From positions 1 through 40,610 of the forward strand of contig CAILJM010000009.1 of NCBI GenBank assembly GCA_903834515.1: a stretch of DNA of 40,610 bases, given 5' to 3'. Source of the stretch: an uncultured Actinomycetes bacterium (GTDB taxonomy: Bacteria; Actinomycetota; Actinomycetes; Nanopelagicales; Nanopelagicaceae). The position numbers were made by a program, and so were the translations under genes. The notes below the pieces were generated by a model. The model saw only the letters and a program-made list of their open reading frames with translations, did no database searches and was not told where the DNA came from. This document shows positions 1-40,610 of the stretch, one piece after another (within the stretch, counting starts at the first letter, position 1; each line of letters begins with the position of its first letter).

Positions 1-141
1 GGTGACACTGGCTTAACAGGTGCCCAAGGTTTGCAAGGATTGCAAGGTGCCCAAGGATTGCAAGGCGCTCAAGGTTTGCAAGGAGATGTCGGTGCTACTG
101 GTGCTACTGGTGCGACTGGTCCTGCTGGAGCAACTGGACCT
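1..141 (+). repeat. In-frame 9/18-bp tandem repeats encoding collagen-like triplets
   Basis: Units such as CAAGGTTTGCAAGGA and GGTGCTACT recur in tandem at multiples of 9 bp. All changes keep the Gly-X-Y reading frame. Such repeats expand and contract by slippage, so length polymorphism is expected here. Confidence 0.75.
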
Positions 142-567
142 TCAAGAGTTCAATCGATTCTTGTTCCAACTTGGACTATTCAAACTGCAACGCTCGGAGG
201 AACATCGCAGAGTTCTGCATTTGGATCGCTTCAGCCTGGACAGGCATACCAATTTACGATCGTGACGACTGGAAGAACTGCAACATATTCCACAGCAACG
301 GCTCAATTGGGAATGTCGCTGCAATGCTCCGATTCTGGAGCGACTTTAAATTACGACTATTCATCCTCGAGTTCTATTGGAGTGAATATGAGCAACTCGG
401 CAGACACTTTCGCAAAATATTCATTCGTCTTTGTTGGCACTATTCAAGTCACACAGTCGAACTCGACTCTTAATTTATTGGTGATGGATGCGCTCGCTAC
501 TTCCAGTACGAAGCCACTCACTTTTGGAGGAAGGGCATTAATTCAAACCGTGGGGTCCATCGGCTAA
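1..567 (+). CDS. Collagen-like GXY-repeat protein, 3' part (5' end outside window)
   Basis: The reading frame is open from base 1, so the start lies upstream of the window. About the first 47 visible residues are uninterrupted Gly-X-Y triplets (GAQGLQ and GATGAT units), the signature of a collagen-type triple helix. They are followed by about 140 residues rich in Ser, Thr, Gly and aromatic residues with alternating beta-like hydrophobicity, which may be a C-terminal trimerisation or surface head domain. Bacterial proteins of this kind are usually secreted or surface-exposed structural or adhesive proteins, but the signal peptide and any anchor would be upstream and cannot be seen. The DNA under the repeat is itself a 9/18-bp tandem repeat, so repeat number may vary between strains. 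The gene ends four bases before tRNA-Gly, which is read towards it. I do not recognise the C-terminal domain. Confidence 0.8.
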   Translation, partial: GDTGLTGAQGLQGLQGAQGLQGAQGLQGDVGATGATGATGPAGATGPSRVQSILVPTWTIQTATLGGTSQSSAFGSLQPGQAYQFTIVTTGRTATYSTATAQLGMSLQCSDSGATLNYDYSSSSSIGVNMSNSADTFAKYSFVFVGTIQVTQSNSTLNLLVMDALATSSTKPLTFGGRALIQTVGSIG

Positions 568-570
568 AAA

Positions 571-644
571 TGGAGCGGGTGACCGGGATCGAACCGGCAT
601 GGCCAGCTTGGAAGGCTGGGGCTCTACCATTGAGCTACACCCGC
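571..644 (-). tRNA. tRNA-Gly (anticodon UCC)
   Basis: On the minus strand the molecule begins GCGGGTG and its 3' acceptor arm is CACCCGC, then discriminator T and an encoded CCA. The D arm (AGCTCAATGGTAGAG), the anticodon loop CTTCCAA with anticodon TCC, and the T loop GGTTCGATCC are all canonical. It is 74 nt including CCA and reads GGA codons. It converges on the collagen-like gene. Confidence 0.96.
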
Positions 645-754
645 ATTTTCATGCAGTTTTTCGAGAAACTCCCGAAGGCACGTACTTTAGCCTGAACTGG
701 GGCGGGGTCAGAATTTGGCTCCACCTCGGCTCAGGGGATAGGTTACCGACTCGG

Positions 755-784
755 TTAGGAGAAGGGAATTTCACCCCTTAGACT
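755..784 (+). promoter_or_regulatory. Probable promoter of tRNA-Pro
   Basis: TAGACT at 779-784 matches an actinobacterial TANNNT -10 box. TTAGGA at 755-760 is a weak -35 with an 18-bp spacer. Transcription would start about 8 nt before the mature tRNA 5' end. The rest of 645-798 shows no gene. Confidence 0.5.
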
Positions 785-798
785 TCTCACTTACGCCA

Positions 799-874
799 CG
801 GGGCGTAGCGTAGTGGCTAGCGCGCCTGCTTTGGGAGCAGGAGACCGGGAGTTCGAATCTCCCCGCCCCGACCA
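799..874 (+). tRNA. tRNA-Pro (anticodon UGG)
   Basis: The acceptor stem CGGGGCG pairs with CGCCCCG, followed by discriminator A and an encoded CCA. The anticodon stem CCTGC/GCAGG encloses the loop TTTGGGA (anticodon TGG), and the T arm contains GTTCGAATC. It is 76 nt including CCA and reads CCA codons, with wobble to others. In several actinobacteria a tRNA-Pro gene lies just upstream of tig, as here. Confidence 0.96.
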
Positions 875-887
875 GCAATCTCGATAC

Positions 888-908
888 ACCTGATTAATAC
901 CTGATTAA
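888..908 (+). repeat. Two tandem ACCTGATTAA copies upstream of tig
   Basis: ACCTGATTAA at 888-897 is repeated at 899-908, a period of 11 bp, close to one helical turn. It lies in the 84-bp gap between tRNA-Pro and tig. It could be a protein-binding site or slippage debris; nothing else supports either reading. Confidence 0.45.
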
Positions 909-958
909 AAAGAATCATCCAGATCCGGACCTAATGGTCTGATTACCTGAGGAGATAC

Positions 959-2242
959 GTGAAAAGCTCTGTAGCGAAAATCAATGAGACCCGCGTCAAG
1001 ATTGATATCGAAGTTACCTTTGAAGAACTCGCTCCTTATCTCGCAGATGCCTATAAAGCTATCGGTGCATCAATCACGATCCCAGGTTTCCGTAAGGGTC
1101 ATGTTCCTAATGCAATGATTGAAAAGCGCGTCGGTCGTGCCGCGATCCTCGATGAGGCTGTCAACGCAGGTCTTCCAACTTTCTACACCGAAGCAGCAAA
1201 AGAAAATGACGTTAAAGTAATTGGACGTCCAAAGGTTGATATTAAAGAGCTCGTCGATAATGAGAAGCTATCGTTTGAAGTTGAAGTAGATGTACGCCCA
1301 GAGATCACTCTTCCTGATTTCTCGAAGATCACTCTTGAAGTTGATGATGTCGCTGTTGCCGATACTGAGATCGCAGATCAAATCGATGCGCTTCGTGCAC
1401 GGTTTGGAACACTCACAACAATTGAGAAGCCTGCTGAAAAGGGTTCATTCGTCACAATCGACCTCATTGCATCAAAAGATGGCAAAGAGCTTGATGGCGG
1501 CGTAGCAAACGATATTTCATACGAAGTCGGCTCTGCATCGATGATCGATGGTCTTGACGAAGCAATCATCGGCCTCAACGCTGGTGAATCAAAGCGCTTT
1601 AGCGCAACACTCGTTGGAATGCCTGATGGCGAAACTGGCGATATCGATGTCACGATCAAAGCAGTGAAGAATCGTGAGCTCCCACCTCTTGATGATGCAT
1701 TCGCTCAATTGTCATCAGAGTTCGACACCCTCGAAGAACTTCGCGCTGATGTTGCTAAGCGTCTTGAGCGCGTTAAGACACTCGAGCAGGGATCCCATGC
1801 TCGTGATCTTCTCGTCGAAAAGCTCTTCGCAGATATCAATATTCCACTCCCACAGAACATCATTGATGATGAAGTAAATGATCACCTTTCAAAAGAAGGT
1901 CGCCTCGAAGATGCAGTGCACCGCGCTGAAGTCACCGAGCAGACGATCCAATCGATTAAGCAGGAGATCCTCTTCGATACCATCGTTGATGCAGAGCATG
2001 TCTCGGTCAACGAGAACGAACTCACCGAGTATTTGGTACGCGCTTCGCAGCGTTATGGCATGACGCCAGACCAATTCATCAAAGAGATCTCAAATGCTGG
2101 CCAGATCAATTCCATGGTTGCCGAAGTTGCTCGCGCCAAGGGACTCGCAGGAGTTCTCGGCCGCGTGACTGTGAAGACCAAGTCTGGCAAGGTCGTTGAT
2201 CTCGAGGCACTCGCACCTAAGCAAGCCGCAGCAGCCGAATAA
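959..2242 (+). CDS. tig: Trigger factor (ribosome-associated chaperone and peptidyl-prolyl isomerase)
   Basis: This 427-residue protein has the usual trigger-factor length and plan. An N-terminal ribosome-docking domain carries the signature loop GFRKGHVP at residues 43-50. An FKBP-like prolyl isomerase domain follows at about 150-240, then a long helical C-terminal chaperone domain. It binds near ribosomal protein L23 at the tunnel exit and shields nascent chains. The start is GTG, chosen because GAGGAG lies just upstream (949-954) and because the product begins in register with family members. It precedes clpP1 by 121 bp, the common actinobacterial order that links nascent-chain folding to Clp proteolysis. 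The C-terminus ends in a short Ala-rich tail. Confidence 0.96.
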   Translation: MKSSVAKINETRVKIDIEVTFEELAPYLADAYKAIGASITIPGFRKGHVPNAMIEKRVGRAAILDEAVNAGLPTFYTEAAKENDVKVIGRPKVDIKELVDNEKLSFEVEVDVRPEITLPDFSKITLEVDDVAVADTEIADQIDALRARFGTLTTIEKPAEKGSFVTIDLIASKDGKELDGGVANDISYEVGSASMIDGLDEAIIGLNAGESKRFSATLVGMPDGETGDIDVTIKAVKNRELPPLDDAFAQLSSEFDTLEELRADVAKRLERVKTLEQGSHARDLLVEKLFADINIPLPQNIIDDEVNDHLSKEGRLEDAVHRAEVTEQTIQSIKQEILFDTIVDAEHVSVNENELTEYLVRASQRYGMTPDQFIKEISNAGQINSMVAEVARAKGLAGVLGRVTVKTKSGKVVDLEALAPKQAAAAE

Positions 2243-2303
2243 CCCTTTCTGGCTCGAAGATCTCTCTAGGCGAACAACCTCGCGCTCAATTCTGCCTATT
2301 TGC

Positions 2304-2329
2304 GGAAGCATTTCAGGCCAAAGATTGTT
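2304..2329 (+). promoter_or_regulatory. Possible sigma-R/sigma-E-type (ECF) promoter of clpP1P2
   Basis: GGAAG at 2304-2308 is followed after exactly 18 nt by GTT at 2327-2329. The known consensus for actinobacterial sigma-R-class ECF promoters is GGAAT-N18-GTT, so this differs by one base. It lies 35-60 bp before the clpP1 start, a sensible distance. The match is short and could be chance. Confidence 0.35.
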
Positions 2330-2363
2330 ACTGTCATAACAGAGAAATAGAGAGAGGCCTACT

Positions 2364-2984
2364 TTGAATTCAATGGAACCAATGCACGCGCGATCTGCGG
2401 GTTCGCATGGCGGTGCGTTAGATGATCAGGTCTACCAGCGCCTGCTTCGTGAGCGAATCATTTTTATGGTTGGCCAAGTCGAAGACAATATGGCGAACGC
2501 GATCGCAGCCCAGATGCTCTTGCTAGCGGCTGAAGATCCAGTTAAAGATATTTATTTGTACATCAACTCACCAGGTGGCTCTGTCACTGCAGGTATGGCG
2601 ATCTATGACACGATGCAATACATCAAGAACGATGTTGCAACTGTTTCGATGGGTCTCGCTGCTTCGATGGGTCAATTCCTTCTTACTGCAGGTGCGCCAG
2701 GCAAGCGTTACGCCCTTCCAAACTCTCGCATCCTCATGCACCAACCACTCAGCGGTATTGGTGGAACAGCGACTGAGATCAAGATCCAGGCAGAGCAGAC
2801 GATGTTCACAAAGCGACGCATGGCTGAATTGATCGCGCATCACTCTGGCCAGACATTTGAACAGATCACGCAAGATTCAGATCGCGATCGTTGGTTCACA
2901 TCTGAAGAGGCTCAGAAGTATGGCCTCGTAGATCACGTCGTATCTTCGGCATCACAGGTAGCAGGAAGCGGTGGAACAGCATGA
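2364..2984 (+). CDS. clpP1: ATP-dependent Clp protease proteolytic subunit 1
   Basis: A 206-residue serine protease of the ClpP family, which forms the proteolytic chamber that ClpX or ClpC feeds. The catalytic Ser101 lies in GLAASMGQ and His126 in MHQPL; the third residue is an Asp in the DSDRD segment near 171-175. The substrate-binding motif SPGGSV lies at about 69-74. The start is TTG, preceded by AGAGAGG at a proper distance; an ATG three codons later is an alternative. The stop overlaps the next start (ATGA), so ClpP1 and ClpP2 are translationally coupled, as expected for actinobacterial ClpP1P2, which assembles as two stacked unlike heptamers. Confidence 0.95.
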
Positions 2985-3619
2985 ACAACTTTCCAATAGA
3001 TCGCGTTCAGGAGATAACCTCTCGCTACGTACTCCCAACGATTGAAGAGAAGACTTCGTATGGGTACAAGCGTCTTGATCCATATACAAAACTCTTTGAA
3101 GAGCGCATCATCTTCCTTGGCCAAGGTATTGATGACACCGTTGCAAACGATGTCATGGCTCAACTCTTGACTCTTGAATCGATGGATCCAGATCGAGACA
3201 TCATGATGTACATCAACTCACCGGGTGGATCGTTCACTGCACTGACTGCCATTTATGACACGATGCAATTTGTTCGCCCTGATGTGATGACCGTCTGTCT
3301 TGGTCAAGCTGCATCTGCCGCTGCGATCTTGCTTGCAGGTGGTGCACCAGGAAAGCGCATGGCTCTTGAGCATGCTCGAGTACTCATTCATCAGCCTTAC
3401 TCCGAGGGTGGAGGCCAGGCTTCAGATATTGAGATCCAGGCAGCTGAGATCATGCGCATGCGATCACTTCTTGAGGTCATGCTTGCAAAGCACAGCAACA
3501 AGACTGTTGAAGAAGTCTCACGCGATATCGAACGTGACAAGATTTTGACCGCTGCCGAAGCCGTTGAATACGGAATCATCGATCAAGTTCTTGCCTCACG
3601 AAAGATCCAAAAAGCCTAA
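2981..3619 (+). CDS. clpP2: ATP-dependent Clp protease proteolytic subunit 2
   Basis: This 212-residue ClpP paralogue has its own full catalytic site: Ser112 in GQAASAA, His137 in IHQPY, and an Asp in the later IERDK segment. The N-terminal extension of about 20 residues before the core is typical of actinobacterial ClpP2. It overlaps clpP1 by four bases. In mycobacteria ClpP2 is the ring that docks ClpX or ClpC1; by homology the same is likely here. A Rho-independent terminator follows within 70 bp, separating the clpP pair from clpX. Confidence 0.95.
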
Positions 3620-3641
3620 ATAAAATTAGGTAAGAAGAAGA

Positions 3642-3657
3642 TTCGCCTATAAGCGAA
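3642..3657. promoter_or_regulatory. Inverted repeat TTCGC-N6-GCGAA, ClgR-like operator candidate
   Basis: TTCGC at 3642-3646 and GCGAA at 3653-3657 form a perfect 5-bp inverted repeat with a 6-bp spacer, between clpP2 and clpX. Known ClgR sites in Streptomyces and Corynebacterium contain CGC and GCG halves separated by 5 bp, so this spacing is one base too long. A related half-site, GGCGAAC, lies near 2269-2275 upstream of clpP1. Confidence 0.3.
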
Positions 3658-3661
3658 CAAG

Positions 3662-3687
3662 GGCCCGCCTAAAAAGCGGGCCTTTTT
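3662..3687 (+). terminator. Rho-independent terminator after clpP2
   Basis: The stem GGCCCGC (3662-3668) pairs with GCGGGCC (3676-3682) around the loop CTAAAAA, followed immediately by five T. This is a strong intrinsic terminator and implies that clpX has its own promoter. Confidence 0.9.
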
Positions 3688-3711
3688 CATGCAGGGACGA
3701 TCGAAAGCATC

Positions 3712-3726
3712 TAGGCTTTTCTCATG
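3712..3726 (+). promoter_or_regulatory. Leaderless promoter of clpX
   Basis: A -10 box TAGGCT at 3712-3717 stands exactly 6 nt before the ATG at 3724, so transcription should begin at or beside the A of the start codon. There is no Shine-Dalgarno sequence and no clear -35. The terminator just upstream requires a promoter here. Confidence 0.55.
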
Positions 3727-5016
3727 AATACGCGTATCGGTGAATCAGGAGACCTTCTTAAGTGCTCCTTCTGCGGGAAGACGCAGAAGCAGGTTAAGAA
3801 ACTCATCGCCGGTCCAGGCGTTTATATCTGTGATGAATGTATTGATCTCTGTAATGAGATCATCATCGAAGAGCTTCAAGAGAACACAACACTTGGTCTC
3901 ACCGAAGTTCCAAAGCCACAAGAGATCTATGAATTTCTTGATCAATATGTCGTTGGACAAGATCGCGCAAAGAAATCCCTTTCAGTTGCCGTCTATAACC
4001 ATTACAAGCGAGTGCAATCTGGCGGGCCAAAGAAAGATGATGGCGTCGAACTCGCTAAGTCGAATATTTTGATCCTTGGACCAACCGGCTGCGGAAAGAC
4101 TCTGCTCGCGCAGACTCTCGCTCGTATGCTCAACGTCCCATTCGCAATTGCCGATGCCACCGCGCTTACCGAAGCGGGTTATGTCGGCGAGGATGTCGAG
4201 AACATTCTTTTGAAGTTGATTCAAGCTGCAGACTTTGATGTAAAGAAGGCAGAGACTGGAATCATCTATATCGATGAGATTGATAAAGTCGCTCGCAAAG
4301 CCGAGAACCCATCAATCACACGCGATGTCTCGGGCGAAGGCGTTCAGCAAGCGTTGCTCAAGATTTTAGAAGGAACAACTGCATCAGTGCCGCCACAAGG
4401 TGGTCGCAAGCACCCACACCAAGAGTTCCTACAGATTGATACAACAAATATTCTCTTTATTGTTGGCGGCGCTTTTGCTGGGCTCGAGAAATTGATCGAG
4501 AACCGCAAGGGCAAGGCAGGTGTTGGTTTTAATGCAACATTGCAATCAGCGGCAGAGAAAGAGAACAAGGATTACTTCGGCGAAGTAATGCCAGAAGATC
4601 TGCTGAAATTTGGAATGATTCCAGAGTTCATCGGTCGTCTTCCGATTCTTACCTCTGTTGAAAACCTCGATCGCCCTGCATTGATCGAAATTCTCACCGA
4701 GCCAAAGAACGCGCTCATCAAGCAGTACGAGAAGCTTTTTGATCTTGACGGAATTGAACTCGAGTTCACCCCCGAGGCTCTCGAAATGATTGCTGACCTC
4801 GCCATCAAGCGCGGTACTGGCGCGCGCGGTCTTCGCGCGATTATGGAAGAGACGCTTCTCGCTGTGATGTATGAGGTACCTTCTCGTAAAGATGTGGAGC
4901 GCGTTGTCGTTACTCCAGAATCTGTGGCAAAAGAGGCTTCTCCTACCTATGTTTTGCGCGGCTCTGGCCCGAAGCGGAGCAAGGCTGATAAATCGTCGCA
5001 AGAGAAGAGCGCTTGA
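3724..5016 (+). CDS. clpX: ClpX, AAA+ unfoldase of the ClpXP protease
   Basis: A 430-residue ATPase that unfolds tagged proteins and threads them into ClpP. The N-terminal zinc-binding domain uses Cys14, Cys17, Cys36 and Cys39. The Walker A motif GPTGCGKT is at 119-126, the pore loop GYVGED at 151-156 and Walker B YIDEID at 181-186. A C-terminal AAA+ lid domain and a short basic, Ser-rich tail follow. Length and order match the family. The start is placed at the ATG that gives the standard actinobacterial N-terminus, leading into [11 protein letters not shown]. It lies downstream of its protease partners but is transcribed separately. Confidence 0.97.
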
Positions 5017-5039
5017 TTTAGCCCTGCTTTATCGTGCTC

Positions 5040-5058
5040 TAGACTTACGCTCCTTATG
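5040..5058 (+). promoter_or_regulatory. Probable valS promoter with very short leader
   Basis: TAGACT at 5040-5045 is a good -10 box, ending 10 nt before the valS ATG. The resulting 5' leader would be only about 3-4 nt and lacks a Shine-Dalgarno sequence. No convincing -35 is visible. Confidence 0.45.
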
Positions 5059-7662
5059 AGCGACCGCCCTGAATTAGCTGCCAGTTTTAACCCTGCTGAA
5101 ATCGAAGCCCCGCTTTACCAAAAATGGCTCGATGCCGGGTACTTCACCGCTGATCCAAAGTCCGATAAGCCGCCGTTCACGATAGTTATTCCACCTCCGA
5201 ATGTGACAGGTGTTCTTCATATCGGCCACGCGCTCGATCACACCTTGCAAGACATCCTTACTCGTATGAAGCGCATGAAGGGCTTTGAAGCTCTGTGGCT
5301 TCCGGGAATGGACCATGCCGGAATTGCAACGCAGAATGTTGTTGAGAAGCAACTGGCAGCGCAAGGGCTCTCCCGTCACGATCTTGGTCGTGAAGATTTT
5401 GTAAAGAAAGTTTGGGAATGGAAGGCAGAATCTGGCGGATCAATTCTTGCTCAGATGAAACGTCTTGGTGACTCTGTTGATTGGTCGCGCGAGCGATTCA
5501 CAATGGATGAAGGTCTATCTAAATCCGTACTCACAATCTTTAAGCGACTGTATGATGCAGGACTTATTTATCGTGCCGAGCGCATTATCAACTGGTGCCC
5601 ACGTTGTTTGACCGCACTCTCTGATATTGAAGTAGAGCATCAAGATGATGCCGGAGAATTTGTACAGGTTGTTTACGGCGAAGGCGATATGCAGATCACC
5701 GTGGCAACCACTCGCGCAGAGACGATGCTCGGTGATGGTGCAGTTGCTGTCCATCCTGATGATCCGCGCTATCAACATATGATTGGCAAAGAAGTTCTTT
5801 TACCTCTCGTTAATCGCATGATCCCTATCGTCGCTGACGAGCTCGTAGATCCTGAGTTTGGAACCGGCGCCGTGAAGGTAACCGCGGCACATGATCCAAA
5901 TGACTTTGAAATGGGAGTTCGACATAACATTCCATTCATCATCATTATGAATGAGCACGGAGTTATGTCAGGCACTGGTACAGAGTTTGATGGCATGGAT
6001 CGCTTTGAAGCGAGAGTTGCTGTCGTTGCAAAACTTAAAGAGATGGGACGAGTCCCTTCTGAGAAGCGTCCTTACATACACTCAGTCGGTCATTGCTCCC
6101 GCTGCGATACAACCGTTGAGCCACGCTTATCGAAGCAGTGGTTCGTTAAAGTGGGACCACTCGCAAAAGCTGCAGGCGATGCCGTGCGCGATGGTCGCGT
6201 GAAGATTGAACCTACTGAACTTGAGCCACGTTACTTTGAGTGGGTCGACAATATGCACGACTGGTGCATCTCTCGCCAATTATGGTGGGGCCATCGCATA
6301 CCGGTCTATTACGGACCTAACGATGAGATTGTTGTCTGCGGTCCTGATGAAGAGCCACCGGCAGGCTTCACACAAGATCCTGATGTGCTCGACACTTGGT
6401 TCTCATCGGCGCTCTGGCCATTCTCAACTCTTGGCTGGCCGACCGAAACCGATGATTTAAAGAAGTTCTATCCAACGAGTGTGCTCGTTACTGGATACGA
6501 CATTCTTTTCTTCTGGGTCGCCCGCATGATGCTCTTTGGGCTCTTTGCCATGGATGGCGTGCAACCCTTCCACACCATTGCCTTGCATGGATTGGTTCGC
6601 GATCGATTTGGTAAAAAGATGTCGAAGTCTCGCGGAAACACTGTGGATCCAATTGAGTTCATGGATAAGTACGGATCTGATGCGCTCCGATTTACTTTGG
6701 CACGAGGCGCTAATCCAGGTAGCGATCAGGCCCTTGCCGAGGAGTGGATTGCCGGTGCGCGTAACTTCGCAACCAAGTTGTGGAATGCATCTCGCTTTGC
6801 ACTCATGAACGGTGCGACCGTTGAAGGTGAACTCCCTGACTTTGAATCACTTGATGACATCAACAAATGGGTACTCACTCGATTTAACGCGACACTCGTC
6901 GAAGCGGATGCGCTTCTCGAAAAGTATGAATTTTCAAAGGCGATGGAACTTATCTATCACTTTGCATGGGATGACCTCTGCGATTGGTATCTCGAACTTT
7001 CAAAGTCATCCTTTGCTGCGGGCGGGGAATCGGCGGCTCACTCTGCACGAGTACTCGGTTATGTCCTAGATAATCTTCTTCGTTTAATGCACCCGGCGAT
7101 GCCATTTATCACCGAAGCACTTTGGTGCAACCTCACTGGTAAAGAGACACTCGTTACCGCTTCATGGCCTGAAGCTAATGCTTCGCACGTCGATGAAAAT
7201 GCATCAGCCAACGTAGTGAGAATTCAAGAGATCATTACCGAGATACGTCGATTCCGTAATGACCAAGGCATCAAAGGATCTGCCAAGATACTTGCTCGCT
7301 TCGCTAACCTTGGTTCTCTCTCAAGTTATGAAGCGGCTATTCGTTTCATCGTTCGATGCGATGCCCCTAATGCGGGTGGGGAAGATGAAGGCAACTTTGC
7401 ATCGAAGATCGAAGTTGGTCCAGTAACGATTGAGTTTGATCTATCTGGTGCGATCGATGTTAACGCGGAACGCGCACGCCTCACAAAAGATCTTGCTCAA
7501 GCCGAGAAGGATCGCGCGACGGCAAAGGTAAAACTGGATAACGAAGGATTTATGGCGAAGGCCCCGTTAGAGGTTGTAACCGAGATCCGTGAACGACTCG
7601 CGCAGACAACTGCGGATATCGAACGCATGACGGCTGCACTTGCAGCGTTGCCGGCAAAATAA
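5056..7662 (+). CDS. valS: Valyl-tRNA synthetase
   Basis: A class I aminoacyl-tRNA synthetase of 868 residues that charges tRNA-Val. The HIGH motif is at 55-58 and KMSKS at 521-525. Between them lies the CP1 editing domain, with TTRAETMLGD at 218-227, which removes misacylated threonine. An anticodon-binding helical domain follows, then a C-terminal coiled-coil arm (about 815-868, with the pattern LTKDLAQAEKDRATAK) typical of ValRS. Length is normal. The stop codon directly abuts the folC start, so the two are probably one transcript. Confidence 0.97.
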   Translation: MSDRPELAASFNPAEIEAPLYQKWLDAGYFTADPKSDKPPFTIVIPPPNVTGVLHIGHALDHTLQDILTRMKRMKGFEALWLPGMDHAGIATQNVVEKQLAAQGLSRHDLGREDFVKKVWEWKAESGGSILAQMKRLGDSVDWSRERFTMDEGLSKSVLTIFKRLYDAGLIYRAERIINWCPRCLTALSDIEVEHQDDAGEFVQVVYGEGDMQITVATTRAETMLGDGAVAVHPDDPRYQHMIGKEVLLPLVNRMIPIVADELVDPEFGTGAVKVTAAHDPNDFEMGVRHNIPFIIIMNEHGVMSGTGTEFDGMDRFEARVAVVAKLKEMGRVPSEKRPYIHSVGHCSRCDTTVEPRLSKQWFVKVGPLAKAAGDAVRDGRVKIEPTELEPRYFEWVDNMHDWCISRQLWWGHRIPVYYGPNDEIVVCGPDEEPPAGFTQDPDVLDTWFSSALWPFSTLGWPTETDDLKKFYPTSVLVTGYDILFFWVARMMLFGLFAMDGVQPFHTIALHGLVRDRFGKKMSKSRGNTVDPIEFMDKYGSDALRFTLARGANPGSDQALAEEWIAGARNFATKLWNASRFALMNGATVEGELPDFESLDDINKWVLTRFNATLVEADALLEKYEFSKAMELIYHFAWDDLCDWYLELSKSSFAAGGESAAHSARVLGYVLDNLLRLMHPAMPFITEALWCNLTGKETLVTASWPEANASHVDENASANVVRIQEIITEIRRFRNDQGIKGSAKILARFANLGSLSSYEAAIRFIVRCDAPNAGGEDEGNFASKIEVGPVTIEFDLSGAIDVNAERARLTKDLAQAEKDRATAKVKLDNEGFMAKAPLEVVTEIRERLAQTTADIERMTAALAALPAK

Positions 7663-9009
7663 ATGAGTACTCCAGAAGATCTTCAAGCGCTCGATCTCAT
7701 TGAAGCCGCGCTCCTAAAGCGTTGGCCCGAGAGTCGACTCGAGCCGTCGATGGATCGTATTGCAGCGCTCTGTTTCGTACTTGGCGATCCGCAGCTGACT
7801 TATCCAACGATCCACATCACTGGCACGAACGGTAAGACGACCACTTCACGCATGATTGATGCACTCATGCATACTCTCGGTTATAGAACCGGTCGATTCA
7901 CTAGTCCGCATCTGGAGTCATTTACAGAGCGAATCTCGATCAACGGTGAACCGATAACTCCAGAAGGAATGATCGCGGCCTATAACGATATTGCGCTCTA
8001 TCTTGATCTCGTCGATTCAAAACAGCCTCACCCAATCTCTTTCTTTGAGGCGATCACCGCATTAGCTTTTGTCGCTTTTGCTGAATTCCCAGTAGATATT
8101 GGGATCATTGAAGTCGGCATGGGCGGGGAGTGGGATGCGACAAATGTTGTGCAGAGCCAGGTATCTGTTGTTACACCAATTGGATTAGATCACACCGAAT
8201 ACCTCGGCGAGACTCTCGAAGAGATTGCCCTCACCAAATCTGGAATCATCAAGCATGAATCACATGTGGTTCTTGCCGCTCAGCCGATGGAAGCTGCAAC
8301 TGTACTCACGGCGAAAATACTTGCTGAGTCGGCAATCCCACATCGCGAGGGAGTCGAGTTCTCTGTAGCAAAACGCGACTTAGCGGTGGGTGGCCAATTA
8401 GTAACCATCAATGGTTTACACGGTGAATACACCGATATTTTCTTACCTCTCTATGGTGCTCATCAGGCGAGTAATGCGGCAGTGGCACTTGCTGCAGTCG
8501 AGGCATTTGCTGGCGTAAAGCTGGATGATGATTTGGTTCGACAAGCCTTTGCCGGAGTTGAATCACCGGGACGAATCGAGATATTGCATCGAGATCCGAC
8601 TGTCATTGTTGATGCTGCACATAACCCTCATGGCGCAAGCGCCCTTGCTAAGACGCTCGAAGCTGAATTTGATTTCGAATCGATCTTCGGCGTGCTTGCG
8701 ATATTGGGGGAGAAGGATGTCCACGGCGTTCTGCTCGAGCTCGAGCCGATTATCGATCGGCTTGTGGTCACTCAAAATTCATCACCACGTGCTCTCCCAG
8801 TAGAAGCCTTGTATCAAGAGGCTGTGAAAGTATTTGGCTCCGAACGAGTATTTAAAGAAGATAATTTGAATGCAGCCATCACCTACGCAGTCGAGCAATG
8901 CACTTTGATCAATCAGGTAAGCGAAGGCGTATCCGCAGTCGTCATCACTGGATCAGTAGTGACAGCCGGTGAAACTCGAGGAATCATCCGAAAGATTAAG
9001 AACGCATGA
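7663..9009 (+). CDS. folC: Bifunctional folylpolyglutamate synthase / dihydrofolate synthase
   Basis: A Mur-ligase-family enzyme of 448 residues that ligates glutamate onto folates and, in most bacteria, also makes dihydrofolate from dihydropteroate. The P-loop GTNGKT is at 54-59 (within HITGTNGKTT), followed by the folate-binding region GRFTSPHLESF and the central-domain signature GMGGEWDATN. The C-terminal domain begins near GVESPGRIEI. It starts directly after the valS stop and overlaps the next gene by ATGA. The pairing valS-folC is widely conserved in bacteria. Confidence 0.95.
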   Translation: MSTPEDLQALDLIEAALLKRWPESRLEPSMDRIAALCFVLGDPQLTYPTIHITGTNGKTTTSRMIDALMHTLGYRTGRFTSPHLESFTERISINGEPITPEGMIAAYNDIALYLDLVDSKQPHPISFFEAITALAFVAFAEFPVDIGIIEVGMGGEWDATNVVQSQVSVVTPIGLDHTEYLGETLEEIALTKSGIIKHESHVVLAAQPMEAATVLTAKILAESAIPHREGVEFSVAKRDLAVGGQLVTINGLHGEYTDIFLPLYGAHQASNAAVALAAVEAFAGVKLDDDLVRQAFAGVESPGRIEILHRDPTVIVDAAHNPHGASALAKTLEAEFDFESIFGVLAILGEKDVHGVLLELEPIIDRLVVTQNSSPRALPVEALYQEAVKVFGSERVFKEDNLNAAITYAVEQCTLINQVSEGVSAVVITGSVVTAGETRGIIRKIKNA

Positions 9010-9350
9010 GAGTACTTGGGTCTGCCGTTATATCGATGGAATTTTTCTTGATGGGTTTTGCACTATTGCTTGCCAAAGATAATCACGGCGCCACCGCGCT
9101 CTGGATCGGCGGCATCATCGCACTTGCCTGCCTGCTCACCGTCGGTACTATGAAATCGATCCGAGGTTGGATTATTGGCTCGGCTGTGCAGATTGCATTA
9201 ATCGCTTACGGTGTTGTTGTGCCTTTGATGTATTTCATGGGGACCCTCTTCGCAGGGCTCTGGGTCACCGCTTATGTCGTTGGCCGAAAAGGCGAGGCGA
9301 TCAGAGCCGCCTTCTTGCGCGATCAGGCAGAGAATGAAGAAAAATCCTGA
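9006..9350 (+). CDS. DUF4233 family membrane protein
   Basis: This small 114-residue protein has four strongly hydrophobic segments (about residues 5-24, 30-48, 53-71 and 74-92) and a charged cytoplasmic tail ending in AENEEKS. A four-helix protein in exactly this position, between folC and ndk, is conserved across actinobacteria and annotated as DUF4233; its function is unknown to me. It overlaps folC by four bases and is therefore likely coupled to it. The family assignment rests mainly on position, size and topology. Confidence 0.8.
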   Translation: MRVLGSAVISMEFFLMGFALLLAKDNHGATALWIGGIIALACLLTVGTMKSIRGWIIGSAVQIALIAYGVVVPLMYFMGTLFAGLWVTAYVVGRKGEAIRAAFLRDQAENEEKS

Positions 9351-9362
9351 GAAAGCTCAGGA
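9345..9362 (+). other. Hairpin overlapping the DUF4233 stop codon
   Basis: TCCTGAG (9345-9351) pairs perfectly with CTCAGGA (9356-9362) around the loop AAAG. The stop codon lies inside the 5' arm. No T-tract follows, so it is at best a weak terminator or an mRNA 3'-end protector before the ndk promoter. Confidence 0.5.
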
Positions 9363-9397
9363 ATCAAGGTCAATTTAAGGCTTCGGCCAATCCAAAG

Positions 9398-9412
9398 TAG
9401 ACTGCCGCAGTG
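9398..9412 (+). promoter_or_regulatory. Leaderless promoter of ndk
   Basis: The -10 box TAGACT at 9398-9403 is followed by 6 nt and then the GTG start, so the transcript should begin at the start codon. TTAAGG at 9375-9380 is a weak -35 at 17-bp spacing. No Shine-Dalgarno sequence is present. Confidence 0.55.
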
Positions 9413-9847
9413 AGCGTAGAGAGAACCCTGATTCTGGTAAAGCCTGATGGCGTCCGTCGTAATTTAATCGGCGAGGTCGTGCGTCGCGTTGAGGCAAAGG
9501 GTTACACGATCGCGGCACTTAAAATGGTTCAACCAGATCGTTCAATTCTCGCAGCGCACTATGCCGAGCATGAAGGAAAACCTTTTTACGAACCACTCGT
9601 TGAATTTATGATGTCAGGTCCTGTCGTTGCGATCATCGCCGAAGGAAATCGTGTCATCGAAGGCTTTAGAAAGCTCGCCGGAACTACAGATCCAACGGTT
9701 GCAGAACCAGGAACTATTCGTGGCGATCTCGCTCGTGACCAAGGTACAAAGGTGGTCCAAAATATCGTTCACGGTTCTGATTCGGCCGAATCAGCGGCAC
9801 GTGAAATTGGTATCTGGTTCGCCGCAGATGTGAAGGGACTCGCATGA
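9410..9847 (+). CDS. ndk: Nucleoside-diphosphate kinase
   Basis: A 145-residue enzyme that transfers the gamma phosphate of ATP to nucleoside diphosphates through a phospho-histidine. The N-terminus [12 protein letters not shown] and the active-site block NIVHGSDS, with His121, are diagnostic. The GTG start gives the normal length and is set by the -10 box 6 nt upstream. The stop overlaps the mreB ATG (ATGA), so in this genome nucleotide kinase and cell-shape genes appear to share a transcript. Confidence 0.97.
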
Positions 9848-10932
9848 ACAACAACAAGGTAGTTACCGAAGAAGATTTAAAGAAGGCACAAAAACCAGCA
9901 AAGACAAGCCGTATGTCCTTCATCGGAAGAGATATGGCAGTAGATCTTGGCACAGCGAACACTCTGGTTTATGTACGCGGTCGTGGAATCGTTCTCAATG
10001 AGCCATCTGTGGTTGCAGTAAATCAAGATACTGGCGCAATCCTCGCAGTTGGATTAGAAGCGAAGCGAATGATTGGCCGTACACCTGGAAATATTGTCGC
10101 AATCCGCCCGCTTAAAGATGGCGTTATCGCTGACTTTGATACTACCGAGCGCATGCTTCGTTACTTCATCCAGAAAGTTCATCGTCGTCGTTATTTAGCA
10201 AAGCCTCGTATTGTCGTCTGTGTTCCATCAGGAATCACAGGTGTTGAGCAACGTGCAGTGAAAGATGCGGGCTATGCAGCAGGTGCGCGTAAGGTTTACA
10301 TTATTGAAGAACCAATGGCGGCAGCTATTGGTGCAGGACTACCGATCCATGAGCCAACCGGAAACATGGTCGTTGATATTGGTGGTGGTACGACTGAAGT
10401 CGCTGTTATCTCACTCGGAGGAATCGTGACAGCGCTCTCGATCCGCGTTGGTGGAGATGAGCTTGATCAAGCAATTATCGATTGGGTAAAACGCGAATAT
10501 TCATTACTTCTAGGTGAGCGCACAGCTGAAGAGATCAAGATGGCAATCGGCTCTGCTTATCGCCTCCCTGGTGAACCTGACGCAGAGATTCGCGGCCGGG
10601 ACCTCGCAACAGGCCTTCCAAAGACCATCCTGGTATCGGCTGAAGATATTCGTAAGGCCCTTGAAGAGCCGGTAAACCAGATCGTTAATGCCGTGAAGAG
10701 CACGCTTGATAAGTGCCCACCTGAGCTCGCATCAGATTTGATGGACCGTGGAATCGTTCTCACTGGCGGCGGCGCACTGCTTCGCGGACTCGATGAACGT
10801 CTACGCCAAGAGACCGGTATGCCGATTCACATCTGCGAGCGCCCACTCCAAGCCGTTGCTGAAGGTTCAGGCAAGTGCGTAGAAGAGTTCGAAGCCTTGG
10901 AAAAGGTCTTGATCTCAGAGCCACGCCGTTAA
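9844..10932 (+). CDS. mreB: MreB, actin-like rod-shape protein, with N-terminal extension
   Basis: A 362-residue actin-fold ATPase that forms membrane-bound filaments guiding lateral wall synthesis. The phosphate-1 loop DLGTANT begins at residue 34 and the phosphate-2 loop DIGGGTTE lies near 178-185; a late GGGALLRG adenosine-motif region follows. The core begins at [13 protein letters not shown] (Met24, base 9913), where other actinobacterial MreB proteins start. The 23 residues before it (Lys/Asn-rich) are extra. I keep the upstream ATG because it overlaps the ndk stop and GAAGG lies before it, whereas no clear Shine-Dalgarno precedes 9913. The start is therefore uncertain; the function is not. 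Confidence 0.95.
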
Positions 10933-10936
10933 TCCG

Positions 10937-10962
10937 GATAACTCTAGATAACTTTAGATAAC
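10937..10962 (+). repeat. Three GATAAC motifs at 10-bp period between mreB and mreC
   Basis: GATAAC occurs at 10937, 10947 and 10957; the first two units are GATAACTCTA and GATAACTTTA. The period equals about one DNA turn. TAGATA within the array could double as a -10 box. It sits directly upstream of the mreC ribosome-binding site. Confidence 0.6.
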
Positions 10963-10975
10963 GGAGAAGCGCTAA

Positions 10976-11941
10976 TTGGCACGCGGCGGAGGTAACCGGT
11001 CACGGCTGCTGCTCGTGATTTTGCTTGTCACGTCGCTCTTTCTCATTACTCTCGACCTGCGAGGGGTGACTGCAACTAAGAGTTCACGAAGTGCAACTCA
11101 AGGTTTCTTGGCCCCAATCCAAAAGAGCGTTTCAAATATCTTCTCACCTATCGGGCGTTTCTTTGGCGATGTGAAAAATTTCCCAAGCCAGAAGCGAGCG
11201 ATCGAAAACCTTCAGAGCGAGAATGCACGATTAAAGACGCAAGTGCTCGTTAATAAAGATATTCAAGGTCAACTGAAAGAGTTGCGAGGAGTCCTTGATC
11301 TAGCTGGTCGAGGTGGATATCGCGTCGTCTCGGCTCGCGTAGTAGGACATGACTCGGCATCTAGTTTTTCGCAAACCATTACTATCGATGCCGGCAGTGC
11401 GGATCACATATCGGTAGATAAAACTGTAATTTCAGAGCACGGACTCGTTGGTGTGGTTAAGAGCGTCGATGCGCATTCAGCGATCGTGCTCATGATGAGC
11501 GATCCGTCCTTCAAAGTTGGCGTACGAATTGCTCGCAATCAAAGTGTTGGTGTGTTGAGCGGCACTGGATCATCTGGTTTTACGCTCCAGCTTCTCGATC
11601 CTGCTGGCGATATACGTAATGGTGACGTTCTTTTCACAAATGGCAGCGATAACAATCGGCCTTTTGTACCGGGCGTTCCCGTAGGTTATGTAACCTCTGT
11701 TGACCACTCTTCAGCAACTCTGACTCAGACAGCCTCGGTAAAAAGCTATAGCGATCTTGGAAATGTCGGCGTTGTCTCTGTCATTATCAGCGCGCCAACC
11801 ACGGCACCAAAATCCATGATTAATCCGACGCCGGTGCCAACCGTCACGGTCTATGTGACGCCAACGCCATCACCTTCCCTAAGCGCGGGTGCCATTTCGC
11901 CAACAGCATCACCAAAAGCATCGAAACAGGCGACGCCGTGA
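10976..11941 (+). CDS. mreC: MreC, rod-shape scaffold protein
   Basis: This 321-residue protein is a single-pass membrane protein. A short basic N-terminus is followed by one membrane helix (about 11-28), then a coiled-coil segment around 70-95 and the beta-rich periplasmic-type MreC domain (about 110-270; GLVGVV and VGVLSGTG are typical). The last 45 residues are a Pro/Thr/Ser-rich tail. MreC links MreB filaments to PBP2 and RodA on the outer face of the membrane. The start is TTG, chosen for GGAGAAG at 10963-10969. The gene ends in a GTGA overlap with mreD. Confidence 0.92.
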   Translation: MARGGGNRSRLLLVILLVTSLFLITLDLRGVTATKSSRSATQGFLAPIQKSVSNIFSPIGRFFGDVKNFPSQKRAIENLQSENARLKTQVLVNKDIQGQLKELRGVLDLAGRGGYRVVSARVVGHDSASSFSQTITIDAGSADHISVDKTVISEHGLVGVVKSVDAHSAIVLMMSDPSFKVGVRIARNQSVGVLSGTGSSGFTLQLLDPAGDIRNGDVLFTNGSDNNRPFVPGVPVGYVTSVDHSSATLTQTASVKSYSDLGNVGVVSVIISAPTTAPKSMINPTPVPTVTVYVTPTPSPSLSAGAISPTASPKASKQATP

Positions 11942-12459
11942 GCCCCGTACGAATTGCATTAAATGCGAGCCTCTTGCTCTTCATCTTCGTCATTCAGGAG
12001 ACACTCGTCTCTAGGATCCACCTGCCTGTAACGGGATTCTCCTTCTATCTCGCGGTGCTGATCTCAATGGTTCTTCTTGAAAACCGAACTGGAGCTGTCA
12101 TTCTTGGATTTGTTGGTGGATTAATTCTCGACCTTTCGCCATCATCTGATGCGCCATTTGGGATTTGGGCGTTAATACTTACGGCTATTGCCTATCTCAT
12201 CGCCGTTAACGCCGAAAGCATCGATGGCATTGTCAGCAGGCCGGTTGGCCTCGGACTCTTTGTCGGTCTAGGTGCCGTCTTCTCCTTAATCACCTATTTG
12301 GTGATTAATGCACTTCTTGGGCAGCCCACAGGTTCACTTGGTAGAGCGACACTTGTCATCGGTGGAAACTTTTTCTGGACCCTAATCTTCGCGCCATTCT
12401 TTATGCCAGTGCTCCTCGTTATTCGCGAGACAACGATCGGCTCTCGAGAGAGAATATGA
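11938..12459 (+). CDS. mreD: MreD, rod-shape membrane protein
   Basis: A 173-residue protein with five or so hydrophobic helices and little else, the usual size and topology for MreD. Position between mreC and the PBP2 gene, with four-base overlaps on both sides (GTGA and ATGA), confirms the assignment better than sequence alone. MreD is an integral membrane part of the elongasome; its precise activity is poorly defined in any organism. The start is GTG. Confidence 0.9.
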   Translation: MSPVRIALNASLLLFIFVIQETLVSRIHLPVTGFSFYLAVLISMVLLENRTGAVILGFVGGLILDLSPSSDAPFGIWALILTAIAYLIAVNAESIDGIVSRPVGLGLFVGLGAVFSLITYLVINALLGQPTGSLGRATLVIGGNFFWTLIFAPFFMPVLLVIRETTIGSRERI

Positions 12460-14555
12460 ATCAGCGTTCGCGGCTAAGTCTGGTTGTTACGCAAACCCTT
12501 GTGCTATCGCTCATGCTTGCGCTCTTTGGTCGACTCTTCTTTTTGCAAGTTGCAAGTGGATTGAAATATCAGAATGCGGCCTTGAGTATTCAGAGCAGAG
12601 ATATCGTCAATCCTGCAACCCGCGGCGCCATCACTGATAGTTCGGGATTGCCCCTGGCGATGGATCGTCCCGGCATGCAGATCACAGTCAATCGAAGTGC
12701 GACAGATGCGCTCCCTGATAAAGGTATGACCGTCTTTGCCACCCTCGCCAAACTTCTCTCGCTTAAGCCCGCGGATGTTTTCACGAAAACTCGCTTGTGT
12801 GGCGAACTCGCTATTGGTCAGCGTGCTGGCTGTTGGAATGGGACTCGGCAACAACCAATTCCACTGACGAAGGTTGCAACCGAGGCACAGGCACTCAAAG
12901 TGCTAGAGAATCCATCTCTCTTCCCAGGTGTAGATGCCGCCCCAGTTCCAATTCGAAGTTATCCATCGCTGGCTGGAGAGAATGCCGCACACGTCTTGGG
13001 ATACACCGGCATCGTCACTGATTCGGATCTTTTGAATACAAGTAAGAACTACCATCGAAATGAGATCGTCGGTAAATCTGGGCTTGAATATGTGTACGAC
13101 AGCTATCTTCGGGGGACGCCTGGCGTGAAGACGTTGATCGTCGATCGCAAAGAGGCGATCACTTCGGTTTCACAAAATACGCAATCGATCCCGGGAAATA
13201 ATGTCGTGACGCATCTCGATGCGCGTCTCCAGGCTGCAACCGAAGCTGCCCTTGCCTCTTCTGTAGCTCGCTCAAGATCCCTCGGCTATCACGCTGATTC
13301 TGGCGCTGCGATTGTGATGGATGTAAAGAATGGTGCAATTCTCGCCATGGCTTCATACCCAACGTACGACCCAAATATGTGGCAGAAGGGTTTAACCACA
13401 CAACAAGCTAAGGATCTCTTTAGCGCCTCAAAGGGTGTGCCTGCCCTCTCTCGTGCAATACAAGGTGTGTATGCGCCGGCATCAACGTTTAAGGCGGTCT
13501 CAGTTGTTGCCGCCTCTGCCGCTGGATATAACTTAAAAGCTAGGTATGACTGCCCGGCTCAACTTCAAGTCGGAACTCAACTTTTTAGAAACTTTGAAAC
13601 GAAGTCCCAAGGTCGCATCGACATGAATGAAGCGATTGCGGTCTCGTGCGACACAATCTGGTATCAAATCGCCTTTGATCAGTGGCTAAAGGATGGTGGC
13701 CTTAGACCGCACTCCTCACTCAATGATTATTTCTTTAATGCAGCACGGGGCTTTGGCGTAGGAAAGAAGACTGGCATCGACCTTCCTGGTGAGTTACCTG
13801 GTCGACTCCCAGATCGTCAGTGGAAGCAAGATTATTACGATGCGAATAAGTCGTTCTACTGCAACTTCACCTCGCGCGCCAAGAAGTCAGATCTCACACC
13901 ATATTTAATTGCGATCGCGCATGAGAACTGTCTGGATGGAAATAAATTGCGCGCCGGCGATGCGGTGAACTTTGCAATTGGGCAGGGCGACACCCTTGTA
14001 ACACCACTGCAGCTGACAGATCTCTATGCGGCAATAGCCAATGGCGGAACCTTGTGGAAGCCGGAAATTGTTCGGGCGATCGTCTCGCCTGAAGGTAAAG
14101 TTATAAAATCATTTACTCCAGTTTCGAATGGTCGCGCACCTGCAACCTCTTCCGATATAACTTTTTTGCATAGCGCTCTCCGGGCTGTTGCCACTCGCGG
14201 AACAGCAGCTGGAGTCTTTGCAAATTACCCCATTGAAGTAGCTGGTAAAACCGGTACCGGCCAGGTCTTAGGCCGTAATCCAAATGGCAGCGCTAAAGAT
14301 GACACTTCTTGGTTTGCCTCCTTTGCGCCAAGTTCATCCCCACGTTATGCAGTGGTAATGATGGTGAGCCAAGGCGGTTTTGGAGCATCCGTATCCGCGG
14401 TGGGAGTCAAAGATATTTATTCAGCGATTTTTGGCGTCGTCGGTAATAAGGTGAACCCTGCTAAGGCGATATATCCAGATAGTGGCCCACCATCTTCGAT
14501 CCCAAAGGTTGATCCAAAATATGCGAAATTGCCGGCTGGAGTGATGAAGAAATGA
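12456..14555 (+). CDS. mrdA: Penicillin-binding protein 2 (elongasome transpeptidase)
   Basis: A class B PBP of 699 residues. One N-terminal membrane helix (about 8-30) anchors it. The PBP dimer domain includes the RG...D block near residues 54-60. The transpeptidase domain carries Ser343-Thr-Phe-Lys346 (nucleophile), Ser397-Cys-Asp399 and Lys598-Thr-Gly600. The SCD form of the second motif is usual in PBP2-type enzymes. It cross-links peptidoglycan for side-wall growth together with RodA. It overlaps mreD and rodA by four bases each. The C-terminus extends beyond the KTG domain by a short Pro-rich tail. Confidence 0.94.
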   Translation: MNQRSRLSLVVTQTLVLSLMLALFGRLFFLQVASGLKYQNAALSIQSRDIVNPATRGAITDSSGLPLAMDRPGMQITVNRSATDALPDKGMTVFATLAKLLSLKPADVFTKTRLCGELAIGQRAGCWNGTRQQPIPLTKVATEAQALKVLENPSLFPGVDAAPVPIRSYPSLAGENAAHVLGYTGIVTDSDLLNTSKNYHRNEIVGKSGLEYVYDSYLRGTPGVKTLIVDRKEAITSVSQNTQSIPGNNVVTHLDARLQAATEAALASSVARSRSLGYHADSGAAIVMDVKNGAILAMASYPTYDPNMWQKGLTTQQAKDLFSASKGVPALSRAIQGVYAPASTFKAVSVVAASAAGYNLKARYDCPAQLQVGTQLFRNFETKSQGRIDMNEAIAVSCDTIWYQIAFDQWLKDGGLRPHSSLNDYFFNAARGFGVGKKTGIDLPGELPGRLPDRQWKQDYYDANKSFYCNFTSRAKKSDLTPYLIAIAHENCLDGNKLRAGDAVNFAIGQGDTLVTPLQLTDLYAAIANGGTLWKPEIVRAIVSPEGKVIKSFTPVSNGRAPATSSDITFLHSALRAVATRGTAAGVFANYPIEVAGKTGTGQVLGRNPNGSAKDDTSWFASFAPSSSPRYAVVMMVSQGGFGASVSAVGVKDIYSAIFGVVGNKVNPAKAIYPDSGPPSSIPKVDPKYAKLPAGVMKK

Positions 14556-15706
14556 GCAAATTACTCGGCAATAGCAGGCGGGCACGATCATTTCGCGAGA
14601 ATATTTCGGGCTACGACAAGCAACTAAATTATGCAGTCGGTCTGCTCTTAATTTTAGGAACGCTACTCGTGTGGGCGGCGACCAAGCAGTGGTTTGCTTC
14701 GCAGGGTCTTGATCCACAATATTACGTAAAGCGCCACGTCCTCAATATCTTTATTGGTCTTCTGCTTGCTTATGGAACAACTCTCGTCGACTATAGATTG
14801 CTCCGTGCTTACACACCATTTGTCTGGGGAATCGGCATCCTCGGATTAATCGCAGTATTAATCCCTGGAGTGGGAAGCACCATCAATGGCGCACGTTCGT
14901 GGATTTCATTCCCCGGTGGGTTCACATTGCAACCTGCAGAGTTAGCGAAGATTGCCGTCATTATTGGTATGGCAATGTTGCTCGCTGAGGCACGGGATCA
15001 GGATTCTGCTCCCACACATATGGATGTCGTCAAGGCTCTGGCGGTCGCACTCATCCCAATGGGATTGATCATGCTCGAACCTGACCTCGGCGAGGCACTC
15101 ATCATCTCGGCCGCAGTGATTGCAATAATCGGAGTCTCGGGGGCGCCAAGTCGTTGGGTGGTTGGTTTGCTACTCGTTGGAATCTTGACGGGCGTTGTTG
15201 CAGTCAAAGCTGGAGTAATTCATCAGTATCAAGTGAAGCGTTTGCAATCTTTCGTTGATCCTACGGCTGATCCGCAACAAAGCGGTTATCAACTCCGGCA
15301 ATCGCGTATCACTATCGGTTCTGGTGGAATTTTGGGCCGTGGATTATTCAGCGGCCCTCAAACAAATGGACGCTTTGTGCCTGAGCAACAGACCGACTTT
15401 ATTTTTACCGTCGCGGGAGAAGAGCTTGGATTTCTAGGGTCAGGGTTCATCCTCTTGCTCTTTGGTCTCTTCTTTATACGAGCCTTTGCCATTGCTCAAC
15501 GAACGACCGATATCTTCGGTCGATTAGTCTGCATAGGTGTCATCGCGTGGTTTGCATTCCAAACCTTTGAAAATATTGGAATGACGATGGGGCTGATGCC
15601 AATGACAGGCGTGCCACTTCCCTTCATGTCCTACGGTGGCTCCAGCATGTTTGCCAATATGGTCGGGCTTGGGCTCCTCCAGAGTGTTCATTTGAGATCA
15701 CGGTAA
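14552..15706 (+). CDS. rodA: RodA, SEDS-family peptidoglycan glycosyltransferase
   Basis: This 384-residue protein has about ten membrane helices. The SEDS signatures are visible: a central GSGGILGRGLFSGPQTNGRFVPEQQTDF-type region (bases about 15318-15402) and the C-terminal PLPFMSYGGSSM block. RodA polymerises glycan strands from lipid II and works with the PBP2 encoded immediately upstream. The overlap with the PBP2 gene suggests stoichiometric coupling. As the last gene of the mre block it is followed by a weak hairpin (CTGCC at 15711-15715 with GGCAG at 15724-15728) lacking a T-tract. Confidence 0.95.
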   Translation: MSKLLGNSRRARSFRENISGYDKQLNYAVGLLLILGTLLVWAATKQWFASQGLDPQYYVKRHVLNIFIGLLLAYGTTLVDYRLLRAYTPFVWGIGILGLIAVLIPGVGSTINGARSWISFPGGFTLQPAELAKIAVIIGMAMLLAEARDQDSAPTHMDVVKALAVALIPMGLIMLEPDLGEALIISAAVIAIIGVSGAPSRWVVGLLLVGILTGVVAVKAGVIHQYQVKRLQSFVDPTADPQQSGYQLRQSRITIGSGGILGRGLFSGPQTNGRFVPEQQTDFIFTVAGEELGFLGSGFILLLFGLFFIRAFAIAQRTTDIFGRLVCIGVIAWFAFQTFENIGMTMGLMPMTGVPLPFMSYGGSSMFANMVGLGLLQSVHLRSR

Positions 15707-15744
15707 CCATCTGCCATACTTTCGGCAGAGTAAATGCGCCTCGC

Positions 15745-15781
15745 CCACAGTGATCTGTGGCCCACGAGAAGTTCGCGAACT
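15745..15781. promoter_or_regulatory. Hairpin and perfect palindrome upstream of rne
   Basis: In the 176-bp rodA-rne gap, CCACAG (15745-15750) pairs with CTGTGG (15755-15760) around TGAT. It is followed by the 12-bp perfect palindrome AGTTCGCGAACT at 15770-15781. The palindrome could be an operator; its TTCGCGAA core resembles the clpX-upstream inverted repeat with the halves fused. No clear -10 box was found. Confidence 0.35.
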
Positions 15782-15882
15782 CGAAGATTTTAGGAAATAG
15801 AACTCACCATTGGGTTCAAGGGATCGCTCGAAAGAGTTGAGACCTCATCAGGATTGATTACAAGGATTGAGGATTTACCGTT

Positions 15883-18306
15883 ATGGCTCCAGAGCCAAAA
15901 AAGTCGCGTAAGCGCATTGTAAAAAAGGCCGCAGATAAGAGCGAAAAGGCAACGGTTGAAACAGCTGAGCCGAGCACCGCTTCCAAATCTTCTAATTCTT
16001 CTAAGGCATCCAAATCTTCTAAAGCTTCTAAAGTTGCCGAGGCTGCGAATGCACCGCTCGCAGAAGTTACCCCGGATATTGAGAGCGCTCCAAAGCGTGT
16101 AAAGAAGACCGCAGCAATTCCGGTTCCACTATTTCAAGCTGCGCCAGAGGTTGTGGCGCCAAAGAAGACAACGAAAAAGGCTGCCGCTCAAGCAGTCGTA
16201 GAAAAAAGCGAGAAGGCAGATTCAGCATCCGATACTTCATCAGCATCTGAAGACTCATCTTCTGAGGGTTCAGAGGGACCACGTCGTAATCGCAATCGCC
16301 GTCGTGGTGGTCGCGGACGAAGCGGTGCAGGGCGATCAGCTGAGACAGAGACTTCACTTGATATCGATGATTCCGATAGCGAGGATAAAGACGCGGGCCA
16401 CATCTCCAACGAGAATGAGGGCGAAGAGGTCGGATCGACACATCGCCGTCGCCGTCGCCGCGCACGCGGTGAAGGAGTCACACCTGGTGAGACTGTCGAT
16501 GAAGATGGTGTCGTCACCGTTGTTAAAGTTCGCGAACCACGCAGCGCCGAAGATCGCCCAACTCGTACCGAGCGTCGCGACCGTAATGACCGCAATGATC
16601 GAGGCGATCGGGGCGGAAGAAATAATCGTCGTGACCGCAATGACCGCAATGACCGCAATGACCGCGGTGACCGCAATGACCGTGGAGGTCGCGATCGTTA
16701 TGACCGTGAGCCTCGCGATTTCACTCGTCGCCGCGGAACAATCATTACCGAAGCAGAATTCCTTGCCCGTCGTGAGGCAGTTGACCGCGAGATGTTGGTT
16801 CGCCAAGTTGGAGATCGCACTCAGATCGCTGTTCTTGAAGACAAGATTATGGTTGAGCATTACGTCAATCGAAACTCAAATATTTCCTATGTCGGAAACG
16901 TCTATCTAGGTCGAGTCCAGAACGTCCTTCCATCAATGGAAGCGGCATTCGTTGATATCGGCAAGGGCCGAAACGCAGTGCTTTATGCAGGTGAAGTGAA
17001 CTGGGATGCAGCCGGACTGAGCGATAGCGCACCTCGCAAAATTGAGCATGTGCTGAAGACCGGACAGTCGGTACTCGTTCAGGTAACTAAGGACCCAATT
17101 GGACAGAAGGGTGCCCGCCTTACAAGCCAGATCAGCTTGCCAGGTCGTTACTTAGTTTATGTACCTGGTGGCGGAATGAGCGGTATTAGCCGCCGACTTC
17201 CTGATCAAGAGCGAAGTCGTTTAAAATCTATTTTAAAGAATCTCATTCCAGAAGAAGCTGGCGTGATCGTTCGTACTGCTTCTGAAGGCGCTTCAGAGGA
17301 AGAGCTCGAACGCGATGTCTTGCGCTTAAAGACACAATGGGAAGATATTCAAGAGAAGGCTGAAAACCCTTCAACATCTTCGCCATCCCTTCTCTACAGC
17401 GAACCTGATCTCACAGTTCGCGTTATCCGAGATATCTTTAACGAGGATTTCCGCCGCCTAGTAGTTCAAGGCAACGAAGCATGGGATGACATCAATAATT
17501 ATCTTGGACATATTGCCCCAGAACTCACTACCAAGATTGAAAAGTGGACCGGCGTTCGCGACATGTTTGTAGAGCATCGCATCGAAGAGCAACTTGCGAA
17601 AGCTTTCGATCGCAAGGTCTACCTTCCATCTGGTGGATCACTTGTTATTGATCGCACTGAGGCAATGATTGTGATTGACGTTAACACCGGTAAATTTATC
17701 GGCAAGGGCGGCAACCTAGAAGAGACTGTTACTAAGAACAACTTGGAAGCAGCAGAAGAAATTGCGCGCCAACTTCGCCTTCGTGACATGGGTGGAATCA
17801 TCGTCATCGACTTCATTGATATGGCACTTGAATCTAACCGTGACCAAGTTTTGCGTAGGCTCGTTGAGTGCCTTGGGCGAGATCGCACAAAGCACCAGGT
17901 TGCTGAAGTGACCTCACTCGGACTTGTGCAGATGACGCGAAAGCGCGTTGGTCAAGGTCTGATTGAAGCCTTCTCAACCACGTGTGAATCTTGTGGCGGT
18001 CGAGGAATTCATATCCATTCAGAGCCGGTGAAGAAGACTGCGCTCGATAAGGATATGGATCAGCGTTATGTCCCACAGAGTTATGACGATGAGGAGCCAA
18101 CGACTGAGTCTGCGGCCCCATCAGCTTCTTCAGCGTCATCAGCTCTAGAGACCGAAGCAGAGAGCGAAGTGACGGTGGTGGAGAGTTCGACTAGTTCGAC
18201 GCCCTCAACCAGTGATTCAGCCAGTGATTCCAGCGTCCCAAGCACTAAGCCAGGGGCCCGCAAGCGTCGCCGTGCGGTGAGCACAGGGATTATCACCCCT
18301 GAATAA
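15883..18306 (+). CDS. rne: Ribonuclease E/G family endoribonuclease
   Basis: This 807-residue RNase E/G has an actinobacterial layout, with the catalytic core in the middle. Residues 1 to about 290 are a low-complexity extension: Lys/Ala/Ser-rich, then acidic, then Arg/Asn/Asp/Gly-rich repeats. An S1 RNA-binding domain (about 315-400, with VGNVYLGRVQNVLPSMEAAF) and the DNase-I-like catalytic domain follow. Catalytic Asp599 (VIDVNTG) and Asp643 (IIVIDFIDM) correspond to E. coli Asp303 and Asp346. The zinc-link CxxC is Cys701-Cys704. The C-terminus is again acidic and Ser-rich. It processes rRNA and tRNA and starts mRNA decay. The ATG at 15883 follows GAGGA at 15869-15873. Confidence 0.96.
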   Translation: MAPEPKKSRKRIVKKAADKSEKATVETAEPSTASKSSNSSKASKSSKASKVAEAANAPLAEVTPDIESAPKRVKKTAAIPVPLFQAAPEVVAPKKTTKKAAAQAVVEKSEKADSASDTSSASEDSSSEGSEGPRRNRNRRRGGRGRSGAGRSAETETSLDIDDSDSEDKDAGHISNENEGEEVGSTHRRRRRRARGEGVTPGETVDEDGVVTVVKVREPRSAEDRPTRTERRDRNDRNDRGDRGGRNNRRDRNDRNDRNDRGDRNDRGGRDRYDREPRDFTRRRGTIITEAEFLARREAVDREMLVRQVGDRTQIAVLEDKIMVEHYVNRNSNISYVGNVYLGRVQNVLPSMEAAFVDIGKGRNAVLYAGEVNWDAAGLSDSAPRKIEHVLKTGQSVLVQVTKDPIGQKGARLTSQISLPGRYLVYVPGGGMSGISRRLPDQERSRLKSILKNLIPEEAGVIVRTASEGASEEELERDVLRLKTQWEDIQEKAENPSTSSPSLLYSEPDLTVRVIRDIFNEDFRRLVVQGNEAWDDINNYLGHIAPELTTKIEKWTGVRDMFVEHRIEEQLAKAFDRKVYLPSGGSLVIDRTEAMIVIDVNTGKFIGKGGNLEETVTKNNLEAAEEIARQLRLRDMGGIIVIDFIDMALESNRDQVLRRLVECLGRDRTKHQVAEVTSLGLVQMTRKRVGQGLIEAFSTTCESCGGRGIHIHSEPVKKTALDKDMDQRYVPQSYDDEEPTTESAAPSASSASSALETEAESEVTVVESSTSSTPSTSDSASDSSVPSTKPGARKRRRAVSTGIITPE
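16632..16683 (+). repeat. 9-bp tandem repeat (TGACCGCAA) within rne
   Basis: TGACCGCAA-type units recur in register and encode Asp-Arg-Asn triplets of the Arg-rich RNA-binding extension. Related, more diverged units extend from about 16577 to 16710. The near identity at DNA level points to recent slippage expansion. Confidence 0.75.
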
Positions 18307-18334
18307 ACGAGAATAAACCCCAATAAACGAGAAT
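18302..18334 (+). repeat. 13-bp direct repeat around the rne stop codon
   Basis: AATAAACGAGAAT occurs at 18302-18314 and 18322-18334. The first copy contains the rne stop codon TAA. Period is 20 bp. Confidence 0.8.
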
Positions 18335-18358
18335 TGGCTCGATCTGGCCGGATACCCC

Positions 18359-18374
18359 GGCTAGATATCTAGCC
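18359..18374. other. 16-bp perfect palindrome between rne and the rplU promoter
   Basis: GGCTAGATATCTAGCC is a perfect palindrome, followed by AGTTTG. As RNA it would form a 6-bp stem with a 4-nt loop. It could be a weak terminator of rne or an operator next to the -35 box at 18378. Confidence 0.45.
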
Positions 18375-18377
18375 AGT

Positions 18378-18407
18378 TTGACCTCGAGGGTCGCTAATCC
18401 GTACCCT
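18378..18407 (+). promoter_or_regulatory. Promoter of rplU-rpmA
   Basis: The -35 box TTGACC (18378-18383) and the -10 box TACCCT (18402-18407) are 18 bp apart. Transcription would begin near 18414, giving a leader of about 75 nt. Confidence 0.55.
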
Positions 18408-18417
18408 TACCCTCTGC

Positions 18418-18460
18418 CCGAGTGAATCTCGGTGCTTATCCATAGATCTCATGAGAGATC
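18418..18460 (+). promoter_or_regulatory. Structured mRNA leader of rplU
   Basis: Two hairpins lie in the predicted leader: CCGAG/CTCGG (18418-18422 with 18428-18432) and GATCTC/GAGATC (18445-18450 with 18455-18460, loop ATGA). Ribosomal-protein leaders often hold autoregulatory RNA structures; whether this one does is inference. Confidence 0.4.
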
Positions 18461-18489
18461 GCTAGATTGAACTGTAGGAAGGTGTCACT

Positions 18490-18798
18490 GTGTACGCGAT
18501 TGTTAAAGCAGGCGGCCGTCAAGAGAAGGTTGCCGTCGGCGACACCATTACTGTCGATCGTATCGATGCAAAAGTTGGCGCATCAGTATCTTTCCCAGCA
18601 GTTCTTCTCGTTGAAGGTGCAAATGTCACATCCGATCCAAAGGCTCTTGCCGGCGTGAAGGTTGCAGGCGAAATTCTCGAAGAGACCAAAGGTCCAAAGA
18701 TCGACATCCTTCGTTACAAGAACAAGACTGGCTATCGCCGTCGCCAAGGTTTCCGTTCCCAGCTTACGCGTGTGAAGATCACCGCGATTAGCAAGTAA
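18490..18798 (+). CDS. rplU: Large ribosomal subunit protein bL21
   Basis: This 102-residue protein starts [14 protein letters not shown], the typical L21 N-terminus, and ends with the L21 signature [21 protein letters not shown]. It binds 23S rRNA in the large subunit. The GTG start is chosen for the conserved N-terminus and GGAAGG about 8 nt upstream. It is paired with rpmA, as in nearly all bacteria. Confidence 0.97.
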
Positions 18799-18838
18799 TT
18801 TTTCCGAGTATAAGAGAGCAATAGAGGGTTGGTGCGAA

Positions 18839-19102
18839 ATGGCAAGTAAAAAGGGAGTCTCCTCCACACGAAATGGTCGCGACTCAAATGCGCAGTACCT
18901 CGGAATTAAGCGTTTTGGTGGACAGGTTGTAAAGGCAGGCGAAATTCTTGTTCGTCAGCGTGGCACTGTCTTCCACCCAGGTGCACAGGTTGGCATCGGT
19001 AAAGATGACACCCTCTTCGCACTTTCAGCTGGTGTTGTTGAGTTCGGTCGCGCACGCGGTCGCAAGGTCGTCAACATCGTTGCAGCTGCTCCGGTCGCCT
19101 AA
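18839..19102 (+). CDS. rpmA: Large ribosomal subunit protein bL27
   Basis: An 87-residue L27 with the N-terminus [15 protein letters not shown], which reaches the peptidyl-transferase centre, and the block [11 protein letters not shown]. The tail is short and hydrophobic. No Firmicute-type cleavable N-terminal extension is present. It lies 40 bp after rplU and is followed by a strong terminator. Confidence 0.97.
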
Positions 19103-19120
19103 AAAGCGGATTTTAAAGTA

Positions 19121-19151
19121 GCGGGTCCGCGCTCTGCGGGCCCGCTTTTTT
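19121..19151 (+). terminator. Rho-independent terminator after rpmA
   Basis: GCGGGTCCGC (19121-19130) pairs with GCGGGCCCGC (19136-19145), with a single G-U pair, around the loop GCTCT. Six T follow. It is strong and separates rplU-rpmA from obgE. Confidence 0.92.
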
Positions 19152-19197
19152 ATTGCAAGCAATTAAAAATGATTGAAAGAGAAGGGAGAGGCAAGAG

Positions 19198-20667
19198 ATG
19201 GCTTCATTTGTTGATCGCGTAACACTCAATGCCTCTGCCGGAAATGGTGGAGATGGTTGCGTCTCTATCCACCGTGAAAAGTTCAAGCCACTTGGTGGAC
19301 CTGACGGCGGTAATGGTGGCCGCGGTGGTGACATCATGCTTGTTGTCGATACCGATGTCACAACACTTCTAGATTTTCACCACTCTCCACATCGCAAAGC
19401 AACAGGTGGTCGCCCGGGTTATGGCGATTATTGCAATGGCGGCGAGGGCAATGACATGATCCTCAAAGTTCCAAATGGCACCGTTGTGAAAGATCTTGCT
19501 GGCAACACACTCGCAGATCTCGTGGGTCAAGGAACTCGCTTCATCGCAGCCCAGGGTGGCAAGGGCGGATTAGGTAACGCTGCACTCTCATCGTCAAAGC
19601 GTCGCGCACCAGGTTTTGCTCTTAAAGGTGAGCCAGGCGAAGAGCGCACACTTATTCTCGAACTTAAGTCAGTGGCAGATATTGGCTTGATTGGATTCCC
19701 AAGCGCAGGAAAGTCATCGGTTATCGCTTCGATTTCAGCTGCGCGTCCAAAGATTGCTGACTACCCATTCACAACGCTCGTGCCAAACCTGGGTGTGGTC
19801 CAAGCTGGAGACACTCGTTTCACCGTTGCTGACGTACCAGGTCTCATCCCTGGCGCATCTCAAGGAAAGGGCCTTGGCCTTGAATTCCTTCGACATGTCG
19901 AGCGATGCGCAGCGCTAGTGCAGGTCTTGGATTGCGGAACTCTAGAAACTGATCGAGATCCTGAAAAAGATTTCGACATCATCGAAGCAGAGCTCGCTGA
20001 GTATGGAAATGGACTTTCCGAGCGCCCACGCATTATTGCTCTCAACAAAGTCGACCTACCAGATGGAAAGGCGATGGCCGATATGGTCCAGCCAATCCTA
20101 GAAGCTCGCGGATATGAGGTCTATCAGATCTCTGCTGCATCACATATTGGCCTTACTGAATTTAATTATGCGATGGCGCGGATTATTCAAGAGGCTCGCA
20201 AGAGCGCAGCAAAAGAAGAGAAGACTCGAATCGTTCTTCGCCCGGTTGCTGTTAATGATGCTGGGTTTAAAGTTGTTGCAAACGAGGATGGATCATTTAG
20301 CGTCCTAGGCGAGAAGCCATTGCGCTTTGTTCGTCAGACCGATTTCCATAACCCTGAAGCTGTTGGATATCTCGCAGATCGCCTTGCAGCTTTGGGCGTT
20401 GAGAAAGAACTCTTTAAGAAGGGTGCAAAGGCGAAAGATGAAGTCCGCATCGGTAATGGCGATGATGCTGTGATCTTTGATTGGGAACCTTCCATCGAAG
20501 CTGGTGCCGAACTTCTTGCAGGTGCGCGGGGAACTGACCGACGTCTGGAATCTCCTTGGGCTGGTCGATACGTCGATGATGCACTAGACCAACTCAACGA
20601 TGATGAGATTTCACGTCAATGGGAGTACAACATTGCAAACCCTAAGACTCCGGTGGTCGAGGAGTAA
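19198..20667 (+). CDS. obgE: Obg GTPase (ribosome assembly and stress)
   Basis: This 489-residue GTPase has the three Obg domains. The glycine-rich Obg fold is at 1-158 ([13 protein letters not shown] and GGKGGLGNA). The G domain has G1 GFPSAGKSS at 166-174, G3 DVPG at 212-215 and G4 NKVD at 283-286. The C-terminal OCT domain is about 335-420, as in actinobacteria and other Gram-positives, followed by an acidic tail. It acts in 50S maturation and is essential in most bacteria. The start follows AGGGAGAGG. It continues almost directly into proB with a 2-bp gap. Confidence 0.96.
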
Positions 20668-20669
20668 TA

Positions 20670-21785
20670 ATGAATCGCAGCGATGTTAAAAGCGCAAAGC
20701 GCATTGTCATCAAGGTGGGTTCTTCAACTCTTACAGGTTCGGCCGGTTCAGGATTAAATTCTCAGGCCGTTGATGCCCTTGTCGACACGATTGCACAACT
20801 TCGTGCTGGTGGTAAAGAAGTCGTCTTAGTCTCATCTGGAGCAATTGCCGCAGGGCTCGCTCCACTTGGGCTGAACGCTCGGCCAAAAGATCTCGCTACG
20901 CAACAAGCTGCCGCCTCAGTCGGTCAGGGCCGACTAATCGCTGATTACAACCGCTCTTTCTCGCGTCATTCATTGATTTCGTCTCAAGTGTTACTCACGA
21001 TCGATGATGTGGTGCGACGCTCTCATTATCAAAATGCACAAAGAACACTTCTGAAACTAATTCAGTTAGATGTAACACCAATCATTAATGAGAATGATTC
21101 GGTTGGAGTTCAAGAGATTCGATTTGGCGATAACGATCGTTTAGCGGCTCTCGTTGCACACCTGGTCAATGCTGATTTGCTCGTCCTTGTCACTGATGTT
21201 GACGGTCTTTACGATGCCCCGCCTTCACATGCGCATGCAAAGCGAATATCTGAAGTCAAAGATGTGACGGTGATGCGCGATATCGAAATCGGTGGAGTGG
21301 GTTCATCCGGAGTCGGCTCTGGTGGAATGGTCACCAAGATCGAGGCTGCTCGAATCGCTACGGGTGCCGGAGTGGCGATGCTTCTCACCACACTTGAGCA
21401 ACTCACGAGCGCACTCGATGGCGAGGATTTCGGAACCATCTTCCACGCGATTCACGATAAGCGCCCATCTCGACTATTGTGGCTTGCTCATGCAGCAACT
21501 CCACATGGCAAGCTCATTCTTGATCAAGGGGCGACGATCGCCATTAAAGAGCGCGGGGTATCACTTCTTGCCGCTGGCGTTACCGCCGTTGAAGGCGAAT
21601 TTATCGCTGGAGATACCGTTGAACTTATCTCTGATCACGGCGCAGTAATTGCACGCGGTCTGGTGGCCTTTGATTCCAGTGAAATTCCAAGAATGCTTGG
21701 CCGTTCAACGAAAGAGTTGGCAGCCGAGTTTGGACCAGAGTACGAGCGTGAACTCGTGCACCGTGACGATTTAGTCTTGATCTAA
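20670..21785 (+). CDS. proB: Glutamate 5-kinase
   Basis: A 371-residue enzyme for the first step of proline synthesis, glutamate to glutamyl-5-phosphate. The amino-acid-kinase domain shows KVGSSTL, VSSGAIAAG and the NENDSV substrate block, with GSGGMVTKIEAA in the nucleotide region. A C-terminal PUA domain (about 285-360) matches the long form of ProB. The Shine-Dalgarno GAGGAG lies inside the end of obgE. Obg-proB linkage is common. It meets the convergent serine hydrolase gene 3 bp downstream with no visible terminator. Confidence 0.96.
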   Translation: MNRSDVKSAKRIVIKVGSSTLTGSAGSGLNSQAVDALVDTIAQLRAGGKEVVLVSSGAIAAGLAPLGLNARPKDLATQQAAASVGQGRLIADYNRSFSRHSLISSQVLLTIDDVVRRSHYQNAQRTLLKLIQLDVTPIINENDSVGVQEIRFGDNDRLAALVAHLVNADLLVLVTDVDGLYDAPPSHAHAKRISEVKDVTVMRDIEIGGVGSSGVGSGGMVTKIEAARIATGAGVAMLLTTLEQLTSALDGEDFGTIFHAIHDKRPSRLLWLAHAATPHGKLILDQGATIAIKERGVSLLAAGVTAVEGEFIAGDTVELISDHGAVIARGLVAFDSSEIPRMLGRSTKELAAEFGPEYERELVHRDDLVLI

Positions 21786-21788
21786 CTT

Positions 21789-22949
21789 TTACTTATTTGC
21801 GAGTTGATTAATAACTCGAGCTTCTGCAACATCTGGATCATTTCCAGTTGGGTTATCACTGAGTTTCACAACCACGGTCTTTGTCGCCGGATTCATGAAG
21901 ACGAATTGGCCGTGTAAGCCGAGCATCATGTTGGTTCCTGGATATGGATGCCACATATAGGCGCTATAGCCCCAACCGTAGTCAAGTTTTACAACTGGAG
22001 TGCTTAAACGCTTAATCCATTCGGGCGAGATGATGTGATGTGCGGCCGTGCTTCCATTATTTAGGAGCATCAAGCCAACCTTTGCGTAATCTCTCGCACT
22101 CGCGTTGAAGCAGCAAAATGTCTTCTCAATTCCACCGACGTGATCAACATTCCATGTGGCTGATGTTGTTGCGCCAATTGGTTGCCAGATATTCTTGCTG
22201 AAGTAATCGGAAATTTTCATGCCGGTGATGCGATGAATGATCATGCCAAGTAATTGCGGGTCAACGCTTCGATACTCGGCCTTACTGCCCGGGGTAAAGG
22301 CCATCTTTCGATTGTGCTGAACAAACCAATTCATATCTGTCGTCGCATACATTTGTGCAATAGCAACGCCCCAACCTTGCGGCCCGGTTGGATAATTATC
22401 GGAAACTCCGACGCCGCTCTGCATATCAAGAAGTGATTGCACCGTGACTTGATCAAAGCTCGTACCCGTTTTGTACTCAGGGAAGTAATCAACAAACTTA
22501 TCGGTCTCTTTCAATTTACCGTCAGCGATCAATTGGCCAGCGATGATCGAAGTCAGGGTCTTAGCAACAGAGTACGAGGGGAGTTGCGTCGTGGCTGTAA
22601 TTGATTTTTTGGTGTTGTAGTACTCATAGGTGAGAACGCCATTGCGAACGACGAGAAAGGCATTGGTATTTGAGAGGTCGAGAAATTGCTGCCAGGTAAC
22701 GGTTTTGCCCAACCATTCAACAGTTGTCGGCATCGCCTCATGCGCTGTTGGTAGCGTAATTGGCTCAGTAGAGGGAGCCACTACATGCCAGGGTAGGAGT
22801 GTTGGCGTCTTTGACGCGGGCGCTAACCCGAGTCGAATTGCGGCAATCGGATTTGGGTAATGGACCACTTTAAAGAAGGCAGTGAGGCCAAGAGCAAAGA
22901 TGATAAATCCAATGAGGCTATTCCGAAGGATCTTCCATAAAAGGCGCAT
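21789..22949 (-). CDS. Membrane-anchored serine hydrolase, beta-lactamase/NylB-like family
   Basis: This 386-residue minus-strand protein has one N-terminal membrane helix (about 10-28) with a positive N-terminus, so the catalytic part should be outside the membrane. The fold family is shown by Ser127-Val-Ala-Lys130 (SxxK nucleophile), Tyr226 in EYRSVDPQLLG (second motif) and His346-Gly-Gln348 in GLHGQ (third motif). That pattern is closest to 6-aminohexanoate-dimer-hydrolase (NylB)-like enzymes rather than true beta-lactamases. The natural substrate cannot be told: peptides, esters or wall fragments are possible. It is the only minus-strand protein gene here and sits between proB and proA, which are usually adjacent. 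Confidence 0.85.
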   Translation of the reverse strand: MRLLWKILRNSLIGFIIFALGLTAFFKVVHYPNPIAAIRLGLAPASKTPTLLPWHVVAPSTEPITLPTAHEAMPTTVEWLGKTVTWQQFLDLSNTNAFLVVRNGVLTYEYYNTKKSITATTQLPSYSVAKTLTSIIAGQLIADGKLKETDKFVDYFPEYKTGTSFDQVTVQSLLDMQSGVGVSDNYPTGPQGWGVAIAQMYATTDMNWFVQHNRKMAFTPGSKAEYRSVDPQLLGMIIHRITGMKISDYFSKNIWQPIGATTSATWNVDHVGGIEKTFCCFNASARDYAKVGLMLLNNGSTAAHHIISPEWIKRLSTPVVKLDYGWGYSAYMWHPYPGTNMMLGLHGQFVFMNPATKTVVVKLSDNPTGNDPDVAEARVINQLANK

Positions 22950-22961
22950 GAGTAGATGGTA
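22947..22961 (-). promoter_or_regulatory. Leaderless promoter of the serine hydrolase gene
   Basis: On the minus strand TACCAT (plus-strand positions 22956-22961) lies exactly 6 nt before the ATG. No Shine-Dalgarno sequence and no clear -35 are seen. Confidence 0.45.
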
Positions 22962-22969
22962 ATTGCCAG

Positions 22970-22984
22970 TAACCTTAGATTGTG
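22970..22984 (+). promoter_or_regulatory. Leaderless promoter of proA
   Basis: TAACCT at 22970-22975 is followed by 6 nt and the GTG start of proA. The two -10 boxes of this divergent region are only 8 bp apart. No convincing -35 is present. Confidence 0.45.
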
Positions 22985-24247
22985 GATGCAGCCCAAATTA
23001 TTTCGCAAACGGCCAAGAGCGCACGCCTGGCAAATCGCACACTTGTTGCGGCGAGCAATGAAGTTCGAAGTGCCGCTCTGTACACAATCGCGGGTGAACT
23101 CACTCGGCAATCCGATCGTATATTGGCGGCCAATGCCGAAGATATGAAACGTGCAGATGAGTCAGGTATGGCGGAGTCAATGAAAGATCGCCTCTTATTG
23201 ACTGCAAAACGGATCGAAGGAATGTCAGATGGCATGCGCCAAGTTGCAGATCTTCCTGATCCACTGGGGCGCATTATTAATGCCCGCACCCTTCCAAATG
23301 GACTTGAGTTAACTCAAAAATCTGTCCCATTCGGAGTTGTAGGAATGGTCTATGAAGCAAGGCCAAATGTCACGGTCGATGCCGCTTCAATATTATTGAA
23401 ATCTGGAAATGCGGCGCTCCTTCGAGGATCCTCTTCGGCAGCATCAAGCAACCAGGTGCTCGTCGAAATTATGCGAGAGGTCTTGGCAACAACTGCGATC
23501 TCGCCAGATGTTATTCAATATATTTCAGCAGAAGATCGCTCAACAGTTACCGCGCTCTTGCATGCTCGTGGTGAAGTTGATTTGGTGATTCCTCGAGGAA
23601 GCGCCTCGCTTATCCGAATGGTTGTGGATGAGGCAACAGTGCCAACGATCGAAACCGGCGCTGGCGTATGCCACGTTTATATCGATGACGCTGCAGACTT
23701 TAATAAAGCCCTGCCTATTCTGATCAACTCGAAGACGCATAGACCAAGTGTCTGCAATGCAGCCGAGACCCTGCTCGTACACCAAGATATTGCAGAAAAA
23801 TTCCTACCAACGGCTCTTGAAGCTCTTGCGAGCCATGGCGTAATTATTCATGCCGACGCCGCCACTTCGGTGATTGCACAAGCGAACGGTATCGACGTCC
23901 GATCTGCATCTGAAGAAAATTGGAGCACCGAGTACAACGCACTTGAAATGAATGTGGCCGTTGTGAAGGATCTCCTCGGCGCTGCCGATCACATACAAAA
24001 ATATGGCACTAACCACACAGAGGCGATCGTCACCGAGAATGAAGAGCACGCAAACCAATTTATTGCGCTCTCAGATTGTGCCGCGGTCATGGTTAACGCA
24101 TCAACTCGTTTCACCGACGGCGAGCAGATGGGCTTTGGCGCTGAAATCGGTATCTCAAATCAGAAGTTGCACGCCCGGGGCCCAATGGGGCTGGAGCAGA
24201 TGACAACCACAACCTGGATTGTTCGGGGCAGCGGCCAGATCCGATAA
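22982..24247 (+). CDS. proA: Glutamate-5-semialdehyde dehydrogenase (gamma-glutamyl phosphate reductase)
   Basis: A 421-residue aldehyde-dehydrogenase-fold enzyme for the second proline step, reducing glutamyl-5-phosphate to the semialdehyde with NADPH. The catalytic Cys258 lies in HRPSVCNAAE; GVVGMVYEARPNVTVD and the C-terminal RGPMGLEQMTTTTW are family signatures. The GTG start is supported by the -10 box 6 nt upstream and the normal length. The usual actinobacterial neighbours nadD and rsfS do not follow; gatC does. Confidence 0.96.
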   Translation: MDAAQIISQTAKSARLANRTLVAASNEVRSAALYTIAGELTRQSDRILAANAEDMKRADESGMAESMKDRLLLTAKRIEGMSDGMRQVADLPDPLGRIINARTLPNGLELTQKSVPFGVVGMVYEARPNVTVDAASILLKSGNAALLRGSSSAASSNQVLVEIMREVLATTAISPDVIQYISAEDRSTVTALLHARGEVDLVIPRGSASLIRMVVDEATVPTIETGAGVCHVYIDDAADFNKALPILINSKTHRPSVCNAAETLLVHQDIAEKFLPTALEALASHGVIIHADAATSVIAQANGIDVRSASEENWSTEYNALEMNVAVVKDLLGAADHIQKYGTNHTEAIVTENEEHANQFIALSDCAAVMVNASTRFTDGEQMGFGAEIGISNQKLHARGPMGLEQMTTTTWIVRGSGQIR

Positions 24248-24259
24248 GGTTAAGAAATG
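24245..24259 (+). promoter_or_regulatory. Possible leaderless promoter of gatC overlapping the proA stop
   Basis: TAAGGT (24245-24250), which includes the proA stop codon, lies 6 nt before the gatC ATG and fits TANNNT. The same bases contain AAGG, which could instead serve as a weak Shine-Dalgarno, so the reading is ambiguous. Confidence 0.3.
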
Positions 24260-24553
24260 GCCGCTATCTCCCGAGATGAAGTAGCGCATTTAGCGCGATT
24301 AGCTCGCATCGAAATGACTGATGCCGAACTAGACCACCTAGCCTCCGAAATGGATCTGATCCTTGAATCAGTCTCCCGTGTTCAGGGCGTGGCTGGTGCA
24401 GATATCCCACCGACCTCACATGCGATTGCAATGCAGAATGTGATGCGTCCGGATGCGGTCGTTCCAAGTCTCACTCCCGAGGAATCACTCTCTGGTGCAC
24501 CAGCCCGCGAAGAGGACCGCTTTAAAGTCCCTCAGATTTTAGGTGAAGAGTGA
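24257..24553 (+). CDS. gatC: Asp-tRNA(Asn)/Glu-tRNA(Gln) amidotransferase subunit C
   Basis: A 98-residue GatC with the usual start [17 protein letters not shown] and the C-terminal block of the family ([25 protein letters not shown]). GatC wraps around GatA and helps the amidotransferase fold. It overlaps gatA by four bases (GTGA), so the three subunits are made from one message. Confidence 0.95.
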
Positions 24554-26055
24554 GTACTGAGATGATCCATCAGAGCGCAGCCCAAATGTCGGCTGATCTT
24601 GCCGCTGGTTCAGTGACGGCAGTCGAATTAGCAAATGCCCACTTTGATCGAATCGCTGCGGTAGATGGCGATGTCCATGCCTTCCTCCATATAGATCGTG
24701 AAGGTGCGCTTGCACAAGCAAGTGCTGTAGATGCCTCTCGCAAAGCTGGCGAGAAGGTTCATCCGCTTGCTGGCGTGCCACTTGCACTCAAAGATGTGCT
24801 CACTCAAAAGGGTGTTCCGACAACCTGCGGCTCCAAGATGCTCGAAGGTTGGCGCCCACCATATGACTCAACTGTCGTCACCAATTTAAAGAAGGCCGGC
24901 GTTGTCATCCTTGGTAAGACCAACATGGATGAGTTCGCAATGGGCTCGTCAACTGAAAATTCAGCCTACGGTGCTACCCGTAACCCGTGGGATCTTTCAC
25001 GTATTCCTGGCGGCTCGGGCGGCGGTTCCTCTGCTGCGCTCGCTGCATTTGAAGCTCCGCTCGCTATCGGTACTGATACTGGTGGATCGATTCGCCAGCC
25101 TGCAGCAGTTACTGGAACTGTGGGAGTTAAACCAACGTATGGCGCAGTCTCACGTTATGGATTAGTCGCCTTCTCATCCAGTCTTGATCAAGCAGGTCCT
25201 TGTGCCCGCACGGTGCTCGATACCGCGATGCTGCACGAAGTGATTGCTGGATACGACCCTAAAGATTCGACATCGATCAATGCCCCCGTCGGCAAAATGG
25301 TCGATGCCGCAAAGAAACTTGATATCAAGGGAATGAAGATCGGCGTTGTGAAAGAACTTTCTGGTGATGGTTATCAAGCCGGAGTTCTGACACGCTTTAA
25401 TGAAGCACTTGAAGCGCTCGTCTCTGCTGGTGCAGAAATCGTTGAAGTTTCGACCCCAAGCTTTGAGTATGCACTCGCGGCTTACTATCTCATTGCGCCA
25501 TCTGAAGCATCGTCCAACTTGGCTCGATTCGATTCGATGCGTTACGGAATTCGAGTAGGCGATGATGGTTCTCGCTCTGCTGAAGAGGTAATGAATATGA
25601 CGCGCGAAGTTGGCTTCGGTAGAGAAGTGAAACGGCGCATCATTCTTGGCACGTATGCCCTCTCATCGGGTTACTACGATGCATATTACGGCTCTGCGCA
25701 GAAAGTACGTACGCTGATTAAGCGAGATTATGAAGCTGCATTTGCAAAGGTTGATGTACTTGTTTCACCAACGTGTCCTACAACGGCCTTTAAAATCGGC
25801 GAGAAGAGCGATGACCCAGTTGCTATGTATCTCAACGATGTCTGCACTATCCCAGTGAACCTAGCTGGAATTGGCAGCATGAGCCTTCCTTGCGGCTTAG
25901 CCCCTGAGGATGGACTTCCTGTTGGGTTCCAGATTATGTCGCCAGCGATGAAGGATGAGTTGATGTACCAAGTCGGTGGAACTCTTGAAGCAGCTTTGGA
26001 ATCTTCTTGGAGTAAGCCGCTCTACGCATCTGCTCCAGAGTTGGCGGTGAAGTAA
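24550..26055 (+). CDS. gatA: Asp-tRNA(Asn)/Glu-tRNA(Gln) amidotransferase subunit A
   Basis: This 501-residue amidase-signature enzyme releases ammonia from glutamine for transamidation. The Ser-cisSer-Lys triad is Lys81 (ALKDVL), Ser156 (PGGSGGGSS) and Ser180 (TGGSIRQP). Ammonia passes through a channel to GatB. The start is GTG overlapping gatC; the stop overlaps the gatB start (TAATG). The presence of gatCAB means glutaminyl-tRNA, and perhaps asparaginyl-tRNA, is made by the indirect route. Confidence 0.97.
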
Positions 26056-27554
26056 TGGCACTCAATTACGATCAAGCTCTCGAAAAGTATGAGCCAACGC
26101 TAGGCCTTGAAGTACACGTCGAACTCAACACTCTCTCAAAGATGTTCTGTGGATGTGCAACTGATTTTGGTGCATCACCAAATACCCAGACCTGCCCAGT
26201 CTGTTTGGGACTTCCTGGATCTTTGCCAGTAGTGAATGCAAAGGCTGTTGAATCCTCGATTCGTATTGGACTTGCCCTGAATTGTTCGATCACCCCTTTC
26301 AGTCGTTTTGCCCGTAAAAACTATTTCTATCCAGATATGCCAAAGAACTTTCAGACCTCGCAATACGACGAGCCAATCTGCGTAAATGGTTATCTCGATG
26401 TCACGATTGAGACCGAAGAAGGTCCAAAGGTCTACCGAGTAGATATCGAACGTGTACACATGGAGGAAGACACCGGAAAGTCACTTCACGTAGGTGGTGC
26501 GACAGGTCGAATCCATGGCGCAGAGCACTCTCTCCTCGATTACAATCGTGCTGGAATTCCACTTGTCGAGATCGTCACACGGATCATTCCCGGTACCGAT
26601 AAGTATGCGCCAGAAGTTGCCCGCGCCTACGTTGCAGAACTTCGAGACATTCTCCGATCCCTTGGCGTATCCGATGTGAAGATGGAGCAGGGCTCACTTC
26701 GATGCGACGCGAACGTTTCAATCTCACCGCGTAATAGCGGGGTTCTTGGAACTCGTTCTGAAACAAAGAATGTGAACTCCCTTCGCTCGGTCGAGCGAGC
26801 AGTTCGCGGTGAGATTATTCGCCAGGCAAATCGACTCGAAGCTGGTGAGCGAATCGTTCAAGAGACTCGTCACTTCCAGGAAGAGTCAGGGGAGACGCGC
26901 TCTGGTCGCTCGAAAGAGACTGCCGAGGATTATCGCTACTTCCCAGAGCCAGATTTATTACCGATCGTCGCCGATCCTGCCTGGGTAGAAGAACTTCGGG
27001 CTGCGCTTCCTGAGAAGCCATCGATTCGTCGAAAGAAGTTGCAAGAGGCGTGGGGAGTCCCTGATAAAGAGATGGCCGCGATGGTTAATGCCGAACTCTT
27101 AGATACTGTCGAAGAGACGGTCGCCCTGGGGGCCGAACCGACAAAGGCGCGCAGTTGGTGGCTTGGTGAAGTTTCTCGCCTTGCAAATGAGAAGTCAGTT
27201 GCACCGACATCTCTTATTCAACCATCCGAGATTGCAGAGATCATTTCGCTCATCGCATCAGGTGAACTTACCGATAAGTTGGCTCGCCAAGTTGTTGAAG
27301 GCGTGATTAATGGCGAAGGAAATCCACGAATGGTTATTGAGAAGCGTGGACTCAAGGTTGTTTCTGATGATTCGGCCCTGATGGCCGCGATCGAAGCCGC
27401 CATTGCCTCACAACCAGATACTGCAGAGCGCATCCGCGGTGGAAATATTCCAGCAGCGGGCGCGTTAATTGGAGCAGTGATGAAAGCTACCGGTGGGCAA
27501 GCTGACGCTGCAAAGGTTCGCGAACTTCTACTTAAACATTTGGGTCAAGGTTAA
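26055..27554 (+). CDS. gatB: Asp-tRNA(Asn)/Glu-tRNA(Gln) amidotransferase subunit B
   Basis: A 499-residue subunit that binds the mischarged tRNA, activates its side-chain carboxyl with ATP and uses ammonia from GatA. The cradle domain starts with GLEVHVEL; Cys32, Cys34, Cys47 and Cys50 (CGC and CPVC) look like the metal site found in a subset of GatB proteins. The C-terminal tail domain (about 350-499) is helical, with GNPRMVIEK and the end [12 protein letters not shown]. It ends the gatCAB unit; 36 bp separate it from ilvD with no clear terminator. Confidence 0.97.
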
Positions 27555-27590
27555 ACCGTTTATTAAGGCTAAAAAGGTTAAGGGGCAGAT

Positions 27591-29276
27591 ATGAGCAGTG
27601 AGAAGAATTCGATGAAGCCACGTTCAGGTCTTGTCACCGATGGACTTGAGCGAGCTCCAGCACGTGGCATGCTCCGTGCCGTTGGCATGAAAGATGCCGA
27701 TTTTAAGAAGCCTCAGATCGGTATCGCATCATCGTGGAATGAAATCACGCCATGCAACCTCTCACTCGATCGCCTTGCAAAAGCATCACGCAAAGGCGTC
27801 ATTGAAGCGGGTGGATTCCCTATGCAATTTGGAACGATCTCAGTATCTGATGGAATCTCTATGGGCCACGAAGGAATGCACTTCTCGCTCGTATCGCGCG
27901 AAGTAATTGCCGACTCTGTTGAAACCGTTATGCAAGCAGAACGTCTTGATGGCATGGTTACCTTTGCTGGCTGCGATAAATCATTGCCTGGCATGATGAT
28001 GGCAGCAGCGCGAATCGATGTCGCAAGCGTCTTTGTCTATGCAGGATCAACTCTCGCAGGCCAGGTAGATGGCCGCGATGTAACGATCATTGATGCCTTT
28101 GAAGCAGTTGGAGCATGTGCTCGCGGACTTATCTCTCAAGAGAAGGTCGATGAGATTGAACGCGCTATCTGCCCAGGCGAAGGTGCCTGCGGTGGTATGT
28201 ATACCGCGAACACTATGGCCGCAGTCGGTGAGGCAATCGGTCTTTCACTTCCAGGTTCAGCTTCCCCTGCTGCAGTTGATCGCCGCCGCGATGATTATGC
28301 AGTCCAAGCTGGTGCAGCTGTTGTCGAGTTGATCCGCAAGGGAATCACAACCCGCGATATCTTGACGAAGAAAGCATTTGAGAACGCAATCACTGTCGTG
28401 ATGGCACTAGGCGGTTCAACCAATGCGGTCTTGCACCTACTTGCGATCGCAAACGAGGCAGAGGTCGAACTCACTCTCGAAGATTTCCAACGCATCAGCG
28501 AGCGCACACCTCTGCTCGGTGACCTCAAGCCATTTGGCAAATATGTCATGACAGATATTGATCGCGTCGGTGGAATCCCAGTCGTATTGCGTGCTCTTCT
28601 TGATGCGGGCTTCTTGCACGGTGATTGCCTCACTGTGACAGGAAAAACCATGGCGGAAAATCTTGCCGACCTCACACCTCTTGATCCAGATGGCGATGTC
28701 TTGCATGCAATCAAGAGCCCGCTCTCTGCTGGTGGCGGAATTACCATTCTTGGTGGATCACTCGCTCCTGAGGGTGCAGTCTGCAAAACAGCCGGTGTTG
28801 GCGTCGAGAATTTCGAAGGACCCGCGCGAGTATTTGAACGCGAGCAAGCAGCTATGGAAGCTCTCGAAAATGGCACCATTCAAGCCGGGGATGTCATCGT
28901 TATTCGTTACGAAGGTCCAAAGGGTGGACCCGGTATGCGCGAGATGCTGATGATCACTGGGGCAATCAAGGGCGCTGGACTCGGTAAGTCGACCTTGCTG
29001 CTGACGGATGGTCGTTTCTCGGGTGGATCTACTGGACTCTGTGTTGGCCACGTTGCCCCAGAGGCGGTTGATGGGGGACCCATCGCCTTCGTTGAGAATG
29101 GCGATATCGTGCGAATCGATATCAAGGCCCGCACATTGGACCTGCTCGTCGAGGAGAGCGTCTTGGCGCAGCGACGCAAGCACTTCTCGCCGATCCCTCA
29201 TAAGTACAAGAGAGGCGTCTTGGCGAAGTATTCGAAGGTCGTGGGAAGCGCTTCGCAGGGAGCCGTTACTAGTTGA
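27591..29276 (+). CDS. ilvD: Dihydroxy-acid dehydratase
   Basis: A 561-residue iron-sulfur enzyme that dehydrates the dihydroxy acids of valine and isoleucine synthesis to 2-keto acids. Three conserved cysteines, Cys55 (TPCN), Cys128 (GCDKSLPG) and Cys200 ([12 protein letters not shown]), are the cluster ligands; their presence fits the [2Fe-2S] type. AAGGGG lies 8 nt before the ATG. It precedes the ilvBNC operon but is separated by about 270 bp that include an attenuator. The last codons and stop are duplicated downstream. Confidence 0.96.
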
Positions 29277-29317
29277 GGCGACCGGAGTGGGGGGAGCCGT
29301 TACTAGTTGAGGCGACC
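29258..29317 (+). repeat. 26-bp direct repeat covering the ilvD stop codon
   Basis: The 26 bases at 29258-29283, which include the last ilvD codons and TGA (core GCCGTTACTAGTTGAGGCG), recur exactly at 29292-29317. The period is 34 bp with an 8-bp spacer. It is not a multiple of three and lies after the stop, so the protein is unchanged. Confidence 0.92.
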
Positions 29318-29350
29318 TACGCTCAAATATTGAGATCTGCGTCTCAGGGG

Positions 29351-29388
29351 TTGACTCACTTCACGGCGTCAGCGAGAATTAACCCATG
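29351..29388 (+). promoter_or_regulatory. Promoter of the ilvBNC-serA-leuB-ilvE-cimA operon
   Basis: The -35 box TTGACT (29351-29356) and the -10 box GAGAAT (29374-29379) are 17 bp apart. Six nt later comes the ATG of the leader peptide, so the transcript should begin at that ATG. This is the best -35/-10 pair in the window. Confidence 0.65.
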
Positions 29389-29424
29389 ACATCATCAGTG
29401 GTGATTCGAGAGCGCGCTATCTAG
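29386..29424 (+). CDS. ilvB leader peptide (MTSSVVIRERAI)
   Basis: A 12-codon frame starts at the predicted transcription start and contains Val-Val-Ile at codons 5-7 and Ile as the last residue. These are end products of the operon downstream. A stem-loop and an intrinsic terminator follow at once. Leader peptides with runs of branched-chain residues are known upstream of ilvB in Corynebacterium and Streptomyces. The -10 box 6 nt before the ATG implies leaderless translation. The peptide itself is presumably without function beyond ribosome position sensing. Confidence 0.65.
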   Translation: MTSSVVIRERAI

Positions 29425-29443
29425 TCTGACTAGAAAGTGCGCT
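29411..29443 (+). promoter_or_regulatory. Attenuator pause hairpin upstream of ilvB
   Basis: AGCGCGCT (29411-29418) pairs with AGTGCGCT (29436-29443), and inside it CTAGT (29421-29425) pairs with ACTAG (29429-29433). The 5' arm is the last part of the leader-peptide frame, so a translating ribosome opens or permits this stem. It abuts the terminator with no gap. Confidence 0.6.
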
Positions 29444-29471
29444 ACCCCTCAGTGGAAAAACTGAGGGGTTT
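29444..29471 (+). terminator. Attenuator terminator upstream of ilvB
   Basis: ACCCCTCAGT (29444-29453) pairs fully with ACTGAGGGGT (29460-29469) around GGAAAA, followed by TT and C-interrupted T. It stands between promoter and ilvB, so it must be conditional. I did not find an obvious antiterminator pairing. Confidence 0.7.
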
Positions 29472-29492
29472 CTCATTTACCGACTGAATTAC

Positions 29493-29519
29493 CAGTGTTA
29501 ACAGTGATACCAGTGATAG
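29493..29519 (+). repeat. Three CAGTG units at 9-bp period before ilvB
   Basis: CAGTGTTAA, CAGTGATAC and CAGTGATAG stand head to tail between the attenuator and the ilvB ribosome-binding site. Confidence 0.6.
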
Positions 29520-29547
29520 CAACGCAATCTTGCGGAAGGAGATGAAC

Positions 29548-31287
29548 ATGAGTGAAGAAGTAACAGGGGCGCAGTCGCTCGTGAAATCTTTGGAGCAAGC
29601 AGGCGTGGATGTCATGTTCGGTATTCCAGGTGGCGCAATTCTTCCTGCATACGATCCAATCTTTGATTCCAAAATTCGCCACATTCTTGTTCGACATGAA
29701 CAGGGCGCCGGCCACGCAGCTACTGGGTATGCCCAAGCGACCGGACGAGTCGGAGTCTGCATTGCAACCTCTGGTCCTGGCGCGACAAACCTAGTTACAC
29801 CTTTGGCCGATGCGCAGATGGATTCGGTTCCGATCGTTGCAATCACTGGCCAAGTCTCATCAGGTGCAATCGGCACAGATGCATTCCAAGAGGCAGATAT
29901 TCGCGGAATCACCATGCCGGTCACCAAGCACAACTTTCTCGTTACCGATCCAAAAGATATTCCACGCGCTATTGCTGAGGCATTTCACATTGCATCGACC
30001 GGTCGTCCCGGTGCAGTCCTCGTCGATATAGCCAAAGACGCGCTTCAGCTCAACACAACTTTTGATTATCCACGGGAAGTAATGCTCGCTGGTTATAACC
30101 CAGTCATGAATCCTGCATCGGAGGCTCTGCGCGATGCTGCAGCGCTGATTGCACAGTCAAGTGCGCCAGTGCTTTATGTCGGTGGTGGAGTCATTAAAGC
30201 TAATGCACATAGAGAGTTAATGGAGCTCGCAGAGCTCACAGGGGCTCCAGTGGTGACGACTTTGATGGCGCTCGGATCTTTCCCTGATAGCCACCCACAA
30301 CATCTTGGCATGCCGGGAATGCACGGAACTGTTGCAGCAGTAACGGCTCTTCAGAAGTCAGATTTACTCATCACACTAGGCGCTCGTTTTGATGACCGCG
30401 TCACTGGCAAGCTCTCAAGCTTTGCGCCGAATGCAAAGGTGATCCACGCTGATATTGACCCTGCTGAAATCGGCAAGAATCGTAGAGTCGATGTCGCCCT
30501 TCTAGGAGATTTAAAGAACAGCATTAAGGGATTGATCCCAGAGTTGAAGGCGGTCTTTACCAAGAGCAAGCCAGATCTCAGTGGTTGGTGGAGCACCGTT
30601 AATCAATGGCGCGAGCAGTTCCCGCTTGGCTTTGATGAGCCGACGGATGGCTCGCTCTCACCACAATATGTCATTCAGCGATTGGGTCAGATAGCTGGAC
30701 CAGATGCACTCTATGTTGCTGGCGTTGGTCAACATCAGATGTGGTCATCACAATTTATTAATTATGAGAAGCCTCGTACTTGGCTGAACTCAGGTGGCTT
30801 AGGAACTATGGGATACGCCGTTCCAGCAGCCATGGGAGCCAAGGTTGGCGCACCAGATAAAGTCGTATGGGCAATTGATGGCGATGGGTGTTTCCAGATG
30901 ACGAATCAAGAGCTCGTTACCTGCGCTCTCAATAACATCCCTATCAAAGTGGCGATCATTAACAATGAATCACTTGGAATGGTTCGCCAATGGCAGACCC
31001 TCTTCTACAACCAGCGCTACTCAAATACCGAGTTACATTCCAAGCGTATTCCTGATTTCGCGAAACTTGGCGAGGCGATGGGATGCGTCGGATTGCGTGC
31101 TGAACGAAAAGAAGATGTCGATCGCGTTATCAATGAAGCGATGGCGATTAATGATCGTCCAGTTGTTGTTGATTTCTCGGTTCACCGAGATGCCATGGTC
31201 TGGCCGATGGTTGCAGCTGGCGCATCAAATGACCTCATCACCGTCGCGCGCTCTATGGCGCCTGTCTGGGATTCGCAGGAGCTCTAA
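29548..31287 (+). CDS. ilvB: Acetolactate synthase, large (catalytic) subunit
   Basis: A thiamine-diphosphate enzyme of 579 residues, first common step of valine, leucine and isoleucine synthesis. The catalytic Glu51 lies in [10 protein letters not shown]. The ThDP-Mg motif runs from GDGCFQMT to IINN in the C-terminal third, and the central FAD-binding domain is present. The ATG at 29548 is preferred to earlier in-frame starts because AAGGAG (29536-29541) is 6 nt before it. It overlaps ilvN as TAATG. Expression is probably set by the leader-peptide attenuator. Confidence 0.97.
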
Positions 31288-31790
31288 TGTCACAGAATCA
31301 CACACTCTCAGTCCTCGTTGAGAACAGCCCTGGCGTTCTTGCCCGCGTTGCATCGCTCTTCTCCCGTCGTGGATACAACATCGATTCACTTGCAGTTGGC
31401 CCAACGGAGAATCCAGATATCTCCCGCATGACGATTGTTATCGATGTCGATGGCCATGCGCTCGAACAGGTTATTGCCCAACTCGATAAATTGATTAACG
31501 TCATCTCTATCACTCAGTTAAACCCAGTGACCTCAGTCCAACGCGAGCTCTTGCTCGTCAAAGTTTCAACAACTCCAGAGAATCGCTCTCAAGTTCTTGA
31601 AACCGTCCAACTATTCCGTGCCAAGGTTGTCGACGTCGCACAGGATGCCGTAACAATCGAAGCAACCGGAAATGCCGAAAAGATTCAGGCACTCTTACGA
31701 GTCCTTGAGCCTTATGGCATTAAGGAATTAGTCCAATCAGGTCTTGTCGCAATGGAGCGAGGACTTCGTCTCACCGAAAAGTTCATTTAA
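31287..31790 (+). CDS. ilvN: Acetolactate synthase, small (regulatory) subunit
   Basis: This 167-residue protein has an N-terminal ACT domain (LSVLVENSPGVLARVASLF, then RRGYNIDSLAVG) and a C-terminal ferredoxin-like domain ending GLRLTEKFI. It binds valine, giving feedback inhibition, and stimulates IlvB. It overlaps the ilvB stop, consistent with one-to-one synthesis. Confidence 0.96.
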   Translation: MSQNHTLSVLVENSPGVLARVASLFSRRGYNIDSLAVGPTENPDISRMTIVIDVDGHALEQVIAQLDKLINVISITQLNPVTSVQRELLLVKVSTTPENRSQVLETVQLFRAKVVDVAQDAVTIEATGNAEKIQALLRVLEPYGIKELVQSGLVAMERGLRLTEKFI

Positions 31791-34439
<2,649 letters not shown>

Positions 34440-34443
<4 letters not shown>

Positions 34444-35483
34444 TGGCGAATTACAAATTAGCGGTCATTCCTGGTGATGGAATTGGGCCTGAAGTTGTCG
34501 CCGAGGGGATCAAAGTTCTCGATGTAATTTCGGCCAAGCATGGCCTCACATTTGAAAAGAGTGAGTATGAACTTGGCGCCAAGTACTGGCACAAGACAGG
34601 GGAGACTCTTCCTGATTCAGTGATGGCTGATCTTGCGAAGGCAGATGTCATTCTGCTCGGTGCAGTAGGAGATCCATCTGTGCCAAGCGGAGTACTCGAA
34701 CGTGGCCTGCTCTTGAAGCTTCGTTTTGCCTTCGATCATTTCATCAACTTGCGACCAACAAAACTCTATCCAGGGGTCGCATCACCATTGCGCGAGCCGG
34801 GTGAAGTTGATTTTGTTGTTGTCCGCGAAGGAACTGAAGGTCCATACATCGGTGCCGGTGGCGTTCTCGCTTTAGGCACGGAGAATGAGATCGCGACTGA
34901 AGAGAGCATTAATACTCGTCGTGGTGCAGAGCGAACGATTCGCTATGCATTCGAACGAGCGATGGAACGTCCGCGAAAGAAAGTCACACTTGTTCATAAG
35001 AACAATGTCTTGACTCGTGCCGGAAGTCTTTGGACGCGCGCATTTAACGATGTCGCAAAGGAATACCCTGCAATAACAACTGATTACATTCACGTGGATG
35101 CGGCAGCGATGTTCTTTGTCACCCAGCCACACCGATTTGATGTGGTCGTAACCGATAATCTCTTCGGTGACATCATCACCGATATCGCCGCTGCGATAAG
35201 TGGTGGAATCGGACTTGCAGCTTCAGGCAATATCAATCCAACAGGCAAGTTCCCATCGATGTTCGAGCCGATCCATGGATCAGCGCCGGATATTGCAGGG
35301 AAGCAGTTGGCAGATCCGACCGCGACAATTTCATCTGTTGCGATGATGCTCACTCATTTAGGTCACCACGATGCTGCAGCTGAAATTGCGGCAGCAGTTA
35401 CTCGAGATCTAGAAAACCGTGGAAGCGCGAAACGGAGCACTGCCGAAGTTGGAACGGCAATCGCAGAATCACTTAAAGGATAA
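34440..35483 (+). CDS. leuB: 3-isopropylmalate dehydrogenase
   Basis: This 347-residue NAD-dependent decarboxylating dehydrogenase shows [11 protein letters not shown] at the N-terminus, the substrate region [17 protein letters not shown] and the metal site [10 protein letters not shown]. It oxidises 3-isopropylmalate in leucine synthesis. With the citramalate synthase downstream it probably also processes the methylmalate intermediate of isoleucine. Two ATG codons follow in tandem; the first overlaps the serA stop as ATGA. leuA and leuCD are not in the window. Confidence 0.95.
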
Positions 35484-35492
35484 GGGACATCG

Positions 35493-36578
35493 ATGAAGAT
35501 CACTCTCACTCCCAATCAGAATCCCGTCAGCGATCACGATCGCGCGGAGAAGATTGCCGCCGGTGGTTTCGGCAAGTACTACACCGACAATATGGTGATT
35601 GCGGAGTGGAGTGAGGCTGATGGCTGGAGCGATGCCGTTTTGCAGCCGTATGGACCGTTGACCTTGGATCCTGCAACTGCAGTCTTTCATTACGGCCAAG
35701 AGATCTTCGAAGGAATGAAGGCATATATGCAGCCAGATGGCGGCATCAGCCTCTTTCGACCAGAAGCGAATGCGCAAAGATTTGCGCGAAGTGCGGCACG
35801 GTTAGCACTCCCTGAGATGCCCGTTGATTTCTTTGTAAAGACTGTCGAAGAGTTAGTAAAGCAAGATCGAGCTTGGGTGCCATCGAATGTGGGTGAGTCC
35901 CTTTATATTCGTCCATTTATGATCGCGACAGAAGTTGGTCTTGGAGTTCGTCCAACAAATAAGGCGATGTACCTACTCATCGCAACGCCTGCATCTGCTT
36001 ACTTCAACCCATCAAAGGCAGTTACTGTCTGGATAAGCACCGAATATGTTCGCGCAGCACCTGGTGGCACCGGAGAGGCGAAATGCGGCGGCAACTATGC
36101 AGCCTCGCTTGTTGCTCAGAAGCAAGCTGCGGCACAGGGTTGCGATCAAGTTGTTTGGCTTGATGCTACCGAGCGTCGTTGGGTCGAAGAGATGGGTGGC
36201 ATGAACCTCTACTTCGTAAAAGGAAGTGGAGCCAGTGCAACGGTTGTTACTCCAAAACTTACCGGCACACTACTTCCAGGTATCACTCGCGACTCAATTC
36301 TCTCTGTTGCATCAGACCTCGGCTACAAGGTTGAAGAGGTAATGCTCTCCATTGACGATTGGCGTGATGGCGTTGCATCTGGTGAGATCACCGAGATTTT
36401 TGCTTGCGGAACCGCAGCAGTTGTCTCACCTATTGGGGCCGCAAAGAGCGCTCATGGCACGTGGACAACAGGCGATGGCAACCCTGGCCCAGTCACATCG
36501 CAGATCCGCGAAACCCTTCTTGGAATTCAACACGGGACGATCGAGGATAAGCACGGCTGGAATAAGCGAGTCTGCTAA
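35493..36578 (+). CDS. ilvE: Branched-chain amino-acid aminotransferase
   Basis: A fold-type IV PLP enzyme of 361 residues that makes the final transfer to valine, leucine and isoleucine. The PLP lysine is Lys197 in GEAKCGGNYAASL; the phosphate-binding region EIFACGTAAVVSPIG follows. Length fits the longer BCAT form of actinobacteria. It starts 9 bp after leuB and its stop overlaps the cimA start (TAATG). Confidence 0.95.
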   Translation: MKITLTPNQNPVSDHDRAEKIAAGGFGKYYTDNMVIAEWSEADGWSDAVLQPYGPLTLDPATAVFHYGQEIFEGMKAYMQPDGGISLFRPEANAQRFARSAARLALPEMPVDFFVKTVEELVKQDRAWVPSNVGESLYIRPFMIATEVGLGVRPTNKAMYLLIATPASAYFNPSKAVTVWISTEYVRAAPGGTGEAKCGGNYAASLVAQKQAAAQGCDQVVWLDATERRWVEEMGGMNLYFVKGSGASATVVTPKLTGTLLPGITRDSILSVASDLGYKVEEVMLSIDDWRDGVASGEITEIFACGTAAVVSPIGAAKSAHGTWTTGDGNPGPVTSQIRETLLGIQHGTIEDKHGWNKRVC

Positions 36579-38167
36579 TGCCGGTATCCGATAATTTTCA
36601 TATCTACGACACCACGCTTCGTGATGGCGCACAGCAAGAAGGTCTGAACCTCTCTGTTCATGACAAGATTGCAATTGCTCGACATCTCGATGACTTGGGA
36701 GTTGGGTTTATCGAAGGTGGATGGCCGGGAGCTAATCCGAAAGATACTGAGTTCTTTGCGCGCGTAGCGAAAGAAGTGAAGTTTAAGAATGCAACATTTG
36801 TCGCATTTGGGGCGACTCGACGTCCCGGCGTTAAAGCTGCTGATGATGCACTCCTTCGCGCCCTTCAAGATTCACAGGCGCCTGCCGTAACGATCGTTGC
36901 CAAGAGCCATGATCGACACGTTGACCTCGCTCTCAAAACAAATCTTGATGAAAACTTGGCCATGATCAAGGATTCGATCGAATTCTTGCGCGCTGGCGGA
37001 CAGCGAGTCTTTCTCGATGCCGAGCATTTCTTTGATGGCTACAAATCCAATAGAGCATATGCACTTGAAGTTGTTCGTACGGCGATGACGGCCGGGGCTG
37101 ATGTTGTAGCGCTCTGCGATACCAACGGCGGCATGCTTCCAGATGAATTAGCTGACGTTGTAAATGATGTTCTTGGTGCTTCTGCTGCGCGACTTGGTAT
37201 TCATTGCCATAACGACACTGGATGCGCAGTTGCTAACTCACTTGCAGCCATTAACGCTGGCGTCACGCATGTGCAGGGAACTCTCAATGGATATGGTGAA
37301 CGCACCGGCAACGCCGATCTCGTTTCGATTATTGCCAACCTTGAACTTAAGAAAAAACAAGCGGTGCTACCACCGGGGTCTCTCCGTGAAGCATTCCGCA
37401 TCTCACACGCTGTTGCAGAAGTGACAAACGTTGCGCCATCACCCCGCCAGCCTTACGTAGGCGTCTCGGCCTTTGCACATAAAGCAGGACTACATGCCTC
37501 GGCTATCAAAGTTGATCCGATGCTCTACCAGCACGAAAATCCCGAATCTGTTGGAAACGATATGCGGATGCTGGTCTCTGAGATGGCTGGCCGCGCCTCT
37601 ATCGAATTGAAATCTCGCGAACTTGGTATCGATCTCTCTGATAATAAGGAAGTTGTGACGCGAGTTGTCGATCGCGTTAAGGAGATGGAATCTCGTGGCT
37701 TCACCTTCGAAGCTGCAGATGCATCATTTGAACTGCTGCTTCGCGAAGAACTCGATGGCAAGCGTGCCAACTTCTTCACGATCGATGATTGGGCGACAAC
37801 GGTCAACCGTAATGAAGCTGATGAGGTTTCATCTGAAGCCACTGTCACCATAACGGCACTTGGCGAGAAGATCGTCGCAACAGGTACAGGAAATGGCCCA
37901 GTAAATGCGATCGATAACGCGCTTCGCTCTGGCCTCGCTAAGTTTTATCCTGAGCTTTCAAAACTTGAACTCACAGACTATAAGGTGAGAATTCTCGAAG
38001 GTCGCCTGGGCACAGGGGCAGTCACCCGCGTCTTGGTTGAGACAAGTGATGGAGTAGGGGAGTGGAGCACAATTGGCGTCCACGAAAATGTGATTGCCGC
38101 ATCGGCAATGGCGCTCGAAGATGCCGTTACCTTCGGATTACTACGTCAGGGTCGCAAGCCAGAGTAG
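36578..38167 (+). CDS. cimA: (R)-citramalate synthase
   Basis: This 529-residue enzyme belongs to the isopropylmalate/citramalate synthase family. The N-terminal TIM barrel has DTTLRDGAQ (11-19), the metal-binding HCHND and the NGYGERTGNADL block; a C-terminal LeuA-type dimer domain (about 400-525) follows. The EGGWPGANPKDTEFF signature is that of citramalate synthase rather than LeuA. It condenses pyruvate and acetyl-CoA, feeding isoleucine without threonine deaminase. Its place at the end of the ilv-leu operon supports this. LeuA-like 2-isopropylmalate activity is an alternative I consider unlikely. Its stop codon lies in the -10 box of xerC. Confidence 0.92.
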   Translation: MPVSDNFHIYDTTLRDGAQQEGLNLSVHDKIAIARHLDDLGVGFIEGGWPGANPKDTEFFARVAKEVKFKNATFVAFGATRRPGVKAADDALLRALQDSQAPAVTIVAKSHDRHVDLALKTNLDENLAMIKDSIEFLRAGGQRVFLDAEHFFDGYKSNRAYALEVVRTAMTAGADVVALCDTNGGMLPDELADVVNDVLGASAARLGIHCHNDTGCAVANSLAAINAGVTHVQGTLNGYGERTGNADLVSIIANLELKKKQAVLPPGSLREAFRISHAVAEVTNVAPSPRQPYVGVSAFAHKAGLHASAIKVDPMLYQHENPESVGNDMRMLVSEMAGRASIELKSRELGIDLSDNKEVVTRVVDRVKEMESRGFTFEAADASFELLLREELDGKRANFFTIDDWATTVNRNEADEVSSEATVTITALGEKIVATGTGNGPVNAIDNALRSGLAKFYPELSKLELTDYKVRILEGRLGTGAVTRVLVETSDGVGEWSTIGVHENVIAASAMALEDAVTFGLLRQGRKPE

Positions 38168-38180
38168 TCTGACTCTTATG
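38165..38180 (+). promoter_or_regulatory. Leaderless promoter of xerC overlapping the cimA stop
   Basis: TAGTCT at 38165-38170 contains the cimA stop codon TAG and ends 7 nt before the xerC ATG. There is no Shine-Dalgarno sequence and no clear -35. Confidence 0.4.
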
Positions 38181-39077
38181 TCAGCGCAGTTGATCGCCCA
38201 ATACGAGGAACATCTCGCGCTGGTGCGCAATCTCGCAGAGAATTCGATCAGGGGCTATGTCAGTGATCTTGAATCATTTCTTAAGCATCTTGAATCTCTT
38301 GGAGTATCCGAATTTAAGGAGCTCAAACTTTCGCATCTTCGCTCATGGTTAGCAGATCTCACCGATCGAGGTGCGGTCAGATCTACGATTGCTCGTCGGA
38401 TCGTCTCGATCAGAGCTTTTACATATTGGGCGGCGAGTGAAGGGTGGATCCCGGAAGATATTGGGCAGTCACTTGCCATACCGAAAGCGCACCGAACCTT
38501 GCCTGATGTCCTTGATATTGCCGATACCGAAATTGTGCTGGCCTCGATGGAGTTACGTGCAGGGGAAGAGCCCACGCCTCTCAACATTCGCGATCTTGCG
38601 ATGATCGAAGTTCTCTATGCATCGGGTATTCGCGTCTCTGAACTCTGCGGACTTGATGCATCGAGTATCGATACGAGTCGAAATACCCTTCAGGTCATTG
38701 GAAAGGGCGATAAGGAACGTACCGTTCCACTCGGAATCCCAGCGATGAAGGCGCTCCAGAATTATCTGACGAACGCGCGCCCACAATTGCTCAACGAACG
38801 CTCGGGGAGCGCGGTATTCCTAGGATCGCGTGGAAAGCGGATCGATCAACGGACCGTCCGGGAAGTCGTCTATGGCGCGATGGCTGCAGTCGGCTCTACG
38901 ATGGGTCCGCATGGGCTTCGCCATACCGCCGCTACACATCTACTCGAAGGCGGCGCGGATTTGCGCACCGTTCAGGAGATCTTGGGACACTCCTCCCTAG
39001 CCACGACCCAGATTTACACCCATGTTTCGCCGGAGCGGCTACAGAAGGCTTACCAACAAGCCCACCCTCGTGCTTAA
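38178..39077 (+). CDS. xerC: Tyrosine recombinase XerC (chromosome dimer resolution)
   Basis: A 299-residue tyrosine recombinase. An N-terminal SAM-like DNA-binding domain (about 5-90) is followed by the catalytic domain with Arg152, Lys176, His245, Arg248, His271 and nucleophile Tyr280. The size, the end QIYTHVSPERLQKAYQQAHPRA and the core location before rpsB match the housekeeping XerC rather than a phage integrase. The start is put at ATG 38178, giving MSAQLIAQYEEHL; an in-frame start at 38094 would run 74 bp into cimA and adds non-conserved residues. Confidence 0.93.
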   Translation: MSAQLIAQYEEHLALVRNLAENSIRGYVSDLESFLKHLESLGVSEFKELKLSHLRSWLADLTDRGAVRSTIARRIVSIRAFTYWAASEGWIPEDIGQSLAIPKAHRTLPDVLDIADTEIVLASMELRAGEEPTPLNIRDLAMIEVLYASGIRVSELCGLDASSIDTSRNTLQVIGKGDKERTVPLGIPAMKALQNYLTNARPQLLNERSGSAVFLGSRGKRIDQRTVREVVYGAMAAVGSTMGPHGLRHTAATHLLEGGADLRTVQEILGHSSLATTQIYTHVSPERLQKAYQQAHPRA

Positions 39078-39436
39078 TACTCGGTATCGCCAAGGCGACC
39101 ACAAGAAGTAGCCCGACTCCTGCGCTCGCTATTTCGAGCCGATTTATCTGATTTTTCCCGTTTCTCATGGCCGAACTCTGGCCCAGCCCACCCCGCCTGC
39201 TCCCTGTGAAGCCCAAAGTGTGTGGAAATTGCGCGCCTGTGGGTCAGTTAGACTTCCACCAGCAGCACCCGTAGAAATATTGGAGCTGACTTCACGCATC
39301 TGACTCATTCACATGGGTAACCATTTCGGTCGTATCGGATTCGATACGTCGGTATTCGGATGCTAGGGAACCAACAGATTGTTGGTTCGACAACCGAGTG
39401 CATGCGCTACTGCATGCAATAAAGGAGTATGCCGTC
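39078..39436 (+). promoter_or_regulatory. rpsB upstream region with promoter and structured leader
   Basis: This 359-bp gap holds no convincing gene. TAGACT at 39249-39254 is a probable -10 box, so the rpsB leader would be about 175 nt. The leader contains three hairpins: CGTATCG/CGATACG (39331-39337 with 39342-39348), GAACCAAC/GTTGGTTC (39368-39375 with 39381-39388) and TGCATGC/GCATGCA (39399-39405 with 39412-39418). The last ends just before AAGGAG (39422-39427). Near 39124-39139 GCTCG/CGAGC may be a weak xerC terminator. Many actinobacteria carry an M23 peptidase gene here; it is absent. Confidence 0.55.
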
Positions 39437-40267
39437 ATGGCAGTTGTAACAATGCGAGAACTCCTCGACAGCGGAGTCCACTTCGGACACCAGACTCGTC
39501 GATGGAATCCAAAGATGAAGCGCTTTATTTTTGCAGAGCGTAATGGCATCTACATCATCGATATCCAGCAGTCACTTGGCCTCATTGATAGCGCCTATGA
39601 CTTCATTAAGGATACTGTTGCAAAGGGTGGCCACATTCTTTTCGTGGGCACAAAGAAGCAAGCACACCAGCCAATTATCGAACAAGCAGCTCGCGTAGGA
39701 ATGCCATACGTTACAGAGCGCTGGCTCGGCGGAATGCTTACAAACTTCCCAACTGTTTACAAGCGAATTCAGCGTCTCAAGGAGCTTGAAGAGCTAGAGA
39801 CTAAGAACGATCTCGTTCTTACAAAGAAGGAACTCCTTGTTCTTCGCCGTGAGCGCGAGAAGCTGACAAAGAACCTTGAAGGTATCCGCAACATGACTAA
39901 ATTGCCTTCAGCAATTTGGGTTGTAGATACAAAGAAGGAGCATCTTGCAGTTCAGGAAGCTCACAAGCTTGGTATCCCAGTCGTAGCAATTTTGGATACG
40001 AACTGCGATCCAGATGAAGTTGATTACAAGATTCCAGGTAACGACGATGCAATCCGTTCAATCGGCCTATTGACTCGCGTTATCGCAGATGCAGCCGTTG
40101 CAGGTCTTGCAGCTCGCTCGGCAGCAGGTGCCGCAGTTGCCGATAAGGCTCCTGCAGCAGATGCAGCAATTGCTGAAGTTGAGACAGCGATGATCGAAGC
40201 AGCAGCACCAGTAGTTGAAGCACCAGTTGCGGCAGCTGAAACCACAACCGAAAAAGTAGGGGAATAA
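39437..40267 (+). CDS. rpsB: Small ribosomal subunit protein uS2
   Basis: A 276-residue S2 with [27 protein letters not shown] at the N-terminus (quoted in part: [15 protein letters not shown]) and the typical [11 protein letters not shown] and [20 protein letters not shown] region. The last 45 residues are an Ala/Glu/Val-rich tail, common in actinobacterial S2. The ATG at 39437 lies 9 nt after AAGGAG; an in-frame ATG at 39398 lies inside a leader hairpin and is rejected. It is followed by tsf, the near-universal rpsB-tsf pair. Confidence 0.96.
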
Positions 40268-40271
40268 TCAA

Positions 40272-40610
40272 TTGGCTTACACAGCAGAAGATGTAAAGAA
40301 GCTTCGCGAAGCAACTGCAGCAGGCATGCTTGATTGCAAGAAGGCTCTCGATGAGGCAAATGGTGATTTCGATAAAGCTGTTGAAATCATTCGCGTTAAA
40401 GGTTTGAAGGGCGTCACAAAGCGTGAAGGCCGCACAACGTCTAACGGTCTAGTTGTTGCTCGCGCATCAGGCAACCTCGGAGTAATGCTCGAACTCAACT
40501 GCGAAACCGATTTCGTAGCAAAGGGTGAGCGTTTCCAAGAGCTTGCCGATGAATTGATTGCTCATCTAGAGTCATCAAAGATCGGTGATCTTGCAGCATT
40601 CTTATCCTCA
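40272..40610 (+). CDS. tsf: Elongation factor Ts (5' part, runs off the window)
   Basis: 113 codons are visible. The N-terminal UBA-like domain (AYTAEDVKKLREATAAGMLD, about 1-50) and the nucleotide-exchange motif TDFV at 79-82 identify EF-Ts, which recycles EF-Tu-GDP. The start is TTG, 4 bp after rpsB; AGGGG near 40258 overlaps the rpsB end and serves as ribosome-binding site. The 3' part lies beyond the window. Confidence 0.96.
   Translation, partial: MAYTAEDVKKLREATAAGMLDCKKALDEANGDFDKAVEIIRVKGLKGVTKREGRTTSNGLVVARASGNLGVMLELNCETDFVAKGERFQELADELIAHLESSKIGDLAAFLSS

Follow-up and report, generated by a model that had tools for sequence, protein, structure and literature searches.

An ilvB leader-peptide attenuator of a Nanopelagicaceae genome with two abutting, non-overlapping hairpins

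The ilvB locus and its leader

The stretch of DNA analysed here (the window, 40,610 nt) is contig 9 of a small 1.48-Mb actinobacterial genome, and carries ilvD and then ilvB, ilvN, ilvC, serA and leuB, these five in one direction. The features of the locus are as follows.

29331..29346, no strand assigned: palindrome TGAGATCTGCGTCTCA, candidate operator, 4 bp upstream of the -35 box
29351..29379, + strand: promoter TTGACT-N17-GAGAAT, whose hexamers and spacing recur in relatives
29386..29424, + strand: leader-peptide ORF MTSSVVIRERAI with TAG stop; transcription start predicted on the A of its ATG, leaderless as judged from promoter spacing
29398..29406, + strand: regulatory codons GTG GTG ATT (Val Val Ile), from codon-run, codon-usage and gating statistics
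29411..29443, + strand: hairpin 1 (8 + 6 pairs), ribosome-gated, proposed antiterminator, from folding and covariation
29444..29469, + strand: intrinsic terminator hairpin, 10 pairs, adjoining hairpin 1 with no spacer
29470..29479, + strand: terminator tail TTCTCATTTA, a weak U-tract, from sequence and consensus scan
29536..29541, + strand: AAGGAG, Shine-Dalgarno-like sequence of ilvB, read from the sequence
29548..31287, + strand: ilvB, acetolactate synthase large subunit (NCBIfam NF005860, 1077.4 bits)
31287..31790, + strand: ilvN, acetolactate synthase small subunit (NCBIfam NF008864)
31824..32858, + strand: ilvC, ketol-acid reductoisomerase (NCBIfam NF004017)
32842..34443, + strand: serA, phosphoglycerate dehydrogenase (TIGR01327); possibly in the ilvB operon, from overlap
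34440..35483, + strand: leuB, 3-isopropylmalate dehydrogenase (NCBIfam NF002898); possibly in the ilvB operon, from overlap

As the ends of serA and leuB overlap after ilvC, serine synthesis may share the ilvB attenuator. A perfect 26-bp direct repeat (29258-29283 and 29292-29317, start-to-start distance 34 bp) duplicates the end of ilvD; by eye, similar duplications are present in two relatives (L005 and L007), and a short tandem array lies at this junction in another (L033).

The promoter comprises TTGACT (29351-29356), a 17-nt spacer and GAGAAT (29374-29379), followed after 6 nt by the ATG at 29386, its A standing seven bases past the -10 hexamer. In a consensus scan of 29200-29600 this was the sole promoter-like site (9/12 matches; shuffles average 0.2), and the scan found no promoter-like site between the terminator and ilvB. 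The ORF encodes M T S S V V I R E R A I stop, 12 codons. The initial annotation had taken this promoter to put the transcription start on the ATG of a 12-codon frame containing Val-Val-Ile, and rereading and the consensus scan reproduce its coordinates. It had also considered the leaderless start and the very short peptide to be unusual; these features are ordinary here, because published ilvB leaders of other Actinobacteria are described as leaderless and encode 13-15 residues (PMC8079986; PMC11857589). Counted from the first base of the -35 box, the distance to the start codon is 35-37 nt in 83 of 106 loci by one pick of starts, some of them visibly wrong (L004, L032), and in 101 by another; both picks are biased toward starts that have a promoter so placed, and this spacing was dropped as a statistic for leaderlessness.

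Folding gives -19.1 kcal/mol for hairpin 1, -18.6 for the terminator and -38.6 for both formed together, and hairpin 1 has a z-score of -3.96 against dinucleotide shuffles. The terminator, the sole terminator-like site in 29200-29600 by consensus scan (shuffles average 0.4), has 10 pairs, 6 of them G-C, and a loop of 6 nt, followed by a weak U-tract (TTTCTCATTT) whose first T is paired. A nested hairpin of 8 + 5 bp directly abutted by a 10-bp terminator had been described from the letters of the sequence; the coordinates of both elements and the outer 8 bp stand, while the inner helix folds as 6 pairs rather than 5. A closing helix around both hairpins, between GAG at 29408-29410 and a CTC in the tail, was suggested by the minimum-energy fold and failed the slide control, with 69.4% of alignment cells paired as against 81.5% when slid by -2 or -3. 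At gathering thresholds, Rfam matched only two tRNAs in the whole window, with no ppGpp or T-box type riboswitch match. The ilvB-OMG RNA (RF02919) scored 12.2 bits against a gathering threshold of 95.9, and the other relaxed matches (microRNA models, and His_leader at 13.1 bits with a threshold of 49) were likewise far below threshold; no family named ilvB-II was among the Rfam matches of the window.

Conservation of the leader and its branched-chain codons

A covariance model built from 24 leaders picked out a single strong copy in the genome of the window, at 88.6 bits with the next best match at 16, and one strong site in each of 107 of 112 family genomes of at least 90% completeness, covering 12 of 12 genera; the misses were G004 and G017 (both with a partial ilvB that lacks its 5' end), G338, G372 and G387. 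All 43 family matches with a known ilvB place lie 26-96 nt upstream of the matched ilvB start. At 21 same-genus loci the leader peptide is MTSSVVIRERAI in 15, MKSSVVIRERAI in 4, MTSVVVIRERAI in 1 and MASDKKAVVIRERAI in 1, and these relatives keep the promoter and both hairpins, while by eye the stretch between terminator and ilvB differs. Loss of the peptide codons or the stems in relatives, which had been named as grounds for rejecting the attenuator, is thus not what was found. The nearest named loci are from uncultured actinobacteria, including a Candidatus Nanopelagicaceae metagenome-assembled genome, and the label "Nanopelagicales type" used below is drawn from them. Covariation had been proposed as a check on both stems. 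Hairpin 1 does covary, with 89.8% of cells paired as against 18-48% when slid, and with both sides changed in 7 of 13 pairs; 0 of 500 shuffles came as high. The terminator gave no usable signal, and we make no claim for it: 73.7% of cells were paired in the MAFFT alignments and the same proportion when slid by -1, because forms with three and four C's were aligned out of register.

The hairpin plan of the window recurs before ilvB in many actinobacterial families. A first set of 110 ilvB loci (30 + 80) allowed a terminator to be placed in 108 (L057 at a contig edge, and L064, where no terminator was found, were left out, and six terminators were placed manually) and a leader ORF in 106 (L075 and L088 had none in reach); L087 was excluded from the folding, spacing, energy-retention and codon-register counts. 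Exact duplicate leaders were merged, leaving 88-91 depending on the analysis, and many of these are related, so that counts are not independent. With hairpin 1 folded without terminator bases, its distance to the outermost terminator pair in 89 leaders was -1 in 18, 0 in 53, +1 in 12, +2 in 4 and more in 2, and therefore within -1 to +1 nt in 83, despite hairpin spans of 23 to 68 nt. Again excluding terminator bases, a spacing of at most 2 to the first G-C pair was found in 96.6% of the 89 leaders and in 50% of shuffles; with terminator bases allowed, 69% of shuffles fell at -3 to +2. Spacing is thus weak as a main statistic, and we place more weight on the codon register given below. Forty more loci, drawn from 25 families, included 9 from the window's family and at least two already in the first set (L149 = L051, L153 = L046); 38 of the 40 yielded a call, with a hairpin-terminator spacing of 0-3 in 34; two gave nothing, and L134, L136, L144 and L153 gave spacings of 7-24, of which L134 was judged spurious and L153 to have too wide a terminator boundary.

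Non-overlap of the two hairpins is not a universal rule, since in other lineages hairpin 1 can extend into the terminator. Offered three terminator bases, and with 27 nt free ahead of the stop codon, it incorporates 2-3 of them in 30 of 91 leaders; once a ribosome occupies the first codon, pairing of these bases exceeds 0.5 in 6 of 90. Some lineages may therefore use a short overlap as in Corynebacterium glutamicum; the window does not. A second layout was observed in 22 of 91 leaders (including L045, L047, L048, L066, L049-L052, L053, L063, L086 and L101), in which the stop codon lies at or before the foot of hairpin 1, at most 2 nt inside, and not in its 5' arm.

The leader peptides are enriched in runs of branched-chain residues. 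A run of at least three I/L/V occurs in 66 of 71 distinct peptides, where residue shuffles expect 29.2 and reach at most 40. In leaders of the Nanopelagicales type GTG makes up 87 of 117 Val codons, and it accounts for 12.6% of the Val codons of ilvB at 21 named loci of this type and 13.7% in eight genes of the window; in the other leaders GTA makes up 70 of 122 Val codons, as against 2.0% in their ilvB genes. These codon counts include near-identical relatives, and L066 is grouped with the others in the leader count and with the Nanopelagicales type in the ilvB comparison. Within each lineage, the Val codon favoured by the leaders (L003-L112) is the rarest or nearly so, GTG in the Nanopelagicales type and GTA in high-GC Actinobacteria. 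Attenuation theory is reported to relate codon choice to sensitivity by way of tRNA supply relative to usage, and not by rarity itself (PMC1183508).

Directly upstream of ilvB stands a short ORF that carries a run of branched-chain codons, with a hairpin over this ORF and an intrinsic terminator immediately behind; relatives keep all of these, and together they define a real and well-conserved ilvB attenuator of a known actinobacterial kind. Leader peptides with terminators are described before ilvB in Corynebacterium, Mycobacterium and Streptomyces (PMC1262725), an ilvB-II motif is listed for Corynebacterium (PMC10272879, PMC11109978), and homologous leaders are reported to respond experimentally in C. 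glutamicum (PMC11857589) and M. tuberculosis (PMC13236596). In C. glutamicum ilvBNC (ilvL; ilvB-II) the peptide starts 1 nt from the transcription start (PMC11857589, PMC10272879), and, as in the window, branched-chain codons stand beside an ORF-spanning hairpin with a terminator behind, upstream of ilvB. The ilvBHC leader of S. lividans and S. coelicolor (MRTRILVLGKRVG) encodes a similarly short peptide of 13 residues and has a terminator before ilvB; its ilvL is leaderless by RNA-seq in S. lividans (PMC8079986), whereas the leaderless start in the window is predicted from spacing. Streptomyces loci share a similar hairpin plan and differ from the window in that their U-tract is strong and their hairpin 1 has a longer insert and may reach into the terminator by a GGA/TCC extension. 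The ilvB1NC leader of M. tuberculosis, with LVVI regulatory codons and a terminated leader RNA, is also similar (PMC13236596). Earlier work cited in PMC1262725 found ilvB regulation in S. coelicolor unaffected by changes of the leader codons, which counts against a codon-sensing attenuator in that organism.

Ribosome position and the folding of the leader

A 2005 paper (PMC1262725) described the mechanism of actinobacterial ilvB attenuation as not clear, and its details in C. glutamicum are described as still debated (PMC11857589). What is new in the window is a switching step that the textbook scheme does not explain, in a variant free of overlap. In attenuators of the E. coli trp and ilvGMEDA type, as is proposed for the window, a ribosome on a leader ORF senses amino acid supply ahead of an intrinsic terminator. 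Their leader translation starts from a Shine-Dalgarno site, and their antiterminator sequesters the 5' arm of the terminator, which by folding is not the case in the window. Each leader was folded over the stretch that starts at the front edge of the ribosome (A-site codon + 12 nt) and closes with the terminator 5' arm, as it stands while the 3' arm is still to be transcribed, an approach that covers nested pairing. In the E. coli controls the terminator 5' arm was paired at the first regulatory codon at 0.62 in trp, 0.82 in thr, 0.74 in leu, 0.77 in ilv and 0.33 in his, and at 0-0.1 with the ribosome at the stop. Ninety actinobacterial leaders gave a median of 0.04 at the first codon (above 0.5 in 2), 0.28 at the last codon of the run (above 0.5 in 9) and 0.24 at the stop (above 0.5 in 4). 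The arm is thus less paired at the first codon than at the last codon and the stop, an order that is the reverse of that in E. coli. The free RNA itself folds at a median of -21.3 kcal/mol with the ribosome at the first codon as against -1.9 at the stop. For 33 leaders of the type seen in the window's family, the median at the first codon was 0.02 (above 0.3 in 8). In the window the values were 0.01, 0.07 and 0.08 at first codon, last run codon and stop, and with footprints of 10 to 16 nt pairing stayed at or below 0.11 at the three run positions. Pairing of the window's arm was 0.26-0.31 at codons before the run, up to 0.38 from Glu to Ala, and 0.25 without a ribosome.

By nested folding over ribosome positions, then, a classical antiterminator was not found in the window, nor as a rule in the 90 leaders. 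This is in agreement with the lack of an obvious antiterminator pairing noted in the initial annotation, in that these folds show no terminator arm sequestered when the ribosome stalls, and in them the window does not fit the trp-type scheme of four segments, in which arm 2 sequesters the terminator 5' arm. An overlooked attenuator of this kind, for instance with a weak arm 2 pairing or a pseudoknot, could draw on the partial pairing seen at the last codon and stop across the leaders, and before the run and from Glu to Ala in the window; we consider it improbable given that pairing above 0.5 at the first codon is confined to 2 of 90 leaders, that the window stays far below the E. coli values, and that the order of pairing is reversed. 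The "fast" attenuator proposed for C. glutamicum, in which antiterminator and terminator share about 3 nt (PMC11857589), differs from the window too, where hairpin 1 runs up to 29443 and the terminator from 29444 on, with no base in common. An anti-antiterminator is also proposed in C. glutamicum, and no third structure was found in the window. In M. tuberculosis ilvB1NC, a ribosome at the stop codon is thought to mask the antiterminator, as we propose for the window, although terminator and antiterminator are described there as mutually exclusive, unlike those of the window (PMC13236596).

The element that does respond to ribosome position is hairpin 1. In the window, a ribosome at the first Val codon leaves 7.86 of its 8 outer pairs in place, one at the second Val 4.8, one at Ile 1.2, and one at Arg or beyond 0. 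In 84% of 88 distinct leaders (78% and 82% when the footprint is set to 10 and 14 nt), the codon at which half of the energy of hairpin 1 is lost is no more than one codon away from the end of the branched-chain run. When the run was instead placed at random along its own peptide, the mean was 34% and the maximum 50% in 2000 trials. The run starts before the loss codon in 84 of 88. This codon register fits an antiterminator that folds as long as the ribosome is stalled on the run and opens once the run is passed. It had been suggested that the switch works through the nested hairpin and not a classical 2:3 stem, and the folding agrees, with hairpin 1 as the ribosome-gated element.

Palindromes of the TGAGATCTGCGTCTCA type, with at least 9 of 10 half-site letters, occur in 62 of 94 distinct actinobacterial stretches upstream of ilvB and in 0.8% of shuffles, 43 of the 62 being located 4-5 bp from the -35 box. 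NdgR/LtbR-type IclR regulators are candidate binders; S. coelicolor NdgR is reported to bind upstream of ilvB (PMC4340878), and the published NdgR/LtbR-type motif differs from the palindrome of the window. The conserved palindrome near the -35 box and the NdgR precedent would suit a terminator that acts constitutively to release a short leader RNA, with ilvB mainly under the regulator of the palindrome and the ORF a relic. The keeping of branched-chain runs, rare-codon choice and hairpin 1 register in many lineages makes such a relic very improbable.

A flush hairpin as a proposed antiterminator

We propose that hairpin 1 is a ribosome-gated antiterminator of the ilvB operon that hinders the terminator abutting it, a reading to which we give a probability of about 0.55. 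Because transcription is predicted to start on the ATG, a 70S ribosome would begin at the very 5' end of the RNA. When branched-chain aminoacyl-tRNA is scarce, the first Val codon (29398) would wait in the A site with the front edge of the ribosome at about 29410, and hairpin 1 (29411-29443) could fold at once. With ample supply, the ribosome would reach the stop at 29422-29424 and cover the 5' arm of hairpin 1; the terminator (29444-29469) would then form alone and transcription would end. Hairpin 1 would in this way be an antiterminator without any base common to the terminator. The direction and means of its action we infer from the arrangement of the two hairpins: it probably acts by abutment, since it adjoins the terminator without a spacer, and most likely because the terminator foot must close in the RNA exit channel, where there would be no room for a second helix, or else because the feet of the two hairpins compete. 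Terminator hairpins are reported to invade the RNA exit channel, and a channel-filling protein to prevent termination (PMC6624301). As the folding energies let both hairpins coexist, exclusion, if real, must come from the polymerase, through sterics. A stall at the second Val or at Ile already opens part of hairpin 1, which counts against the abutment model.

A reading with the opposite sign is that hairpin 1 assists termination, acting either as a pause hairpin or as the leading half of a tandem terminator. A stall at the second Val or Ile would then open hairpin 1 and lessen termination, and a ribosome that has finished would leave, allowing both hairpins to form. The two hairpins do adjoin and are jointly stable (see the energies above), stalls at these two codons open part or most of hairpin 1, the last run codon leaves a median of 0.32 of its energy in 89 leaders, and clusters of neighbouring hairpins have been proposed as terminators (PMC8355165). 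Loss of the leader start codon in C. glutamicum is cited as lowering expression by 80% (PMC11857589, citing earlier work). This fits a tandem terminator better than the abutment model, by which an untranslated leader with no anti-antiterminator would be highly expressed. We nevertheless regard assisted termination as unlikely: with the ribosome at the first run codon hairpin 1 stays intact (median retention 0.99; 76 of 89 leaders keep at least 0.75), the branched-chain codons of some long leaders mostly leave it untouched (10 of 13 in L038), and a ribosome resting on the stop codon would open it too.

Among the literature matches listed, in which subscription journals were thinly covered, no printed account of an overlap-free ilvB attenuator was found. 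We tentatively suggest, as a possibility well short of even odds, that an attenuator in which a non-overlapping flush hairpin, purely by its position, blocks closure of the terminator foot in the exit channel stands before ilvB in the family to which the window belongs, and may extend to much of the actinobacterial class. The register of codons, hairpin 1 and terminator makes a switch independent of overlapping base pairs simple to test. If true, antitermination by a flush hairpin would be the RNA counterpart of antitermination by proteins that block the exit channel, and attenuators of this form may have escaped searches that require terminator and antiterminator stems to overlap.
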